Source of the DNA: Planctomycetota bacterium
GTDB taxonomy: Bacteria; Planctomycetota; Phycisphaerae; Phycisphaerales; SM1A02
Assembly (NCBI GenBank): GCA_022564665.1
Contig: JADFKZ010000001.1
Coordinates: 1-64,000, forward strand
DNA: 64,000 bases
Direction of reading: 5' to 3'
This document shows, one piece after another, positions 1 through 64,000 of the stretch; within the stretch, counting starts at the first letter, position 1; each line of letters starts with the position of its first letter. The notes under the pieces were generated by a model. That model saw only the letters and a list, made by a program, of their open reading frames with translations. It did no database searches and was not told the origin of the DNA. The position numbers were made by a program, and so were the translations under genes.

Positions 1-2
1 GA

Positions 3-74
3 TCCACCCCCGGAACCAGCCCCGAAGCTGGAGCCCCCGCGAGGCCATCAGCGGCACTGGCGGAGGAGGGTTAG
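3..74 (+). CDS. 3' end of an upstream gene, possibly the diadenylate cyclase CdaA
   Basis: An open frame enters from the window edge and stops with TAG at 72-74, one base before the GTG of the next gene. The visible tail is about 23 residues, rich in Pro, Ala and Gly, ending in ALAEEG. It has no family signature. CdaA is suggested only because cdaA normally sits directly upstream of ybbR/cdaR, and such low-complexity tails are common at the end of CdaA proteins. The frame itself could be chance at this length. Confidence 0.35.
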   Translation, partial: STPGTSPEAGAPARPSAALAEEG

Positions 75-75
75 G

Positions 76-1116
76 GTGGCGATCCGCAGCGAAGTCTGGA
101 CCTATTTCATCGTGACCGCGGTGGCGTTGTTCATCTGGTTCTGGGCGGCGGTCGAAACGCGTGAGAAGGACAACGCGAGCTTTCATGTCTATTTGGCCCC
201 CTCGGACCCCGCCGCGTGGGTCCTTCGCACCCGTGATCTGCCGGAGACTGGATATGTGACCGTGAAAGTTGAGCTGGAAGGCTCCCGCTTCTCGCTTCAG
301 CGGGCGCGCGAGCTTGACAGCATCAAGCTCATCCAGGGCGACGAGCTGCCGTCGGATCCGGGCATTCATCCCGAGGTCAACCTGGTGGACGCGTTGAATA
401 AACACCTCCGCGACACAGGCGTGCGGGTCCTCTCATCTGTGCCCAAGTCGATCCACTTGACCATCGACAAGCTGGTCACGGTCACGGCGTCGATTCGGCC
501 CGTGCTGCCGCAGTTGGAAACCGAGGGCCCGATCGAGGTCAAGCCCACCGAGGCCGAGGTGACGCTGCCCAGTCGCCTGCGGGAAAGTCTCGGCAACGAC
601 CTGATCGTCGAGGCCCGTGTCTCCCAGGCGCGCCTCGACGAGCTGGAGCCCGGCGAAGAGCGTGAGCTGCCCGCGGGGTTGTATCTGCCCGCCACGCCCG
701 GGAATCCCGGGCCGGTGACCATCAAGCCCAATTCAGCGACGATCACCTTGACTGTGCGGTCACGCATCAGGGAAACGACGCTGCCCACCGTCCGCGTTCA
801 GATCGGCGGCCCCCCGGAGGATCAGCTGGAGTACATCATCGAGATCGATGAGCTGGACAAGCAGCTCAGGGACGTGACGATCAGGGCCGACGCCGCGCTG
901 ATCAGTCAGATCGAGCGGCGGGACGTCAAGGTCGTGGCCCTCCTGCATCTGACCACCAGCGACAAGGACCAGCGCATCAAGAGCAAGCCGATCAGCTGCT
1001 TCATGGCCGTGCCCGACGTCGGCCGCGCGACGATCGTTCAGGCCGAGGTTGGGGGCTCCGCGCGAATGCCGATCATCCACTTTCGCGTCATTGAGAGACA
1101 GAACAATCGGAAGTGA
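76..1116 (+). CDS. YbbR-like domain protein (CdaR-type)
   Basis: A 346-residue protein with one N-terminal membrane anchor (about residues 9-26, TYFIVTAVALFIWFWAAV) followed by a long extracytoplasmic beta-rich region. Segments such as TVTASIRPVLP, EVTLPSRL and TITLTVRSRIRE recur at roughly 80-100 residue spacing, as expected for repeated YbbR domains. In Firmicutes the YbbR protein CdaR binds the diadenylate cyclase CdaA and modulates c-di-AMP synthesis; the same role here is inference. The start is GTG at 76, one base after the stop of the upstream frame, which implies translational coupling. The gene converges on tyrS across a repeat-filled spacer. Confidence 0.7.
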   Translation: MAIRSEVWTYFIVTAVALFIWFWAAVETREKDNASFHVYLAPSDPAAWVLRTRDLPETGYVTVKVELEGSRFSLQRARELDSIKLIQGDELPSDPGIHPEVNLVDALNKHLRDTGVRVLSSVPKSIHLTIDKLVTVTASIRPVLPQLETEGPIEVKPTEAEVTLPSRLRESLGNDLIVEARVSQARLDELEPGEERELPAGLYLPATPGNPGPVTIKPNSATITLTVRSRIRETTLPTVRVQIGGPPEDQLEYIIEIDELDKQLRDVTIRADAALISQIERRDVKVVALLHLTTSDKDQRIKSKPISCFMAVPDVGRATIVQAEVGGSARMPIIHFRVIERQNNRK

Positions 1117-1129
1117 CGGCTTTTTCTGG

Positions 1130-1286
1130 GCTCTCGGCGCTTGGCTGTCGACCAGAGAATGCGGCCGGCCCTACGCCGACACGACGCACAAGGGTTCGGG
1201 GTCGGGACAATCTTCTAAACTCTGAACCCTGCTCTTTCTCCGCGGCCCTCCGCGGTGAATCTTCGCCTTCCTCGGCGGGACGCGAC
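1130..1286 (+). repeat. Composite intergenic repeat (CIR), copy 1
   Basis: Fills the spacer between convergent genes ending at 1116 and 1287. It carries the modules CTCTCGGC/GGCTGTCG, GCGGCCGGCCCTACGCCG, GGGTTCGGGGTCGGG, GAACCCTGCTCTTTCTCC and CCGCGGTGAATCTTCGCC, in the same order as the copies at 49990-50177 (opposite strand) and 58815-59233. No transposase or coding potential is visible. The short frames that run through it are repeat by-products. Confidence 0.75.
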
Positions 1287-2621
1287 TCAGATCCAGTCCG
1301 TGGCGTAATAGTGCTTCTTTCCGCGCTTCAGAAGGATCGTCCGACCGTGGAGCAGATCGGTCATCGTCAGATTGCAATCGGCCGTGAGACGGCGGCCGTT
1401 TACCGATACCGCCCTGTTTGCGATGTGCTCCCGCGCCGCCCGCCGGGAGGACGCCAGCGAGGTCTGGACGAGCAACTCGACGACTGACAGGCCACCGCGG
1501 TCAAGCAGCGCCTTGTCGTGTGTCGAATGCGGCACGTCGGCGACCACCTCGCTAAGGGTCAACTCGTCAAGGCCGCGCACATCGCCACTTCCAAAAAGCG
1601 CCTCGGACGCATTCTGGACGCGCTTCAGCTGATCGTCGCCGTGGAGAAGGCCGGTCATGTGCCGGGCAAGCGCCCGCTGGCCGATCCGCTCCTGCGGGCG
1701 GGTCTCGTGCCGGCGGCCCAGATCCTCGATTTCCTCACGTGAGATGAACGTGTACCACTTCAGCCACTGCACCACGTCGGCATCGGGCAGGTTGATCCAG
1801 TACTGATAGAACGCGTAGGGGCTGGTACGGTTCCGCGTATCCGCCGAGAGCCAGATCGCCGTACCCGACGACTTGCTCATCTTCGCGCCGTCGGAGCGGG
1901 CCACGAGCGGCGCCGTGACCCCGTACGCCTCGCCGGCCTCGGGGGCGCCGGAGGAGCCGTAGGCGCGTCGAATGAGGTCGATGCCGGCAACGATGTTGCC
2001 GTACTGATCGGAGCCGGCCACCTGGACCGTGCAGTCGGCGGTGCGGTGGAGGTGAAGGAAATCATACGCCTGGAGGATCATGTAGCTGAACTCGGTGTAG
2101 GTGATTCCCTGTTCCCGCTCTTGAAGCCGCCGCCTCACCGAGTCCTTCTGGATCATCGCGTTGACGGAGAAGTGCTTGCCGACGTCCCGGAGCACCTCAA
2201 TGAACTTGAGCCCCTCGAGCCACTCGATGTTGTTGCGTATCACGGCTGTATTGGGAAGTGAGGCATCGAAGTCGAGGACCCGGCAAAGGATTTGCCGCTG
2301 GCTGGCCACGTTGGCCTCGACCCTGTCGCGCCCCAGCAGCCGCCGCTCGCTGTCCAGGCCCGACGGGTCCCCGATCAGACCGGTGCCGCCGCCCATGACC
2401 ACGACCGGCGTGTGTCCGCATCGCTGCCAGTGGGCCAGCAGCTTCAGGGGCAGTAGGTGGCCGATGTGGAGGCTGTCGGCGGTGGGATCGAACCCGCAGT
2501 AGGCGACGCGGGGCTTTGCCTGAAGATGCCGTTGGAGCTCTTCACCGGCGGTCTGCTGGTACAGCAGCCCGCGCCAGCGGAGCTCATCGAGAAAAGACAT
2601 GGTGGCCTTCTGATCACTCAT
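1287..2621 (-). CDS. tyrS: Tyrosyl-tRNA synthetase
   Basis: Class I aminoacyl-tRNA synthetase that attaches tyrosine to tRNA-Tyr in the cytoplasm. The 444 residues show the HIGH motif at 52-55 (SLHIGHLLPL), a Tyr-site region with GSDQYGNI near 203-210, and KMSKS at 247-251 (AKMSKSSGT). An S4-type RNA-binding domain lies in the last 70 residues (SSRRAAREHIANRAVSVNG). Length matches bacterial TyrRS. ATG at 2621 is taken as the start. A second ATG at 2600 (MSFLDELRWRG) has an AGAAGG sequence just upstream and may be the real one. The gene stands alone, converging with the YbbR gene. Confidence 0.96.
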   Translation of the reverse strand: MSDQKATMSFLDELRWRGLLYQQTAGEELQRHLQAKPRVAYCGFDPTADSLHIGHLLPLKLLAHWQRCGHTPVVVMGGGTGLIGDPSGLDSERRLLGRDRVEANVASQRQILCRVLDFDASLPNTAVIRNNIEWLEGLKFIEVLRDVGKHFSVNAMIQKDSVRRRLQEREQGITYTEFSYMILQAYDFLHLHRTADCTVQVAGSDQYGNIVAGIDLIRRAYGSSGAPEAGEAYGVTAPLVARSDGAKMSKSSGTAIWLSADTRNRTSPYAFYQYWINLPDADVVQWLKWYTFISREEIEDLGRRHETRPQERIGQRALARHMTGLLHGDDQLKRVQNASEALFGSGDVRGLDELTLSEVVADVPHSTHDKALLDRGGLSVVELLVQTSLASSRRAAREHIANRAVSVNGRRLTADCNLTMTDLLHGRTILLKRGKKHYYATDWI

Positions 2622-2643
2622 TTTCCCTCATCGCTTACGACCT

Positions 2644-3246
2644 CTAGATCACCTCCCGGATCTCCCCTTCCCAGCCGCGCACCTCATCCTTGACCGCGCG
2701 CCGCGCGAACCAGATGAGCATCACAATCGGGAACGTGAGACCCCACACGACCCCCATACACGGCCCGATCACCGCCCCGGCCTGCATGCCGAGCCCGCCC
2801 TGTTGCAGGTCCGGCGGCATCTGCGGCTGAATCATTATGCTGACCGGAATGGCAATGAGCATCCACGGGATCATGATCCACGCCCAAAGCTTGCACATGG
2901 ACACGCCCGACGGGTTGCGCCGGATCAGCTTGATCGATCCCGTCAGCAGCAGGATCGCCGTGGCGAGACCGAGCACGCTTGACAGCAGCGTCCACGCGAT
3001 CGGAGGACGCATGTGCCGCATCGCCTCCACTATCTTCTCGTCCGGCAGGAACTTGGCGATCAAGTTGACGTACGCGGGCCAGGCCAGCGGCATCACCATA
3101 CCGCAGCAGGCACCGAGGAGTCCGAACGATGCGATAATGATCCCGATCACGCCAAAAACCATCGGCCAACGCGACGGCACGTCGGGCGGCTCGCCGAGGT
3201 CTGTCGGGGGGGTCATGGAAGGAGGTGTCGCGTCCGCGGTGTCCAT
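2644..3246 (-). CDS. Small multi-pass membrane protein of unknown function
   Basis: A 200-residue protein with a Pro/Asp-rich N-terminus (about 27 residues) and four hydrophobic segments: about residues 29-55 (VFGVIGIIIASFGLLGACCG), 83-106 (WTLLSSVLGLATAILLLTG), 119-138 (LWAWIMIPWMLIAIPVSIM) and 156-180 (AVIGPCMGVVWGLTFPIVML). The C-terminus is short and charged. It starts at ATG 3246, 63 bases after the pheS stop and on the same strand, so it may be co-transcribed. It occupies the place where pheT would usually follow pheS but has nothing in common with PheT. I recognise no domain. Confidence 0.7.
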   Translation of the reverse strand: MDTADATPPSMTPPTDLGEPPDVPSRWPMVFGVIGIIIASFGLLGACCGMVMPLAWPAYVNLIAKFLPDEKIVEAMRHMRPPIAWTLLSSVLGLATAILLLTGSIKLIRRNPSGVSMCKLWAWIMIPWMLIAIPVSIMIQPQMPPDLQQGGLGMQAGAVIGPCMGVVWGLTFPIVMLIWFARRAVKDEVRGWEGEIREVI

Positions 3247-3309
3247 CCCGTGGGCTCCGAGAGGTGGAGCCGGTTGTGCCGGCCGCCTGGAGAGGCAATT
3301 AGTAGGGAT

Positions 3310-4293
3310 CTAGAACTGCCGCAGGAAGCGCGCGTCGTTTTCGAAGAGCCATCTGATATCCGCGATCCCGTACTTTCGCATGGCGATCCGCTCGATCCCC
3401 AGACCGAACGCGAACCCGGTCCAATGCTCCGGATCGTACCCAACCGCCTCGAAGACGTTGGGATCGACCATGCCGCAGCCGCCCATCTCCACCCATTGGT
3501 ACCGGCCCTTGACCTTCATCTTCATGTCCACCTCCGCCGAGGGCTCGGTGAAGGGAAAGAAGCTCGGTCGCATCCTGACCTCGGCCTCGGGACCCAGATA
3601 CGCCCGGGCGAACTGAAAGAGGGTCGTCTTGAGGTCCACCATGGTCACCCCCTCATCGACGTACAGCCCTTCGACCTGGTGGAACATGCTGTAGTGGGTT
3701 GCGTCATGCGTGTCGGGCCGATACACCCGGCCGATGGCAACGACCCGCAACGGAGGCTTGGTCAGGGCCATCGTGCGGATCTGCACGGTCGAGGTCTGGC
3801 TGCGGAGCATGAGCCCGCCTGCGAGATAGAAATTGTCGCTTGGCTCCCGGGCGGGATGATCGGGCCCGATGTTCAGTGCGTCGAAGTTGTGCCACTCATC
3901 TTCCACCTCGGGCCCGGAGGCGACGCAGAACCCCATCCGGCCAAAGACCTCGACGATCTCATCGATCGTCCTGGTGATGATGTGCCGGCGGCCCAGCCCC
4001 ACGGGGATTCCCGGCTCGGTGACGTCGATCTCGGCGCCCGCGGCGGCACCAGCCGCAACCTCCGCGCTCTTGCGTTCATAGGCCGACTGCAGGCTCCTCT
4101 TGACCGCGTTGAGCCGTCGGCCCACCTCGGGGCGCTGCGCCGGGGGCACCCCCTTTATCCGCGGCATGATCGCTTTGAGCCGACCCTTGGCGCCCAGGAA
4201 GCGGATCCGCCACATCTCCAGAGCCTCGGTGTCGGCGACGGTCTCGATCCCGGCGAGACCATCCGCTTTCAGCTCATCAAGCGCCTCAAGCAT
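3310..4293 (-). CDS. pheS: Phenylalanyl-tRNA synthetase alpha subunit
   Basis: Catalytic alpha subunit of the (alpha-beta)2 PheRS, which charges tRNA-Phe. The 327-residue protein has a helical N-terminal arm, then class II motif 2 (HYSMFHQVEGLYVDEG), the PheS signature FFPFTEPSAEVD, and motif 3 near the C-terminus (GLGIERIAMRKYGI). Length is normal for PheS. ATG at 4293 (MLEALDELKADG) is preferred; the open frame continues upstream only to a TTG at 4314 inside repeat DNA. pheT is not downstream, which is unusual because pheST is normally an operon. A repeat spacer separates pheS from the end of the ribosomal cluster. Confidence 0.96.
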   Translation of the reverse strand: MLEALDELKADGLAGIETVADTEALEMWRIRFLGAKGRLKAIMPRIKGVPPAQRPEVGRRLNAVKRSLQSAYERKSAEVAAGAAAGAEIDVTEPGIPVGLGRRHIITRTIDEIVEVFGRMGFCVASGPEVEDEWHNFDALNIGPDHPAREPSDNFYLAGGLMLRSQTSTVQIRTMALTKPPLRVVAIGRVYRPDTHDATHYSMFHQVEGLYVDEGVTMVDLKTTLFQFARAYLGPEAEVRMRPSFFPFTEPSAEVDMKMKVKGRYQWVEMGGCGMVDPNVFEAVGYDPEHWTGFAFGLGIERIAMRKYGIADIRWLFENDARFLRQF

Positions 4294-4314
4294 CGTGGTG
4301 GAGTGTAGCGGCAA

Positions 4315-4398
4315 AGAAGGCTATCGGCTGTCAGCTATCAGCTGTCAGCCAGAGAAGAGAGGGACGTCTCTTCTTGCCGAGAGCCGAGAGCCGACCCC
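4315..4398. repeat. CIR repeat fragment with perfect 8-bp hairpin
   Basis: The spacer between rplQ and pheS consists of CIR modules: tandem GCTATCGGCTGTCAGC/GCTATCAGCTGTCAGC-type units at about 4320-4350 and GCCGAGAGCCGAGAGCC at 4377-4393. Between them is a perfect inverted repeat, AGAAGAGA (4353-4360), loop GGGACG, TCTCTTCT (4367-4374). No U-tract follows it, so it is not a textbook terminator, but it is the only obvious structure at the end of the ribosomal cluster. Confidence 0.65.
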
Positions 4399-5010
4399 TC
4401 AGCTGTCGGAGTTTCCAGGAGCTTTGGATTCCTCAACCGGCGCCTTTCGAAGCCTGGCAGCGAAGGCGGTCCGCCCATGCGCCTGGCGGCGGCGGCCCGA
4501 GACACCCCCGCTGACCTGCGGCCCTTCCTCGCGGCCGACAAGCTGCAACAGGACCAACTCCGCTGCATCGCCGAGGCGGTGCCGCCCGAGCCTGACGATA
4601 CGCGTGTACCCTCCGGCGCGGTCGGCGAACATCGGCCCGATCCTGCTCATGATGTGCTCAACCAGCCGCGGCGCCTTCCGCAGCTCGCCGTAGCGGTTGA
4701 ACTCGATGTCACCGGCATCGGGCAGATCGAAGTAGGGATTGTCCTTGCGGGCGTCGGGAACATTTTTGTCGGCCACCCATGCGTGGATCCGGCGCTCGTT
4801 GATCCTGGCCGTGATGCGTCGACGCGCGATGAAGGTGCCCGCCTTGGCGAGAGTGATGATCTTCTCCGCGAACGGCTGGACGGCCTTCGCCTTGGGCAGG
4901 GTCGTCTCAACCTCACCGTGCTCAAACAGCCCCGCCGCCAGGTTGCGAATCATCGCGCGGCGATGGTCGCTGTCGCGGCTGAGCTTTCGTCCATAAACCC
5001 GGTGTCGCAT
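4399..5010 (-). CDS. rplQ: 50S ribosomal protein L17, extended
   Basis: L17 of the large subunit. The N-terminal 65 residues are canonical (MRHRVYGRKLSRDSDHRRAM, LFEHGEVETTLPKAKAV), and the conserved end of the L17 fold (GGYTRIVRLGRHRLGDAAEL) follows. At 203 residues it is about 75 longer than the usual 120-130. It has an insertion of about 30 residues in the middle (AWVADKNVPDARKDNPYFDL) and a basic tail of about 45 residues after the core. It is the last gene of the ribosomal cluster, 21 bases after rpoA, in the standard rpoA-rplQ order. Confidence 0.95.
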   Translation of the reverse strand: MRHRVYGRKLSRDSDHRRAMIRNLAAGLFEHGEVETTLPKAKAVQPFAEKIITLAKAGTFIARRRITARINERRIHAWVADKNVPDARKDNPYFDLPDAGDIEFNRYGELRKAPRLVEHIMSRIGPMFADRAGGYTRIVRLGRHRLGDAAELVLLQLVGREEGPQVSGGVSGRRRQAHGRTAFAARLRKAPVEESKAPGNSDS

Positions 5011-5031
5011 GATGTGAGCCCTGAGCTCTCC

Positions 5032-6045
5032 TTAGCCCGCTTGAGTCTGTTCCTGACCTTCGGGAAGCTGCATCCCGAGGCTGAGCCCCAACTCGTCCAG
5101 CTTTCGCTTGACCTCGCGCAACGAGGTCTTACCGAAGCTGCGGACCGTCAGGAGCTCGTTCTCATCCTTCTGAACCAGCTCACCGACGGTGTGGATGTTG
5201 GCCGATTCCAGGCAATTCCCGGCGCGAACGGACAGGTCGAGCTCACCGATGGGCATGATGAGCTTCCGCAGCAACTCCTCGTCGACGCTGGCGGCGGCAC
5301 TGGCGGCGGCAGAGACACGCTGCACCCCCAGGTCGAAGTACTGGACGAAGGGGTTCAAGTGCTTGCGGAGGATCTTGGCCGCCTCGACCAGCGCCATCTC
5401 CGGAGAGACGGTGCCGTTGGTCCAGATGTCCATGATCAGCCGGTCATAGTTGGTCCGGTGCCCGATCCGCGTGTCCTCGACGCGGTAGCGGACCCTCTGG
5501 ACAGGCCCGAAGAGCGCGTCGACGGCAATCTCGCCCACGACCTGCTCGTCGTGCTGAGCCCGCTGCTCGGCGGCCGGCAGGTATCCGCGCCCCTTGGCGA
5601 CCTTCAACTCCGCCTCGAAGTCGACCTCGTCGGTCAGCGTGGCGATGACGTGATCGGGGTTGCAAATGGTCACCGCGGTGTCGGCCTCGATGAGGTCGGC
5701 GGTGACCTCCCCGGGGCCCGTTGCCGCCAGACGCATCGTCTTTGGTTCGTCGCCGTCGAGGCTCACCACCAGGCTCTTGATGTTGAGGATGATGTCGATC
5801 AAATCCTCGAGGATGCCGGGCAGCGTGGAAAACTCGTGCCGGACGCCCTCAATCCGCACCGACACCACCGCCGCTCCCTCAATGCTCGAGAGCAGAATCC
5901 GGCGGAGGCTGTTGCCCACAGTGGTGCCGAACCCGCGTTCGAAGGGTTCCACAACAAAGCGCCCGAACGTACTGGAACTCGAGCGTTGATCGAGTTGCAC
6001 ATGTGCCGGCAACTCGAGGCCACGCCATCGTACGTGCATTGTCAT
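5032..6045 (-). CDS. rpoA: RNA polymerase alpha subunit
   Basis: The alpha subunit assembles RNA polymerase and contacts upstream promoter DNA. The 337 residues contain the N-terminal dimerisation domain (PFERGFGTTVGNSLRRILLS, residues about 34-54, the hallmark assembly motif) and a C-terminal domain with GRSFGKTSLREVKRKLDELG-like helices (about 297-320, VRSFGKTSLREVKRKL). Length is standard. ATG at 6045 is chosen; another ATG lies two codons downstream. The 144-base gap to rpsK is where rpsD normally sits, and no S4 gene is present. Confidence 0.97.
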   Translation of the reverse strand: MTMHVRWRGLELPAHVQLDQRSSSSTFGRFVVEPFERGFGTTVGNSLRRILLSSIEGAAVVSVRIEGVRHEFSTLPGILEDLIDIILNIKSLVVSLDGDEPKTMRLAATGPGEVTADLIEADTAVTICNPDHVIATLTDEVDFEAELKVAKGRGYLPAAEQRAQHDEQVVGEIAVDALFGPVQRVRYRVEDTRIGHRTNYDRLIMDIWTNGTVSPEMALVEAAKILRKHLNPFVQYFDLGVQRVSAAASAAASVDEELLRKLIMPIGELDLSVRAGNCLESANIHTVGELVQKDENELLTVRSFGKTSLREVKRKLDELGLSLGMQLPEGQEQTQAG

Positions 6046-6189
6046 TGCTCCAACAGCTCAGCAGTGTTCCGAACAGGTATCTTGCGGGAGCTCGGGGTCC
6101 ACCAAATCCTGCTGATCGACCGGGCTGCCCCTTCTATCCCGCAAAACAATTTTCAGATCGGCCATACCCCGGGCAGACGACCCTTCTCT

Positions 6190-6570
6190 TCACACCCGAC
6201 GCTTCTTGCGGGCCCGGCACCCGTTGTGGGGAATCTGCGTGTGATCTTCCACGGCGCTTACGCGAAGACCGTTGGCCTGCAGCGAGGTGACGGCCGACTC
6301 GCGACCCGCCCCCGGCCCCTTCACGTGCACCTCAACCTCCCGCATGCCCATTCGCCGCGCCTTTGTCGCCACCTTTTCGGCGGCCCGGGAGGCAGCGAAG
6401 GGCGTCGCTTTACGGGCGCCCTTGAATCCCACCGTTCCCGCAGAATCCCAGCACAAAGCCTCTCCGTTGACATCGGTAATCGTAATCATCGTGTTGTTGA
6501 ACGTCGCCTTGATGTGGACGATGCCCTTGATGACATTCTTGCGAATCTTCTTCTTCTTCTTTTTCGCCAT
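6190..6570 (-). CDS. rpsK: 30S ribosomal protein S11
   Basis: S11 of the small-subunit platform. The 126 residues begin with a Lys-rich start ([13 protein letters not shown]) and contain the canonical [19 protein letters not shown] and [18 protein letters not shown] segments. The end is [14 protein letters not shown], where most bacteria have TPHNGCRPPKKRRV. It follows rpsM by 32 bases, as in the alpha operon. Length and composition are normal. Confidence 0.97.
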
Positions 6571-6602
6571 GAGTTACCAATCCTCGACGAGCGGCATACC
6601 GC

Positions 6603-6983
6603 TCAATGGCCCCGGACGCCCTTCTTGCCCGCGACCGTCTTCCTCTTGCCCTTGCGCGTGCGGGCGTTGCACCGCGTCCGCTGGCCTCGGACCGGCAGCC
6701 CCCGGCGATGCCGCTCGCCGCGGTAGCTTCGGATGTCCTTGAGCCGCTGAATGTGCTGTTGGACCTGCCGGCGGAGCGCGCCCTCGATGATGTAACCGGA
6801 ATCGATGATCGAGGCGATCTGGCTGACCTCCTGGTCCGTCAGCTCGCCTGACCGCCTGTCGGTGTCGATGTCGGCCTCGGAGAGTATATCGTCGGCGAAC
6901 TTCGGTCCGATGCCGAAGATGTACCGCAGGGCGTAGCGGATCTTCTTCTTGTCGGGTATGTCGACGCCGGCAATGCGTGGCAC
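6603..6983 (-). CDS. rpsM: 30S ribosomal protein S13
   Basis: S13 of the small-subunit head, which contacts the P-site tRNA and 23S rRNA. The 126 residues open with the canonical MPRIAGVDIPDKKKIRYALR and include the IYGIG-like turn (YIFGIGPKFADDIL). The basic C-terminal tail is RGLPVRGQRTRCNARTRKGK. It lies between rpmJ and rpsK in the normal order of the alpha operon. Confidence 0.97.
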   Translation of the reverse strand: MPRIAGVDIPDKKKIRYALRYIFGIGPKFADDILSEADIDTDRRSGELTDQEVSQIASIIDSGYIIEGALRRQVQQHIQRLKDIRSYRGERHRRGLPVRGQRTRCNARTRKGKRKTVAGKKGVRGH

Positions 6984-7015
6984 GCCATTACGCTCCCATC
7001 AGACGCAGGTCGAGC

Positions 7016-7132
7016 TCATCCCTGTCTCTGTTTGAGCCTCGGATTCTTCTTGTTGATGACGTACCGCTTGCCTCTACGGATGACGATCTGGCAATCTTTC
7101 GTGCGTCGCTTGATGCTGCTGCGGACTTTCAT
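7016..7132 (-). CDS. rpmJ: 50S ribosomal protein L36
   Basis: A short gene of 38 codons plus TGA, found by reading the gap between rpsM and infA on the minus strand. The product starts [20 protein letters not shown] and ends [13 protein letters not shown], which is L36. The zinc-binding pattern of the C+ form (CxxC...CxxxxH) is absent: there is a single Cys (KDCQIV), so this is the zinc-free C- type. Position between infA and rpsM is canonical. Confidence 0.93.
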
Positions 7133-7181
7133 AAGCAGGGCCCAGAAGACAGGGGAAAGGGGGAATTTGATCAACGTGCAT

Positions 7182-7397
7182 TTAGTGGCGGTAGGTGATT
7201 CGGCCCTTGGTCATATCGTACGTGCTCAACTCGACGGTCACCTTGTCCCCGGGGAGGATGCGGATGAAGAACTTTCGCATCTTGCCGCTGACATAGGCCA
7301 GGACCTCCTTATTGTTGCCGACCCTCACCCTGAACCTGGCGTCCGGCAGTGCCTCGGTGACCTCACCCTCAAGAGAGAACTTTTCCTCTTTGGCCAT
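7182..7397 (-). CDS. infA: Translation initiation factor IF-1
   Basis: IF-1 binds the ribosomal A site during initiation. The 71 residues form one S1/OB fold: [40 protein letters not shown] and the ending [12 protein letters not shown] are textbook IF-1. ATG at 7397 is the start because the family begins at exactly this Met, although the open frame runs further upstream. The usual upstream neighbours adk and map are not present; repeat DNA and then secY lie upstream. Confidence 0.97.
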
Positions 7398-7617
7398 AGG
7401 TGTGCTCGATCCCGGATCAATCCTCGGTCGGCGTCGGTGGTCACGTCTGGTCAGGACCAGCCCAAGCGACCGGCCGGCGGCGCGTGCGTCGGTCGAACCT
7501 CGCTGTGACAGCCTGCCCCCGCCCCACGATACGCTTGGAGAACCTGGCGGCAAACGGCGAGCCGGGAAGTATATCGGCCTGCCTGCGGCTGACAAGCCAC
7601 CCAACTATATTCGAGCG

Positions 7618-7685
7618 CGCCGTAGCGGCCTCCGGCCGCACACTCGCTCTGGCGGCTACGGAGCGCTCTAAACAGCCCGCCACCT
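7618..7685 (+). repeat. E-family repeat, minimal copy (no internal hairpin units)
   Basis: The infA-secY gap (7398-7688) contains a short E element reduced to its ends. These are CCGTAGCGGCC at about 7619 and GGCGGCTACGGAGCGCTC at 7653-7670, followed by TAAACAGC. The right end matches the copies at 24.9 and 62.9 kb, and CACACTCGCTCTGGCGGCTAC is shared with the copy at 21.3 kb. The rest of the gap (7398-7617) shows no gene. It is the place where adk and map usually lie. Confidence 0.65.
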
Positions 7686-7688
7686 GCG

Positions 7689-9110
7689 CTAGCCCCTGGG
7701 GCCGCGTATTCGTTGGCCCCGGCCCTGATCGCCCGCGCTGAGGAAGCCCGAGTAGTTCCTCATCACCAGGTTGGCCTCGATCCGCTGGATCAGGTCCAAT
7801 CCGACGCTGACGACGATCAGCAGGCCGGTCCCCCCCAGAAAGCTTGCCACAAAGAACGGGATCTGCATCTGCTGGGCCACGATGGCGGGGATCACCGCGA
7901 TGATCGCCAGGAACCCCGCCCCGACGTAGGTCACCCGCTCCATGACCGTCTCGAGGTACTCCGCCGTCCTGGGTCCCGGCCGGAGCCCCGGGATGAAGCT
8001 CCCATGGTCCCGAAGCTGCTTGGCCATCTCCTCCGGGCTGAAGACCACCGTCGTCCAGAAATAGCTGAAGAAGTAGATCAGCACGATCTCGCACACCACG
8101 TAGGGGTACTGCCCGGGCTGGATGTTGTTGGACAGAAAGAGGGTAACGTTCACCCACCAGCTCCAGAAGCTTTCGGCGGGGATGAAGGCGGCACGCGTGT
8201 TCATCCACCCGAAGATCGCCGAGGGGAAGATCATCAGTGAGCTGGCGAAGATGATGGGCATGACGCCGGCGTGATTGACCCTCAGCGGAAGGTAGTGCCG
8301 CTGGCCGCCGTAGACCCGCCGGCCCCGGGTATGCTTGGCCTGCTGGATGGGAATCCTCCGCTGGGCGACGGTGATGAGAATGGCGCCGGCCACCACGAAG
8401 ACGAACGCCGCCACCAGGAACAACAGCCCCAACACTCCCAAGGGCGATTCCTGCTGCTGGCTGGGATCGAAGTTCTTGGCGATCCACACCACAGCGTTGG
8501 GCATTCTGGAGATGATCCCCGCCGTTAGGATCAGCGAGACACCGTTGCCGATTCCGTACTTGTCGATCTGCTCGCCCAACCACATCAGAAACATGCTGCC
8601 CGCGGTCAGGGCTGTGATCCCCGCAAAGGTGAATAGGAGCTGGTTGTTGGTTCCGACGGTAAAGACCTGCTGAACCATGCCCTGGGCACCCATGTATTTC
8701 AGCCACATCATGGACTGGACGAAGCACAGCCCAACCGTCGCGTAGCGGGTCCACTCAGTGATCTTCTGCTGACCGGTCGCGCCCTCCTTCTTGAGCTCCT
8801 GGAGCCGCGGCACCGCGTTCTGAAGGAGCTGGAAGATGATCGCCGCGGTGATATAGGGCATGATCCCCAGACCGAAAATGGTCGATCGCCCGAAATCACC
8901 GCCGGTGAAGATGGAGGCATACTCCATGAAGCGGCCGAACCCACCGGCGCCTTCGCTGGCCTTCTTCGCAAAATCCTCCAGCTTCGCCTGATCCACGCCT
9001 GGAAGCGGGATCCAGAACCCGACGCGGTAGATCATCAGCATCGAGAGCGTAAAGAACACCCGGTTGCGGAGATCCGGGATGCGGAAGATGTTGATGAGGG
9101 CCTGGAGCAT
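7689..9110 (-). CDS. secY: Preprotein translocase subunit SecY
   Basis: Channel subunit of the SecYEG translocase in the inner membrane. The 473-residue protein has about ten hydrophobic helices. The first follows LRNRVFFTLSMLMIYRVGFW, with the plug and lateral-gate region GGDFGRSTIFGLGIMPYITA and the cytoplasmic loop RRIPIQQAKHTRGRRVYGG, which has the basic residues that contact the ribosome and SecA. ATG at 9110 (MLQALINIFRIPD) matches the usual SecY start. The open frame extends to a TTG at 9161 without a good ribosome-binding site. It follows rplO as in the spc operon, with a 189-base gap. Confidence 0.96.
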   Translation of the reverse strand: MLQALINIFRIPDLRNRVFFTLSMLMIYRVGFWIPLPGVDQAKLEDFAKKASEGAGGFGRFMEYASIFTGGDFGRSTIFGLGIMPYITAAIIFQLLQNAVPRLQELKKEGATGQQKITEWTRYATVGLCFVQSMMWLKYMGAQGMVQQVFTVGTNNQLLFTFAGITALTAGSMFLMWLGEQIDKYGIGNGVSLILTAGIISRMPNAVVWIAKNFDPSQQQESPLGVLGLLFLVAAFVFVVAGAILITVAQRRIPIQQAKHTRGRRVYGGQRHYLPLRVNHAGVMPIIFASSLMIFPSAIFGWMNTRAAFIPAESFWSWWVNVTLFLSNNIQPGQYPYVVCEIVLIYFFSYFWTTVVFSPEEMAKQLRDHGSFIPGLRPGPRTAEYLETVMERVTYVGAGFLAIIAVIPAIVAQQMQIPFFVASFLGGTGLLIVVSVGLDLIQRIEANLVMRNYSGFLSAGDQGRGQRIRGPRG

Positions 9111-9299
9111 CGAGAAGGGAACCGACGGAGTGACGAAGTGGGCTAGTGCCTCTTCCTGCAAGAGACTTTCGCGTCTCGTTTGCTCCGCAGAAACGCCACA
9201 ATCCCAGGATGTTGCGTGCGGGCAGGTCTCCTCAGCACGCGTAAAAGATTCACCGCGGTGAGTTCTTCCGATTGCGACACTGGCGACGTGGAAACCGCA

Positions 9300-9773
9300 C
9301 TAGGTTTTCCTCGTCCACTTGACCTCGGCCAGCTCATAGACGGTGCCGCCAGCCGTCTCGATCTTGGCCTTCGCCCCGGCGGAGAACTTGGCGGCGGTGA
9401 CATGGAGCGTCTTGGTCAGCTCGCCATCGCCCAGGACCTTCAGCGGGCGAGCCGAATCGCGGACCACACCTGCTTCGGCCAGGCTCTTGGCCGTGACCTC
9501 AGCACCCTCGGCACAGCTCGCCTCCAGCCGGCCGATGTTGACCACGTGGTAGAGGCGACGGAAGCGCGCGTTGCTGAAGCCGCGTTTGGGGATCCGCCGG
9601 AAAAGCGGCATCTGCCCACCCTCGTAGCCCAGTCTTCGCTTCCACCCCGATCTGGAGGCGGCGCCCTTGTGGCCGCGTCCGGAGGTCTTGCCGGTGCCGC
9701 TGGAGTGACCCCGTCCGACGCGGCGGCGGGCCTTGTACCGCCCGGCGATCGGTGTGATCTCGTGAATCATCAT
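9300..9773 (-). CDS. rplO: 50S ribosomal protein L15
   Basis: L15, a late-assembling large-subunit protein. The 157 residues contain the diagnostic glycine- and arginine-rich arm RRRVGRGHSSGTGKTSGRGH and GYEGGQMPLFRRIPKRGFSN. It overlaps the rpsE stop by four bases, so it is translationally coupled. rpmD (L30), which commonly lies between rpsE and rplO, is missing. The gap to secY contains a fragment resembling the CIR module CCGCGGTGAATCTT at about 9249. Confidence 0.96.
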   Translation of the reverse strand: MMIHEITPIAGRYKARRRVGRGHSSGTGKTSGRGHKGAASRSGWKRRLGYEGGQMPLFRRIPKRGFSNARFRRLYHVVNIGRLEASCAEGAEVTAKSLAEAGVVRDSARPLKVLGDGELTKTLHVTAAKFSAGAKAKIETAGGTVYELAEVKWTRKT

Positions 9774-10375
9774 TGGGCTTGCTCCGGGGCGGCTTGGTGG
9801 TCGTCCGCCGCCTCGCCGACACTCGTCGCGGCGGCCGCGGCAACATATGCCTGATTCCGCGCAATCGCCTCTTCGACCTCGGTCAGACCCAGGTCGACGC
9901 CCCTCAGGGCCGCGATCTCCTGCTTTGATCTGAGTTGCTCGAGGCCGTTGACCACCGCCTTGACCAGGTTCTTTGGGTTGTTGGAGCCGTAGGACTTGGT
10001 CAGGCAGTCCTGGAGACCGAGCATCTCCAGGGGGGCGCGGACCGCCGCCCCGGCGATCACCCCCGCTCCCGGGGCGGCCGGAAGAAGACGCACCATGCAG
10101 GCGCCAAAGCGGCCGGTGACGGCATGCGGAATCGTCCGGCCCTGCAAGGGGTATGACCGCATCTTCCGCCGTGCCTCCTTTTGGGCCTTCTCGATGGCGG
10201 GGGGCACCTGGTTGGCCTTGCCATACCCGATGCCGAGCTGACCCTTGCGGTTGCCCACGACGACCTGGGCGGCGAAGCTGAACCGCCGGCCACCCTTGAC
10301 CGTCGCCGCGGTGCGATACACGCCGATCGTCGTCGATTCCAGCGCTGAGGCTTCGTCGAGGATTTCTCTTCGCAT
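9770..10375 (-). CDS. rpsE: 30S ribosomal protein S5
   Basis: S5 of the small subunit, involved in decoding fidelity. The 201 residues have the dsRBD-like N-half (ATVKGGRRFSFAAQVVVGNR, GIGYGKANQVPPAIEKAQ) and the C-half (PGAGVIAGAAVRAPLEMLGL, SYGSNNPKNLVKAVVNGL). It is about 30 residues longer than E. coli S5, with an Ala/Glu-rich tail. ATG 10375 is six bases after the rplR stop. Confidence 0.96.
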   Translation of the reverse strand: MRREILDEASALESTTIGVYRTAATVKGGRRFSFAAQVVVGNRKGQLGIGYGKANQVPPAIEKAQKEARRKMRSYPLQGRTIPHAVTGRFGACMVRLLPAAPGAGVIAGAAVRAPLEMLGLQDCLTKSYGSNNPKNLVKAVVNGLEQLRSKQEIAALRGVDLGLTEVEEAIARNQAYVAAAAATSVGEAADDHQAAPEQAQ

Positions 10376-10381
10376 CGGTGA

Positions 10382-10753
10382 CTAGAACTCCAATCCGCCT
10401 TTGCGGGCCGCGTCCGCAAGCGCCCTGATCCGACCGTGAAAAGCATACCCCGCCCGGTCAAAGACGACCCGGCGGACACCCGCCTTGGCCGCGTCCTCGG
10501 CGAGCAGGCGGCCCACCGTCGCCGCGGCTTCGCAGTTGCCGCCGCCGGCTTTGGACTTCCCGACAATGCGGGGCGAGACGCTCGAGACGGCCAGAAGCGT
10601 TCTGCCGGAAAGGTCGTCAATGATCTGCGCGTAGATGTGCCGCAGGGAGCGGAACACCGACAGCCGGGGCCGGCTCGGCGAGCCGAGGATTCGCTTGCGA
10701 ATGCCTCTCTTGCGGCGGGCTCGACGCTGGATCTTGGAGGGGACGGGGGACAT
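10382..10753 (-). CDS. rplR: 50S ribosomal protein L18
   Basis: L18 binds 5S rRNA. The 123 residues contain [38 protein letters not shown] and the C-terminal [20 protein letters not shown], all standard. The order rplF-rplR-rpsE is normal. The 53-base spacer to rplF holds a simple repeat (see 10757-10804) instead of a tight junction. Confidence 0.96.
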
Positions 10754-10756
10754 GGG

Positions 10757-10804
10757 GTTTTCTGATTAGGTCTTGGGTTCTTGGTCTTGAGTCTTGAGCA
10801 TTCA
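10757..10804. repeat. Simple heptamer-like tract in the rplF-rplR spacer
   Basis: The spacer reads as imperfect tandem units of about 7-12 bases (TCTTGGGTTC, TTGGTCTTGAG, TCTTGAGCATTC). The same kind of low-complexity tract occurs at 25868-25890 and 50901-50955. It has no coding capacity and interrupts an operon that is otherwise tightly packed. Confidence 0.6.
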
Positions 10805-10806
10805 GT

Positions 10807-11364
10807 CTAGGTGCCGAAGACCTTGCCCTGCTTCCGCAGGACCACCTCATCGGTGTACTTGATCCCCTTGCCGTTGTAGGGCTCGGGGCGCCTGACGGCA
10901 CGGACCCGGGCCGCGAACTGGCCGACCATCTGCTTGTCACACCCCGCCACCAAGATGACGTTGCGCTCCACAGTGATCTCGATCCCCTCAGGGACCGACA
11001 GATCGACGGGGTTGGTGAAGCCCACGGAGAGCCGCAGCGACCCTCCTGCGGCCTTGGCCCCCCACCCGACACCAACGACCTCGAGCTTTCTGGTGTAGCC
11101 GTCGGTGACGCCGCGAATCATGTTGGCGATCAGCGCCCGGGTGAGCCCCCAGTAGGCGCGCATCTGACCGATCCTGGTCTGCTCAGGAGCGATCGAGCAG
11201 ATGATCCGGTTCTCCTGCTCGTCCCATGTCACCGAGACCTCCGGCCGGTGGACCATCGACAGCTTCCCCCGGGGACCCTCGACGGCCACGGCGCGGATCT
11301 GCGGGTCGATCGTGACGCGCACACCGGCGGGGACGCCGATTGGTTTCTTGCCGATTCGGGACAT
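10807..11364 (-). CDS. rplF: 50S ribosomal protein L6
   Basis: L6 lies near the GTPase centre of the large subunit. The 185 residues open with MSRIGKKPIGVPAGVRVTID and contain the second-domain signature GYTRKLEVVGVGWGAKAAGG and the C-terminal RRPEPYNGKGIKYTDEVVLR, with the KG-KY-E motif. Length is standard. The 123-base gap upstream to rpsH contains an inverted repeat AGCGAGG (11406-11412)/CCTCGCT (11424-11430). Confidence 0.96.
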   Translation of the reverse strand: MSRIGKKPIGVPAGVRVTIDPQIRAVAVEGPRGKLSMVHRPEVSVTWDEQENRIICSIAPEQTRIGQMRAYWGLTRALIANMIRGVTDGYTRKLEVVGVGWGAKAAGGSLRLSVGFTNPVDLSVPEGIEITVERNVILVAGCDKQMVGQFAARVRAVRRPEPYNGKGIKYTDEVVLRKQGKVFGT

Positions 11365-11487
11365 GGGTCTTGAAGCGACTACCCTGGAGTACTCATGAAC
11401 GTCGTAGCGAGGGCAACGAGAAGCCTCGCTGGCAAGGAGGTGAAGGGATGAAGATAAGAAACGGAGATTCTGAGTTCTGACATTCCG

Positions 11488-11886
11488 CTAGCTCACGATG
11501 GCGACGACCTCGCCGCCGACATTCTCTTCCCGGCAGCGGCGGTCGCTCATCACGCCCCGGGAAGTCGAGACGATCGCGATTCCCAGCCCCTGCATCGGCC
11601 GGGGCAGGTCGCGGACCGGACGGTAGATTCGCCGGCCCACCTTTGAGGCGCGCTCGATCCGATTCAGGATCTGCTCCCCCCTTGGCCCATACTTCATCTG
11701 GATCCGGAGAATGCCCTGGCAGCCGTCATCGATCACGTCGTGCGAGACGATGTAGCCCTCCTCGGCAAGCACCCGGGCCACGCCGCGGTTGAGCTTATTG
11801 TTCAGACAGTTGACAGAGGGCCGGCGGTTTCGCACGGCGTTGCGAATCCTGGTAAGCATGTCGGCGGTGAGATCTTGCTGGGACAT
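11488..11886 (-). CDS. rpsH: 30S ribosomal protein S8
   Basis: S8 binds helix 21 of 16S rRNA and in E. coli represses the spc operon. The 132 residues include MLTRIRNAVRNRRPSVNCL, LAEEGYIVSHDVIDDG and the C-terminal signature TSRGVMSDRRCREENVGGEV, with the conserved STS/G-G-MSD loop. Length is normal. It lies between rpsN and rplF as expected. Confidence 0.96.
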   Translation of the reverse strand: MSQQDLTADMLTRIRNAVRNRRPSVNCLNNKLNRGVARVLAEEGYIVSHDVIDDGCQGILRIQMKYGPRGEQILNRIERASKVGRRIYRPVRDLPRPMQGLGIAIVSTSRGVMSDRRCREENVGGEVVAIVS

Positions 11887-11937
11887 GGGTGGAGGGAAGG
11901 AGTCCGGGTGCAGGGTTCGGGGTTCAGGGGTGGCCGC

Positions 11938-12123
11938 CTACCAGCTGGCTTTTCGCATGCCGGGGATCAGTCCGCGGAGCGCCAGCTCGCGCAGGACAAT
12001 TCGGCTGACGCCGAACTTGCGGTACACCCCGCGTGCCCGGCCGGTGATCTGGCAACGGTTCCTCTTTCGGGTGGAAAACTTCGGTTCCTTCTTCATCCTG
12101 ACAAAGACGCGTTTGCTGGCCAT
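11938..12123 (-). CDS. rpsN: 30S ribosomal protein S14, short zinc-free variant
   Basis: A 61-residue S14, beginning [20 protein letters not shown] and ending [18 protein letters not shown], as in the short type-Z form. The type-Z zinc ribbon (CxxC...CxxC) is lost: only the first Cys remains ([10 protein letters not shown]), and the second pair reads [11 protein letters not shown]. The result is a short, C- protein that keeps the length and C-terminus of the zinc form. ATG 12123 is selected because the longer open frame runs into rplE. It sits between rplE and rpsH as usual. Confidence 0.94.
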
Positions 12124-12161
12124 AGTAGTAAGACTCACATGCGATAACCGACAACCGGCGG

Positions 12162-12737
12162 CTATTCCTTTTTCACAAACGGCATACCCAATTCCTGCAG
12201 GACGAAGCGGCTCCTTTCGGGATTGGAGTTCTCCAAGACAATGTTGATGTTCATGCCGTGACTGAAGCTGACCTTGGCCATGTTGATCTCGGGCCACACC
12301 GCCTGCTCAGTCAGACCCAGGGAATAGTTGCCGGCGGAGTCGAAAGCTGTGCTCTTGAGCCCGCGGAAGTCCCTGATCCGCGGGATGGCGAGGTTGATCA
12401 GCCGATCAAGGAAGTGCCACATCCTGTCACGGCGGATCGTTACCATGAATGCCGACGGCGCGCCCTCGCGCACCTTGAAGTTGGCAACTGATTTTCTGGC
12501 CTTGATGACGACCGGCCGCTGTCCGGTGGTGGTCGCAATCGTGTCTCTGACGGAATCATGAATCTCGGATTTCAGCTTCTGGTTCTCCAGGAACCGCCCA
12601 ATACCGCAGTTGATAACGATTTTGGAGAGTCTGGGAATCTGATGCGCGTTGGGCAGGCCGAACTTTTTCGCCGCATCAGGGGCGATACGCTCGGTGTAGA
12701 GCTTCTGAAGGCGGGGATTGTGGCGCGTGGCCGCCAT
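12162..12737 (-). CDS. rplE: 50S ribosomal protein L5
   Basis: L5 binds 5S rRNA and contacts S13 in the intersubunit bridge. The 191 residues starting at ATG 12737 ([20 protein letters not shown]) include the L5 signature [20 protein letters not shown] and the arm [20 protein letters not shown]. The C-terminal domain has [13 protein letters not shown]. The longer open frame upstream overlaps rplX and has no family match. It is ten bases downstream of rplX. Confidence 0.96.
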
Positions 12738-12747
12738 GGCGGAACTC

Positions 12748-13086
12748 CTAGGAACCCTTCCTCGGACCATGCAGGGTATGCAACTCCCGTCCGGTCCGGA
12801 CACTGAGTCGCACCTTAGACCCGTCGGGCTTCGTCACCCACTTGACCCGCGTCGGCTTGCCGTCGACGACGGGGCTGACGTTGCTGATATGGATGGGCAT
12901 CTCCCGGCGGACGATTCCACCCTGCGGGTTGGCCTGGGTGGGCTTGAGGTGCTTGGCCCGGACGTTGACGCCCTGAACGACCACGCGGTCCGCGTCGACA
13001 AGCACGCGCAGCACCTCCCCGGTCGCCCCCCGGTCATTGCCGCTGGTGACGATCACCATGTCCCCCTTGCGGATGTGCCGTGGCAT
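12748..13086 (-). CDS. rplX: 50S ribosomal protein L24
   Basis: L24 starts large-subunit assembly. The 112 residues from ATG 13086 (MPRHIRKGDMVIVTSGNDRG) show the KOW motif in the first 30 residues, and the standard QGVNVRAKHLKPTQANPQGG and REMPIHISNVSPV segments. The start is one base after the rplN stop. A TTG further upstream would overlap rplN and is not needed. Confidence 0.96.
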   Translation of the reverse strand: MPRHIRKGDMVIVTSGNDRGATGEVLRVLVDADRVVVQGVNVRAKHLKPTQANPQGGIVRREMPIHISNVSPVVDGKPTRVKWVTKPDGSKVRLSVRTGRELHTLHGPRKGS

Positions 13087-13087
13087 C

Positions 13088-13474
13088 TCAGACAACCTCC
13101 GAGGCAAGGGAAACGATCTTCATGTAGTTCATTTCGCGAAGCTCCCTCGCCACCGCACCGAAGATGCGAGTGCCCCGCGGGTTTCCGTCCTTCTCGATGA
13201 GCACACAGGCATTGGAGTCGAAGCGGACATAGGAGCCGTCGTAGCGGCGAGTGGGAAACCTGGTGCGGACGATTACGGCACACACAATGTCCCCCGCCTT
13301 GATCTCGGAGTTGGGCAGCGCCTTTTTGACCGAACAGGTCACACGGTCGCCAACACCGGCGATGCGGCGGGTGAACCGGCCGCGGGCGGTCGATCCCCCC
13401 AGCACGCCGATCACCGAGACCACCTTGGCCCCGCTGTTGTCAGCCACCGCCATCCTGGTTTCCTTCTGAATCAT
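13088..13474 (-). CDS. rplN: 50S ribosomal protein L14
   Basis: L14 forms intersubunit bridges. The 128 residues from ATG 13474 begin [20 protein letters not shown], with the family signature [20 protein letters not shown] and [20 protein letters not shown]. It overlaps the rpsQ stop by four bases and is followed by rplX with one base between. Confidence 0.97.
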
Positions 13475-13770
13475 GGTTCGCCCGATGAACCGCGCCCGGC
13501 AGCGGGCTGCAGGACGCGGAGCAGCGTCCAGAAGGTGTTCTTGGAGATCGGGCGGCATTCGGCGATCTCCACGCGATCACCGACCTTGGAGACGTTGGCC
13601 TCGTCGTGCACGTGAAGCACCGTGCGCCGGCGGACGAGCTTGCCGTACTTTGGGTGCGGCGCGCTGTAGTTGATCGTGACCTTGCGGGTCTTGTCACGCC
13701 GATCGGACTGGACCACACCGATCCGCCGGGGCGAGCGTTGGGGAATCACGATTTCCTTGCGGTGAGCCAT
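13471..13770 (-). CDS. rpsQ: 30S ribosomal protein S17
   Basis: S17, a primary 16S-binding protein. The 99 residues contain [40 protein letters not shown] and the signature [19 protein letters not shown] short Gly/Ser tail follows. It overlaps rplN by four bases, so the two are translationally coupled. Confidence 0.96.
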
Positions 13771-13805
13771 GGTTGGGCCTCGGTCGCTCGCTGCGGCGAG
13801 CCGAT

Positions 13806-13997
13806 CTATCGCCGGAGGCGACTCGCTTTCTCCGTCAGCAGCCGGGCAATGTCCCGACGGGTCTTGGCGAACTGCGAGGTGTCTTCGATCTTCTCGGTCA
13901 CCGCCTGGGTCCGCAGGTCATAGCGTTTCTGGCGGAGCCGCTTGACCTCGACGGCGATCTCTTCGTCGCTCAGCTTTTGAATTTCCTTTGCCTTCAT
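13806..13997 (-). CDS. rpmC: 50S ribosomal protein L29
   Basis: L29 lies at the peptide exit tunnel. The 63 residues are a two-helix hairpin: MKAKEIQKLSDEEIAVEVKR and the typical QFAKTRRDIARLLTEKAS. The order rplP-rpmC-rpsQ is normal. An open frame extends beyond, but ATG 13997 gives exactly the family start. Confidence 0.95.
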   Translation of the reverse strand: MKAKEIQKLSDEEIAVEVKRLRQKRYDLRTQAVTEKIEDTSQFAKTRRDIARLLTEKASRLRR

Positions 13998-14023
13998 TGA
14001 TTAAATAAGGTGATGGGTGATGG

Positions 14024-14440
14024 TTAGACGGCGAGGCGGCGGCCCACAAAGCGGCAGCGGACGGGCATCTTGTGGGCGATGCGGGCGAGCGCCTGTTTGG
14101 CAATCGTCTCCTGGACCCCCGCGATCTCATAGAGCACCGTGCCGGGCTTGACGCAGGCCGCCCAGAAATTGGTGTCGGCCTTCCCCTTGCCCATTCGCGT
14201 CTCCAACGGCTTCTTGGAGACGGGCTTGTCGGGAAAGATTCTGATAAAGACCTTGCCCTGGCGTCTCAGGAAGTGCTGGGCGGCGATACGACCGGCCTCG
14301 ATCTGGCGGGCGGAGATCCAGTGGGCTTCAAGCGACTGGAGACCGTAGTCCCCGAACGCGACATAGTTGCCGCGCGTGGCCCGGCCCTTGAGCGTGCCAC
14401 GCTGCTGCTTGCGGAACTTGATTCGCTTGGGCATCTTCAT
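14024..14440 (-). CDS. rplP: 50S ribosomal protein L16
   Basis: L16 helps organise the A-site region of the large subunit. The 138 residues contain MPKRIKFRKQQRGTLKGRAT, GRIAAQHFLRRQGKVFIRIF and the C-terminal KMPVRCRFVGRR. ATG 14440 (MKMPKRIKF) or the in-frame ATG at 14434 can serve as start. The coding region overlaps nothing, but the longer open frame would run into the end of rpsC. Confidence 0.96.
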   Translation of the reverse strand: MKMPKRIKFRKQQRGTLKGRATRGNYVAFGDYGLQSLEAHWISARQIEAGRIAAQHFLRRQGKVFIRIFPDKPVSKKPLETRMGKGKADTNFWAACVKPGTVLYEIAGVQETIAKQALARIAHKMPVRCRFVGRRLAV

Positions 14441-14465
14441 CGGATCAGGTCCTGCCGCGCCGCGG

Positions 14466-15170
14466 TCAGCGACGACCGCGGGCTCGAGCCCGAGCACCCG
14501 CCGCTCTGGAGTCCGGCTGCTCCTCCTCGCTGTCCGTATACATACCGTTGAAGATCCATACCTTCACGCCGATGGAACCGTACGTTGTGTGGCTGGTCAC
14601 ACTGGCGTAGTCTACGTTGGCCTGAAGCGTGGAAAGCGGGATTGACCCGAGACGCGACTGGAACCTTCGCGACATCTCCGCGCCGCCGAGCCGCCCCGAC
14701 AGCTGAATACGGGCGCCCAAGGCGCCCGCGTGCATGGCGGCCTCACACCGCTGCTTGACCATCCGCCGGAAGTTCGACCGCTTCTTCATCTGCTCGGCCA
14801 CTGCTTCTGCAACAAGCTTGGCGTTCGTGTCAGGGTTGGCGACTTCGATGATCTTCGTCGAAACCTTGCGCCCAGTGAGCGCCTGCAAGTCCTGAGTGAG
14901 CTTATCGATCTCCTGCCCCTTGGGCCCGATGACCAGCCCCGGCCGGGCGGTCTTGAGAATGACGGTCAGCTCCTCGCGCGTCCGCTCGATGTGGATGTCG
15001 GAGACCGCGGCAAATGGAGGCGTGCGGTTCAGCCGGCGATCCACGTACTCGCGGATCCTGTAATCCTCCACGAGCAGCTCGGCAAACAATGCCTTCGGGG
15101 CATACCACCTTGACTTGTGCCCCTCCGTCACGCCGACGCGAAAGCCGAAAGGATGGGTCTTTTGTCCCAT
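14466..15170 (-). CDS. rpsC: 30S ribosomal protein S3
   Basis: S3 lines the mRNA entry channel. The 234 residues open MGQKTHPFGFRVGVTEGHKS. They contain the KH domain with the GxxG loop (TARPGLVIGPKGQEIDKLTQ) and the C-domain signature GAEMSRRFQSRLGSIPLSTL with YGSIGVKVWIFNG. A basic Arg/Ala tail (GARARARGRR) ends the protein. It starts three bases after the rplV stop. Confidence 0.97.
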   Translation of the reverse strand: MGQKTHPFGFRVGVTEGHKSRWYAPKALFAELLVEDYRIREYVDRRLNRTPPFAAVSDIHIERTREELTVILKTARPGLVIGPKGQEIDKLTQDLQALTGRKVSTKIIEVANPDTNAKLVAEAVAEQMKKRSNFRRMVKQRCEAAMHAGALGARIQLSGRLGGAEMSRRFQSRLGSIPLSTLQANVDYASVTSHTTYGSIGVKVWIFNGMYTDSEEEQPDSRAAGARARARGRR

Positions 15171-15173
15171 GGG

Positions 15174-15506
15174 TCAGCTCTTCTCGGCCAAGCCAATACG
15201 AAGATGGCTGGTCCGCTTGCGGAAGGGATGGGCTCGGCCCCGGTCCTTGGGACGCCAGCGTTTCTGGACTGGTCCCGCATCCACCGATGACTCGGCTACG
15301 TACAGGTTGTGGACATCCGCATCCTTCTCCTCGGCGTTGGCGACCGCGCTTCGAAGGACCGCACGGAAGTACCAGGCAGCGCGCTTTTTGCAAAACTCCA
15401 GCGCGGTGAGCGCTTCGTCGATCTTCTTGCCCCGGATCATATTGGCCACGCCCCTGGCCTTGCGGGGTGCGATATGAGCGTAGAGATGAGTCGCCTTAAA
15501 GCTCAT
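15174..15506 (-). CDS. rplV: 50S ribosomal protein L22
   Basis: L22 lines the peptide exit tunnel. The 110 residues read KATHLYAHIAPRKARGVANM at the start, with AVLRSAVANAEEKDADVHNL in the middle. The C-terminal beta hairpin is RKRTSHLRIGLAEKS in place of the usual R-T-SHI-I-V. Neighbours rpsS and rpsC are in standard order. Confidence 0.96.
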   Translation of the reverse strand: MSFKATHLYAHIAPRKARGVANMIRGKKIDEALTALEFCKKRAAWYFRAVLRSAVANAEEKDADVHNLYVAESSVDAGPVQKRWRPKDRGRAHPFRKRTSHLRIGLAEKS

Positions 15507-15521
15507 GGTATCGACTCGCCG

Positions 15522-15803
15522 TTAGCTCTTCCTGATCCCTTCCTTCTTGTTCGAGTGCCCCCGGAACAGCCTCGTCGGGCTGAACTCCCCGAGCTTGTGG
15601 CCAACCATGTCCTCCGTGCAGAAGACATCAGTGAATATCTTGCCGTTGTGAACCTGGAACGTGTGCCCAACGAACTCGGGGACGATGGTGCAGGCTCTGG
15701 CCCAGGTCTTCACCGGAACATGCTGGTTCGCCACGTTGAGCCGTTGAACCTTGCGGTAGAGCTTCTCGTCCACGAACGGGCCTTTTTTTAATGATCGAGA
15801 CAT
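15522..15803 (-). CDS. rpsS: 30S ribosomal protein S19
   Basis: S19 in the small-subunit head. The 93 residues start [20 protein letters not shown] at ATG 15803 and contain the signature [38 protein letters not shown]. The open frame continues upstream into the 74-base spacer to rplB but has no S19 sequence there. Confidence 0.96.
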
Positions 15804-15877
15804 TGCTGGACAACCTCGAAACAGGAAGTTTAGGCTACGTAGGCACGAATCACGAATTCCAGCCGGCAAACCCGGCC

Positions 15878-16732
15878 CTACAACTTCAACTGTCCATACC
15901 GCTTCGACTTCCGACGCCGCAGTATCCGGGCATCGGTCCAACGACCACGAGGACGGGTGCGGCCGCCCTTGGACTTGGTTCCCGAGGCGCTGGCGGGCTC
16001 ACGGCCCCCCTTGGATCGACCCTCCCCACCGCCCAGTGGATGGCAGGCGTGATCCTTGGCGACCCCCCGCACCTTTGGCCGGCGGCCGCGCCACCGGTTC
16101 CGCCCCGCCTTGCCGAGCTTGACGTTCTGATGGTCGGTGTTGCCCAACTGTCCAATCGTCGCCCGGCAGGCCACCGACACCTGCCGGATCTCGCCGGAAG
16201 GAAGGACCAGCGTGGCCCACCTGCCCTCCTTGTTGCTCAGCTTGGCACCCGACCCGGCCGAGCGGCACAGCGCGCCATGCTTGCCGGGCTCGAACTCGAT
16301 GTTGTGGACGGTGAGACCTGTCGGAATGTGCTTCAGGGGCATGCAGTTTCCCGGCTTGGGCTCCGCACCGCTGCCCGAGCTGACGACCGTCACCCCGTCG
16401 GTGAGGCCGATCGGAGCAAGGATGTACCTCTTCGTGCCGTCAGCGTACTCCAGGAGGGCGATATGAGAGGTCCGGTTGGGGTCGTACTCGATTCCGAGAA
16501 CCGTCGCCGGCATGTCGTCCTTGGTTCGCCTGAAGTCGATGAGGCGATACCGCCGCTTGTGCCCGCCGCCGCGGCCATGCACCGTGATCTTGCCCTGGTT
16601 GTTCCGGCCACCGGTCTTGGTCAGCGGCCGCAGGAGGGATTTTTCCGGCCGCTTCCTGGTGACCTCGGCGTTGAGGTTCACGGAGGCATGCCGCCGGGAG
16701 CTGGTCGTGGGTTTGTAGGTTCGAATGGGCAT
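15878..16732 (-). CDS. rplB: 50S ribosomal protein L2
   Basis: L2 is one of the proteins closest to the peptidyl transferase centre. The 284 residues contain [40 protein letters not shown], and the C-terminal region [20 protein letters not shown], where most bacteria have MNPVDHPHGGGEGR. The conserved catalytic-centre histidine of PHGGGEG is present as HPLGGGEG, with His-Pro-Leu in place of His-Pro-His. The basic tail ([19 protein letters not shown]) is normal. Confidence 0.96.
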
Positions 16733-16756
16733 GACTCGGGGGTCTTGGGTTTCGGG

Positions 16757-17035
16757 CTAGAACAACTCGATCCTGTCTTCGGGATGAATCTTCACGATCG
16801 CTCGCTTCGTCGGCGAGGTGCGCACCATTCCGTAACGGTAGCGACGCAGCTTGCCGGGCCGGTTTTGGGTGGCCACTTCCAGGACACGCACGCGGTAGAT
16901 CTCCTCGATCGCCCGCCTGATTTGCGGTTTGGTCGCCCGCGCCTCGACCTGAAAGGCGTATCGATTCAGCTCGCCGGAAGCGTAGGTCGACTTCTCGGTG
17001 ATCAGAGGCTTCTTGATGACGGTGGTCGCTTCCAT
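16757..17035 (-). CDS. rplW: 50S ribosomal protein L23
   Basis: L23 is the docking site for trigger factor and SRP at the tunnel exit. The 92 residues contain VIKKPLITEKSTYASGELNR, the RxxK-EV core AIEEIYRVRVLEVATQNRPG, and YGMVRTSPTKRAIVKI. It shares one base with the rplD stop, as an ATG/TGA style overlap. Confidence 0.95.
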   Translation of the reverse strand: MEATTVIKKPLITEKSTYASGELNRYAFQVEARATKPQIRRAIEEIYRVRVLEVATQNRPGKLRRYRYGMVRTSPTKRAIVKIHPEDRIELF

Positions 17036-17697
17036 CAGCCCGCGGCCTCCTGCTTCGGTTCACCCGCCCACACCGAGCCATCCAGGAACGACGACAGCGC
17101 CCGCTTGTCCACGACGAGATACCGGTGATTGAGCAGCTCAAAGGCGTTGAGCTGCTCGATGGGCAACGTCCGCACGTGGGGAAGGTTCCGCGCGCTCAGC
17201 GCCGTCATGCGGTCGCTGCGATTCAGTGCGATCAGACACGATCGATCGATACCGACCTTATCGAGCAGCGCCTTGAGGTCGCGGGTGCGGGGCTCCCGGA
17301 AGGACAGATCGGCAATGCACCTGACCTCTTCGTCAGTCAGCTTCGCCAAGAGGGCGTTTCGGTTGGCGAACCTCCTCATCTTCTTTGGCATGTCCAGGTG
17401 ATACTCGGTGCGGGACTTTCGCTTGGCGAACGCCACACCGCCGCCCCGCCGGATGTTCGTCCGCGCGGCGCCGACCCGCGCGTTGCCCGTTCCCTTCTGG
17501 CGGTAGAGCTTCCGCGTCGAGCCGGTCACCTCCGAGCGACCGCGGGTACGAGCCGACCCTTGCCGGCGGTTGGCGTGGAACATCACGTACGCCTGCTTGA
17601 GCAGCAGCGGCCGGACCTCGCCGCCCAGCAACGCCTCGTCGATCGAGAGCGTGTCGACCTTCTTGCCGTCGGTGTCATAGACCGGTAGCTGGATCAT
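17035..17697 (-). CDS. rplD: 50S ribosomal protein L4
   Basis: L4 lines the exit tunnel; in E. coli it also represses the S10 operon. The 220 residues from ATG 17697 (MIQLPVYDTDGKKVDTLSID) include the tunnel loop RKLYRQKGTGNARVGAARTN and the FAKRKSRTEYHLDMPKKMRR segment. The longer open frame upstream lies inside rplC in another frame. It overlaps rplC by four bases. Confidence 0.96.
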   Translation of the reverse strand: MIQLPVYDTDGKKVDTLSIDEALLGGEVRPLLLKQAYVMFHANRRQGSARTRGRSEVTGSTRKLYRQKGTGNARVGAARTNIRRGGGVAFAKRKSRTEYHLDMPKKMRRFANRNALLAKLTDEEVRCIADLSFREPRTRDLKALLDKVGIDRSCLIALNRSDRMTALSARNLPHVRTLPIEQLNAFELLNHRYLVVDKRALSSFLDGSVWAGEPKQEAAG

Positions 17698-18398
17698 TGC
17701 TCGCCCGCAGACAAAGAAGCCTTGCTCGGCTTGGCCTTCGTCTTGTACAGCCGCTTGGATTGCCGGATGAACAGGAGCCCGCGGTTCGGCCCCGGCACCG
17801 GGCCCTTGACCAACAGCAGGTTCCTCTCGGGGTCGATCTTGACCACGTCCAGGCTTCTGACCGTCACCGTCCCGCCGCCCATCCGGCCCGCCATCCGCTT
17901 GCCCTTTCTGGGCTTGGGGCCGGTGCCGAGATTGGCACCGTGGCCCCCGATCGAGCCTCCGGAGCGATGCTTGCGCTCGGTGCCGTGACTGGCGCAAAGC
18001 CCCTTGAAGCGATGCCGCTTCATCACGCCCGCAAAGCCTTTGCCCTTGGATCGACCGGAGACATCGACGAACCTCACATCGCCAAAGACACTGACATCCA
18101 GACGCTGGCCGAGCTCATACTCGGCGGCGGACTCGTCATCAGGCAGCCGCAGCTCGCGATGGGCCCGCTTTGGTGGGGTGGCCGCCCTGGCGTCGTGGCC
18201 GATCAGCGGCATGGTCGAAGCGCGGGGGTCAACATCCTCGAAACCCAGTTGCACCGCGCAGTACCCGTCGGCGTCGCTCTGCTTGACCTGGGTGACGATG
18301 CAGGGACCCGCCTGGATCACGGTGACAGGGATATTGCGACCGTCGGACGTAAAGTAGCGGGTCATTCCGATTTTTCGTCCCAGCAACGCAACGGGCAT
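17694..18398 (-). CDS. rplC: 50S ribosomal protein L3
   Basis: L3 is an early assembly protein. The 234 residues from ATG 18398 (MPVALLGRKIGMTRYFTSDG) contain the family signature FADVSGRSKGKGFAGVMKRH-like stretch (VDVSGRSKGKGFAGVMKRHR) and the loop with the residues close to the peptidyl transferase centre (RKHRSGGSIGGHGANLGTGP). The basic C-terminal tail is slightly extended. rpsJ lies 91 bases upstream. Confidence 0.96.
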   Translation of the reverse strand: MPVALLGRKIGMTRYFTSDGRNIPVTVIQAGPCIVTQVKQSDADGYCAVQLGFEDVDPRASTMPLIGHDARAATPPKRAHRELRLPDDESAAEYELGQRLDVSVFGDVRFVDVSGRSKGKGFAGVMKRHRFKGLCASHGTERKHRSGGSIGGHGANLGTGPKPRKGKRMAGRMGGGTVTVRSLDVVKIDPERNLLLVKGPVPGPNRGLLFIRQSKRLYKTKAKPSKASLSAGEQ

Positions 18399-18489
18399 GA
18401 CTGGTTCGCTCCCGGCCGCCCGGGTTCCCGGGCGGCATTTCGCCATGCGCCAAAGGAGCGACCGCACCTGCTGGACCGCTCTGGGGGCG

Positions 18490-18798
18490 CTAAGCCTTGA
18501 TCTTTATGAAGACGCCGGCCGGGACCACCAGGCGGTTGAGGGCCTCGACCGTGCGCGCATTGGGCTCGGTGATGTCGATGATGCGTTTATGTGTCCTGAT
18601 CTCAAACTGCTCGCGCGACTTCTTGTCGATAAAGGGACTGCGGTTGACCGTGTAGATCTCCCGCCGTGTCGGCAGCGGAATGGGCCCCGCCACCCTGGCC
18701 CCGGTCCGCTTGGCGTGATCGACGATCTCGCGGGCCGACGCATCGAGGGCTTGGTGGTCGTAGGCTTCCATACGGATTCGTATCCGACTCTCCGTCAT
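18490..18798 (-). CDS. rpsJ: 30S ribosomal protein S10
   Basis: S10 of the small-subunit head (NusE in antitermination). The 102 residues from ATG 18798 ([20 protein letters not shown]) contain [39 protein letters not shown] and the C-terminal [11 protein letters not shown]. It is the first gene of the cluster; the usual str operon genes (rpsL, rpsG, fusA, tuf) are not upstream. A strong promoter lies about 100 bases upstream (18904-18931). Confidence 0.97.
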
Positions 18799-18903
18799 CA
18801 CAACCAATCCGGCGGCTACAAATCTCCGCCCAAGGGCACCGCAGTCACTCCCCGACAGCCACCGACGGCCGTGCCAGGATTACATGAGGCGGGCAAACCC
18901 GTG

Positions 18904-18931
18904 ATAATAGGCCCAGACATTACTCTGTCAA
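18904..18931 (-). promoter_or_regulatory. Sigma70-type promoter of the ribosomal cluster
   Basis: On the minus strand a perfect -35 TTGACA (18931-18926) is followed after 16 bases by -10 TATTAT (18909-18904). The start point would be near 18897, giving a leader of about 100 bases before rpsJ. The leader begins with a small hairpin, CGGG-TTTG-CCCG. This is the clearest promoter in the window and fits the highly expressed genes behind it. Confidence 0.75.
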
Positions 18932-19025
18932 CAGCGTCCGCCGCTCATGGAGGCGCCCCAGCCCAGCCGCGAGCACCCGGCGTCGAAACCCAGCGGGGTC
19001 GCGTGCCGATCGCCTGAGAACTATG

Positions 19026-19067
19026 CTCCAAAGGGAGCCTCCCTGCTATCGCCGCCACCTTTGGGAG
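19026..19067 (+). promoter_or_regulatory. Leader hairpin covering the ribosome-binding site
   Basis: CTCCAAAGG (19026-19034) can pair with CCTTTGGGAG (19058-19067), with one bulged base. The right arm contains the GGGAG that is the likely ribosome-binding site for ATG 19075. This would lower translation when folded. There is no experimental basis; it is a pairing seen in the sequence. Confidence 0.35.
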
Positions 19068-19074
19068 CCGGACG

Positions 19075-20460
19075 ATGTCGCCAAAAGCCAGCCTCAGCGT
19101 GCTCATGGTGTGTGCAATCAGCCAGAGCCTCTCCACCAAGCCCCGAAACCCTCCAGCGGCGGTGCTCGACCCCGAGCCCCTCGTCGCCGAGGCATACGGC
19201 CTGAGCATGCACCTCCCGGCGGGGACCATGGTCACGACCCAACTCACTGACGAGAAGCTGATCTACGTCTTTACCGACGGCCGCGAGGTTGGCGCCTGGG
19301 GGATGCGGCTGCAACCCCTGGTCTCGGCGCGCCCAGGCGCCACCGCCGAGTCACTCATCCAAGACAAGATCAGTCAGGTCCGCTCGACCGGCCGCCGGTT
19401 CCGGATCATCGCCAACCACCCTGGCCGCTATGGGGCCGTGGAAGGCCGGCTCCTCTACCTCCAGCGGACACTCCCCGACGGGGCCGAGGTCATCAACGGC
19501 TGGCTCATCCTGCCGACGGCGCCCCAGCAGTTTCTGGTCTTCTCCCTGGTGATGAGCGCCGATCGCATTGGGTTGCTGCAGCCGGTCTTCAACGCGAGCT
19601 TTGCAACCGTCAACCTTCGCAGTCAAGAGGAGGTGACCGCTCAGCGGCAGGCTCGGCTCGAACGAGGCCGGATGGTGATCGACACCTTCACCCCGGCGCG
19701 GCTCCGATCGCTCATCAGCGGCCCGACCCTCTACCGCATATACCAGCCGGCGGCGTCGGGGCGCGCCGACGACGAGACCGAGATCGGATACTTCACCATG
19801 CGGTGCCTCGAGGCACCTCGTGGTCGGCTGACGCCTGAGCGATTGCCGTCTTCCTATGGAGCCATGGAGTCCGAGGAGGGGCTCATGGTCATTATCGAGG
19901 CGCGGGCGATCGTCGACGCCGCCACGAAGCACTACGTCGATGTCGAGGGCCGCTACTGGATGCGCTGGACGCGCTCTTCAGAAGCCTGGTCGGTCCGCAT
20001 GACAGAGCGACAGGGCGTCACCGAGCACACGACGGCGCAGACCGGTATCCGCACTCGCGAGGTTCTCACCGTGATCCACTCGGCCCGCGAGGAGTTCACC
20101 CGCCAGCCCACAGAGTGGAGCATCCCGGACAAGGCCTACTTGTCGCAGCCGGAGGTCTTTGGGCTGGGCTGCCTGCTGCCGCGGGACGGATCGGTCACCG
20201 GGCCGATGGCCTTCTATCACTACGACTCCAGGCTGCGCCGGGTGCCGCGGCGGATCGACGACTGGCGACCCGCCGACGACGGCTCGGGACATTGGGTGCT
20301 TCGTACGCGCTCCTCGCTGGACGCCGGCGTCGTCACACAGATCTTCGACGCCCAGGGAACGCGTCTGCGGCGAATCGACGCCGACGGCAAGATCACCGAG
20401 CGGATCGACCGCCAAGAGCTCCGCCGGCTCTGGCAGGCCAAGGGTCTGCTGGCCCCTTGA
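19075..20460 (+). CDS. Predicted exported protein of unknown function
   Basis: A 461-residue protein, divergent from the ribosomal cluster. The N-terminus (MSPKASLSVLMVCAISQSLS) looks like a weak signal peptide. The rest is mixed alpha/beta with no motif I recognise; notable segments are LPAGTMVTTQLTDEKLIYVF, TRRREL-free charged stretches and a C-terminal half rich in Trp, Arg and Asp (YWMRWTRSSEAW, DAQGTRLRRIDADGKITERI). ATG 19075 has GGGAG seven bases upstream; this site lies in a hairpin (19026-19067). The lipoprotein gene at 20468 follows after seven bases and the two probably form an operon. No function is proposed. Confidence 0.65.
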   Translation: MSPKASLSVLMVCAISQSLSTKPRNPPAAVLDPEPLVAEAYGLSMHLPAGTMVTTQLTDEKLIYVFTDGREVGAWGMRLQPLVSARPGATAESLIQDKISQVRSTGRRFRIIANHPGRYGAVEGRLLYLQRTLPDGAEVINGWLILPTAPQQFLVFSLVMSADRIGLLQPVFNASFATVNLRSQEEVTAQRQARLERGRMVIDTFTPARLRSLISGPTLYRIYQPAASGRADDETEIGYFTMRCLEAPRGRLTPERLPSSYGAMESEEGLMVIIEARAIVDAATKHYVDVEGRYWMRWTRSSEAWSVRMTERQGVTEHTTAQTGIRTREVLTVIHSAREEFTRQPTEWSIPDKAYLSQPEVFGLGCLLPRDGSVTGPMAFYHYDSRLRRVPRRIDDWRPADDGSGHWVLRTRSSLDAGVVTQIFDAQGTRLRRIDADGKITERIDRQELRRLWQAKGLLAP

Positions 20461-20467
20461 GGTTCCG

Positions 20468-21199
20468 ATGAGGCCGGCAGACTTCAGTCAGGCTTTGGGG
20501 TTGTGCTCATTGGCGGCGATCGGCGGGTGCGCAGGTCTGTCGCCGCACCGCCCGGGGCCGGGGTTCGAGCAGCTCGAGACCTTGCCAGCGACCGGCAAGG
20601 TCTCCGTCGACGATCTGTATCCCACACGCAGCGGTCGCTGGTCCTACTTGGTCACCGCCGGCGACAACGCCGGCGAGGAGGTGGTCATCCGCCGGGTCAA
20701 CACCTTGGGCTTTGCCACCACCTGGGTCGACGCGCCCGGTGAGAGCCGGGGCGAGTTCTGGAGGCTCGATGACGACGGAAACGTCACCCTCGAGGCGGTG
20801 GTGTCATACGCCCGAGCGACGATCAGCCTCTTCGAGCCTCCGCTGGTCGTCGCCTACGCCGGCCTCGCCCCTGCCACACCCCGCCGCCATGAGGTGGCGA
20901 TGGAGGTGGTGGACCTGAACAACCCGGCCCGCCGAAAGACCTACGGCACCGCCACGATGACGATCGAGTACGTAGACGACCGAAGGCTGAAGACGCCCCT
21001 GGGCGAGCTCGTCGCCAAACGGGTCGTCGTGAGCTTCGAAGCAGACCTTTCGCTCGCGGACGTCACCCGGACCACGACGACCTATGTGGTCGCCGGGCTC
21101 GGCCCAATCGTCATCGAGTGGCAGGAGGACCAAGTGATGCTCAAGGTCATACGCACCAGGAAACGGCGGACGTTGGTGCTTAAGAAAGTCACAGAGTGA
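20468..21199 (+). CDS. Predicted lipoprotein of unknown function
   Basis: A 243-residue protein starting at ATG 20468 (MRPADFSQALGLCSLAAIGG), with the lipobox-like LAAIGGC placing Cys at residue 21, so it is probably a membrane-anchored lipoprotein. The mature part has GRWSYLVTAGDNAGEEVVIR, a repeated Thr-rich beta pattern (TRTTTTYVVAGLGPIVIEWQ) and a basic end (RTRKRRTLVLKK). The pattern GLGPIVIEWQ resembles end strands of uncharacterised beta-sandwich lipoproteins, but I recognise no family. It follows the exported protein at 19075 by seven bases and probably works with it. Confidence 0.65.
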   Translation: MRPADFSQALGLCSLAAIGGCAGLSPHRPGPGFEQLETLPATGKVSVDDLYPTRSGRWSYLVTAGDNAGEEVVIRRVNTLGFATTWVDAPGESRGEFWRLDDDGNVTLEAVVSYARATISLFEPPLVVAYAGLAPATPRRHEVAMEVVDLNNPARRKTYGTATMTIEYVDDRRLKTPLGELVAKRVVVSFEADLSLADVTRTTTTYVVAGLGPIVIEWQEDQVMLKVIRTRKRRTLVLKKVTE

Positions 21200-21207
21200 G
21201 AATGTCT

Positions 21208-21395
21208 TGAGCGCTCCGTAGCGGCCTCGCAGCGTCGCGGCGTCCTTGCCGCTCTTGTTTGGCAGCCCTGCGGGCTGCGGGGCCGCTCTTGTTTGGCAGC
21301 CCCCCGGGCTGCGGGCCGCACACTCGCTCTGGCGGCTACGCGGCTGATTCAATCGGCCGCTTCGCTTTGACACAATCTGCGAGTAGACCTTTACC
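21208..21395 (+). repeat. E-family repeat with two hairpin units
   Basis: Between convergent genes ending at 21199 and 21432. Left end GAGCGCTCCGTAGCGGCC; two internal units GGGGCCGCTCTTGTTTGGCA each followed by a GCAGCCC...GGGCTGC palindrome; right end ACACTCGCTCTGGCGGCTAC, then GGCCGCTTCGCTTTGACA and CAATCTGC. A CIR fragment (CCCTGCTCTTTTTTCCGCGG) follows immediately at about 21398-21431. Confidence 0.8.
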
Positions 21396-21431
21396 CTGCT
21401 CTTTTTTCCGCGGTCCTCTGCGACTCTCCGC

Positions 21432-22817
21432 CTACCTTTGCTGGCCGCCGGCGACGAGCTGAGCCACCTCCTCCGCGAGGCGATCGATCATTTCCTTTGG
21501 ATAGAGGGGGAATGGCCACGTCCGTCGAGCGATGATCGGGGCCTCGGCCTGCTGCCGCGCACCGGTCTGAACCCGCCCGCGTGCGTCGCCGATCGCGGCG
21601 GCGTGGACCCGCCGCTGCTGTTTGAGGTACCCATGCATGTGTCCAAAGAGCTCCCGCCGCCGCCTGGAGCGCCGCGGGGCGCCGACGATCAGCTCCAGGA
21701 ACGCCTGTTTGCGGCCCGAGGCGCCGCCCCGCCGCGCGGCACGCTGAGGGTCGTGCCAGAGCCGACGCACCGCGCGGCGTGCCTCGTCGAGGTCCACCGC
21801 GTCACCACCGCCACCCAGCGGGAGGCGTAGTGTGGCGGTCGCGATACCGCATGGCGAAGGCTGGATCCCGAGCCACCGCTGGACCCACAGCTCCATGGCC
21901 CGGTCGTACGCCGCCCCACCCGTCCCGTGGATGAACACATCGCACATCCCGACACGCACCAGCGCCGTCAGGAGCAACGCCCGGGGCAGGAGCCGCGTGG
22001 GTGCAGCCTGACCGGAATCCCACGCTTGAACGTCGCGGTCGGTTGCGCGGCGACGGCGGCCGGCCTCGTCGATCACCCACAACGGCAACTCAACCGCCTC
22101 GGCACTGATCGCAAGGGGGCTGATATCCCGGACGCCGGTACTCGCCACCGCCTCGTTGTACAGGCGGGCGCAGCGGTCCGGCTCGCGGGCCATCAATCGG
22201 ACAAGAAGCCGACCCAGTGGCGTCCCGACGAGCAAGCTGGCCCGTACCTTGGGCGCTGGTGCCAACCAATGGGACATCAGACGATCGAGGGCCACGGCCA
22301 TCTGCATTGCCGCGTCGGGCTCGCCGCGGGCGGCGGTGACGGCCCCGAAGATCCGCTCTAACCCCTGCCCGACCGACGGCAGTGCCAGGGGCAGGTCGCT
22401 GGGAGCCAGCGGAGGATCGAAGGCGGCGTGCTCGCCCATGGGGACCTCGGCGCGATAGCCGCTGAGCATGATCGTGGTGATGCCAAGCGAGCCGTCGGGT
22501 CGACGCAGCGGGACTTCGAACTGGCCGAAGGGGCCCGTGTGTTGGTCGACGACAAGATTGGCGCTGGCCAGTCGGTCGTCGACGGCGGTCATCGCCTCCA
22601 CAAGCAGGTACTTGGCCAGTATTCCCGGGTGCCACAGCAGCGTCTGGTGGCCGGTCGCGACGATCGGGACATCTGCGGGCAGGCCCAGATGGTCGCGGGT
22701 CAGCTTCCGCCACGCGGAAAGGGGCCGGCCCGCCAGCTCACCGGCGGGCGGGTCTGCTGCCAGCTCCGCCAGCCGCGCCGGGCCCGGCTCGATGATCAGC
22801 TGGACTTCACCACCCAC
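21432..22817 (-). CDS. Conserved-looking hypothetical protein, possible distant BshC-like enzyme
   Basis: A 461-residue soluble protein. An N-terminal segment VATGHQTLLWHPGILAKYLL, then VVDQHTGPFGQFEVPL, is the only motif that stands out. In BshC (the proposed cysteine-adding enzyme of bacillithiol synthesis) a TGxQ-x-GPLYxIYK segment occupies a similar place, so a remote link is possible but weak. Arg- and Trp-rich stretches follow (ARRAVRRLWHDPQRAARR) and the C-terminus is Arg/Pro-rich. ATG 22817 is 15 bases downstream of the stop of the GT2 gene, so the two are probably co-transcribed. I would otherwise call it unknown. Confidence 0.6.
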   Translation of the reverse strand: MGGEVQLIIEPGPARLAELAADPPAGELAGRPLSAWRKLTRDHLGLPADVPIVATGHQTLLWHPGILAKYLLVEAMTAVDDRLASANLVVDQHTGPFGQFEVPLRRPDGSLGITTIMLSGYRAEVPMGEHAAFDPPLAPSDLPLALPSVGQGLERIFGAVTAARGEPDAAMQMAVALDRLMSHWLAPAPKVRASLLVGTPLGRLLVRLMAREPDRCARLYNEAVASTGVRDISPLAISAEAVELPLWVIDEAGRRRRATDRDVQAWDSGQAAPTRLLPRALLLTALVRVGMCDVFIHGTGGAAYDRAMELWVQRWLGIQPSPCGIATATLRLPLGGGGDAVDLDEARRAVRRLWHDPQRAARRGGASGRKQAFLELIVGAPRRSRRRRELFGHMHGYLKQQRRVHAAAIGDARGRVQTGARQQAEAPIIARRTWPFPLYPKEMIDRLAEEVAQLVAGGQQR

Positions 22818-22832
22818 CCTTGGTGTGCTCCC

Positions 22833-23621
22833 TCAGCCCGTGCAGGCCGTGGGACACGGGGCGGTCCCCACGGGTCGCCGATGACGGGCAGCCGGCGGGA
22901 GGCTCACGTCGCACCGGGAGATCTCGCGGGCTATCGTGAGACGATAGTGGCGCAAACGGGTGACTGGGTCGTTCAGGGGCCCACCGAAGCTGCGGTTGGG
23001 ATCGCCGTAAATCAGTCTCACCTCCAGCTCCTCGATCCGCAGGCCACACGCGGCCGCCTGGACCCAGAACTGCATGGGAAACTCGTAGCCGTCGACGTCC
23101 AGCGACAGCCGGCGGCACGCCGAAATGCGGTATGCCTTGAACCCGCAGAACGAATCTGTCAGGTCCAATCCCAAGCGGCCGTTGAGCTCGGCGGTTATCG
23201 AGGCGTTGATCGCGCGGCGGTCCGGCGGTGGCGAGTCGTCAAGCCCGTTGGACTGCAGATAGCGGCTGCCGGAGATAATGTCGGCGCAGTCCTTCTCAAT
23301 CCGCTCAACGAAGCGGGGAATCGCGGCGGGCTCGTGCTGCTCGTCGCAATCCATGGTGATGAGCCATTCATGGCCCTCGAATGCGGCCCAGCGGAGCATG
23401 TGCCGCGTCGAGTGCCCGTAGCCGCGGTTGGCGGCGTGGCGGATCACTTCGACCGGCTGGCTGGCCAGCAACAGCGGCGTGTCGTCCGTCGACCCATCAT
23501 CGACGACGAGCACGTCGCTGATGGAGCTGGTATACCGCCGCACCTCGCTGAGCACCGTTGTGACATGGTTCTGCTCGTTGTAAACAGGAATCCCCAGAAG
23601 AATGCGGGGCCGGTCGGGCAT
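22833..23621 (-). CDS. Family 2 glycosyltransferase (dolichol-phosphate mannose synthase-like)
   Basis: A soluble GT-A glycosyltransferase of about 262 residues starting at ATG 23621 (MPDRPRILLGIPVYNEQNHV). Seen are the nucleotide-binding strand ILLGIPVYNEQNHV, DVLVVDDGSTDDTPLLL, the metal-binding DCDEQHEP in place of DxD (TMDCDEQHEPAAIPRF), and the acceptor-side DSFCGFKAYR. These are typical of DPM1/GtrB-type enzymes that put sugar on a lipid phosphate. There are no C-terminal membrane helices. A second ATG at 23639 would add six residues. The acceptor is unknown. Confidence 0.85.
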   Translation of the reverse strand: MPDRPRILLGIPVYNEQNHVTTVLSEVRRYTSSISDVLVVDDGSTDDTPLLLASQPVEVIRHAANRGYGHSTRHMLRWAAFEGHEWLITMDCDEQHEPAAIPRFVERIEKDCADIISGSRYLQSNGLDDSPPPDRRAINASITAELNGRLGLDLTDSFCGFKAYRISACRRLSLDVDGYEFPMQFWVQAAACGLRIEELEVRLIYGDPNRSFGGPLNDPVTRLRHYRLTIAREISRCDVSLPPAARHRRPVGTAPCPTACTG

Positions 23622-23715
23622 GTGCAGCTTTCCTGGCATGTGGTGGGCCGGTGGCCGGTGGGCGTGGTCAGGATCAGGGTAGGAAACGCACACGCCGATG
23701 GCCAACCGCCGGCGG

Positions 23716-24708
23716 CTACGTCAGCGGATCGCGGCGGAAAAGACGCGTGGCCAGCGCCCAGACCTTGGGGGTGAAGTCACTGGCGGCCGCTGGCTGGTCA
23801 GCGTCGCTGCGGCCGGAATGGGTGAGCGCCATGGTGGTCCTGGCATCGAGGTTGTCGAGCATGGCGACGAAGACCGCTTCCGGCGTGCTCGGCCGCTTTG
23901 CCGCGCCGTGCTCGGGCTCCCCGTGGTGGCTCAGAATGATGTGCTGGAGTACCCGCAACGCGTCGGGCGGCAATCGCTCGCCCGACTCCTTGCCGGCGAT
24001 GGCGGCCTTGACCTGGAGCCAGATCGCCCCCCGCACCACGTGGCCGATCAGGTTGCCGTCGGTGGTGTAGTCGAATCCCTTTTCCCACGTCAGCTCCGCT
24101 GTTTTTCCCAGGTCGTGAAGAAACAGCCCCATGAGCACCAGGTCACGGTTGAGGTTCTCATACATCGGCAGGATCGCCTCGGCCAGCTTCAGGAGCTGCA
24201 GGGTGTGCTCGAGCAGCCCCCCTATAAAGGCGTGGTGGAGGATCATCGCGGCGGGGGAGCGGCGAAACCCGGCCATCAGCTCGCCATCGGCGAGATACAC
24301 GTCGGCCAGGGCCTTGATCGCCGGATGCTTCAGGGTCCCCAGGAGTGTCGAAAGCTCCCGGAACATCTCGTCGATGTCTCGTGTCGTGGTGGGCAGCAGG
24401 GACGCCAGCTCCTCTTCATCCACCTGGACCGGCTTGATCTGCTCGACGATGAACTGGATCTGGCCGTTGTAGAGTTGGGTGTGCCCCGCGGCCCACACGA
24501 AGCCCGCCGCGCTCAGTGTCCCGAAGGCGCCCTCGTCAAAGCTCCACTGGCGGGCAACGACCTCGCCCGTTGCGTCCCGCAGCAGGCATTTCAGATACGG
24601 CTTCCCCGCCCGGGTCGAACCCATCTGCGGGTTGATGAGGCTGTAGACTCCCTCGACGTAGGCGTTGGGCGGCAGGCTGCGGATATCGGTGTGGGGTCGG
24701 TTCGCCAT
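23716..24708 (-). CDS. OB-fold/HD-domain nuclease, YhaM-like
   Basis: A 330-residue protein starting at ATG 24708 (MANRPHTDIRSLPPNAYVEG). An N-terminal OB-fold (about 10-90: PYLKCLLRDATGEVVARQWS) is joined to an HD domain with HH (AMILHHAFIGGLLEHTLQLL), HD (GLFLHDLGKTAELTWEKGFD), and later HH (IILSHHGEPEHGAAKRPSTP). This arrangement is that of the 3'-5' exoribonuclease YhaM/CBF1 family, which degrades RNA or ssDNA with divalent metal. The C-terminus is about the normal length. An E-type repeat lies between its start and nnrD. Assignment is by domain order and motifs. Confidence 0.85.
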   Translation of the reverse strand: MANRPHTDIRSLPPNAYVEGVYSLINPQMGSTRAGKPYLKCLLRDATGEVVARQWSFDEGAFGTLSAAGFVWAAGHTQLYNGQIQFIVEQIKPVQVDEEELASLLPTTTRDIDEMFRELSTLLGTLKHPAIKALADVYLADGELMAGFRRSPAAMILHHAFIGGLLEHTLQLLKLAEAILPMYENLNRDLVLMGLFLHDLGKTAELTWEKGFDYTTDGNLIGHVVRGAIWLQVKAAIAGKESGERLPPDALRVLQHIILSHHGEPEHGAAKRPSTPEAVFVAMLDNLDARTTMALTHSGRSDADQPAAASDFTPKVWALATRLFRRDPLT

Positions 24709-24723
24709 CGAGAAGAAGTCTAT

Positions 24724-24910
24724 CGCAGGTTGCGTCAAAGCGTAGCGGCCGATTGAATCGGCCGCGTAGCCACCAGAGCAAGTGTGCGGCCCGCAGCCCG
24801 GAGGGCTGCCGAACACGAGCGGCAAGGATGCCCCGCAGCCCGGAGGGCTGCCAGACAAGAGCGGCAAGGATGCCGCGAGGCCGCTACGGAGCGTTCGAAA
24901 CAGTTCTCGT
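24724..24910 (-). repeat. E-family repeat, reverse orientation, two hairpin units
   Basis: In this copy the ends read TTGCGTCAAAGCGTAGCGG at 24730 and CCGCTACGGAGCGTTCGAAA at about 24881-24900, followed by CAGTTC. The interior has AGCAAGTGTGCGGCCCGCAG, then two units with palindromes GCAGCCCGGAGGGCTGC. It lies between two same-strand genes, one of the few non-convergent E copies. Confidence 0.8.
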
Positions 24911-24942
24911 GTAGACTCGAAGTGACCGTGCGCGACGTGGGT

Positions 24943-25908
24943 TCACCGTTGGGGGGATACCTCTTCGCGGTCGCGGAGCCGGGCCACCGCAGCAGGGATC
25001 TCATCCAGCAGATCCGTGGCCAACATGCCGGCCAAGCCGCAACGTGCCGACCAGAGGTCTGCCGCAAGACCGTGAAGATGGACGCCCAGCCGGGCGCAGT
25101 CCAAGAGGCTGAGGCCGCCGGCGGCAGATGCGGGTCTGAAATACTGTGCCGCAAGCCCGGCGATCACGCCGGTGAGAACATCGCCCGTTCCCGCCGTGGC
25201 CAGGGCCACGTTTCCGGTCGTGTTCGTCCAGGTGGTCAGCCCGTCAGTGACGATGGTTCCGGGGCCCTTGAGCACAACAACGCAGCCGAGGCGTCGGGCC
25301 AGTTGCTCCGCTGCATCGGGGCGCCCAGCGGGCTCAACGGGGTCGGCCTCGATACCAAGCGCCTTCGCCAGGCGCGCATACTCCCCGGGATGGGGGGTCA
25401 GGACCGCGGCGGCACGAAAATCCCGATGTAACTGCTCTACCTGTGCAAGCGCATTGAGCCCGTCGGCGTCGATGATAAGCGGCCGATCGGCGAAGCCGAC
25501 GAGGCGGACCATGATCCGCTGCTGGGACCTGCCCGCTCCAAAGGCGGGACCCACGGCCACGGCATCGACTTTCGGCAGGTGCGTGTCCAGGAGTTCAGCG
25601 ACACCGCTTGGAACCAGACACCCACGCTCGTCGACGGGAAGCGCCAGACCGGTGGCAGAGGGCGCCACGGTCAGCACGGCCCCGATGAGCGGCTCAGGGA
25701 CTCCGAGCACTGCAAGGCCGGCGCCGCTGCGCAGCGCCCCAAGAGCGGCCAGGGCGGGTCCGCCCAGCATGATCTGCGGCGAAGCGGCCTGGCCGCCCAC
25801 GACAAGCACTGTTCCGAAAGTCCCCTTGTGGCCGTCTGCCGGCCGCGGCGGAAGGCGGGGACGGTCGGTGGTTGTTGGCTCTTGGCTCTTAATATTCGAC
25901 TTCCACAA
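24943..25908 (-). CDS. nnrD: ADP/ATP-dependent NAD(P)H-hydrate dehydratase
   Basis: Repairs NAD(P)HX, the hydrated forms of NAD(P)H, using ADP or ATP. The 321 residues are the ribokinase-like YjeF C-terminal domain alone: HKGTFGTVLVVGGQAASPQI, DADGLNAL, AVLTPHPGEYARLAKALGIE and the nucleotide-binding signature NVALATAGTGDVLTGVIAGL. The epimerase partner domain NnrE is not fused and not in the window. ATG 25908 overlaps the end of the transglutaminase gene by 20 bases; residues 5-16 are encoded by a simple-repeat tract. Family assignment is strong. Confidence 0.93.
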   Translation of the reverse strand: MWKSNIKSQEPTTTDRPRLPPRPADGHKGTFGTVLVVGGQAASPQIMLGGPALAALGALRSGAGLAVLGVPEPLIGAVLTVAPSATGLALPVDERGCLVPSGVAELLDTHLPKVDAVAVGPAFGAGRSQQRIMVRLVGFADRPLIIDADGLNALAQVEQLHRDFRAAAVLTPHPGEYARLAKALGIEADPVEPAGRPDAAEQLARRLGCVVVLKGPGTIVTDGLTTWTNTTGNVALATAGTGDVLTGVIAGLAAQYFRPASAAGGLSLLDCARLGVHLHGLAADLWSARCGLAGMLATDLLDEIPAAVARLRDREEVSPQR

Positions 25909-27388
25909 CGTCGATCTCGAGATTCCCGATCAGCTGCAGCATGGATGCCAGCTCGGCGCCCAGCCCGCCGTCAGAGAAGCTCGCCGTGGCCGTGAGGACG
26001 TGCCCTGCGTGATACCGCCGCGGCAGGGTGGCGTCCAAGTCGACCCACCGGCCATCAATAAGTCCCTGCGTCCACATGTGCCAGCCGAAAATGTCCCGCC
26101 TCTGGAGAAACGATTCGGCATAGATCAGGCCGATCGCCACACGGGCGGGGATTTGATCGGCTCTCAGCATCGCGCACAGGAGCACGGCGTGCTCGGAGCA
26201 GTCGCCGGCTCTCGTCTTGGCCGTTTCTGAGGCGGTGGCGAACGCGGTGTCCAAGCCCTTTTCTGAGACATAGGTATGTACAAAGGCCCGCATCGCCTCG
26301 GCGCGATCCCCAGGATCGTCGCCCGCCCCGCTCAGGGCCTTGACGACCAGCGCCAGGACCGCCTCGTCGGCGGCCCCGATCATCGCGGAGGATGCCAGGT
26401 ACGCCTGGTCGCCGCTCTCCTCGTCGGAGGCGTCCTGATTGCGATCGATGTCAATGTAGAGCGTCGAGGTGCCGTCGTCGCCACGCTCCACCCTCTGGGC
26501 ACCAGCCGTGGGCAGTTGGGGCAGCGCCCCTTCGCCCGCTCGCAGCCGCAGCGTGGCTTTCCGCGCCGCCTGCGGCCGCCTGATCGGCCGGCTCGGCGTA
26601 ACGAAGGTCTTGATCAGGAGCTCGGGGGCCTCGCCGGGTGCCAGCGCCTCATCCTTGGTAGACAGCCGGGTAACCATTGTTCCCAGCGCGGGCACGCGGA
26701 CCTCCTCGTAGACCAGATGCCCGCGGTCGGCGTACTTCTGGATGATGGCCATGGGCAGGATGTTTGTCGTCGTCTTCCAGATCGTCACCTCCAGACGCTC
26801 ACCGGCCAGCTCGATTGTCTCGCTTCCCAGACTCTCATGTGTAAAGGAAACGGTCTCGAGGCCGCTTTGCGGATCCAGCGTGTTGTAGGTGATCTCTTGG
26901 GCGCCCGCGTCTCGGCGATTGACCCAATACCGCCGCACCGCCATCGGCGTCAACCAAGGCGTGGCGGGAAGAGGTCGCTCCTCGATCGTTTCGCGCCCGC
27001 CCTGACGCCAGGTGTGCACGACGTGATCGGGGGTGAATCGCCACTCGGCGTCAACTGGCTCCATGGCCATTTTCTGGACCAACCGCATCATGACCGGCTC
27101 ACCCGAATGAGTCTCGACGAAGCTTGAACGGATCTCGACGTCGATCACGGCCGGGCCGCGACCGATTGTGAGGTGGGATTCACTGCCGGTGCGGTAGCGG
27201 CTGCCGTCGCTCTCAACGGTTTGCATCAGCCACCCCGCCTTCTGGCCGCCCATGTGAATCGTGTACCAGTGCTGATCGACGAGGTGCCAGGTCTCGCCCG
27301 CGGGCGCAACCTGGCGGCCCGCCGCGGTGGTGGTGACAACAGCCACCGTCAGCAGCTGAAGAACGATCCAGTGGCGACCTCGCTTCAT
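25889..27388 (-). CDS. Secreted transglutaminase-like protein
   Basis: A 499-residue protein starting at ATG 27388 (MKRGRHWIVLQLLTVAVVTT), with a signal peptide ending near ...TTAAGRQVA. After a large beta-rich N-terminal domain comes a transglutaminase/protease-like core: catalytic Cys in AGDCSEHAVLLCAMLR (near residue 394), His in FGWHMWTQG (near 432) and Asp in WVDLDATLP (near 451). These three match the Cys-His-Asp triad of the family. Substrate is unknown; secreted members often act on proteins or peptides. It is 110 bases downstream of lysS and overlaps nnrD. The longer open frame upstream has no signal. Confidence 0.85.
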   Translation of the reverse strand: MKRGRHWIVLQLLTVAVVTTTAAGRQVAPAGETWHLVDQHWYTIHMGGQKAGWLMQTVESDGSRYRTGSESHLTIGRGPAVIDVEIRSSFVETHSGEPVMMRLVQKMAMEPVDAEWRFTPDHVVHTWRQGGRETIEERPLPATPWLTPMAVRRYWVNRRDAGAQEITYNTLDPQSGLETVSFTHESLGSETIELAGERLEVTIWKTTTNILPMAIIQKYADRGHLVYEEVRVPALGTMVTRLSTKDEALAPGEAPELLIKTFVTPSRPIRRPQAARKATLRLRAGEGALPQLPTAGAQRVERGDDGTSTLYIDIDRNQDASDEESGDQAYLASSAMIGAADEAVLALVVKALSGAGDDPGDRAEAMRAFVHTYVSEKGLDTAFATASETAKTRAGDCSEHAVLLCAMLRADQIPARVAIGLIYAESFLQRRDIFGWHMWTQGLIDGRWVDLDATLPRRYHAGHVLTATASFSDGGLGAELASMLQLIGNLEIDVVEVEY

Positions 27389-27498
27389 GGCTGTGTCCTT
27401 GGGGTCCCTTCGGCGTTCGGGGCGATGTTCTTCGCGGGAATCTCGCGGGCCGGCTTGGATTTTGGCTGCTCCCTGGGCAATGGTAGCGACGCGGGCCG

Positions 27499-29037
27499 TC
27501 ACTGTGGCCGCAGGAGCGGGAAGAGGATCACATCACGGATGCTCCTGGCATTCGTCATGAGCATCACCAGACGGTCGATCCCCAGCCCCAGCCCTCCCGC
27601 TGGCGGCATGCCTACCTCCAGCGCGTTGAGAAAATCCTCATCGAGGTTCCTGAAGGTCCTCGCCTCCTCGTCAGCCCCGTGGAGCTGCTCGGCAAACTTT
27701 GCCCGCTGCACATCGGGGTCGTTGAGTTCCGTATAGGCTGTCCCCAGCTCCATCCCTCCGACCAGGAGCTCCCACCGTTCACACAGTTCCGGTCGCCCCG
27801 CCTGGGGACGCGTCAGCGGGCTGACGGCGCTGGGATAGTCGGTCACGAACGTCGGTCGGGCCGGGTCGACACGCTTTTCGGCGCATCGCTCGTAGACCTC
27901 GTTGGCCAGCAGCCAGTCATCGAGCGTCGCTGCATCCTCGATGCCGAGGGCGTTGGCCCGCTGCCGCACCTCGTCGAAATCGGTCGGGGCAAACCCCAGC
28001 GCCCGCTCAAAGAGCTCGCCGTAGCTGATCCGCTCGAACGGCCGGTCGTAATCGATCTGGACGTCACCGAACGGCAGCGTCAGGTCGCCCGATTCGGCGA
28101 CGAGCCGTGCGAGGTTTCGAACCAACGTCTCCGTCAGCTCGAGCATGGAAAAGCAGTCACCGAACGCCTCGTAGGCCTCCATCTGGGTGAACTCCGGGTT
28201 GTGCACCCAGTCGATGCCCTCGTTCCTGAAGTTCCTCCCAATCTCGTAGACCCGCCGCATGCCGCCGACGAGTAGCCGCTTCAGATACAATTCCGGCGCA
28301 ATTCGCAGGTACAGGTCGATATCCAGCGCGTTGTGATGGGTGACAAAGGGCCGCGCCGCTGCTCCCCCCGCCAGCGGCTGCATAATCGGCGTCTCCACTT
28401 CCATAAACCCTCGGTCGTCCATGAACCGGCGGACCTGGGCAACCAGCTGCGACCGCAGCCTGAAAACCTCCGTCGTCCGGGGGTTGGCGTACATGTCCAC
28501 GTAGCGGTACCGGTACCGCAGCTCGGGATCGGTCAGGCCGTGGAATTTTTCCGGTGGGGGGGCAAGCGACTTGCAGTGGATCTCCACCAGGTCCGCCCAG
28601 ATGCAGATCTCGCCCTTGTTCGTCATCCCCACGGGTCCTTCGGCGACAATGATGTCGCCGTAATCGAGCATCTTGGCGATCTGGAACATCGCCATCGTCA
28701 GGTCGGCCCGGGAGATCGAGATCTGGAGCTTCCCGGTATCGTCCTGGACGACGAGAAAGATCAGCTTTCCCATGGCGCGGTGCTGAATGCACCGGCCCGC
28801 GACTTTCGCCCGCGGCCTCCGATCCAGGACATTGACCGACGAATCGGCGCGCGGCGCCTCCCGTGACCGCCTGTACTCTTCCTGGGCGTCGGCGTCAAAG
28901 AGATTCCGCGCCTCGGCGAGCGAGATGAGTCCGTCGACGCGGCGGCCGTAGGGCTCGATCCCATGGTCCATCCTCAAGCGGCGGGTCTTGTCGCGCCGCG
29001 CTCGCTTGAGCGCGTCGTTCTCGTGATCGCTGAGCAT
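27499..29037 (-). CDS. lysS: Lysyl-tRNA synthetase (class II)
   Basis: Attaches lysine to tRNA-Lys. The 512 residues comprise an N-terminal OB-fold anticodon-binding domain (about 60-165) and a class II catalytic core: motif 2 in RNFRNEGIDWVHNPEFTQME, the HNALDIDLYLRIAPELYLKR strand, and motif 3 GLGLGIDRLVMLMTNARSIR. ATG 29037 (MLSDHENDALKRARRDKTRR) is selected because the open frame further upstream extends well into the neighbouring SDR gene. The start region is divergent from the SDR gene, with 52 bases between. Confidence 0.95.
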   Translation of the reverse strand: MLSDHENDALKRARRDKTRRLRMDHGIEPYGRRVDGLISLAEARNLFDADAQEEYRRSREAPRADSSVNVLDRRPRAKVAGRCIQHRAMGKLIFLVVQDDTGKLQISISRADLTMAMFQIAKMLDYGDIIVAEGPVGMTNKGEICIWADLVEIHCKSLAPPPEKFHGLTDPELRYRYRYVDMYANPRTTEVFRLRSQLVAQVRRFMDDRGFMEVETPIMQPLAGGAAARPFVTHHNALDIDLYLRIAPELYLKRLLVGGMRRVYEIGRNFRNEGIDWVHNPEFTQMEAYEAFGDCFSMLELTETLVRNLARLVAESGDLTLPFGDVQIDYDRPFERISYGELFERALGFAPTDFDEVRQRANALGIEDAATLDDWLLANEVYERCAEKRVDPARPTFVTDYPSAVSPLTRPQAGRPELCERWELLVGGMELGTAYTELNDPDVQRAKFAEQLHGADEEARTFRNLDEDFLNALEVGMPPAGGLGLGIDRLVMLMTNARSIRDVILFPLLRPQ

Positions 29038-29089
29038 CGGACTACGATGGTAGCCGCAGGTCGCCAACGCTGCTTTGAAAGGAGCCCGC

Positions 29090-29851
29090 ATGTCCACGCT
29101 TCGCGAGAAGGTCGCCATCATCACCGGCGCGTCCAGCGGTATCGGCGAGGCCACGGCCCTGGCCCTCGCCAGACACCAGGTACGCGTCGTCGTGGCTGCC
29201 CGACGCCTTGACCGCCTCGAGGACCTGGCCCGACGCATCACCGAGGCCGGCTCCAAGGCCCTGCCCGTCGACTGCGACGTCACCAACCGTGACGCGGTCC
29301 GCCGTCTTATCAAGCAGACCCTACGCGCCTTCGGGACCCTCGACATCCTCATCAACAATGCCGGCGTCATGCCGCTTTCGCCCCTGGCCAAGTGCCGACT
29401 TGACGACTGGGACCGCACGATCAACGTCAACCTCAAGGGAGCGCTGTACTGCTTGGGGTCCGTGCTGCCAGTGATGCTCGAAACCGGACACGGCCACATC
29501 ATCAACATCAGCTCGGTCGCGGGCCGCCGGGTCTTTCCCACCGCGGCGGTCTACTGCGCAAGCAAATTCGCACTGCACGTGATCTCCGAGGCGCTCCGCG
29601 AAGAGCTGGCGGAGCGGGACGACGGCAATACGATCCGGGTCTCGATCGTCGCCCCCGGTGTCGTCGCGACGGAACTTCCCGAGTCGATCACCGACACCGA
29701 GACCCGCACCGCCATGAAGAAGTACTATGCGTCGATTCGGACACCGCTTAGAAGCCAGGACGTCGCCGAGGCGATCGTATGGGCGCTGCAGACGCCGGCG
29801 CACGTGGCGGTCAACGAAATCCTGATACGGCCGACTTCGCAGGTGAGATGA
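29090..29851 (+). CDS. Short-chain dehydrogenase/reductase
   Basis: A 253-residue NAD(P)-dependent oxidoreductase. The cofactor motif TGASSGIG is at residues 12-19, NNAG at 89-92, the catalytic Ser near 141-142, and YxxxK at Tyr155-Lys159 (YCASKFALH), with the SIVAPGVVATELPESI loop after it. AARR after strand 2 suggests NADP preference (Arg residues binding the 2'-phosphate). ATG 29090 has GGAG seven bases upstream. Substrate cannot be told from the sequence. It is upstream of pfk on the same strand with a 24-base gap. Confidence 0.9.
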   Translation: MSTLREKVAIITGASSGIGEATALALARHQVRVVVAARRLDRLEDLARRITEAGSKALPVDCDVTNRDAVRRLIKQTLRAFGTLDILINNAGVMPLSPLAKCRLDDWDRTINVNLKGALYCLGSVLPVMLETGHGHIINISSVAGRRVFPTAAVYCASKFALHVISEALREELAERDDGNTIRVSIVAPGVVATELPESITDTETRTAMKKYYASIRTPLRSQDVAEAIVWALQTPAHVAVNEILIRPTSQVR

Positions 29852-29875
29852 ACGCTGTCGGCTGTCCGTGCTAGC

Positions 29876-30991
29876 ATGGCCCATCTTCCAATGTCCAGCA
29901 GCATCAAACGAATCGGTGTGCTCACTGGAGGCGGCGACTGTCCCGGCATCAACGCGGTCATCCGGGCGATCACCAAGGCGGCCATCTACAAGCACGGCGT
30001 CCGAGTCATCGGGATTGAAGACGGCTTCCTCGGCCTCGTCGAGAACAGAATCGGCGAGCTGACGAGCCTGCACGTCGCCGGCATCATGACGCAGGGCGGC
30101 ACCATCCTCGGCACCAACAACCGATGCAACCCCAGTCGCTTCTGCACGGGCACAGACGCCCAGGGCAAGCCGGTGTTTACCGATGTCACCGACCGATGCC
30201 TCCGCCACATCGAGGCGAACAAGCTCGACGCACTGATCGTCATCGGCGGTGACGGGACGATGACCTGCACCGCCCCCCTGGTGGACGCCGGCATCAACTG
30301 TATCGGCGTGCCCAAGACGATCGACAACGACGTGGAGGGGACCGACGTCACCTTCGGCTTCCTCACCGCGGTGGCGACGGCGACCGACGCCCTGGACCGG
30401 CTCCACTCAACCGCGATGAGCCACCACCGGGTGATGGTGTGCGAGGTCATGGGACGAAATGCCGGGTGGATCGCCCTGCACGCCGGGATCGCCTCGGGAA
30501 GCGACGTCATCCTGATCCCGGAGATTGCCTACCGGATCGAGACCATCTGCCGTTTTGTCGAGGGCCGCATGCACCGCAGTCGGGGCTTCTCGATCGTGGC
30601 CTGCGCTGAAGGGGCGCGGGCCGTAGGCGGTCGCCAGGTCGTTGCGCAGATTGATCCCACCAAGCCCGAGCCGGTCAAGCTCGGGGGCGTGGGGCAGCAG
30701 CTGGCCAGCGAGATCGAGAAACTCACCGGCATCGAGAGCAGGACCACAGTTCTGGGCTACATCCAGCGCAGCGGAACGCCCACCGCCGCCGACCGTGTCC
30801 TGGCCACGCAGTTAGGCTACCGGGCCATGGAGCTTCTGATGACGGGAGCGAAGGGGCGGATGGTTGTCGTCCGCGACGGCCGGCTGGGCGACATCGAGCT
30901 CAAACGGGTCGTCGGCAGGCAGCGTCTGGTCTCAACCCAGGACCCGCTCATCAGCGCGGCGCGGGCGGTACGAACCTGCTTCGGTGATTGA
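29876..30991 (+). CDS. 6-phosphofructokinase family protein (Gly/Lys subtype)
   Basis: Phosphorylates fructose 6-phosphate. The 371 residues show the nucleotide-loop GVLTGGGDCPGINAVIR, GGDGT at 124-128, PKTIDND at 146-152, and MGRNAGWIALHAGIASG. At the position equivalent to E. coli Gly104 this protein has Gly (GGDG), and at the position equivalent to Gly124 it has Lys (PKTIDND). Asp/Lys marks PPi-dependent enzymes; Gly/Lys forms are usually ATP-dependent. The donor is therefore likely ATP, but this cannot be settled by sequence. ATG 29876 or the ATG at 29891 may be the start. Confidence 0.9.
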   Translation: MAHLPMSSSIKRIGVLTGGGDCPGINAVIRAITKAAIYKHGVRVIGIEDGFLGLVENRIGELTSLHVAGIMTQGGTILGTNNRCNPSRFCTGTDAQGKPVFTDVTDRCLRHIEANKLDALIVIGGDGTMTCTAPLVDAGINCIGVPKTIDNDVEGTDVTFGFLTAVATATDALDRLHSTAMSHHRVMVCEVMGRNAGWIALHAGIASGSDVILIPEIAYRIETICRFVEGRMHRSRGFSIVACAEGARAVGGRQVVAQIDPTKPEPVKLGGVGQQLASEIEKLTGIESRTTVLGYIQRSGTPTAADRVLATQLGYRAMELLMTGAKGRMVVVRDGRLGDIELKRVVGRQRLVSTQDPLISAARAVRTCFGD

Positions 30992-31049
30992 ACAGAACCG
31001 GCCCAGATGACCGGCCCCACAGAGCCGACACCCGCGATACGCTCTTGCC

Positions 31050-31589
31050 ATGCACGCCGCCGTCTTTCTCGATCGCGACAACACCCTGATCGAAAACGAC
31101 GCCGATCTCGGGGATCCCGCCAGGGTACGGCTTGTCGAGGGCGTCGGTCCGCCGCTTGGGCGGCTCCGGGACGCGGGCTACCTGCTCGTGGTGGTGACGA
31201 ACCAGGGTGGGGTCGCCCGCGGAAGGTTTCGGGAGGCGGACGTCGAGGCGGTCAATCGGCGGGTTGCCAGGGCGCTGGACGACGCCGCCCGACGGTGCCG
31301 CCTCGTCGAGCGATTCTACTACTGCCCCTATCACCCCCAGGCAACGATCAGCCGATATCGCCGCGACCATCCCTGGCGGAAGCCCAACCCTGGAATGCTC
31401 TTGGCCGCGGCGCAGGACCTCGGGCTCGACCTTGCCCGCAGCTGGTTGATCGGAGACCAGCCGCGTGATATCCAGGCGGGCCGCGCCGCAGGGTGCGCGA
31501 CGATTCTCTTAGGCGATGAGCCGGTGTCCAACGGCAAGACCGCCAAGACGCTGCGGGAGGCGGTGGGGATTATCCTGGGTAGCGGGTGA
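31050..31589 (+). CDS. gmhB: HAD phosphatase, GmhB-like
   Basis: D-glycero-D-manno-heptose-1,7-bisphosphate 7-phosphatase of the LPS heptose pathway, or a related histidinol-phosphatase. The 179 residues have the HAD motif I FLDRDNTLI (7-15), motif II VVTNQG, and motif III/IV RKPNPGM...GDQPRDIQAG. The zinc loop keeps CPYHP but lacks the second pair of cysteines: E. coli has CDCRKP, here DHPWRKP. This is therefore a variant with an incomplete zinc site. Next downstream is waaF, which supports the heptose role. Confidence 0.85.
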   Translation: MHAAVFLDRDNTLIENDADLGDPARVRLVEGVGPPLGRLRDAGYLLVVVTNQGGVARGRFREADVEAVNRRVARALDDAARRCRLVERFYYCPYHPQATISRYRRDHPWRKPNPGMLLAAAQDLGLDLARSWLIGDQPRDIQAGRAAGCATILLGDEPVSNGKTAKTLREAVGIILGSG

Positions 31590-31707
31590 GTGGCTGTCGG
31601 CTGTCGGCGCCGTGCAGAGGGGAACAGGGTTCGGGGTTCGGGGTTCGGGAAAGCTCCGAGCCCTGAACCATGAACCCTGAACCCCTGAACCCTGATCCCC
31701 TGTCTTC
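31590..31707. repeat. CIR fragment with long inverted repeat
   Basis: Between gmhB and waaF. GGGTTCGGGGTTCGGGGTTC (about 31629-31648) faces CCCTGAACCATGAACCC and TGAACCCCTGAACCCTGA (about 31661-31697), and CAGAGGGGAAC faces GATCCCCTG. The arms can pair almost throughout, giving a large hairpin. GGCTGTCGGCTGTCGGCG at 31595 is a CIR module. No gene is seen in it. Confidence 0.7.
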
Positions 31708-32763
31708 ATGGCCGCTCTGACAACAACTCTGGAAAGCCTTCTTGTGATCTGCCCCTCGTGGGTGGGTGATACGGTGATGGCCACCCCCCTCCTGCAAGCG
31801 GTGCGGACCGCCCTGCCCGGGGCGCGGATCATCGGGGCGATGCGGCCCGGTCTCGAGGAGCTGCTTGCGGGCTCGGGATGGCTCGACGAGATCGTCGTCG
31901 CCGAGACCAAGACGCTCACCGGCCCCTGGCGGATGGCAAGGCGGGTACGCCTCATCGCCGGTCGCCCCGGGGCGGCGCTTGTGCTGCCCAACAGCTTTCG
32001 GGCGGCCCTCCTTGCTCGGCTTGCCGGCTCCAGACAAACGATCGGCTACAACCGAAACTGCCGCGGGCCACTCCTGACCCACACGCTCGCCTGGGAGCCG
32101 GCCTCGGGGCCGGTTCCAGCGGTCGACTACTACGCGAAGCTGGCCGAGTGGGCGCTTGGGTCGCCGCTTGCGGATCGGCGGCTGAAGCTTGCCGTCACCG
32201 AGATGCAACGGGCCGCCGCAACCAGGCTGCTCGAGGGGGTCAAGGGGCCCTTCGTCGTCCTTACTCCGGGCGCGAACCGCCCCGACAAGCGCTGGCCCCC
32301 GTCGCGCTTCGCCGCCGTGGCAGAAGCGCTGGCCAAGACATACGGACTCGAGGCGGTTCTCACCGGGTCGACCAGTGAAAGGGGTATCGTCGAGGCAGTC
32401 GTCCGCCGCACCGAGGGCCCGATTCACAACCTCGTATCACGCGGGATCAGCCTCGGCAGCCTCAAGGCCGTGATCCAGCGCGCGGATCTCCTGATCACCA
32501 ACGACACCGGTCCCCGCCACATTGCCGCCGCGCTGGGCACGCCGATTGTGACGCTGTTCGGACCCACCGACCACCGCTGGACGACGATCGACTACCCCAG
32601 CGAGCGGATCCTCTTGGCCGCGCCCTTTCTCACCAGCGACCTGGTCGCCGACGAGAACCACGCCCGCTGCTCGATCGACCGTATCGCGGTCGGCGATGTG
32701 CTCCGGGCAGCGGATCAGCTGCTCACCGCTCCTCCGCGTCGACCGTCCACGAGCTTGCAATAG
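31708..32763 (+). CDS. waaF: Family 9 glycosyltransferase (LPS heptosyltransferase II-like)
   Basis: Transfers heptose from ADP-heptose to the LPS inner core at the inner membrane. The 351 residues contain the GT9 N-terminal segment VICPSWVGDTVMATPLLQAV, then ALVLPNSFRAALLARLAG, LTPGANRPDKRWPPSRFAAV, and the donor-site motif TNDTGPRHIAAALGTPIVTL, FGPTDHRWTT. These are typical of WaaF rather than WaaC. The start is ATG 31708. The last 49 bases overlap the end of the convergent GT4 gene. Neighbours gmhB and the later LPS-type genes support the role. Confidence 0.87.
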   Translation: MAALTTTLESLLVICPSWVGDTVMATPLLQAVRTALPGARIIGAMRPGLEELLAGSGWLDEIVVAETKTLTGPWRMARRVRLIAGRPGAALVLPNSFRAALLARLAGSRQTIGYNRNCRGPLLTHTLAWEPASGPVPAVDYYAKLAEWALGSPLADRRLKLAVTEMQRAAATRLLEGVKGPFVVLTPGANRPDKRWPPSRFAAVAEALAKTYGLEAVLTGSTSERGIVEAVVRRTEGPIHNLVSRGISLGSLKAVIQRADLLITNDTGPRHIAAALGTPIVTLFGPTDHRWTTIDYPSERILLAAPFLTSDLVADENHARCSIDRIAVGDVLRAADQLLTAPPRRPSTSLQ

Positions 32764-33842
32764 AGACTGACGGTCTCGCGGATCATCGTATCGGCCGTAA
32801 ACCGTCTCAGCGCGCGGGTTTCGGCCTGCTCGACCATCCGACGGCATATTTGCGGTGAACCGAGCGCCTCAAGGATTGCCTCCGCGAGGCTCGCGGGGTC
32901 GCCCGCCGGGGCGAGAAACGCCACCGCCGGCTCTCCGTCGCTCGGTCCCACCAGCTCCGGTATTCCTCCGGTGATCGTGGTGACGATGGGGACCCGAGCA
33001 AGCATCGCATCGATGATGCTCGAGCCGAGGGGCTCGACACGCGAGGGCAGAATGAACAGGTCCGCCGCGTGCAGGAGATCAGGGACGTCGTGGCGGTATC
33101 CGAGGAACCCGACGCGGTCGCCAATGCCAAGCCGGCGAGCCTGGTTGACCAGCGATTCCCGCAGAGACCCGTCGCCGGCCAGGACCACCCGGGCCTGCGG
33201 ATACTCCCTAAACACGTGCAGCAGCGCCTTCAGCAGGTCGGTGTGGCCCTTCGCCCGCTCCAGCGACGCCACGACGACCAGCAACCGGTCGTCCTTGCCC
33301 ACCGCGAGCGACCGTCGTCCTCGTTCGCGCGAGCCGGATTGGACGCGGCCGGGATCCACACCGTCATAGACCACGCGGACCTGCTTCCTGGGTACACCGC
33401 CTGCATAGCACGATTCGGCGATCGCTTCCGAGACAGCGATGACCAGATCACAGAGGTACCGGTATTTGGCGCCGAATCGAGGCACGTACTGAGAGCGGCG
33501 GGCGGCCACACGCGCGCCGATATCGAGACCGAGGGCCGCGAGTCCACCGCTGGTCAGGGCGTGGGCATCCTGGAAATAGACGATGTCCGGTTTAAGCGCC
33601 GCCAGCCGCCGGCGCAATCGCCAGACGGAATACGGATCGCGGCCGTTGCCGCGAAAGGTCTCGACGTCGAAGCCTTCGTTTCGAAGCCTTCGTGCGAACT
33701 CGCCGCCTCGCCGGGCGTAGATGACGCAACGGTGCCCCTGCTCACAGAGCCACCTCAGAAGCAGGTAGGCTTGCAGTTCGCCGCCGTACCAGTCCCTGCG
33801 CGTCGAGACGTGGGCAACGGTCAGGTGTGTGTCTGTGGGCAT
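32715..33842 (-). CDS. Family 4 glycosyltransferase
   Basis: A 375-residue GT-B fold glycosyltransferase starting at ATG 33842 (MPTDTHLTVAHVSTRRDWYG; four codons earlier ATG 33854 is also possible). It contains RDWYGGELQAYLLLRWLCEQ, KQVRVVYDGVDPGRV, VVVASLERAKGHTDLL and the E-x7-E motif RVEPLGSSIIDAMLARVPIV. Acceptor and donor are unknown; the neighbourhood is LPS core assembly. Its 3' end overlaps waaF by 49 bases on the opposite strand. The downstream 33843-33985 spacer shows nothing. Confidence 0.87.
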   Translation of the reverse strand: MPTDTHLTVAHVSTRRDWYGGELQAYLLLRWLCEQGHRCVIYARRGGEFARRLRNEGFDVETFRGNGRDPYSVWRLRRRLAALKPDIVYFQDAHALTSGGLAALGLDIGARVAARRSQYVPRFGAKYRYLCDLVIAVSEAIAESCYAGGVPRKQVRVVYDGVDPGRVQSGSRERGRRSLAVGKDDRLLVVVASLERAKGHTDLLKALLHVFREYPQARVVLAGDGSLRESLVNQARRLGIGDRVGFLGYRHDVPDLLHAADLFILPSRVEPLGSSIIDAMLARVPIVTTITGGIPELVGPSDGEPAVAFLAPAGDPASLAEAILEALGSPQICRRMVEQAETRALRRFTADTMIRETVSLYCKLVDGRRGGAVSS

Positions 33843-33985
33843 GGTCCCTTCCAAGGTCCGCCGCCGCCCGTGCGGTCAGGTTCATGGGGTAGTCTACCGC
33901 TGGACCTGCCCCCTTCTGATTGGGCCAATGGCGATGAGCATGCGCCTCGGGAACCGCGCGCGATCAGCCGGCGTGTCCCCTCGTT

Positions 33986-34768
33986 TCAGCCTGCGTCTCG
34001 CCCCTCGTCAGCCCAGTCGCCGCTGGTTGGGTGGCTTCGCGCAATAATGAAAAGGGTGCGGCCGAACAGCGTCACCGGCGAACTCTGCTGGGCGAGGTTG
34101 GGGGAACCGCCCCAGCGGACTCGACCGTACAGCTTCACCAGCGGCCACAGCGGGCTCAGGCACAGCGACGAGCGCTGAAACTTGTCCGTCGCCACACCAA
34201 CGATCTCCAACCCGCAGCGCCGGAGAGTCCATCGATAGCGATCAAGCGTGAAGGGCGAGATGTGCTGAGTTTGCGGTGCAAGCTCTTGCGGCATCAGCGG
34301 AGGGTACGAGTAGTAGTAGCCGGAAAGCAGGAAGGTCATTCGGGATTTCAGGGAGAGAATATTCGGAGTCGTAAATATAAACCTCCCCTGCCGGCGAAGC
34401 AGGCGGCGCACTTCTACGAACAGCCGACGATGGCTTTCGAGATGTTCAACGACCTCTACGCACACAACCAGATCGAAGGATTGGCTCTCGTAGGGCAGCG
34501 CCCCGGCTGCGTCCGCCGCTCGGCATTCGACTCCCCTGAGTTTAAAAAGGTCGGGATCCAGATCGCAGGCAGAGACCTCATAGCCTGCCTCAAGCAGCTT
34601 CAGCGAAAGAGAGCCCTGCCCGGCGCCGACATCCAGGACCCGTATACCCTTTGACGGCGGGACCGTTCGAGTCACCAGGCGCATGACCGAGGCGTGCGTC
34701 CCGGGGATGGCCATTTCCTGCGGGACCGGCGGCTCGAAGCTTGCTGTGGTGGTGGTCATGGTCGCCAT
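33986..34768 (-). CDS. SAM-dependent methyltransferase (class I)
   Basis: A 260-residue protein from ATG 34768 (MATMTTTTASFEPPVPQEMA). SAM motif I is RVLDVGAGQGSLSLKLLEAG, post-I YEVSACDLDPDLFK, motif II region FDLVVCVEVVEHLESHRRLF. A hydrophobic C-terminal half follows, with MTFLLSGYYYSYPPL and SSLCLSPLWPLVKLYG. This is the Methyltransf_11 group often found in LPS and O-antigen clusters. Substrate cannot be named. It diverges from the GT2 gene at 34905. Confidence 0.85.
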   Translation of the reverse strand: MATMTTTTASFEPPVPQEMAIPGTHASVMRLVTRTVPPSKGIRVLDVGAGQGSLSLKLLEAGYEVSACDLDPDLFKLRGVECRAADAAGALPYESQSFDLVVCVEVVEHLESHRRLFVEVRRLLRRQGRFIFTTPNILSLKSRMTFLLSGYYYSYPPLMPQELAPQTQHISPFTLDRYRWTLRRCGLEIVGVATDKFQRSSLCLSPLWPLVKLYGRVRWGGSPNLAQQSSPVTLFGRTLFIIARSHPTSGDWADEGRDAG

Positions 34769-34904
34769 CGAGCGGTTCTTCCCTGGGCTGTTGCAGCATC
34801 GTACCATCCGGCTCCCAACGGATTCCTTGGACAGTCTCCTAGGCAACGGATCGAATGATCCGGGCCGGCACGAGGCTCGCGACGCGACCGCAGGAAGGAA
34901 TACG

Positions 34905-35699
34905 ATGCCGACAGCCCGCCCCCCGGATCTCGCGGTCGTCGTCACGACCAAGAACAACATGCGAACGATCGGACAAGCGCTTCAGAGCGTACGGACGATC
35001 GCGGCTCGCATCGTCGTGGTGGATTCCGGCTCGACCGATGGCACGATCGAGCTATGCCGGTCGATGGGGGCCGAGATCCTGTACCGTGAGTGGGACAACT
35101 TTGCCCGCCAAAAGCAGTTCGCCCTGGATTGCGCCCGCCACCACCGCTGGGTGCTGCTGCTGGACTCGGACGAGTCGCTGGAACCGGACCTCAAGGAGGC
35201 GATCCAGCGGGTGGTTCTGGAGGATGACCCCCGCTCTCAGGGATGGATGATCCGGCGCAAAGTCTGGTTTCTCGGGGCCTGGTTGCACCACACATTCCAG
35301 CCGGAATGGCGGCTCCGTCTGGTCCGTGGCGGGAGCGGGCGAATGGTTGGCGTCGATGATCCCCAGCTGAGCTATCCCCACAACGTCCATGAGCAGCTGC
35401 GGGTACCGGGGCGGATCGGCCGGCTGCGGGGGATCTGCCGGCACGATGCCTGGGCGGATCTGGGTGACCTCTTTGCCCGCCAGATACGCTACGCCCAGCT
35501 GGCCGCCGATTCGGCAACCCGCGGCGGATCCCCCATCAACGTGCTTTTCAACCCGCCCGCCGCCATGCTGAAGCAGCTTGTTCTCAAACGTGGCTTTCTC
35601 GACGGGACCCGCGGCCTGATCATCGCCGTGGCCGCCTTCAACTTTACCGCGCTGAAGCACACCTTCATTGCCGCCAGGCGACTCGCCAGAACCGGCTAA
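34905..35699 (+). CDS. Family 2 glycosyltransferase, WaaE/KdtX-like
   Basis: A 264-residue GT-A enzyme starting at ATG 34905 with a good AGGAAGG upstream. It has AVVVTTKNNMRTIGQALQSV, RIVVVDSGSTDGTIELCRS, and the WaaE-like segment REWDNFARQKQFALDCARHH, followed by LLLDSDESLEPDLKEAI. In E. coli-type core synthesis WaaE adds glucose to heptose. The context fits LPS core synthesis. The next gene's ATG (35710) is 10 bases downstream with its own Shine-Dalgarno at the end of this gene. Confidence 0.85.
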   Translation: MPTARPPDLAVVVTTKNNMRTIGQALQSVRTIAARIVVVDSGSTDGTIELCRSMGAEILYREWDNFARQKQFALDCARHHRWVLLLDSDESLEPDLKEAIQRVVLEDDPRSQGWMIRRKVWFLGAWLHHTFQPEWRLRLVRGGSGRMVGVDDPQLSYPHNVHEQLRVPGRIGRLRGICRHDAWADLGDLFARQIRYAQLAADSATRGGSPINVLFNPPAAMLKQLVLKRGFLDGTRGLIIAVAAFNFTALKHTFIAARRLARTG

Positions 35700-35709
35700 G
35701 GAGGTAGGC

Positions 35710-37008
35710 ATGGTGCCCTGGGACGGACCGACGTCGGCCGACGGCCGCTCGCCGCCGCCGAGCGGGTTGGCGTCGATTCGTCAGGCCTGGGTGCGGCACG
35801 CGATCGGGGACCGCATCCATGCCGTCTGGGCGGTGCTGTACCTGCTGCTGCTGCCGCTGGCAACCACGCCAAAGGACGTCGCCTTCATCGGGCTGTGCGC
35901 CTGGGCCGTCCTCCGATTTCCCTGGACCTGGCGGCGCTACCGTGATCTTGGGTCCGACAGGCTGGTGTGGCTGCTCGGGGCTTGGGCGCTCTGGCACGCT
36001 TTGAGCATCTTCTGGAGCGCGGACCCATACCAGGGCTTCGACGAGTTGAGAGCCTACCGCGTCGTGGTGACAGGTTTCGCGATATGGCCGGTCATCGACC
36101 GCATGGTGTGGATGATCGTGGCCTTCCTTCTCGGCGCCTTTCTCTCCAACGCCGTCCAGCTGCTTCAGTTTCTGGAGTGGTTCGGGCTCCACCCCAACCC
36201 ATACCAGCGGCTCGCCGGTTTCGTGCACCCGATCAATACCGGAGCCGCCATGGCGGTCGCGATCTGCTGGCATCTCTCAGCGACGCTCAAGGGACGATCG
36301 TGGACATGCTGGGCGTCGATCGCAGGACTGGCCGCCGCCTCGGCCGGCCTGGTCTCTGCCGGCAGCCGCGGCCCCTGGATCTCCGCCGCTGTGGGGATCG
36401 CGCTGGCACTGGTCATCATCCCGATCCACCGGCCCAGGTTGCGGCCCCGGATCCTCCTGCTGGTTGCGATGGGCGTGGTGACCGCCGCCGCCGCGTGGCC
36501 GATCGCCGGCGACTTCGTAATGGTGCGCGTCAAGCAGGCCCGCGCCAACCTGGAGGCATTCAAGGAGGACCCGCACGCCGCCAACGAGGACCTGCGGCTG
36601 GCCACCTGGGGGGCAGCCTGGGAGGCATTCCGGGAATCACCGGTCCTCGGGGTGGGAGCGGGCGGGTACGCCCAGGCGGCGGCTGAATCCTCCTTTGGAG
36701 CGCTGCTGCCGAACAGCCATCATGCCAATTCGCTCTACATGCACGTGCTGGCATGCACTGGGATCATCGGGCTCGCCCTCCTGGCCGGGGTCGTCGGGCT
36801 GAGCCTGTATCGCGCCTATCGCGATCGCGCCGACCATGTCTACGTCGAGGGCTCGCTCTTTGCACTGATCACCTGGCTGGTGGGTGCGGCCTTTGACACG
36901 TACCAGCTGAGCGGACAGCTTTTTGGCATGTTCGTGTTCATCACCGTCATCACCTCGCGCCACCGCCGGCGGCTGGACCGCCGGCAAGTGCATAATCGCC
37001 AACGGTGA
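35710..37008 (+). CDS. O-antigen ligase-like (Wzy_C) membrane protein
   Basis: A 432-residue polytopic membrane protein starting at ATG 35710 after AAGGAGG at 35698. It has about ten hydrophobic segments, the first near residues 30-60 (AVWAVLYLLLLPLATTPKDV). The central loop GSRGPWISAAVGIALALVII and the LGVGAGGYAQAAA motif with NSHHANSLYMHVLACTGIIG are the Wzy_C/O-antigen ligase hallmarks (periplasmic RG and NxxHxxNxLYxxV). It probably joins polysaccharide to lipid A-core, or polymerises a glycan. It follows directly after the WaaE-like gene. Confidence 0.85.
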   Translation: MVPWDGPTSADGRSPPPSGLASIRQAWVRHAIGDRIHAVWAVLYLLLLPLATTPKDVAFIGLCAWAVLRFPWTWRRYRDLGSDRLVWLLGAWALWHALSIFWSADPYQGFDELRAYRVVVTGFAIWPVIDRMVWMIVAFLLGAFLSNAVQLLQFLEWFGLHPNPYQRLAGFVHPINTGAAMAVAICWHLSATLKGRSWTCWASIAGLAAASAGLVSAGSRGPWISAAVGIALALVIIPIHRPRLRPRILLLVAMGVVTAAAAWPIAGDFVMVRVKQARANLEAFKEDPHAANEDLRLATWGAAWEAFRESPVLGVGAGGYAQAAAESSFGALLPNSHHANSLYMHVLACTGIIGLALLAGVVGLSLYRAYRDRADHVYVEGSLFALITWLVGAAFDTYQLSGQLFGMFVFITVITSRHRRRLDRRQVHNRQR

Positions 37009-37069
37009 TGCAGGTCTTGAAGACGGCGGGCTTGGCTTATCATGCCCGGCTCGACCCGGGCCGGTCTTT

Positions 37070-37819
37070 ATGGAGACTCCCGTGACGCTTTGGCTGCCGT
37101 GGATCGCAGGCAGTTACCTGGTCGGCTCGATCCCCTTCGGCGTGCTGCTCGGACGGCTCAAGGGGATCGACATCCGCCAGCACGGCTCGAGGAACGTCGG
37201 CGCCACCAACGTCACCCGCGTGTTGGGAAAAAGGCTGGGCATGCTGTGCTTCGGCCTGGATCTGGCCAAGGGCGTCGGCCCCGTCGTCGTGGTGGGCGCT
37301 GTCGAGGGGATGCTCGGACGACCCGCAGCGTCCGCCGCGGTGGCAGCGAGCGTGCTGAGCGGGCCCGAGATCTGGCTGTGGCTTGCCGTGGCGGCGGCCA
37401 CCGTGCTCGGCCACATGTACTCGCCCTTCCTGGCCTTCGGCGGGGGCAAGGGTGTGGCCACCGGCTTCGGGGCACTGGTGGCCATGTGGCCAGTCCTTAC
37501 GCTGCCCGCCCTCGGCGCGCTGGTTGTGTGGTACGGGGTGCTGCGGCTGACAAAGTACGTGTCGCTGGCCAGCATGGTGGCTGCGGCCAGCGTGCCGGTG
37601 GGGTATGTGATGACGGTGATCCCCCATGACGCCCTGCGGACGGCGCCCGCCGACTGGCTCGGGCGGGTGGCAGACGCCTGGCCGCCGCTGGCGGTGACCG
37701 GGGCGATTGCGGTCGTGGTCATCTACCGCCATCGCACCAACATCGCCCGCATCCACCGGGGCGAGGAGCCCAGGGTCGGCGGGATGCAGCGTCGTGGGGA
37801 AATGCGGTCAAAGGAGTGA
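37070..37819 (+). CDS. plsY: Glycerol-3-phosphate acyltransferase PlsY
   Basis: Transfers an acyl group from acyl-phosphate to glycerol 3-phosphate, the first step of phospholipid synthesis, in the inner membrane. The 249 residues from ATG 37070 contain YLVGSIPFGVLLGRLKGIDI, GSRNVGATNVTRVLG, the second motif LGHMYSPFLAFGGGKGVATG, and a C-terminal RHRTNIARIHRGEEPR. Five membrane helices are seen. A longer open frame starts in the 3' end of the ligase gene but ATG 37070 fits the family. An array of E hairpin units begins 25 bases downstream. Confidence 0.95.
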   Translation: METPVTLWLPWIAGSYLVGSIPFGVLLGRLKGIDIRQHGSRNVGATNVTRVLGKRLGMLCFGLDLAKGVGPVVVVGAVEGMLGRPAASAAVAASVLSGPEIWLWLAVAAATVLGHMYSPFLAFGGGKGVATGFGALVAMWPVLTLPALGALVVWYGVLRLTKYVSLASMVAAASVPVGYVMTVIPHDALRTAPADWLGRVADAWPPLAVTGAIAVVVIYRHRTNIARIHRGEEPRVGGMQRRGEMRSKE

Positions 37820-37844
37820 GATCAAAAAGAGGCTTTTTCTAGGG

Positions 37845-38117
37845 CTGTTTCGATCGCTCCGTAGCGGCGTCGCGGCCTCCTTGCCGCTCTTGTTTGGCAG
37901 CCCTTCGGGCTGCGGGGCCGCTCTTGATTGGCAGCCCTTCGGGCTGCGGGGCCGCTCTTGTTTGGCAGCCCTTTGGGCTGCGGGGCCGCTCTTGTTTGGC
38001 AGCCCTTCGGGCTGCGGGGCCGCTCTTGTTTGGCAGCCCTTCGGGCTGCGGGCCGCGCACTCGCTTCGTCGGCTTCGCGGCCCATCGAAGAGGCCGCTAC
38101 GCTTGGACGTAAACGGG
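37845..38117 (+). repeat. E-family repeat with five tandem 34-bp hairpin units
   Basis: The longest E copy, filling the gap between plsY and a convergent gene. The left end is TTTCGATCGCTCCGTAGCGG; the right end is GAGGCCGCTACGC. Five units start at 37887, 37921, 37955, 37989 and 38023, period 34, each with CTCTTGTTTGGCAGCCC (second unit CTCTTGATTGG; third CCCTTTGGGCTGC) and the palindrome GCAGCCCTTCGGGCTGC. A flanking segment GCACTCGCTTCGTCGGCTTC resembles the right part of other copies. Confidence 0.9.
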
Positions 38118-38118
38118 G

Positions 38119-39402
38119 CTAGTCTTTTGCGATCGCGACCGGCAAGAGCACGATCGTGTCATCCCCCTCCGCCCGGAGGGCAGCGACAGCTGCCTGAACC
38201 TGCCGCCACTGGGCGACCCAGCCCCTGGCTTGGTCATCTTCCTGGGCGCTCCCGCTGGGCCGGGCATCGGTGGCCGGCGACAACATCCTGAGCCGTGTTG
38301 CATGCCCCTGCGTTACCCCAAGACGCCCAAGCAATGCTCGTAGCTCGCCAAGCGGTATGGAGATGGTGTAGCCAGCGCCATATTCGGAGAACGCAAGCTG
38401 TTGCTGGAAGCTGGGCGCCAGCTCGGGCGTACCCAGAAGCTGCTTGCTCAACAGGATCTGCTTCTCCTGCCGCTGGCCGTGAGAGTCCTCTGCCAGCCGC
38501 CGCAGCCGCTGGGAGATCTCCCGCAGGGTCCTCAGGCCGGGCTCCGGGGGCGCGGCGGCGGCCACATCACCCGCCCGCACCTCGGCTGGCGGCTGACCAG
38601 GGGCGAATCTCTCACGCTGCCACTTCTCCGTAAGCAGCTGGACCTCCTCCCAGTCGAGGTTTCGCGTCAGCGCCGTGCGTGGGCCCAGGTCCCTGAGGCT
38701 TGAGCGCAGGATCTGCTCGGCGCGGCGGGGCTCTGCGACCTCAAGCTCCAGAGCGAACGTCAAGGCCATCAACCGAGGATGAGCGTCTGGATCCTCAGGT
38801 GGCCTCAGTGTGTCGGCGCTGCGGTCGCCACCGGCCACTGCAACCTCGAGGGGCGCGTGGTGATGGATGACGCCGCCGGGCCCCGGCCCAAGACGTTGGG
38901 AGCCTTCGCCAGCCACGAGCGACTGCGATTCGGACGGTGGGCCACCGCCCCCGGCCCAGCGGTCGCCCGATGCCGTTTCCGCGTCGCGCTGGCGGCCCTC
39001 CGGGCTGCGGGCCAGCTCCCGCTCGTCCACCCCGCCAGCTTGCCCTGGGGCCCAACTGAGAACCGCCCACAGCCCGCCCACCAACGCGACCCCCAGACCC
39101 GCGGCGACGGGCAGGGCCCACCGCCGCCGGTGGGCCCGCCGCCGGCGAAACTCACCAGGCGGCCCCATCAGGATCGGCCGCACCATGAGCGGCTCGAGCT
39201 CAGCCACCAGATCGACGTCAAGTGAGGGAACAGGCTCCGACCGCAAAATCTCCCGATCAGCCTGCAGCCGCTCGATACACTCCACGGCTCCGGAATGGGC
39301 GCCAAGACGCCGTCGGAGCTGCTCGGCAGCCCCGGGGTCGAGTTCGGCTTCGATGAGCGCCAGCAACTGGGCCTCTTCGAATTGATTATCAAAGATCGTC
39401 AC
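38119..39402 (-). CDS. Putative anti-sigma factor for the neighbouring ECF sigma
   Basis: A 427-residue protein starting with GTG at 39402; its start overlaps the sigma stop by three bases (GTGA), so the two are coupled. An N-terminal soluble part with LIEAELDPGAAEQLRRRLGA resembles anti-sigma/helical bundle domains of Planctomycetes. A single hydrophobic segment around residues 98-118 (ALPVAAGLGVALVGGLWAVL) is followed by a long Gln/Arg/Glu-rich region of about 310 residues. There is no zinc-finger HxxxCxxC motif. The anti-sigma role is inferred from position and topology. Confidence 0.65.
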   Translation of the reverse strand: MTIFDNQFEEAQLLALIEAELDPGAAEQLRRRLGAHSGAVECIERLQADREILRSEPVPSLDVDLVAELEPLMVRPILMGPPGEFRRRRAHRRRWALPVAAGLGVALVGGLWAVLSWAPGQAGGVDERELARSPEGRQRDAETASGDRWAGGGGPPSESQSLVAGEGSQRLGPGPGGVIHHHAPLEVAVAGGDRSADTLRPPEDPDAHPRLMALTFALELEVAEPRRAEQILRSSLRDLGPRTALTRNLDWEEVQLLTEKWQRERFAPGQPPAEVRAGDVAAAAPPEPGLRTLREISQRLRRLAEDSHGQRQEKQILLSKQLLGTPELAPSFQQQLAFSEYGAGYTISIPLGELRALLGRLGVTQGHATRLRMLSPATDARPSGSAQEDDQARGWVAQWRQVQAAVAALRAEGDDTIVLLPVAIAKD

Positions 39403-40079
39403 TCGCCTGGCCCTCGTTGATGAGCCCCTGGCAGGGGCTGGTGGTCGTGATCGGCCGGAGGATCGCCCAAGCTGAGCTCCGCGGCTTGCCGAAGCGCCAG
39501 ACGGGCTCGGAAGAGCCGTGACTTCACCGTTCCAATCGGCACACCCAGCACCTCCGAGATGAGCTGATACTCCATATCATGCATGTCGCGAAGCACCAGG
39601 ACGGCCCGCATCTGAGGGTCCAGGTCGCCCAGCGCCCGCCGCAGGATGTGTCGCATCTCAGCCTCTTCGACGCGGCGAGATGGTAGAAGTTCCGCCATCG
39701 CCGGGACGTGTAGCGGACCGGAACCCCGGCCGGGGGCATCGATTCCGTCGATTGGAGCGTGCCGCCGGAGACGCTCCTTTCGCAGATGGCTGAGGCAGCA
39801 GTTCATCGTCACCCGGATGACCCACGTCGAGAGCTTGGCCCGTCCGTCGTAGCTGTCGAGGCCCTCCATGATCTTGAGCATCGAGTCCTGGGTCAGATCC
39901 CGCGCGTCGTGCTGGTTGCGAACCATCCGGTAGCAGATGGCGTAGATCCGCTTCTGAAAGGTGCGCAGCAGCAGGCCCATCGCCTCGGGATCGCCCCGGC
40001 GGTGGGCCTCGAGCAGGTCAAGCTCGTTGGAAGGCTTCCCGGTCCGGTCCGGCGTGCGCTCGTGGGGTTGGCGATCCAT
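39399..40079 (-). CDS. ECF-family RNA polymerase sigma factor
   Basis: A 226-residue sigma70 relative. Region 2 contains HDARDLTQDSMLKIMEGLDS and the RAKLSTWVIRVTMNCCLSHL segment; region 4 has VLGVPIGTVKSRLFRARLAL (helix-turn-helix). The His/Pro-rich tail follows. ATG 40079 (MDRQPHERTPDRTGKPSNEL) is selected; a longer frame exists upstream but overlaps the purB side. The gene is coupled to the putative anti-sigma gene downstream and is divergent from purB. It belongs to the family of ECF factors with many copies in Planctomycetota. Confidence 0.92.
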   Translation of the reverse strand: MDRQPHERTPDRTGKPSNELDLLEAHRRGDPEAMGLLLRTFQKRIYAICYRMVRNQHDARDLTQDSMLKIMEGLDSYDGRAKLSTWVIRVTMNCCLSHLRKERLRRHAPIDGIDAPGRGSGPLHVPAMAELLPSRRVEEAEMRHILRRALGDLDPQMRAVLVLRDMHDMEYQLISEVLGVPIGTVKSRLFRARLALRQAAELSLGDPPADHDHQPLPGAHQRGPGE

Positions 40080-40192
40080 CGACTCAGGCTTGATCCACAG
40101 CGGCACCCTGGATGGATAGGATGAGTTGGCCCCACCTCCCGGGCCGGCCGGAAACCCGCAGCAGGGGCCATAACGCTCCCTCAGTACGCCCA

Positions 40193-41614
40193 ATGAACCT
40201 CAACGAGAGCTACCGCTCGCCACTGGAAACCCGCTACGGCTCCGCCGAGATGCGGGCAATCTGGTCCCCACAGAGAACCTATTCGACGTGGAGACGGCTG
40301 TGGCTGGCCCTCGCTGAAGCCCAACGCGAACTCGGTCTGAATATTAGCCGGGCGCAGGTCGAGGAGCTTCGCGCCCACCTCGACGATATCGATTACGACA
40401 GGGCGGCCGAATACGAGTCCAGGCTCCACCACGACGTGATGGCCCACATCCACACCCTGGGCGATGCGGCTCCAAAGGCCCGCCCCATCATCCACCTCGG
40501 GGCCACCAGCCAGTTCGTCAACTGCAACACCGAGCTGATTCAGATCCGCGACGGCCTTCGCCTCCTCGCCGGCAAGCTCGCCGCCCTGATCGACACCCTC
40601 TCGACGTTCGCGGCCCGCTGGCGAGATCTCCCCACTCTGGGTCTCACCCACTTGCAGCCGGCCCAGCCCACAACAGTAGGAAAGCGGGCGACGTTGTGGG
40701 CAAACGACCTGGCGATGGCGCTAGAGGAAATCGAGCACCGGCTGTCGACGCTGCGCTTCCGAGGTGTCAAGGGGGCGACCGGGACGCAGGCATCGTTCTT
40801 GCGGCTCTTTGACGGGGACCAGGAGAAGGTGGAGCGGCTCGATGAGCTGGTCTGCCGGAAGATGGGCTGGCCGCCCGACAAGCGATTCGTCGTGACCGGC
40901 CAGACCTACCCCAGGCTCGTCGACGCGCTGGTGGTGGGTTCCCTGGCGGTCACCGCCGCCGCGATCTCCAAGTGCTCCAACGATCTGCGGCTCCTGGCCA
41001 GCCGCAGCGAGGTTCGCGAGCCCGCCGGCCCGGAGCAGGTGGGCTCCTCGACGATGCCCCATAAACGCAACCCGATGCTCTGCGAGCGAGCGACGGGGCT
41101 TGCCCGATTTGTCATGTCGCTACCGGCTAATTCGCTTTCGACCGCCGCCAGCCAGTGGCTCGAGCGGTCGCTGGATGACTCGGCCAACCGCCGCCTCGTC
41201 CTGCCGCAGTCCTTTCTTGCCCTCGACGCGGCGGTGGAGGTGATGCGCCAGGTCGCAGGCGGCCTCGATCTGTGCCCGCGGACAATCGCCTTCAACCTCA
41301 ACCGGGAGCTTGCGTTTCTGGCGGGTGAGAACATCCTGATGGCGGCGGTCGCGGCGGGCGCCGATCGCCAGGAGGTCCATGAGATACTCCGTCGCCACAG
41401 CCGTGCCGCCGCCGAGCGGATGAGCACTGAGGGCGGGCCGAACGACCTGCTGGATCGGCTCGGCAATGAGCCGATCTTTGCCGGGCTCGACCTGGCGACC
41501 TTTGCTGACCCCGTCGCCAGCGTGGGTCGAGCCCCGCAACAGGTCCAGCGTTTCATCGAGCAGGTGGCGGAGCCGATCCGCCGCCGCTACCCCGACGAGC
41601 TGCCAAAAACCTGA
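40193..41614 (+). CDS. purB: Adenylosuccinate lyase
   Basis: Splits adenylosuccinate and SAICAR to release fumarate in purine synthesis. The 473 residues from ATG 40193 have the HDVMAHIHTLGDAAP segment, GLTHLQPAQPTTVGKRATLW with catalytic His, and the superfamily signature GSSTMPHKRNPMLCERATGL. Late segments such as LAGENILMAAVAAGADRQEV resemble eukaryotic-type ADSL more than E. coli PurB. It is divergent from the ECF sigma gene, with 113 bases between. Confidence 0.95.
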   Translation: MNLNESYRSPLETRYGSAEMRAIWSPQRTYSTWRRLWLALAEAQRELGLNISRAQVEELRAHLDDIDYDRAAEYESRLHHDVMAHIHTLGDAAPKARPIIHLGATSQFVNCNTELIQIRDGLRLLAGKLAALIDTLSTFAARWRDLPTLGLTHLQPAQPTTVGKRATLWANDLAMALEEIEHRLSTLRFRGVKGATGTQASFLRLFDGDQEKVERLDELVCRKMGWPPDKRFVVTGQTYPRLVDALVVGSLAVTAAAISKCSNDLRLLASRSEVREPAGPEQVGSSTMPHKRNPMLCERATGLARFVMSLPANSLSTAASQWLERSLDDSANRRLVLPQSFLALDAAVEVMRQVAGGLDLCPRTIAFNLNRELAFLAGENILMAAVAAGADRQEVHEILRRHSRAAAERMSTEGGPNDLLDRLGNEPIFAGLDLATFADPVASVGRAPQQVQRFIEQVAEPIRRRYPDELPKT

Positions 41615-41771
41615 CAAAACCCAAACGGGTTTCCGCCCAAAGGGGGTTGGCGCTGTTGTAGGCCACCGCTCCGGACCGATAGAATGGCCGTCGGCGGCGG
41701 TCGGGGGTGCCGGGGCGTTCGGCCTGCCACCACCGATCGACACCGAGACCCTCCCAGCAGTGAGGCCCACC

Positions 41772-41939
41772 ATGGAAGCGTACGACCGGCTCGTTAAGCT
41801 CGTCCAAGATGTCGCCGAGGAGGTCAACAAGGCCCGAGGCGGAAACAAGGCCGCCGGCACGCGTGTGCGAAAGGCGATGCAAGAAGTAAAGAAGGCCGCG
41901 CAGGAGGTACGGGTGGGGGTTCTCGAATCCCGCGACTAG
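41772..41939 (+). CDS. Short histone H1-like (Hc1-type) protein
   Basis: A 55-residue, very basic protein beginning MEAYDRLVKLVQDVAEEVNK and ending AAQEVRVGVLESRD. The middle GGNKAAGTRVRKAMQEVKKA is the segment found in histone H1/Hc1-like proteins of chlamydiae, Planctomycetota, Verrucomicrobiota and Bacteroidota. The long Lys/Ala-rich tail that Chlamydia Hc1 carries is missing, so this is the short form. It probably binds DNA or another helix by the conserved segment; the exact role is unknown. It follows purB, 157 bases downstream. Confidence 0.82.
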   Translation: MEAYDRLVKLVQDVAEEVNKARGGNKAAGTRVRKAMQEVKKAAQEVRVGVLESRD

Positions 41940-42389
41940 GGCTTCGTCTGCCAACCCAGCGGTTGGCCCTGAGACCGAGCGAGGCGCTTGCTGGTCTTGG
42001 CACTCCAGTCCGTGTGCCGTCCATGGCGGCGCGGCCGTGGGAGGGCGAAGCAGGCGATGCCGAGTTCGCTTTGGCCTTCGGCCCGAAGGGGCATCGTCGA
42101 TCAAGCCCCCGTCGCCCGGAGGGCGACAACAGGTAGCGCCAGCGGACGCCGCAGCCGGCGACGCCAGGTGGGGCTGTCAGACGGAGCCTGGCGCGGCGAC
42201 TCCAACGGCTCACCGAGCGCTCGCCTCCGCGCTGCACACCCCGATGCGACGGGACCAATCAAGAGGGCGCCGGGCGTACACCGTGTGGGCCCGGTGGCCC
42301 GACGCTATCCTTGCTGACGCACCCGTCGGCGACCCGGGTGGGGCGCTCCGCCTCAAAGAAACCCCCTCGCAGAAACCCCCGGAGAAACG
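41940..42389. other. 450-base intergenic region with several hairpins, no gene
   Basis: No supported reading frame. Pairing segments are GTCGCCC-GGA-GGGCGAC (42111-42127, perfect 7-bp stem), CCTTC-GGCCC-GAAGG (about 42076-42090), CGCCAGG (42162-42168) with CCTGGCG (42187-42193). GGAGAAACG just before 42390 is probably the Shine-Dalgarno of fabZ. I see no tRNA, tmRNA or RNase P RNA signature on either strand. It could hold a structured RNA or a third repeat family. Confidence 0.5.
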
Positions 42390-42392
42390 TTG

Positions 42393-42872
42393 GTGGCCGC
42401 CCAGACGCTGTTTGACATCTCCGATATCGACCTGAGCCAGGTTGCGATCTCACCGCAGAAGGTGGGTCAACTCAACCCCCAATGCGGACCGATGCGGCAT
42501 CTGGACCACGTGATCTGGAAGAACGACGACGCCACCTGCGGACTCGGGGTCAAGCAGGTCAGGGACGACGAGTTCTGGGTGCCCGTCCACATCCCGGGTC
42601 GTCCCCTCATGCCCGGCGTGCTCATGATCGAGGCGGCGGCGCAGCTGTGTAGCATCCTGCAGCAGTTCCGGCCCGGGAACGACAACTCGAGGTTCCTGGG
42701 CTTCACTCGCTGCGACAACGTCGTCTTTCGCGGAAAGGTCGTTCCCGGCGACACCTTCTACTTGCTGGCCAAGGAACTCAAGTCCAGCCGCAGACGGTTC
42801 ATCAGCGCAACCCAGGGCATTGTCAACGACCAGCTCGTCCTGGAAGCCACGATCACGGGGATGGCGCTGTAG
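42393..42872 (+). CDS. fabZ: FabZ-like 3-hydroxyacyl-ACP dehydratase
   Basis: Removes water from 3-hydroxyacyl-ACP in fatty acid synthesis. The 159-residue hotdog-fold protein has the catalytic-site motif VHIPGRPLMPGVLMIEAAAQ with His66 and Glu80. The family usually reads HFPG-P-MPG-L-IEA. The C-terminus LVLEATITGMAL is typical. The start may be GTG 42393 (8 bases from GGAG) or TTG 42390. It is alone here, not next to lpxA or fab genes, though a ketoacyl synthase lies at the end of the window. Confidence 0.87.
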   Translation: MAAQTLFDISDIDLSQVAISPQKVGQLNPQCGPMRHLDHVIWKNDDATCGLGVKQVRDDEFWVPVHIPGRPLMPGVLMIEAAAQLCSILQQFRPGNDNSRFLGFTRCDNVVFRGKVVPGDTFYLLAKELKSSRRRFISATQGIVNDQLVLEATITGMAL

Positions 42873-42879
42873 GAAACGG

Positions 42880-42906
42880 GCTATCGGCTGTCAACTGTCG
42901 GCCAAC
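42880..42906. repeat. Short CIR module
   Basis: GGCTATCGGCTGTCAACTG lies between the fabZ stop (42872) and the end of the convergent secreted-protein gene (42913). It matches the module at 4320-4340. It is the smallest repeat trace at a convergent junction in this window. Confidence 0.5.
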
Positions 42907-42912
42907 CGCCAT

Positions 42913-43302
42913 TCACCGTCGATGCCCGAAGTGAAGCCCATGATGGATGAATGGGAACCCCCCGTGGTAGGGCCAATAGCCGTACGCATACCCGTAGGGG
43001 TACACCCCGTAGCTGTCGGGCCGATAGCCTCCGCCGTAGGGGTAATAGCCGACGTAGCGGGCGGGGGGAAGGGGCCCGCCCCACCGCGGGTAGGTGTGCC
43101 GCGGACTCGATCGCGCCTCGGCAAATCGCCATAGGGCCACGTCGCCCACACGCTGCGCCGGGGGCGGTGAGACATTGACGCGCTCAGCCGCCGGCGCGGT
43201 CCTGGGCGGCGCCGGCATGTCGATGACGACCTGTCCAGCCCCGGCCGAAGTGGTCGGCGCTACGGCCAGCCCGGCTGCGATCAAGAGCACTCTGTTGATC
43301 AT
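42913..43302 (-). CDS. Small secreted Gly/Tyr-rich protein
   Basis: A 129-residue protein starting at ATG 43302 with a clear signal peptide (MINRVLLIAAGLAVAPTTSA, cleavage likely after AGA). The mature part has a Pro/Ala-rich stretch followed by a low-complexity C-terminus rich in Gly, Tyr, His and Pro (YVGYYPYGGGYRPDSYGVYP, then YAYGYWPYHGGFPF). Such tails occur in surface or spore-coat-like proteins but no family is recognised. The longer open frame upstream has no signal. It is convergent with fabZ. Confidence 0.6.
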   Translation of the reverse strand: MINRVLLIAAGLAVAPTTSAGAGQVVIDMPAPPRTAPAAERVNVSPPPAQRVGDVALWRFAEARSSPRHTYPRWGGPLPPARYVGYYPYGGGYRPDSYGVYPYGYAYGYWPYHGGFPFIHHGLHFGHRR

Positions 43303-43379
43303 CCGCAAACCCTCAACGCCGGTGACGTCGCCACGTATTCGACCCCCGCAACCCATGCCGCCGCCGACATATTCTATGC

Positions 43380-43409
43380 TTGCCGGCTTTCGGGCCCCGG
43401 CTCTATACA
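43380..43409 (+). promoter_or_regulatory. Possible sigma70-type promoter of manA
   Basis: TTGCCG (43380-43385) and TATACA (43404-43409), spacer 18. The -35 is imperfect. The start point would be near 43416, 35 bases before the GTG of manA. It is suggestive only. Confidence 0.35.
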
Positions 43410-43450
43410 CACTCTGACGCGGCAAACTCCCCCACCACGTCAGAACTCTG

Positions 43451-44524
43451 GTGAAAATCCTTGTGGTCGCGACAACGCCCTATCCGCTCTTCTTCAGACC
43501 GATCCTCAAGGAGAAGGTCTGGGGCGGCCGGAACCTCGCCCGCCTTGGAAAAATCCTGCCCAAGGACGCGCTGATCGGCGAGTCATGGGAGCTGGCGGAC
43601 CTGCCGGAGACGGTCGCCCAAGGCCAATCGGTGATCGCCAACGGCGCCTGGACCGGCATGACGCTCAGGGAGGCGATCGCTCAACGGCCCGAGGCGATCA
43701 TGGGGACGCCCACCGCACCGAAGGGCGGGTTTCCACTGCTTATCAAGTTCCTCGACGCCCGCGAAAACCTTTCGCTGCAGGTGCACCCCAACGACGCCTT
43801 CGTCAGGCGGCACCCGCACACGCACCCTAAGTCAGAAGCGTGGGTGGTCCTGAGAGCCGAGCCCGGCGCCGTCATCTACAAGGGGCTCAAACCGCACGTC
43901 ACCCGCAAGAATCTCGCCCGCCACATCGCAACCGGCGCCGTCATCGACGACCTTTGTTCCATCGAGGTGCGTGTCGGCGATTGCCACTACCTCCCCAGCG
44001 GCACCTGCCACGCCCTGGGCGCAGGGATCGTTGTGGCGGAGATCCAGACACCAAGCGACACGACCTTCCGCGTCTACGACTGGGGCCGCTCGGGGCGGCG
44101 GCTGCACGTCGACGAGGCGCTGGAGTCGATCAGCTTCGGCCTGCCTCCGCCGCCCGCTCCGAAACCGGGCCGTCCCGTCGAGGTCGGTGGGCTCCGCACC
44201 ACGCCCCTGGTCAAGACAGACTTCTTCGCCATCCAGCGGATCGAAGCTCTCGCCGACACCAGCCTCCCGATCGTCACCTCTGGGATGCCGGTGGTATGGA
44301 TGGTGCTCGCCGGAGGCGGACGGATCAACACACCCGACGCGGAGCCGGTTGACGTCGCGACGGGCAGGACCGTGCTCTTGCCGGCTGAGCTTGCTGGTTC
44401 GGTGGCCCGGCTGACGGAATCGTCGGTGCTACTGGTTGTGACCCTGCCCTCGCCCATAGAGGGCCTTCTGGCGAAAGAAACCCCCCCGAGGGGTCAGAAA
44501 TCTCCAAAATCACCGGGTTTGTAA
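43451..44524 (+). CDS. manA: Mannose-6-phosphate isomerase, type I
   Basis: Interconverts mannose 6-phosphate and fructose 6-phosphate, feeding GDP-mannose synthesis for polysaccharides. The 357-residue cupin protein has the expected zinc ligands: Gln110 and His112 (LSLQVHPND), Glu129 (HPKSEAW) and His187 (SGTCHALGAG). The C-terminal beta domain is normal. The start is GTG 43451. It fits with the mannose-type glycosyltransferases nearby. A short Ser/Pro-rich tail ends it. Confidence 0.92.
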   Translation: MKILVVATTPYPLFFRPILKEKVWGGRNLARLGKILPKDALIGESWELADLPETVAQGQSVIANGAWTGMTLREAIAQRPEAIMGTPTAPKGGFPLLIKFLDARENLSLQVHPNDAFVRRHPHTHPKSEAWVVLRAEPGAVIYKGLKPHVTRKNLARHIATGAVIDDLCSIEVRVGDCHYLPSGTCHALGAGIVVAEIQTPSDTTFRVYDWGRSGRRLHVDEALESISFGLPPPPAPKPGRPVEVGGLRTTPLVKTDFFAIQRIEALADTSLPIVTSGMPVVWMVLAGGGRINTPDAEPVDVATGRTVLLPAELAGSVARLTESSVLLVVTLPSPIEGLLAKETPPRGQKSPKSPGL

Positions 44525-44658
44525 GGAATCGAGGTGGGTTCACCGGTGTATCAACGAGTAGAGCGGGCGATGGTCCCGAGATCACCACCCAGGCTCAAGC
44601 CCGGATGCCCTCGCTACGAGACGTTTATGAATAATCCGGGCTCCGGAGGTGTGTGCAC

Positions 44659-45222
44659 ATGGCCCAGAGGCTCACCGAGCCAAAGCTCCGGGAATGGATT
44701 CGGAGGCTCACGCCCCGGCTGATCAACGTCAGCGCCGCAATCTGCCGTGACCGGGATCGGGCGCAGGAGATCGTCCAGGAGGCGTTCATCAAGCTCTGGC
44801 AGCGACCGCCCGAGGCAGGCGAGGCCGCGTACGCCTCCTGGCTGCGGCGGGTCACAACCAACCTGTCCATCAACGCCGTGAAACGAACGCCGCGGCCCGG
44901 CACCTTGCCGGCGTGCGAGCAGGATCCGAGTCTTCACACCGCCCAGCGACCGGAGGCGGACTGCGAGCATGCCGAGATGCTCCAGCGGGTCCGGGCCGCA
45001 ATGGAGCAGTTGGACGAGCCCAAGAGGGCAATCCTCGTGCTTCGCGCCTATGAGCAACTCAGCTACGAAGAGATTGCCGAGCATCTCGGCGTGCCGCTGG
45101 GCACGGTGATGAGCCGCCTCAACCGTGCCCGGCGAGCCCTGCTGGAGGCCCTTCAACGCGATGCGTGCCAAGCCGACGGCGAGCCGATGGTCTTTCAATT
45201 GCACCGCTACCGCTTGGCGTGA
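44659..45222 (+). CDS. ECF-family RNA polymerase sigma factor
   Basis: A 187-residue sigma factor from ATG 44659, which lies eight bases after GGAGGT (44645-44650). Region 2 has DRDRAQEIVQEAFIKLWQRP and AYASWLRRVTTNLSINAVKR; region 4 has LSYEEIAEHLGVPLGTVMSR and LNRARRALLEALQ. It is followed after 25 bases by a zinc-type anti-sigma gene on the same strand, a classic ECF/anti-sigma pair. A GTG at 44653 is the alternative start. Confidence 0.93.
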   Translation: MAQRLTEPKLREWIRRLTPRLINVSAAICRDRDRAQEIVQEAFIKLWQRPPEAGEAAYASWLRRVTTNLSINAVKRTPRPGTLPACEQDPSLHTAQRPEADCEHAEMLQRVRAAMEQLDEPKRAILVLRAYEQLSYEEIAEHLGVPLGTVMSRLNRARRALLEALQRDACQADGEPMVFQLHRYRLA

Positions 45223-45247
45223 GCCTTGCCGGTCTGGTTGAGGGGGT

Positions 45248-45766
45248 ATGACAACAGTGAACGAGGAACCAAACGGACCAATGGATTGCCCAATGGATTG
45301 TACGGACATCAAGGCGCTGCTCTCGGCGCTGCTCGATGATCACCTCGACGCCCCGACGCTCCACCGCGCCGAGCGGCATCTCGCCGAGTGCTGCTCATGC
45401 AGGAACTTCGTCGACGAGGCGGAGCGCAACGAGAGGCTGATCGCCGAGGAGGTCGCCTCCACCTTCGGGGGTGATGGCCTGCCGGAAGGGTTCGAGCAGG
45501 CGGTCCTGGGCCGTACGATCCACGCCCCGCCGCTCCGCCCGCTTTTAGGCTGGACCGCGTGGCTGGGCTGGGTCGCGGCGGCGGCGGCGCTGGTGCTTCT
45601 GGTTACCACGTCGCAGCTTGATCGCAACGCAGCGGTCACATCCACAGCCACAGGGCTGGCGTCGTCGATCTCGCTGAGCGTTCGTCCGGGCGATGACGCC
45701 GCCCGCCCCTTCGCCGACAGCCAAGAGCCAACAGCGAACGGCCGAGATCTGATTGCTGATAGCTGA
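45248..45766 (+). CDS. Zinc-type anti-sigma factor
   Basis: A 172-residue protein. The N-terminal anti-sigma domain has the zinc motif HRAERHLAECCSCRNF (H-x3-HxxxCCxC). A single hydrophobic helix lies at about 105-122 (GWVAAAAALVLLVTTSQ). A signal-responding periplasmic tail follows. It is the partner of the ECF sigma gene 25 bases upstream. The last residues (ADSQEPTANGRDLIADS) are encoded by CIR repeat DNA, so the natural C-terminus has been replaced or extended by the repeat. Confidence 0.85.
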   Translation: MTTVNEEPNGPMDCPMDCTDIKALLSALLDDHLDAPTLHRAERHLAECCSCRNFVDEAERNERLIAEEVASTFGGDGLPEGFEQAVLGRTIHAPPLRPLLGWTAWLGWVAAAAALVLLVTTSQLDRNAAVTSTATGLASSISLSVRPGDDAARPFADSQEPTANGRDLIADS

Positions 45767-46077
45767 CAGGCTTCTCTTGGCTCTCGGCTGTCGGATGTCG
45801 GCTCTTGACAAGAGAAATGCGGTCGGCGCGCCTCCGGCCGACAGCATGCTTGCGGGTGGTTGTGACGGAGTCTCGGTCGCATCGGGAGGACGCCACGGTT
45901 GGTCCGACGTCGAGAAGACCGGGCCTTCGCCCCGATGGAATCGGGACTCAGCCCCAGCCACCCAGAGTCTGCCGACAGCCGACCGCCCGCTTCCTGAACC
46001 CTGAACTCTCCTGTTTCTCCGCGGCTCTCGGCGGCCCTCCGCGCTGGATCTTCGCGCTCCTCCGCGGCCTCTCGGCT
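45767..46077 (+). repeat. CIR repeat with inserted D module, between convergent genes
   Basis: The whole 311-base junction between the anti-sigma and the GT4-fusion genes is repeat. It opens with TTCTCTTGG/CTCTCGGCTGTCGG, a TTCTCTTG...CAAGAGAA pair, GCGGTCGGCGCG, then the D module (45856-45963), GCCGACAGCCGACCGCC, GAACCCTGAACTCTCCTG, TTTCTCCGCGG and CCCTCCGCG. The module order matches the copy at 58815-59233. Confidence 0.8.
45856..45963 (+). repeat. D module, copy 1
   Basis: GTGGTTGTGACGGAGTC at 45856, GGTCGCATCGGGAGGACGCC, then ACGGTTGGTCCG; it ends CAGCCACCC. GTGG(C/T)TG at one end and CAGCCAC at the other are inverted ends. The second copy (58997-59124) is clearly similar over about 100 bases. 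It is nested in a CIR element in both cases. Confidence 0.75.
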
Positions 46078-48393
46078 CTACGCGCCGGCGCCGACCAACT
46101 CCTCCCGCGCCGGAATCTCGATGGTGCTCTCAGACAGCCGCATCTGGGCCAACGAGAGCAAGAACGCCAGGGTGGACTCGGCGCCTTGGTTGGGGTTGAC
46201 GTGGTCGGGCTGGAGCCCGTCGTGACACCCGCCGGTCGAGGAGTCGTAGACGGGGGTGCGGAGGTCGTTGCGACCGATGAACCAGTCGAAGGCCCGGTGC
46301 GCTTCGACCTTCCACTGCTTATCGCCAGTGGCCCGATGCGCCTCGAGGCACGCCGAGACCGTGGCATGGGCTTCGATGGGCTGCTGATCGAACCGAGCCC
46401 GCTCCCGGCCCCGGGGGTAGAAGCCGTTGCACCCGATGGGGACGAAGTGCCCGTCATCGGCAGATTGAAGATCGACCAGCCAGCGAAGTGACTCCAGCGC
46501 CGTCGCCAGCACCCCCTCCGGCGGCGTCGACAGCCCCTGCACATCCCTCGCCAGCAGAAGCGCATGGGGCAGCTTGGCGTTGCAGTAGGTCAGCGTGTTC
46601 TCAAACCAGGGCCAGTCGGGTTCGCTGTTGTCGCGGTACATTTCCAGCAGCCGCTCGGTCAAGACCCTGCGGGCGTCCTCCGCGATCCGGTCACCGGAGA
46701 AGCGGGAGAGGTACCCGTCGATTCCCAGCAGCGTGAATGCCCAGGCCCGGGGGCTGGCGAACTGGAGGGTGGGCGGCAGGCCCGCCTCGAAGAACTGCCC
46801 TGCCCACGCCCTGAGATCCTGCCGCTGCCCGCGTGCCACCACCGTACCAAGGGCCCATATGGCCCTGCCGTGGCTGTCCTCGGATCCGACCTCCTCCAGC
46901 CACCGCCGGTCGTGGGACAGGAAGTTGCGAAACCGTCCCGTCTCGCGGTTGAAGGCGTGCTGGATCAACGCCATGTACCGCGCGCGGGGACCGGCCACCG
47001 CCTTCGCCGCGCTGCCGGCGATCTCCTCCAACAGCGTACAGAGGATCAGCGCCCGGGCGTTATCGTCGGTGGCGTACCCCTCGGCGTAGTTGGGCACGCT
47101 GAAAGTGGAGTGCTGGAGCATCCCGGTGCCATCGGTCATCCGCAGAAGGTGATCCAGCTTCAACAGCGGCAGCTCGCCCGGAGTCTTGTCGAGCGTGGTC
47201 GCCTCAAACGCGGGACGTGGGTGATGCAGACGTAGATCGCGTGCGCGCTGGAACGTCTCCTGGTAGCGGCGGGCGACCTTGGACCAGATCATCTCCCGGC
47301 CGAGCATGTAGGCCCGCTTCCGCATGGCGTTCCGACGCACGGGGTCGTCCAGCAGCTCGATCACCGCCGCGCCGAGCGCCTCGGAGTCGCCAACCGGCGA
47401 CAGGATGCCCCGATCACCGGCCAGCAGCTCCTCGGCGTGCCAGTAGGGCGTGGACACCACGGCCTTGCCAGCGCCCACCGCATACGCCAGCGTCCCGGAG
47501 ACGACCTGGGCTGTGTTTAGAAAGGGGGTGACGTAGAGGTCGGCGGCGCCGAGAAACTCCGTCAGCTCGCCGAGGCTCACAAAACGGTTGTGGAAGATCA
47601 CGTTCCGCTCCACCCCCAGCTCCCGGGCCAGCTGCTGGAGGCTGAGCCGGTAGATCTCGCCCTGCTGCCGCTTGAGCGTCGGGTGCGTCGCCCCCAGAAT
47701 GATGTAGACCGTTTCGGGGTGCCGCTTGATGATCGCCGGCAGCGCGGCGATGGCGTGCTCGATGCCCTTGCCGGGGCCGAGGAGGCCGAAGGTCAGCAGT
47801 ACGTTCTTGCCTTCCACACCGAACTTGTCCTTGTAGAAGCTCGGGTCGACAAAAGGCACATCGTGGATGCCGTGGGGGATGATCTCGATCTTGTCGTTGT
47901 CAACGCTGTACACCTCCCGCAGTATCTCGGCGCCCCGCACCGTCATCACCACCAGTTTGTCGGAAAGCTCGGCGAGCTCGTCCATGACCACCCGCCGGGC
48001 GGAATCGGGCTCGCGCAGAATCGTGTGCAGCGTGGTCACCATCGGCATCCGCAACTCGCGGAGGAGCGCCAGAATGTGGCTTCCCCCGGGGCCGCCGAAG
48101 ATCCCGAACTCGTGCTGGAGACTGACGACGTCAACGTTGTTGATGTTGAGGAATTCTGCGGCGCGTCGGTAGGAGGCAATTTCCTTCTCGACAATCTGAA
48201 ACCAGACGCGATCGGGATAGTCGTATCCCTCGGGGATATCGTTGACAGGAACCACGAAGACCCCCGCAGAGCCGATCAGCTCCGCCACGGCGTCGGTGAG
48301 ATCCGTGGTGAAAGTAGCAATGCCGCACTCCCGCGGGGGAGAGTTGCCGATGAATGCAACCCGGCGCAGCGCTGGGCGTCTCTTTCGGGCCAT
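46078..48393 (-). CDS. GT4 glycosyltransferase fused to a helical glycosidase-like C-terminal domain
   Basis: A 771-residue protein. The N-terminal 400 residues are a GT-B glycosyltransferase: FIGNSPPRECGIATFTTDL, VSLQHEFGIFGGPGGSHI, VLLTFGLLGPGKGIEHAI, and LAYAVGAGKAVVSTPYWHAE-like donor site. The remaining 370 residues (EVDDNARALILCTLLEE-like region) form an all-helical domain with several GxxxxDSHGRAIWALG, PTLQFASPRAWAFTLLG and YPRGRERARFDQQPIEAH motifs, similar to the (alpha/alpha)6 folds of glycosidases. The fusion suggests processive glycan handling. The order of the two domains is seen; specificity is not. Confidence 0.8.
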   Translation of the reverse strand: MARKRRPALRRVAFIGNSPPRECGIATFTTDLTDAVAELIGSAGVFVVPVNDIPEGYDYPDRVWFQIVEKEIASYRRAAEFLNINNVDVVSLQHEFGIFGGPGGSHILALLRELRMPMVTTLHTILREPDSARRVVMDELAELSDKLVVMTVRGAEILREVYSVDNDKIEIIPHGIHDVPFVDPSFYKDKFGVEGKNVLLTFGLLGPGKGIEHAIAALPAIIKRHPETVYIILGATHPTLKRQQGEIYRLSLQQLARELGVERNVIFHNRFVSLGELTEFLGAADLYVTPFLNTAQVVSGTLAYAVGAGKAVVSTPYWHAEELLAGDRGILSPVGDSEALGAAVIELLDDPVRRNAMRKRAYMLGREMIWSKVARRYQETFQRARDLRLHHPRPAFEATTLDKTPGELPLLKLDHLLRMTDGTGMLQHSTFSVPNYAEGYATDDNARALILCTLLEEIAGSAAKAVAGPRARYMALIQHAFNRETGRFRNFLSHDRRWLEEVGSEDSHGRAIWALGTVVARGQRQDLRAWAGQFFEAGLPPTLQFASPRAWAFTLLGIDGYLSRFSGDRIAEDARRVLTERLLEMYRDNSEPDWPWFENTLTYCNAKLPHALLLARDVQGLSTPPEGVLATALESLRWLVDLQSADDGHFVPIGCNGFYPRGRERARFDQQPIEAHATVSACLEAHRATGDKQWKVEAHRAFDWFIGRNDLRTPVYDSSTGGCHDGLQPDHVNPNQGAESTLAFLLSLAQMRLSESTIEIPAREELVGAGA

Positions 48394-48444
48394 GCCTTGA
48401 GTGTACCTCGATCCCGCGACGCCGCTTTCGCTCCCACCGGAGAC

Positions 48445-48473
48445 TTGGCATCGCCACGCGAACCACGTATTCT
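48445..48473 (+). promoter_or_regulatory. Possible sigma70-type promoter of atpD
   Basis: TTGGCA (48445-48450), 17-base spacer, TATTCT (48468-48473). The start point would be near 48480, giving a 66-base leader. The -35 differs from consensus at one base. It supports separate transcription of this orphan gene. Confidence 0.5.
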
Positions 48474-48534
48474 AGCCGAGACTTACCGCCGCCGCGACCC
48501 TCCGCGGCTTCGAACGACGCGGTTCCTTTTTTGA

Positions 48535-49989
<1,455 letters not shown>

Positions 49990-50177
49990 GGAGGGCCGAA
50001 GAAGGAGAAGATTCGCCGCGGAGGGCCGCAGAGAGCCACGAAGAAAAAAGCAGGGTTCGGGTTCAGGAGTGGTGGCTCGCCGCTTTCCTCAACCCCTGGG
50101 CCCCCTGTCGGCGCAGGGCCGACCGCCTTCTCTTGCCGAGAGCCGACAGCCGGAAGCCACCAGCTACACTTCTGCGG
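49990..50177 (-). repeat. CIR repeat, reverse orientation
   Basis: Immediately after atpD. Read on the minus strand: GGCTGTCGGCTCTCGGC, AAGAGAAGGCGGTCGGCCC, TGCGCCGACAGG, GGCGAGCCACCACTCCTGAA, ACCCTGCTTTTTTC, CCTCCGCGGCGAATCTTC. Module order and spacing match the forward copy starting at 58815 over more than 120 bases, showing it is a discrete element. It lies between same-strand genes. Confidence 0.8.
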
Positions 50178-50909
50178 GTGATCTCCAGACGCCTCATCGT
50201 GCTCGTGGCTTTGGCCGGGGCGGTCGCGATCGCGGCAGGAGTGTGGTGGATGTCGTGGTTGGCGCCGACGTGGTGGGTCGCGCCGGAACCACTTAACCAG
50301 CGGTGGATCGACCTCGCCGGTCTCGTGGAGAAGCGGCTGGCCCAGGAAACGCACCGCAAACGCACCCCCGGCACCTCGTGGACGATCCGCCTGCGCGAGC
50401 AACAGCTCAACGCGTGGCTTGCGACCCGTCTGCTGCCGTGGGTCGCCCATTTCGGATCCGACGGGAACGAGACGATCGACTGGCCCTCCGCGGTCGGACC
50501 GCCACAGGTGCATCTGTCCGAGGAGGGGCTCAGCGTGGCCGTGGAGATGGTCACGGGCGGCCGGTCACGCTTCGTCGAGGCGCAGGCAACACCCAAGATG
50601 TCCGACGGCGGGCTCCAACTGAACCTCAAGGGCACCCGCCTGGGACGGGTCCCGATCCCTAGAAAGCCGGGCCGCCAAGTGCTCCGGCTCCTGGGCACGA
50701 TGACATCCGCGACATTCGTCGAGCATCCCATGCTCAAGCATCTGGTCCAGATTGCAGACGGCCGAGAGCCGATCAACCCCACGCTTACGCTCGCCGACGG
50801 GCGGACCGTCCGGCTCACCGCGATCCGATGCGGGAAGGGCTTCCTCGATCTGACCCTCGAGACCCTCCCCCCAACGTCCAAACCAAGACCCGGGGCTCAC
50901 AACCCATAA
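50178..50909 (+). CDS. Membrane-anchored protein of unknown function
   Basis: A 243-residue protein from GTG 50178 (MISRRLIVLVALAGAVAIAA), with an N-terminal anchor at residues 5-22. The rest is soluble, including TSWTIRLREQQLNAWLATRL, GLQLNLKGTRLGRVPIPRKP, VLRLLGTMTSATFVEHPML. The open frame extends upstream to 50133 but that part is CIR repeat. The C-terminal residues PPTSKPRPGAHNP are at the start of a simple-repeat tract. No domain is recognised. It is 50 bases upstream of the AddB-like gene. Confidence 0.65.
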   Translation: MISRRLIVLVALAGAVAIAAGVWWMSWLAPTWWVAPEPLNQRWIDLAGLVEKRLAQETHRKRTPGTSWTIRLREQQLNAWLATRLLPWVAHFGSDGNETIDWPSAVGPPQVHLSEEGLSVAVEMVTGGRSRFVEAQATPKMSDGGLQLNLKGTRLGRVPIPRKPGRQVLRLLGTMTSATFVEHPMLKHLVQIADGREPINPTLTLADGRTVRLTAIRCGKGFLDLTLETLPPTSKPRPGAHNP

Positions 50910-50955
50910 CCCATAACCAAAAACCAAAACCCAAAACCCAAAACCCAAAAACCTC
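50901..50955 (+). repeat. Heptamer-type simple tract at the AddB-like gene start
   Basis: Tandem 7-base units: AACCCATAACCCATAACC then CAAAACC repeated about five times (AAAACCCAAAACCCAAAACC). It covers the stop of the upstream gene and stops five bases before the ATG at 50960. Such tracts can vary in length between strains. Confidence 0.7.
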
Positions 50956-50959
50956 CCCC

Positions 50960-53779
50960 ATGCCCATCCGCCACTGGCTCGACTGGTCGACGCCCTGCCT
51001 GCCCGCGGCGGCGGTCTGGCTGATCGACCGCCACCACGAACGCCATTCCTGCGATCTGCAATCGCTCACCTGCGTCCTGCCCGGCCGGCGGGCGGGACGT
51101 CTTGTGCTGGCGGCCCTTGTCGGGGAGTGCGGGCGTCGCGAGCTGAGCCTGGTTCCCCCGACGATCTTGACGCCGGGTCCGCTGGTGGATTCTCTGTTGG
51201 AGGCCGACGAATCTCCCACAGCCACCGGCTGCGAGCGCACGCTCGGGTGGATGATGGCGATCGGCGAGTGCGACGCCCAGGCCAGGAGGTTGCTGCTCGG
51301 TACGCGGTCGGGGGGTGACCTGTTTGGGGATTTCGAGCTGGCGCGGACGGTTGACCGGCTCCATGAGGAACTGGCCGGCGAGTTGCTCAGCTTCCGGGAG
51401 GTTCCCGCGCTGGCCCAGGGGCTGGAGATGTTTGCCGAGGGCGACCGCTGGCAGGCGTTGCAGAGCGTCGCCGCGCGGTACCACGCGATACTCGGCTCAT
51501 GCGGGCTCGTCGACCCCCACGCTCACCGCCGCGAGGCGATTGCTGCGGGCCGCTTCTCCGCCACCGGCCCGATCGTCCTGATCGGTTTGACCCAGCTCAA
51601 CCGACAACAGCGCGCCGTGATCCTGGCCGCGGGTGATCAGGTGGCGGCGCTGGTCCACGCGCCCCCATCACGGAGCGAGCTCTTTGACGAGCTTGGCTGC
51701 CCAAAGCCCCAGGCGTGGGAGGAGATACGGCTGTCCATCTCCGATGACCAGATTCTGGTGGCGGAGGGGCCCGAGGATCAGACGCACCGGGCAATGGGGC
51801 AGCTGGCGGAGCTCAAGCAATCCCACGGCCCCGATCAGATCACGATTGGCGTGGGTGATCCGGCGCTCATCGAGCCGCTGGAGCGGGCGGCGGTCTGGGC
51901 CGGGCTCAGCGTACACGCCGCCGCGGGGATCGCGGTGCACCGCACGCCGCCGGTGCGGTTGCTCGGTGCGCTTGGGAGTTTTCTTGGGGGTTCTCTTGGA
52001 GTCCGCCGCTTTGGCGATCTCGCCACGCTGGTTCGGCATCCCGACCTCGAGCGGTGGCTTGCTCGAGTGCGACCCGCCGGGCCTGATGTGGACATTGCGT
52101 CGCTGCTTGACCGCTATTACGCCGAGCATCTCCACGAACGGCTCGATGGAGAGTGGCTTGGGTCAGCGGCCCAGCGTGCACAGCTCAAGGCCCTCTTGGA
52201 GACGCTCCAGCGTCTGATGGCGCCCCTGACAGGGACGCCGCGTCCCCTGGGCGAATGGAGCGCGCCGCTGCTGGGGGTCCTCGAGGAGGTCTACGGCGAT
52301 CTCGAGACGACGGACACTAGGCCAAGCGTACAGACGACGGTTGGGGCGTGCTTGTGGCTGCGAGACCTCCTGACCATGCAGCGGAACGCCAGCCCGCGGC
52401 TCCAGCCAACCACCGACGCCGCCACGGCGATTCGACTCGTGCTTTGGCAGGCAGCGGGCGAGACGGTGGCCCTTGAGCCGCGGACCGACGAGATTGAGCT
52501 GCTGGGGTGGCTGGAGCTTCATCTGGATCCGGCCCCGATCCTCATCCTGACGGGCTGCAACGATGGGCGGATCCCCGAATCGCTTACCGCCGATCTTTTT
52601 CTTCCAGACTCCCTTCGCCGGGCGCTGGGGCTGATGGACAACGCCCGTCGCTACGCCCGGGACGCCTATCTGATGGAGGCGATCACCCAAAGCCGGGTGC
52701 GGCTGAGGGTCATCATGGGGCGATCGGGCGTCGCCGGCGATCCGTTGCTGCCGAGTCGCCTGCTACTCGCCTGCGACGACGAGACGATCCTCCGCAGGCT
52801 CAAGCGGATTTGCCGGCAGCCCCGAGAGGGCACGCGGGCGTTCCCGATCGGCGCGCCCGCCTGCTCAGCAAAAGCCAGGATCGGCGTGCCCGCCCTCGGA
52901 GATGGGTGTGCGCCACCGGAGTCGATGACGGTGACGGACTTCAGGAGGTATCTGGAGTGTCCCTACCGCTACGCGCTTCAGCGTCTGCTTGGGCTTGAAG
53001 CCCTCGCCGACGATGCCGTGGAGCTTGGCGCCGGGCAGTTCGGGACCCTCGCCCATGAGGCGCTCAAGACCCTGGGCGATCCTGCGATCCGAGACGCCGT
53101 TGAGCCGGAGGCGATCCAGGCGTGGCTTGATGAGGCGTTGCGGACCGCGGCGCGGAAGCGCTACGGCCGCAACCCGATGCCGGCGGTTCGCCTGCAGCTT
53201 GCCTCTCTTGGCCAGCGGCTGGTGGGGCTTGCCCGGCTCCAGGCGCGGCTGCGGGCCGGCGGCTGGTCGATCGTCTCGACCGAGCTCGAACTGGCCGGTG
53301 AGACCGTCCTTCAGATCCCAGGCCAGGAACCAATGCCGGTCCGCGGCACGATCGACCGGGTCGACCGCCACCAGGAGACCGGCGACTGGCGGATCATCGA
53401 CTACAAGACCTCCGAGCGGGGGCGCGGCCCCACCGAGGTGCACCACGGCCGGACCACACTGCCGCCGCCCGGCGAGGCGCAATGGCTGGACCTCCAGCTT
53501 CCGCTGTACCACCACTTCGCGCCGCGCTTGGGCATCACCGGCACCGTCGAGCTTGCCTACATCGTCCTGCCCAAAACCTCAGCCGACATCCTGCCGGCGC
53601 GGTGGACGAGCGGGCATCTCCAGGCGGCGCTTCAGGTCGCTCGCGGCGTGGTGCGCGACATCCGCGCCGGGCGGTTTGACCTAAACCTGAGCCACCGCAG
53701 GATGTTCGATCCCTTCCAGCGGATCTGTCAGACACTCGCCTTCGGCGCCGACGACGATCAAGCCGGAGCCGACGCGTGA
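50960..53779 (+). CDS. addB: AddB/RexB-like nuclease-helicase subunit
   Basis: Partner of the AddA-like protein in recombination repair of double-strand breaks. The 939 residues lack helicase motifs, as in AddB, but have a C-terminal PD-(D/E)XK nuclease domain: TIDRVDRHQETGDWRIIDYK (about 796-815), with YKTSE, QLPLYHHFA and upstream YLECPYRYALQRLLG (about 663). AddB in Bacillus has four Cys for an Fe-S cluster: one before and three after the nuclease. Here Cys in LECPYR exists, but the C-terminal three (CxxCxxxxxC) are absent, with only one Cys (RICQTL). It overlaps AddA by four bases. Confidence 0.82.
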   Translation: MPIRHWLDWSTPCLPAAAVWLIDRHHERHSCDLQSLTCVLPGRRAGRLVLAALVGECGRRELSLVPPTILTPGPLVDSLLEADESPTATGCERTLGWMMAIGECDAQARRLLLGTRSGGDLFGDFELARTVDRLHEELAGELLSFREVPALAQGLEMFAEGDRWQALQSVAARYHAILGSCGLVDPHAHRREAIAAGRFSATGPIVLIGLTQLNRQQRAVILAAGDQVAALVHAPPSRSELFDELGCPKPQAWEEIRLSISDDQILVAEGPEDQTHRAMGQLAELKQSHGPDQITIGVGDPALIEPLERAAVWAGLSVHAAAGIAVHRTPPVRLLGALGSFLGGSLGVRRFGDLATLVRHPDLERWLARVRPAGPDVDIASLLDRYYAEHLHERLDGEWLGSAAQRAQLKALLETLQRLMAPLTGTPRPLGEWSAPLLGVLEEVYGDLETTDTRPSVQTTVGACLWLRDLLTMQRNASPRLQPTTDAATAIRLVLWQAAGETVALEPRTDEIELLGWLELHLDPAPILILTGCNDGRIPESLTADLFLPDSLRRALGLMDNARRYARDAYLMEAITQSRVRLRVIMGRSGVAGDPLLPSRLLLACDDETILRRLKRICRQPREGTRAFPIGAPACSAKARIGVPALGDGCAPPESMTVTDFRRYLECPYRYALQRLLGLEALADDAVELGAGQFGTLAHEALKTLGDPAIRDAVEPEAIQAWLDEALRTAARKRYGRNPMPAVRLQLASLGQRLVGLARLQARLRAGGWSIVSTELELAGETVLQIPGQEPMPVRGTIDRVDRHQETGDWRIIDYKTSERGRGPTEVHHGRTTLPPPGEAQWLDLQLPLYHHFAPRLGITGTVELAYIVLPKTSADILPARWTSGHLQAALQVARGVVRDIRAGRFDLNLSHRRMFDPFQRICQTLAFGADDDQAGADA

Positions 53780-56700
53780 CCGCGTCCTTCGACCGCAGCC
53801 GGTTTCCACCTACGTCGATTCTGGCGTCCGCCGGCTCGGGCAAGACCCATGCGCTGACCAGCCGCTACCTGTCACTTCTCGCCGCCGGCGTTGGCGTGCA
53901 TTCCATCCTGGCGAGCACTTTCACCCGGCTCGCCGCGGGCGAGATCAGGGACCGTCTCTTGGACCGCCTCGCCCGCGCTGCCGAGAGCCCTGACGACCGA
54001 GGCGACCTGGCCCGGACCATCGGCCGAAAGGAACTCTCCCGCGCCGAGGTCCTGGACCTCATACGAACGTTGATGCGCAACATCCACCGGCTCCAGATCC
54101 GCACGCTGGACAGCTTCTTCGGCTCCCTGGTCAACTGCCATGCGCTGGAGCTGGGCATGCCGCTCGCGGGCCGGATCATCGAGGCCGACGAAGCAGCCGC
54201 GGTCCGCCGAGAGGCGATCGGGCGTGTGCTGGCGGGCGGGAGGGACGCGGGGGCCGTCGGCGATCGGGGGGACGGGCGGGGTGGTCGCCGCAGGCTGGTA
54301 ACGCTCCTGAGGCGTCTGACCCAGGGCTCAACCAACCGTTCGGTGTTCGGTGTCATCGACCGCGTCGTGGCGGAGCTCTATGAGATCTACCGTGAGGCGG
54401 ACTTTGGGGCCTGGGAGTGGGTGCCCCACCTTCCGACGCTGCCCCGCGCCCGGCTGCCGGAGGCGTTGGGGCGGCTGGAAGCGGCGGCCCCGACACAGCC
54501 CGGCAGCCACATCAAGGCCCACCGCACCGACTGTGACCGGGCCCGGGCCGGTGACTGGGAGGGCTTCGTCGGAAAAGGGCTCGCCCCGCCGATCGCCACC
54601 GGCGATCGCACCTATTACAAGTCACCGATCGAGCCGCACGTGATCGAGGCGTACCAGCCGATCATCGACCACGCTCGGGCGGTCCTGATCAATCGCCTCC
54701 GCGGCCAGACGATCGCCACCCGCCGGCTGTTGAGCCTCTTCGACAGCGAGTACCGCAGCGTCAAGCAGCGTCTGGGGGTGCTGACTTTTCCCGACATCAT
54801 GGCGGCGATGCTGGACGCCCAGAGGCTCGGCACCTTTGACGAGATGTGCTTCCGGATCGACGCGGCGATCCGGCATTTACTGCTGGACGAGTTTCAGGAC
54901 ACGAACGTCGGCCAGTGGCGGGCGCTGGAGCCGATTGCGCTTCAGATCGTCAGCGACGAGACGGAGCCGCGAAGCTTCCTGTGTGTGGGTGATGTCAAGC
55001 AATCCATCTACGGATGGCGCGATGCGTGCCCGGAGATACTCGACCAGATACGCCAGTTGCTCAGCGGCCCCGACGGCAGCCCGGCGATCGTGCCCAAGAC
55101 GCTTACCCGCAGCTACCGCTCCTCGCCGGTCGTGATCGACGTCGTTAACCTGGTCTTCGGATCGCTCACCAGCAACCCGGCGCTTGAGGAATTCCCAGAG
55201 GCCCGCGAGCTCTTTGCACGCGGGTTCAGCGCTCATGACACCGCCAGGAAGGAGCTTTCCGGCTACGTCGTGCTGCGGACGGTCAAGCGGGCGGGACCGG
55301 ACCAGTCCACCGACGCCCTGCGGCTGACCGGGGCGGCAACGCTGGTCAAGATGCTCCATGAGCAGGCCCCGGGCATGTCGATCGGGGTGCTGACAGCGAC
55401 GAACCGGGCGGTCTCGCGATTGCTCTTTGAATTCGGGCCCGGTCGGCTGAACCTGCCCGCGTCGGGCCGGGGCGGCGGCCCCCTGACAGACTCGCCCGCC
55501 GTCAACGTCATCCTCGACCTGCTTCGGCTGGCGGATCATCCCGACGACACCATTTGCGGCTTCAACGTGGCGCGCAGCCCGCTGGGACCGCTCATCGATC
55601 TGCCCGACGAGGCAGACGTCCGCCGGCGGCGTCTGCTGGCGCGCCGGATCCGCCGCCGTCTTCTTGACGAGGGCTTTGCCGCAACGATCGCACGGTGGAC
55701 AAAGTTGTTCGCCCCCGCGTGCGACGCGCGGCAGTACGGCCGCCTCCACCAGCTCATCGATCTCGCCGGCCGCTACGATACCCAGCCCACGGGCCGCGTC
55801 GACGACTTCGTCCAGATCGTCCAGAATCGGCCCGTCACCGGCGGGCCGCGCGCGTCCATTCAGGTCATGACCATCCACCAGTCCAAGGGGCTGGAGTTCG
55901 ATATCGTCGTCCTCCCGGAGCTTCAGCGGTCCCTTGCAGGCGACCATCATCCGCCGGTCGTGTTCCAGCGCGCCGGGGAGGTGGGACCGATCACGCGGAT
56001 CTGCCGCTGGGCCAACAGCGCCACGCGGTCGCTGTTCCCCCAGATCGAGCCACTGTTCGCCCGCCACCGAACACGGACGGTACGCGAAAGCCTCTGCCTG
56101 CTGTATGTCGCCATGACCAGGGCCAAGAGCGGGCTGTACATGCTGATTGATCCGCCGCCGCTTCGGAAGTCCGGAGCGGTCTCCACGACGGTCCCCAAGT
56201 CGGCGGCGGGCGTGCTGGTGAGCGCCCTGGCGGCGGGGCGCATGGAGCCCGACAGCGTCGGCTTTGAGCGTGGGGACCCACAGTGGCTGAGGGGCAAGCA
56301 GCGACGCCCCGAGCGCGAGGCCGCACCCGGTGTGCCCGGTCCGATCACTCTGGCCCTGCCGGCGAAGACACGTATCCTGATCGCCCCGCCCGTGCAGCCG
56401 TCGAGCTACGGCAGAGCCGGCGCGCTTGGTTGTGAGCTGAGGTCTCCCGACGCCGAGGCGCTTGATCGCGGTCGCGTGATCCATCGCCTTTTTGAGCAGG
56501 TCGAGTGGATCGAGGACTTCCAGCCAGCCTACGAGAGGCTGGTCCGTGTGGCGCAGGCGGCGGCCCCGCGCCGGCCCGCGTCATGGGTGAGCGGGCAGGT
56601 TTCGGCGTTTCTCGAGGCGCTTGAGCGTCCGGCCGTCCGCCAGACACTTGCCCGTGGCACGCGAGCGCCGGGGACACTTCGGCTGTGGCGTGAGCAGCCC

Positions 56701-57009
56701 TATGCCCGAAACGTAGCCGGTGCCGTCGAGCAGGGGGTGATCGACCGCCTCGAGGCCCAGGGCGTCGAAGGCTCCTTCTCCTGCGCGACCGTCATCGATT
56801 TCAAGACCGACCCGGTCGACGCCACCGGCGCGGCCGCGGCGGCCGAGGGGTACCGCGGGCAGCTCACGGCGTACCGAGCCGCGGCGGCGGCGATGCTGAG
56901 ACTCCCCCCGGCGCAGGTGAGGATGGTTGTTCTGTTCGTCATTCATGGCGCGGCGGTGGAGGTGGAAGGGGGAGCGACGAAGCGACAAGGCGACGAGGGG
57001 AATCGATGA
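53776..57009 (+). CDS. addA: AddA-like UvrD-family helicase-nuclease
   Basis: ATP-dependent DNA helicase with a nuclease domain. The 1077 residues have Walker A ASAGSGKT at 17-24, LASTFTRLAAGEIRDRL, motif II LLLDEFQDTN near 370, the VGDVKQSIYGWRDA motif III, TIHQSKGLEFDIVVLPEL (motif V), LLYVAMTRAKSGLYML (motif VI, near 776), and a C-terminal PD-(D/E)XK-like set VIHRLFEQVEW, GVIDRL, CATVIDFKTDP (near 1005), YRGQLTAYR. Start GTG 53776 overlaps the AddB-like gene by four bases. It is the likely enzymatic core of an AddAB complex. Confidence 0.87.
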   Translation: MTASFDRSRFPPTSILASAGSGKTHALTSRYLSLLAAGVGVHSILASTFTRLAAGEIRDRLLDRLARAAESPDDRGDLARTIGRKELSRAEVLDLIRTLMRNIHRLQIRTLDSFFGSLVNCHALELGMPLAGRIIEADEAAAVRREAIGRVLAGGRDAGAVGDRGDGRGGRRRLVTLLRRLTQGSTNRSVFGVIDRVVAELYEIYREADFGAWEWVPHLPTLPRARLPEALGRLEAAAPTQPGSHIKAHRTDCDRARAGDWEGFVGKGLAPPIATGDRTYYKSPIEPHVIEAYQPIIDHARAVLINRLRGQTIATRRLLSLFDSEYRSVKQRLGVLTFPDIMAAMLDAQRLGTFDEMCFRIDAAIRHLLLDEFQDTNVGQWRALEPIALQIVSDETEPRSFLCVGDVKQSIYGWRDACPEILDQIRQLLSGPDGSPAIVPKTLTRSYRSSPVVIDVVNLVFGSLTSNPALEEFPEARELFARGFSAHDTARKELSGYVVLRTVKRAGPDQSTDALRLTGAATLVKMLHEQAPGMSIGVLTATNRAVSRLLFEFGPGRLNLPASGRGGGPLTDSPAVNVILDLLRLADHPDDTICGFNVARSPLGPLIDLPDEADVRRRRLLARRIRRRLLDEGFAATIARWTKLFAPACDARQYGRLHQLIDLAGRYDTQPTGRVDDFVQIVQNRPVTGGPRASIQVMTIHQSKGLEFDIVVLPELQRSLAGDHHPPVVFQRAGEVGPITRICRWANSATRSLFPQIEPLFARHRTRTVRESLCLLYVAMTRAKSGLYMLIDPPPLRKSGAVSTTVPKSAAGVLVSALAAGRMEPDSVGFERGDPQWLRGKQRRPEREAAPGVPGPITLALPAKTRILIAPPVQPSSYGRAGALGCELRSPDAEALDRGRVIHRLFEQVEWIEDFQPAYERLVRVAQAAAPRRPASWVSGQVSAFLEALERPAVRQTLARGTRAPGTLRLWREQPYARNVAGAVEQGVIDRLEAQGVEGSFSCATVIDFKTDPVDATGAAAAAEGYRGQLTAYRAAAAAMLRLPPAQVRMVVLFVIHGAAVEVEGGATKRQGDEGNR

Positions 57010-57164
57010 GGCGGCGGGCGCACGCCCCGGCAGGATGCCGGGTATCCCGAGGGGCGCCGCCCCGAAGGCTCAGCTGCGCTGGCAGGACGCCAAGCAGCTG
57101 ACAGAACAACAGTGACGAAGTGAGGAAGGGCTCACTTTTGACCGCTCTGCTACACTCGCCGGCC

Positions 57165-58814
57165 ATGCCCACTATCACCATCGACGGCACGGCCTTTACG
57201 TTCAAAGAAGGCCTCACCATTCTCCAGGTGGCGCTGGAAAACGGTATCGAGATCCCCCACTACTGCTACCACCCCGCGCTGTCGATTGTCGCCAACTGCC
57301 GCATCTGCCTGGCCGAGGTCTGGGCCCCCGACCCGCGACACGACAACCGCCTGGAGCCGATCCCCAAGCTGCTGCCGACCTGCCAGGCCGCCGCCGGCGA
57401 CGGGCAGGTGGTCTACACCGACAGCCCCAAGGCGATCGCCAACCAGCGTGCGGTGATGGAGTATCTCCTGATCAACCACCCAGTCGACTGTCCGGTCTGT
57501 GACCAGGCGGGTGAGTGCTATCTCCAGGACTACTCCTACCAGTACGGCCGGGGGTCCTCGCGCTTCCGCGAGCAGAAGATCAAGCAGCCCAAGAAGGACC
57601 TCGGCCCCCACGTGCTTCTGTACATGGACCGCTGCATCATGTGCACGCGATGCGTGCGTTTCTGCCGGGAGATCACGGGCACGGGCGAGATCAGTGTTGT
57701 GGACCGCGGCGCGACCTCCGAGATCGACATCTTCCCCGGCGTGGCCCTGGACAACGAGCTCAGCGCCAACGTCGTCGACCTGTGCCCGGTGGGCGCCCTG
57801 CTCGACAAGGAGTTCCTCTTCCAGCAGCGGGTGTGGTTTCTGAAGCGGACGCCCTCGATCGATGGCATCACCGCCTCCGGCGACAACATCTTCATCGAGC
57901 ACAACGGCGGCCGCATCTACCGCATCAAGCCGCGGACCAACATGGAGGTCAACACCTACTGGATCACCGACGAGGTTCGCTTCGGCTGGACGTTCGTCCA
58001 CAACGAGGACCGTCTCACGCTTCCCGCCGTGGCGGGGGAGGAGCCCTTCGAGGCCCCCGAAGCGCCAATCGCCTACGAGACGGCGTACGCAAGGGTGACT
58101 GAGGCCCTGGGCACGGCGCAGTCGATCGGCGTTTTGATCAGCCCGATGCTGAGCTGTGAGGACGCCTTCGAGCTGGCGCGGTACGTCAGCCAGCAGGAGG
58201 CGCCGGTCGCGTTCGCGGTCGGGCCCGTCCCCTTCGCCGGCGCCGACAAGACCTTTCCCGGCGGCTTCAGGGTGTACGCCGAGAAGGCCCCCAACGCCCG
58301 CGGCGTCCGACGGGTGCTCGAGAAGTTCTCCGCCAACGTGCTGGATTACGACGCCTTCGTCGGCCGGCTGCGGCGGGGCGATCTGAGCGTCCTGCTCCTG
58401 ACCGGCAACTATCCCAGTGACTGGACAACCAAGGAGCTGCTAGAGGCTCTCGGCGAGCGCGGCGGGCGGTTTGTGGTGCTGATCGACACCTTGGCGACGC
58501 CGTTGGCCGACCGTGCAGACGTCTTGATCCCTTCCGCCACCTGGGCGGAGAAGGCCGGGACATTCGAGAACGCCGGGGGCCGGCTCCAGGCATTTGAGCG
58601 GGCGATCAAGCCAATCGACTACGTCAAGAGTGAATCGCAGATCGCCCTGGATCTGATCGCGGCCGCCTCGGGATCGAGCCCCGCTGTCTACGATCCCCTC
58701 GCCACGCGCAAGCAGATGGCCGATCTGAACGGTCTCAGCGAGTTCGTCAGCGAGGTTCACCTGCCGCCGGCGGACGAGAAGATTGCCTCGGACATGCAGG
58801 TCGTCGAGCTGTAG
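57165..58814 (+). CDS. nuoG: NADH-quinone oxidoreductase subunit G
   Basis: Iron-sulfur subunit of complex I. The 549 residues from ATG 57165 have the N-terminal 2Fe-2S set C34, C45, C48, C73; the His-ligated 4Fe-4S site H105, C109, C112, C118 (HPVDCPVCDQAGECYLQD); and a 4Fe-4S set C157, C160, C163 with C207 (CIMCTRCVRFCREI; DLCPVG). The large C-terminal molybdopterin-like domain is shorter than in E. coli NuoG. No other nuo gene is in the window. The gene follows addA after 155 bases. Confidence 0.92.
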   Translation: MPTITIDGTAFTFKEGLTILQVALENGIEIPHYCYHPALSIVANCRICLAEVWAPDPRHDNRLEPIPKLLPTCQAAAGDGQVVYTDSPKAIANQRAVMEYLLINHPVDCPVCDQAGECYLQDYSYQYGRGSSRFREQKIKQPKKDLGPHVLLYMDRCIMCTRCVRFCREITGTGEISVVDRGATSEIDIFPGVALDNELSANVVDLCPVGALLDKEFLFQQRVWFLKRTPSIDGITASGDNIFIEHNGGRIYRIKPRTNMEVNTYWITDEVRFGWTFVHNEDRLTLPAVAGEEPFEAPEAPIAYETAYARVTEALGTAQSIGVLISPMLSCEDAFELARYVSQQEAPVAFAVGPVPFAGADKTFPGGFRVYAEKAPNARGVRRVLEKFSANVLDYDAFVGRLRRGDLSVLLLTGNYPSDWTTKELLEALGERGGRFVVLIDTLATPLADRADVLIPSATWAEKAGTFENAGGRLQAFERAIKPIDYVKSESQIALDLIAAASGSSPAVYDPLATRKQMADLNGLSEFVSEVHLPPADEKIASDMQVVEL

Positions 58815-59233
58815 AAGGGCGGTCGACAAGAGAAGCCGGTCGGCCCTGCGCGACAGGAGGCACAGGCGTTCGGGGTTCGGGAGAGCGGCGAGCTACCACT
58901 CCTGAATCTCGTACCCTGCTCTTTTCTCCGCGGTGCTGGACACCAGCCTGTGCGCCAGGACGCCAACGTGTGCGCCAGAACGCCAGACGTTTCTGGGTGG
59001 CTGTGACGGAGTCCCGATCGCATCGGGACGACGCCACGGTTGGTCCGTCGACCAAAAGACCGGGGCTTCGCTTCGCTCAGCCCAGCCACCCGAGCCCAGA
59101 CCCAGCCACCCGAGCCCCAGCCACGCGGCCAAAGTGATTCAGCAAAGGGTTCAGGGGTCGAGGTTCATCGCTTTCCCGAACCCCGAACCCCCTCTATTCT
59201 CTGCGGCCCTCCGCGGTGAATCTTCGCCTTCTT
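58815..59233 (+). repeat. Longest CIR repeat, with D module and tandem CAGCCAC tail
   Basis: Fills the whole 419-base junction between convergent nuoG and the aldehyde dehydrogenase gene. Order: GACAAGAGAAGCCGGTCGG, GCGACAGG, GTTCGGGGTTCGGG, GGCGAGCTACCACTCCTGAA, ACCCTGCTCTTTTCTCCGCG, D module (58997-59124), GGGTTCAGGGGTCGAGG, CCCGAACCCCGAACCCCC, CTCTGCGGCCCTCCGCGG, TGAATCTTCGCC. Two gene-like short frames in it are repeat products. Confidence 0.85.
58997..59124 (+). repeat. D module, copy 2, with three CAGCCAC ends
   Basis: GTGGCTGTGACGGAGTCCCG at 58997, ATCGCATCGGGACGACGCC, ACGGTTGGTCCG. The right end is repeated: CAGCCAC at 59083, 59103 and 59118, the first two spaced 20 bases. This looks like tandem duplication of the right end. 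See copy 1 at 45856-45963. Confidence 0.75.
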
Positions 59234-60610
59234 CTACCTGCTCACCACGCGTGTCTGGGTGAATTGGCGGTGGCCTTCACGGCCGCTGTGGAAGCCGTAC
59301 CCGCTTTGCTTGGCACCCACCCACGGTGTCCCCGCGGCCCCGCCGCACCCCTTGTTGATACCGATCATGCCCGCGTCCAGCCGCCGCGCCACGGCGCCCG
59401 CCCTCTCCGCATCGCCTGAAAAGACCACCGCCCCCAGACCGAAGGGGGTGTCGTTGGCGAGCCGCACCGCCTCATCAACCTCCCGGAAGCGCGCCACGCA
59501 CGCGACCGGGCCGAAGGTCTCGTCCCGCATGATGTCCATATCGTGGGTGACGTTGGCCAGCACGGTTGGCACGATATAGCGGTCGGGATGCTCCCCGCCT
59601 CCGGCGATCACCGTGGCGCCCTGCTTCACCGCATCGTCGATCTGCTTCAGGACGTGGTCCCGCTGCCGGAGGTTGATCATGGGCCCGATCGTCACCCCCT
59701 CCTCGGAGCCGGAACCGACGTTTTGCTCGCCGGTGAGCCTGATCATCTCGGACTCGAACCGGTCGGCGATCTTCTCATCGACGTAGATTCGCTCCGTGCT
59801 CACGCAGACCTGGCCCGCATTTCGAAAGCTGTTGCGGACCGCGAACCGGGCGGCTGCCTCGACGTCGGCGTCGTCGAGTACGATCATCGGGTCCTTGCCG
59901 CCGAGCTCGAGAATCACGCGTTTGAGCGTGGCGCTGGCAGCGTTGAGGATGTGCTTTCCCGCCTCGCGCGAACCGGTGAACACGATCAGATCGATGTCGG
60001 CCTTCACCAGCGCCTGGCCCTGTTCGTCGGCGCCGTGAACCACCGCCAGGACATCCGGCGGGAGGAACTCGTTGACGAGATCGACATAGGCGCTGGCGAT
60101 GAGAGGTGTCTCCTCCGAGGGCTTGAGCACGACGGTGTTCCCGGCCACGAGGGCGGGGATCACGCTCCAGTGGGGCATCGCCAGCGGGAAGTTCCACGGG
60201 GTGATGGCGGCGCAGACTCCCAGGGGATCGTGGTAGACGATCGACTCGGTCTTGGAGTCTTGCAGCACATCCGGCTCAAAGGCCTCGACGAGCTGATCGA
60301 GTGTGGTCGGGAGCTCCTCGCCACATTGTCTGGCCTCGCCGACCGCCTCGGGCAGCGGCTTGCCCATCTCCTCGCTGAGCAGCGGACCGAGCGCCTCGGC
60401 GCGGTCAATCAGCGCCTGGGCCAGGGGCCGCAGGATCCGGGCCCGTTTCGCCGGCCCCAGCTCTGACCAGCGGGGCTGGACGTTTCGTGCCCGGGCGACG
60501 ATCGCGGCGATGTCGCCGGCGGGCGTGATCGGCACCTCACCGACGACCTCACCGGTGGCGGGGTTGCGGGAGGTCAGCGCGGTCGGTGTGCGTGCGGTGA
60601 AGGTGGTCAT
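59234..60610 (-). CDS. NAD(P)-dependent aldehyde dehydrogenase
   Basis: A 458-residue aldehyde dehydrogenase. Catalytic Cys269 (RNAGQVCVSTERI), Glu235 (VILELGGKDPMIV), the cofactor segment TPWNFPLAMPHWSVIPALVA, NTVVLKPSEETPL and GSREAGKHI are all in place. The ending (GAKQSGYGFHSGREGHRQFT) resembles succinate-semialdehyde dehydrogenases, but substrate is uncertain. The full length is short compared to GabD (about 480). It converges with nuoG and lies upstream of nothing co-directional until panC. Confidence 0.9.
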   Translation of the reverse strand: MTTFTARTPTALTSRNPATGEVVGEVPITPAGDIAAIVARARNVQPRWSELGPAKRARILRPLAQALIDRAEALGPLLSEEMGKPLPEAVGEARQCGEELPTTLDQLVEAFEPDVLQDSKTESIVYHDPLGVCAAITPWNFPLAMPHWSVIPALVAGNTVVLKPSEETPLIASAYVDLVNEFLPPDVLAVVHGADEQGQALVKADIDLIVFTGSREAGKHILNAASATLKRVILELGGKDPMIVLDDADVEAAARFAVRNSFRNAGQVCVSTERIYVDEKIADRFESEMIRLTGEQNVGSGSEEGVTIGPMINLRQRDHVLKQIDDAVKQGATVIAGGGEHPDRYIVPTVLANVTHDMDIMRDETFGPVACVARFREVDEAVRLANDTPFGLGAVVFSGDAERAGAVARRLDAGMIGINKGCGGAAGTPWVGAKQSGYGFHSGREGHRQFTQTRVVSR

Positions 60611-60657
60611 GGTGGGGTCCTCTGGTTCGGGCGATTATTGTAGGGGATCGCTATTTC

Positions 60658-61497
60658 TCACCACTCACCGATCACCTCTTTATTGTCGATCAAGCGGACA
60701 GTACCCACCCGCGCCGCGATCAATGCCCGTGCCGGCGTCCGTGGCAACGGCGCCGCCGAGAGCGTGCGGGCATCACGCAATACCGCGTAGTCAACCTCGA
60801 GGCCGTGCTCGGTCAGCACCGCCCGCATCCGCTCCTGAGCCGCCGTCGGCCCCTGGCCGCTTCCGAGGGCATCATCCGCCGCCTGCAGCGCCCGCCACAC
60901 GCTCAACGCCCGCCGACGCTCATCGCGCCCGAGAAACGTGTTGCGGCTGCTTGTGGCGAGGCCGTCGGGCTCGCGGACGGTGGGGTGAGAGGCAATCCGC
61001 AGACGCGGCCAGCGCTCGCCCTGGGCCCCAACGAGCTGCCTGACCACCAAGAGCTGCTGGTAGTCCTTTTCGCCAAAAAGGGCGACTGAGGGCCGAACCA
61101 GGTCAAAGAGTCGCGCCACGACCCGGCAGACCCCCCCGAAGTGCCCCGGCCGGCATGCATCTTCAAGTGCCGGGCGGGTCGCGGCCTCGGGAAGCGGCGG
61201 CACCGGGATCTCGTCACCCTCCGGGTAGATCACCTCGGTGGTGGGTACGAATACGATGTCGACGCCGTTTTCGCGGGCCGTGCGAAGATCGGCCTCCAGA
61301 GACCGCGGGTAGCGTCGCAAATCTTCGCCCGGACCGAATTGTGTGGGGTTGACAAAGATGCTCACGACGACGGGGGCCGCCAGCCTGCGGGCCCGGCGCA
61401 TCAGGGCCGTGTGACCGGCGTGCAGCGCCCCCATCGTGGGCACGAACGCCCCACCCTCCGACAGGGCCAGGTCCCGGGGGTGGTTGACAAGATCCAT
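60658..61497 (-). CDS. panC: Pantothenate synthetase
   Basis: Joins pantoate and beta-alanine using ATP. The 279 residues from ATG 61497 contain PTMGALHAGHTALMRRARRL with the HxGH motif at 26-29, NPTQFGPGEDLRRYPRSLEA, the FGEKDYQQLLVVRQLV motif (ATP site), and RNTFLGRDERRRAL (KMSKS-like, in place of SSRN). Length and motifs are normal. The open frame upstream extends a little without family match. It lies 47 bases upstream of the aldehyde dehydrogenase gene on the same strand. Confidence 0.94.
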   Translation of the reverse strand: MDLVNHPRDLALSEGGAFVPTMGALHAGHTALMRRARRLAAPVVVSIFVNPTQFGPGEDLRRYPRSLEADLRTARENGVDIVFVPTTEVIYPEGDEIPVPPLPEAATRPALEDACRPGHFGGVCRVVARLFDLVRPSVALFGEKDYQQLLVVRQLVGAQGERWPRLRIASHPTVREPDGLATSSRNTFLGRDERRRALSVWRALQAADDALGSGQGPTAAQERMRAVLTEHGLEVDYAVLRDARTLSAAPLPRTPARALIAARVGTVRLIDNKEVIGEW

Positions 61498-61610
61498 GGA
61501 AAAAAGGAGACACGGAGGCCCAAAGCCACCGGGGCGCCTCATCGCCGGCGTCCCATGAACCGACTATGATAGATGGAGGCCTGGGTCCCCGTTGTTCAGG
61601 AGCGTCAAAA

Positions 61611-62012
61611 ATGGGTGTCACCATCACCGAGAGCGCGGCTCGCGAAATCCACTCGATCATCAAGAAGCAGGAGCTCGACCTGGACAAGATCCGTCTCCGC
61701 GTGGCCGTCAAGGGAGGCGGGTGCTCCGGTTTCAGCTACCTTCTGGACCTGACCGAGAACGAGAGAGACTCCGACGAGGTCTGTGAGTCGAGGTACCCGA
61801 TCCAGCCCAAGACCGCCGCCGTCGCTGTGGCGGAGTCCGGCGGCGACAACGGGGATTCGTTCACGCTCCGGGTCATCTGCGATCCCAAGAGCTATCTGTA
61901 CCTCAACGGCACGGTGATCGACTTCAAGGACGAGATGATGGGCCGGGGGTTCGTCTTCAGCAACCCCAACGCCACCTCCAGTTGCGGCTGCGGCTCAAGC
62001 TTCGCGGTCTAG
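61611..62012 (+). CDS. Iron-sulfur cluster carrier, IscA/ErpA type
   Basis: Scaffolds or delivers Fe-S clusters. The 133 residues from ATG 61611 (MGVTITESAAREIHSIIKKQ) have the three conserved Cys: Cys38 in VKGGGCSGFSYLL, and Cys125/Cys127 in SSCGCGSSFAV. A 12-residue insertion near residues 74-87 (AVAVAESGGDNGDSF) makes it slightly longer than the 110-residue norm. It is probably ErpA-like. The start has AGGAG upstream. The nearby nuoG needs Fe-S clusters, but the genes are not in an operon. Confidence 0.9.
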   Translation: MGVTITESAAREIHSIIKKQELDLDKIRLRVAVKGGGCSGFSYLLDLTENERDSDEVCESRYPIQPKTAAVAVAESGGDNGDSFTLRVICDPKSYLYLNGTVIDFKDEMMGRGFVFSNPNATSSCGCGSSFAV

Positions 62013-62029
62013 CGGAGGCCATACGGAGC

Positions 62030-62125
62030 GCTCAGGCAAGGCGACCGATCAGCGGCGGCGGATGAATTCGCCGCCGCGTACCACAGCGAGTGTCGACCCG
62101 GAGGGCCGTACGGAGCGCTCAAAAC
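62030..62125. repeat. E-family fragment
   Basis: ACGGAGCGCTCAGGCAAGG at about 62019 and CGTACGGAGCGCTCAAAACAG at 62107-62127 are E right-end-like sequences; CGAGTGTCGACCCGGAGGG between is a decayed interior. It sits between the IscA-type and phosphoribosyltransferase genes, both on the plus strand. Confidence 0.55.
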
Positions 62126-62137
62126 AGTCCTGGTGCC

Positions 62138-62803
62138 ATGTTCGCCAACCGTCTGGAAGCGGGGTGTCAGCTTGGCCGGAGGCTTGAGCACCTTTCGGGC
62201 CAGTCGGTCATGGTTCTGGGGTTGCCACGGGGCGGTGTGATCGTGGCGGCGCAGATCGCCGAGGCCCTTAGCGCCCCCCTCGATGTGCTCGTCGTCCGCA
62301 AGCTTGGGGCCCCCCTCCAACCGGAGCTTGCCATCGGCGCCGTCACCGACGGAGATCAACCCCAGCAGATCTTCAACGACGAGCTCATCGACAGGCTTGC
62401 GGTCAGCCGCGAGTACCTCGACCGGGAGATCCAGTGGCAGCTGGCGGAGGTCCGCCGCCGCCAGGAGCTCTACCGCGGGGGCCGGCCGGCGGTGAAGATC
62501 CTGCAGCAGACCGTGATCGTCGCAGACGACGGCATCGCCACCGGGGCCACGGTGCGGGCCGGCATTCAGGCGCTCCGCGGCAACGGTGCTGCGAGAATCG
62601 TCCTTGCGGTCCCCGTGGCTCCGCTCCAGGTGGCGCAGTCACTGCGTCAGGAGGTGGACGAGCTGTTGTGCCTCCAGACACCGGCATCGTTCACCGCCGT
62701 CGGCGCCTTTTACGGCGATTTCCGCCAGGTAACCGACAAGGAGGTCATTGACACGCTTCAGAGGGCGGCCCAGCGGCGACACGAGGGCTGTCCGCCGAGC
62801 TAG
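62138..62803 (+). CDS. Phosphoribosyltransferase family protein
   Basis: A 221-residue PRTase-fold protein from ATG 62138 (MFANRLEAGCQLGRRLEHLS). The PRPP-binding motif VIVADDGIATGATVR is at 126-140, preceded by LPRGGVIVAAQIAEAL and followed by VAVPVAPLQVAQSL. This is the family of small, often predicted, phosphoribosyltransferases (Rv0571c-like) rather than Upp or Apt. Substrate is unknown. It is followed by an E repeat and the ketoacyl synthase. Confidence 0.85.
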   Translation: MFANRLEAGCQLGRRLEHLSGQSVMVLGLPRGGVIVAAQIAEALSAPLDVLVVRKLGAPLQPELAIGAVTDGDQPQQIFNDELIDRLAVSREYLDREIQWQLAEVRRRQELYRGGRPAVKILQQTVIVADDGIATGATVRAGIQALRGNGAARIVLAVPVAPLQVAQSLRQEVDELLCLQTPASFTAVGAFYGDFRQVTDKEVIDTLQRAAQRRHEGCPPS

Positions 62804-62805
62804 CG

Positions 62806-62977
62806 CAGATTGCGTCAAGTCGTAGCGGCCTTTTTGATAGGCCACGTAGCCGCCAGAGCGAGTGTGCGGCCCGCAGCCCGAAGCGCTTCCAGACAAGAGC
62901 GGCCCCGCAGCCTGGAGGGCTGCTGAACTAGAGCGGCAAGGACACCGCGACGCCGCTACGGAGCGCTCGAAACAGCT
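62806..62977 (-). repeat. E-family repeat, reverse orientation, between convergent genes
   Basis: Read on plus: GCAGATTGCGTCAAGTCG at about 62811 and CGCTACGGAGCGCTCGAAAC at about 62954-62973. The interior has AGAGCGAGTGTGCGGCCC and two hairpin units (GCAGCCCGAAGCGCTTCC, degenerate; GCAGCCTGGAGGGCTGC). It runs right up to the stop of the synthase gene at 62978, so its right end almost touches coding DNA. Confidence 0.8.
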
Positions 62978-64000
62978 CTATTCTTCAAACCTCTTCACGA
63001 TCAACGTATCGTTCTGGCCACCAAAGCCGAATGAGTCCGACAGGCACACGTCCACCTTCGCCTGCCGCGCGGTGTTGGGGACATAGTCCAGATCGAGCTT
63101 GGGATCGGGGTCGGTGAGGTTGCTCGTCGGCGGCAGCACGTGGTTCCTGATTGCCAGAACGCAGGTGATCAGCTCGACCACCCCCGCCGCCGCGATCAGG
63201 TGGCCCATCATCGACTTGATCGAGCTGACGGGAATCCTGGGGGCATTGGGGCCGAAGACCCTCTTCAGCGCCAGGGTCTCGACGGAATCATTCTCCAGAG
63301 TTCCCGTTCCGTGGGCGGAGATGTAGTGGACCGGCGGTCGCCCGTCGGAGTCGACGCTCAACGGGTCGAGACCGGCGTCGTTGAGGGCTTCGCGGATTGC
63401 CGCCGCGGGGCCACGCCCCTCGACGTGCATGTCGGTGATCCGAAATGCATCGGCGCTGGAGCCGTAGCCGATGATCTCCGCCAGGGGCGTCGCCCCGCGG
63501 GCGCGGGCGTGCGCAAGCGTCTCCAGCACGACGATCCCCGCCCCCTCACCCATTACAAACCCGCTCCGCTTGCGGTCGAAGGGCCGCGAGGCGCGGGTGA
63601 TGTCACCTTTGGCCCTCGACAACGCCGTCAGCCGTATAAACCCGGTCACGCCCAGGACGTGGATCATGGTGTGCGTGCCGCCGGAGATCATGACATCGGC
63701 GTCACCGCGTCGCAGCATGTCGACCGCCTCGCCGATCGCCTGCGTGCTGGCGGCGCACGCGGTCAGGCAGTTGTACGCGGGGCCCCGGATGTCGTACTCC
63801 CGCGCGATGTGGCTCAACGGCATGTTCGGCTCCTGCGCGATCTCGCGCCAGGGATCCATATGCGCGCACGCGGCGGCCGCCCAGCGTTGCGTGTCGACCC
63901 TCCCCTGCTCAGAATCCCAGGCCGACACGTCCACACGGGCATAGGTGTCGAAGTCCAGCACCCCCTCGCCCGCGCCGAGGTAGATCCCGACGCGACGATG
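62978..64000 (-). CDS. Beta-ketoacyl-ACP synthase (FabF/FabB family), 5' end off the window
   Basis: Condenses acyl-ACP with malonyl-ACP in fatty acid synthesis. The visible 340 residues start in mid-gene (RRVGIYLGAGEG reads through the window edge), so the true start is beyond 64000. Catalytic Cys is in YNCLTACAASTQAIGEA; the two His in HYISAHGTGTLENDSVE and MMGHLIAAAGVVEL; SFGFGGQNDTLIVKRF ends it. These are FabF hallmarks. A type II elongation or a specialised ketosynthase cannot be told apart here. Confidence 0.9.
   Translation of the reverse strand, partial: HRRVGIYLGAGEGVLDFDTYARVDVSAWDSEQGRVDTQRWAAAACAHMDPWREIAQEPNMPLSHIAREYDIRGPAYNCLTACAASTQAIGEAVDMLRRGDADVMISGGTHTMIHVLGVTGFIRLTALSRAKGDITRASRPFDRKRSGFVMGEGAGIVVLETLAHARARGATPLAEIIGYGSSADAFRITDMHVEGRGPAAAIREALNDAGLDPLSVDSDGRPPVHYISAHGTGTLENDSVETLALKRVFGPNAPRIPVSSIKSMMGHLIAAAGVVELITCVLAIRNHVLPPTSNLTDPDPKLDLDYVPNTARQAKVDVCLSDSFGFGGQNDTLIVKRFEE

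Follow-up and report, generated by a model that had tools for sequence, protein, structure and literature searches.

The window, that is, the whole stretch of 64,000 nucleotides analyzed here, carries at 37839-38121 a complete copy of a repeat that we denote the E element, with inverted ends, two hairpins and an interior array of short tandem units. Genes were called with a simple script based on codon usage, and the stop codon TAG of the convergent gene 38119-39402 comes from the right-end CTAG of this element. The parts of the element are the following:

37839-38121, plus strand: complete element, flanking CTAG at both ends counted; left end CTAGGGCTGTTTCGATCGCTCCGTAGCG, right end (reverse complement) CTAGCCCCGTTTACGTCCAAGCGTAGCG
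37839-37866, plus strand: left terminal inverted repeat, 28 bp; 15 of the 24 positions outside CTAG agree with an IS630 end, a score found in 0.01% of background positions
38094-38121, minus strand: right terminal inverted repeat, 28 bp; again 15 of the 24 positions outside CTAG agree with an IS630 end
37852-38065, plus strand: conserved hairpin GAGCG-CTCCGTA-[stem]-ACACT-CGCTC, here GATCGCTCCGTA ... GCACTCGCT, the apical part of which holds the units
37883-38056, plus strand: five tandem 34-bp hairpin units (CCGCTCTTGTTTGGCAGCCCTTCGGGCTGCGGGG); 5.1 copies with 96% matches according to TRF
38077-38097, plus strand: second hairpin, GCGGCC-loop-GGCCGC, adjoining the right end

The preliminary description had placed an element with 34-bp units at 37845-38117, and it is present there as described, although its real borders are slightly wider and include CTAG at both ends. 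The five units attributed to the array agree with the TRF period and copy number, and the inverted ends reported at the time proved to form an inverted repeat that is imperfect and exactly 28 bp long, CTAG-nnCnGTTT-n10-GTAGCG, the blocks of which are common to both ends. The DNA fold of the window element is stronger than that of shuffled sequence (z -3.9), as is the RNA fold of a second copy of the element (z -4.1), and a search of the window against Rfam at the gathering threshold yielded no matches.

Six loci in the window had been proposed to share their ends. Both end types are found at only four of the six, including 37839-38121, whereas the locus at 7605-7677 consists of two left-type ends facing each other, and a related composite occupies the one at about 62033-62127:

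62800-62980, minus strand: element with two units
24720-24909, minus strand: element with two units at a 42-bp period, the ends altered to CTAT/CGAG
21198-21386, plus strand: two-unit element, left end degenerate
7605-7677, no strand assigned: derivative without units, its two left-type ends inverted relative to each other
62033-62127, minus strand: related composite of a GTAC-type hairpin (GTACGGCCC..GGGTCGACACTCGCT) and a second hairpin GGCGGCGAATTCATCCGCCGCC, lacking both the TTGCGTCAAAG end and any 34-bp units

The two genes that converge on the 62800-62980 element (62138-62803 on the plus strand and one ending at 62978 on the minus strand) each stop on the TAG at one of its ends. Other repeats, noted at window positions 50901-50950 and 31661-31702 and as the k-mers GAACCCCGAACC (50), AAGATTCACCGC (45) and GCTGGGGCTGAG (43), comprise degenerate heptamers of the AACCCAA/CCCTGAA type and two more high-copy sequences.

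The host genome, a fragmented MAG of 3.06 Mb in 226 contigs (91% complete) and the sole genome of its genus in the data, contains about 149 left ends (24-mer, up to 3 mismatches) and 88 matches to the 18-bp unit core (up to 1 mismatch), compared with none in either case for the reversed patterns that served as a control. Thus, the E family is a repeat rather than a product of chance or low complexity; its copies are non-coding and shorter than about 300 bp. For element anatomy and target statistics, 81 stretches totaling 1.2 Mb, including the window, were read, and gave the consensus CTAG-AACTGTTTC-GAGCGCTCCGTAGCGGCC ... GGCCGCACACTCGCTCTGGCGGCTACGCGGCC-loop-GGCCGCTACGCTTTGACGCAAACTGCG-CTAG. 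The number of units over 74 arrays was one (38 arrays), two (30), three (4) or five (2), with a spacing of 34 bp in 39 instances, 42 bp in five and 33 bp in two, and the identity of units inside arrays (0.90) barely exceeded that across arrays (0.875). The range of one to five units per array, as read in one genome, is consistent with the proposed expansion of the element interior by tandem duplication: in the host genome, one to five tandem 34-bp units would have come to occupy the loop of the inner hairpin, their multiplication probably owing to replication slippage or unequal crossing-over. In another genus (genome G058; L115:2683-2790; L127, minus strand, 1450-1540; L233; L234), other parts of the element are tandemly repeated, for instance, a 24-bp unit TTGAGCGCTCCGTAGCGGAGTAGC present three times, and the element family as a whole may be prone to internal amplification.

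No transposase is visible in the window, as stated in the preliminary description, but one with matching ends is encoded elsewhere in the same genome. A DDE_3 search identified an IS630-family IS on contig C188, with 28-bp ends CTAGAGCGGTTTCAGTCAACATGTAGCG / CTAGAGCAGTTTCAGTGATCTCATAGCG and two overlapping reading frames corresponding to HTH_Tnp_IS630 (PF01710) and DDE_3 (PF13358, E about 4.5e-35), of which the DDE region reads open; further copies of the ends of this IS lie at two contig edges. The ends of the E element and of the C188 IS agree in length, in register and in two conserved blocks, the outer nnCnGTTT and the inner GTAGCG. Outside CTAG, the consensus left end of the E element matches that of the IS at 14 of 24 positions, a score found in 5.3e-4 (0.05%) of 341,496 background positions, and the consensus right end matches at 17 of 24, a score found in 2.9e-6 (0.0003%) of the same positions. 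When 790 28-mers starting with CTAG were scored, a second mode appeared at 13-17, made up nearly entirely of element ends. Furthermore, genome G023, which belongs to another genus and carries the full element, has a transposase that is 75% identical and one end of the same pattern. Taken together, these observations make it very likely that the E family is a MITE of the IS630/Tc1-mariner family, with the C188 transposase as its probable mobilizer and CTAG as the target. The original suggestion of a non-autonomous mobile element is supported, and, judging from the sequence of the ends, the C188 IS probably moves the E element. Among orphan ends, no autonomous copy bounded by the E element's own ends was found within 6 kb. 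In genome G027, an IS630-family transposase gene is located inside a tandem array of approximately 72-bp units with the palindrome CCGCCGCTCATGAGCGGCGG (L295:606-2841).

The E element could also be viewed as an IS1182-type MITE, given that CTAG is likewise the site of a second IS in the family: an IS1182-like IS and MITEs with GAGTCTGCGTCAC ends are found at CTAG in G027, in G023 and in the host genome itself. However, the match of these ends to the right end of the E element requires a 2-bp shift, and neither the left end nor the inner GTAGCG block shows one, whereas the IS630 ends are in register at both sides, which makes an IS1182-type origin most improbable. Transposases of the IS4/IS5/IS1182 type (PF01609, DDE_Tnp_1) were also considered as mobilizers and rejected, with IS1182-like and other IS ends being out of register.

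The preliminary description had further likened the repeat to the REP/BIME system, in which GTAG-tagged palindromes are spread by a RAYT (TnpA-REP) HUH transposase. GTAG does stand before a stem in many copies, and the palindromes are extragenic and often located just past stop codons, in keeping with what is described for GTAG REPs (PMC3733652). The host genome even encodes one divergent, IS200-like Y1_Tnp protein of 263 aa with the HVH motif kept (L031:1309-2097, minus strand, contig C213), but this gene is not near any E element. Moreover, none of the 12 Y1_Tnp loci detected in 8 of the 16 element-bearing genomes has an element in the flanking sequence retrieved (up to about 1.5 kb), and genomes G058, G110, G066, G061, G020, G015, G051 and G255 contain elements but no Y1_Tnp match. 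The tag itself also behaves differently: many hairpins have GTAC in place of GTAG, with the partner base changed as well (G-C to C-G), such that base 4 of the tag takes part in pairing rather than being free, and GTAG is the inner block of an inverted repeat, the ends of which fit IS630 instead of a RAYT system. We therefore abandon the REP/RAYT assignment, to which we give hardly any credence.

For the IS630-type MITE, the sequence setting of the ends provides additional evidence. CTAG is approximately tenfold depleted in the 1.2 Mb fetched (397 observed vs 3851 expected from base composition) and strongly enriched at both ends of the element. Exact CTAG adjoins 33 of 94 right ends, with single-base variants accounting for much of the remainder, and degeneracy is greater at left ends, where CTAG is conserved at about 40-55% per base. 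IS630 transposases use TA targets (PMC2170065), and IS630 itself prefers CTAG (Tenzen and Ohtsubo 1991, as cited in PMC2170065). On this reading, the C188 IS630-type transposase would recognize the bipartite 28-bp ends of the E element in trans and insert it by cut-and-paste at the TA inside CTAG, with TA being duplicated and CTAG left at both ends. Because CTAG contains TAG on both strands, genes on either side of such an insertion would keep an intact stop codon. Consistently, the right-end CTAG (or CTAC) is the stop codon of the facing gene in 12 of 48 cases, and a TAG stop in matching register occurs at about 20 of 96 left ends; together with the two genes that stop on the termini of the 62800-62980 element, this is a clear case showing that insertion at CTAG can spare the stop codons of both neighbor genes. 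Nested and tandem copies of the E element exist as well. Head-to-tail tandem elements (L067:11208-11500; L098:4254-4360; L062:1-30) are joined as CTGCG|AACTG, with CTAG missing, a junction that simple TA duplication does not explain.

The exact hairpin pattern, with which 400 genomes of the order were surveyed, is present in 16 of them, spanning 10 genera and two families. In a wider scan of 84,980 named species genomes, the hairpin was found nearly only in Phycisphaerae/Planctomycetota assemblies, and the hits in Deltaproteobacteria, Alphaproteobacteria and Acidobacteriota may represent misbinned contigs or chance matches. A covariance-model search of 294 sampled genomes of the phylum produced matches only in the host genome and in one genus of the same order, with at most 21 candidates scored per genome, for which reason absence is weak evidence. 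In genome G110, from a different family, elements of about 131 bp, extending from CTAGAGCATCTTCGAGCGC to GAATCTGCTCTAG, have the same ends as the E family and are present in approximately 20 near-full-length copies. One of these follows directly after a gene ending GAGLTWGSSLWR, which we take to be fabH-like; the site is empty in six congeners, with 28-40 bp between the genes, and the flanks of the filled and empty sites are only about 75-81% identical. A search of the host genome and its relatives, none of which is a second genome of the genus, identified no near-identical empty site. Despite the many copies of the element in G110, no DDE_3, DDE_Tnp_1 or Y1_Tnp gene was detected in this genome, implying that the mobilizer was lost or is of another kind.

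Several families of short bacterial repeats resemble the E element in part. RUP of pneumococcus, for which similar ends and TA targets led to the proposal of trans-mobilization by IS630-Spn1 (Oggioni and Claverys 1999, as cited in PMC2229807 and PMC3049150), is likewise short and non-coding, with about 100 copies, ends resembling those of a resident IS630-family IS, a folded interior and, as predicted for the E element, a TA target, but is a simple AT-rich element of 107 bp, whereas the E element is GC-rich and modular, sits at CTAG and contains a variable tandem array. Pneumococcal BOX has the organization boxA-boxB(n)-boxC, with the number of inner boxB modules varying between constant ends (PMC3049150). 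The two conserved end modules, variable tandem inner units, stable fold and MITE-like character are similar to those of the E element, a likeness of anatomy only; the ends of BOX have been compared with ISSpn2 rather than with an IS630 element, and each E unit is a GC-rich hairpin of 34 bp nested in a larger one. Terminal TA, inverted ends and a long fold are also features of the Correia elements/NEMIS of Neisseria (PMC2229807), which are MITEs too, but their ends are different and no tandem unit array is reported in that source. GTAG REPs/BIMEs (PMC3733652) share with the E element palindromes in both orientations, an extragenic location and GTAG beside a stem, and differ in that the E element lacks a RAYT link, pairs the last base of the tag and has inverted IS630-type ends. 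Finally, ISY100 and IS630 (PMC2170065) have terminal inverted repeats of about 24 bp, similar to those described here, and a TA target, as predicted for the E element; the C188 IS belongs to the same family, but the E element encodes no transposase. The E family is thus of a known kind, joining a trait of RUP (IS630-type ends) with a trait of BOX (variable units) in different sequences. A search of the open-licence literature found no earlier account of the E family in Planctomycetes and no report of a BOX-like tandem interior for the phylum; with the E family, Phycisphaerae gain a MITE family for which a likely mobilizer can be named.

The inner hairpin is found both within the MITE and apart from it. 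It combines a fixed internal loop with a stem of 5-7 bp, the 34-bp units being located in its loop or apical part. In 37 hairpin sequences from several genera, 97.5% of the cells pair, and 46 double changes were counted vs 17.4 +/- 2.6 in shuffles, in a set where the search pattern largely fixed the flanks of the hairpin but not the stem. Many hairpins of relatives lack IS630 ends. Among 34 classified intergenic hairpin copies in relatives, 27 follow a gene in the sense orientation, many of them 3 nt past the stop codon, and in the host genome the sense:antisense ratio is 68:35 vs 669:705 at random intergenic positions. Hairpins of the form GAGCGCTCCGTA-stem-ACACTCGCT, without IS630 ends, were found in relatives in the sense orientation right after the stops of rplA, rplL, groEL, rpoA and an ahcY-like gene (L115, L116, L117, L186, L208, L209, L225, L226 and L146), the gene names being read from translated gene ends. 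Behind rpoA, the hairpin is present in three congeners, with stems that differ but still pair through compensatory changes, and behind the ahcY-like gene it is present in two families.

The sense placement behind genes, the conservation at rpoA and the ahcY-like gene, and the covariation of the stem would all be expected of a selected functional RNA hairpin, acting in 3' UTRs or between cistrons, the repeats being merely its copies with no transposon involved. Such an RNA-only explanation leaves unaccounted for the 28-bp ends that match those of an IS, the location at CTAG, the nested and tandem copies and the site that is empty in six congeners, and about one-third of the copies in the host genome are antisense to the upstream gene. 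We consider it improbable for the element as a whole, although it may hold for the hairpin alone. With the E element taken as an IS630-type MITE, the hairpins of relatives that lack IS630 ends would be either a captured functional element or old truncated MITEs. We tentatively raise the possibility, itself rather unlikely, that the inner hairpin is an undescribed Phycisphaerae RNA or DNA element with a role of its own at the 3' ends of highly expressed genes (rpoA, rplA, rplL, groEL, ahcY-like), recognized via the fixed internal loop, which an IS630 MITE captured and spread. Its strong conservation right after housekeeping stop codons, together with the compensatory changes of the stem in different genera, makes the hairpin a testable candidate for a new RNA element. 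In the host genome, a 42-bp near-palindrome, CTAGGAGTCCGCGTCGCAGAAGACTGCGACGCGGACTCCTAG, occurs at L054:9282-9324 and L089:10731-10773 as a mini-MITE with ends similar to those of the IS1182-type IS of G027 (L287), and the L089 copy lies inside an E-family hairpin.
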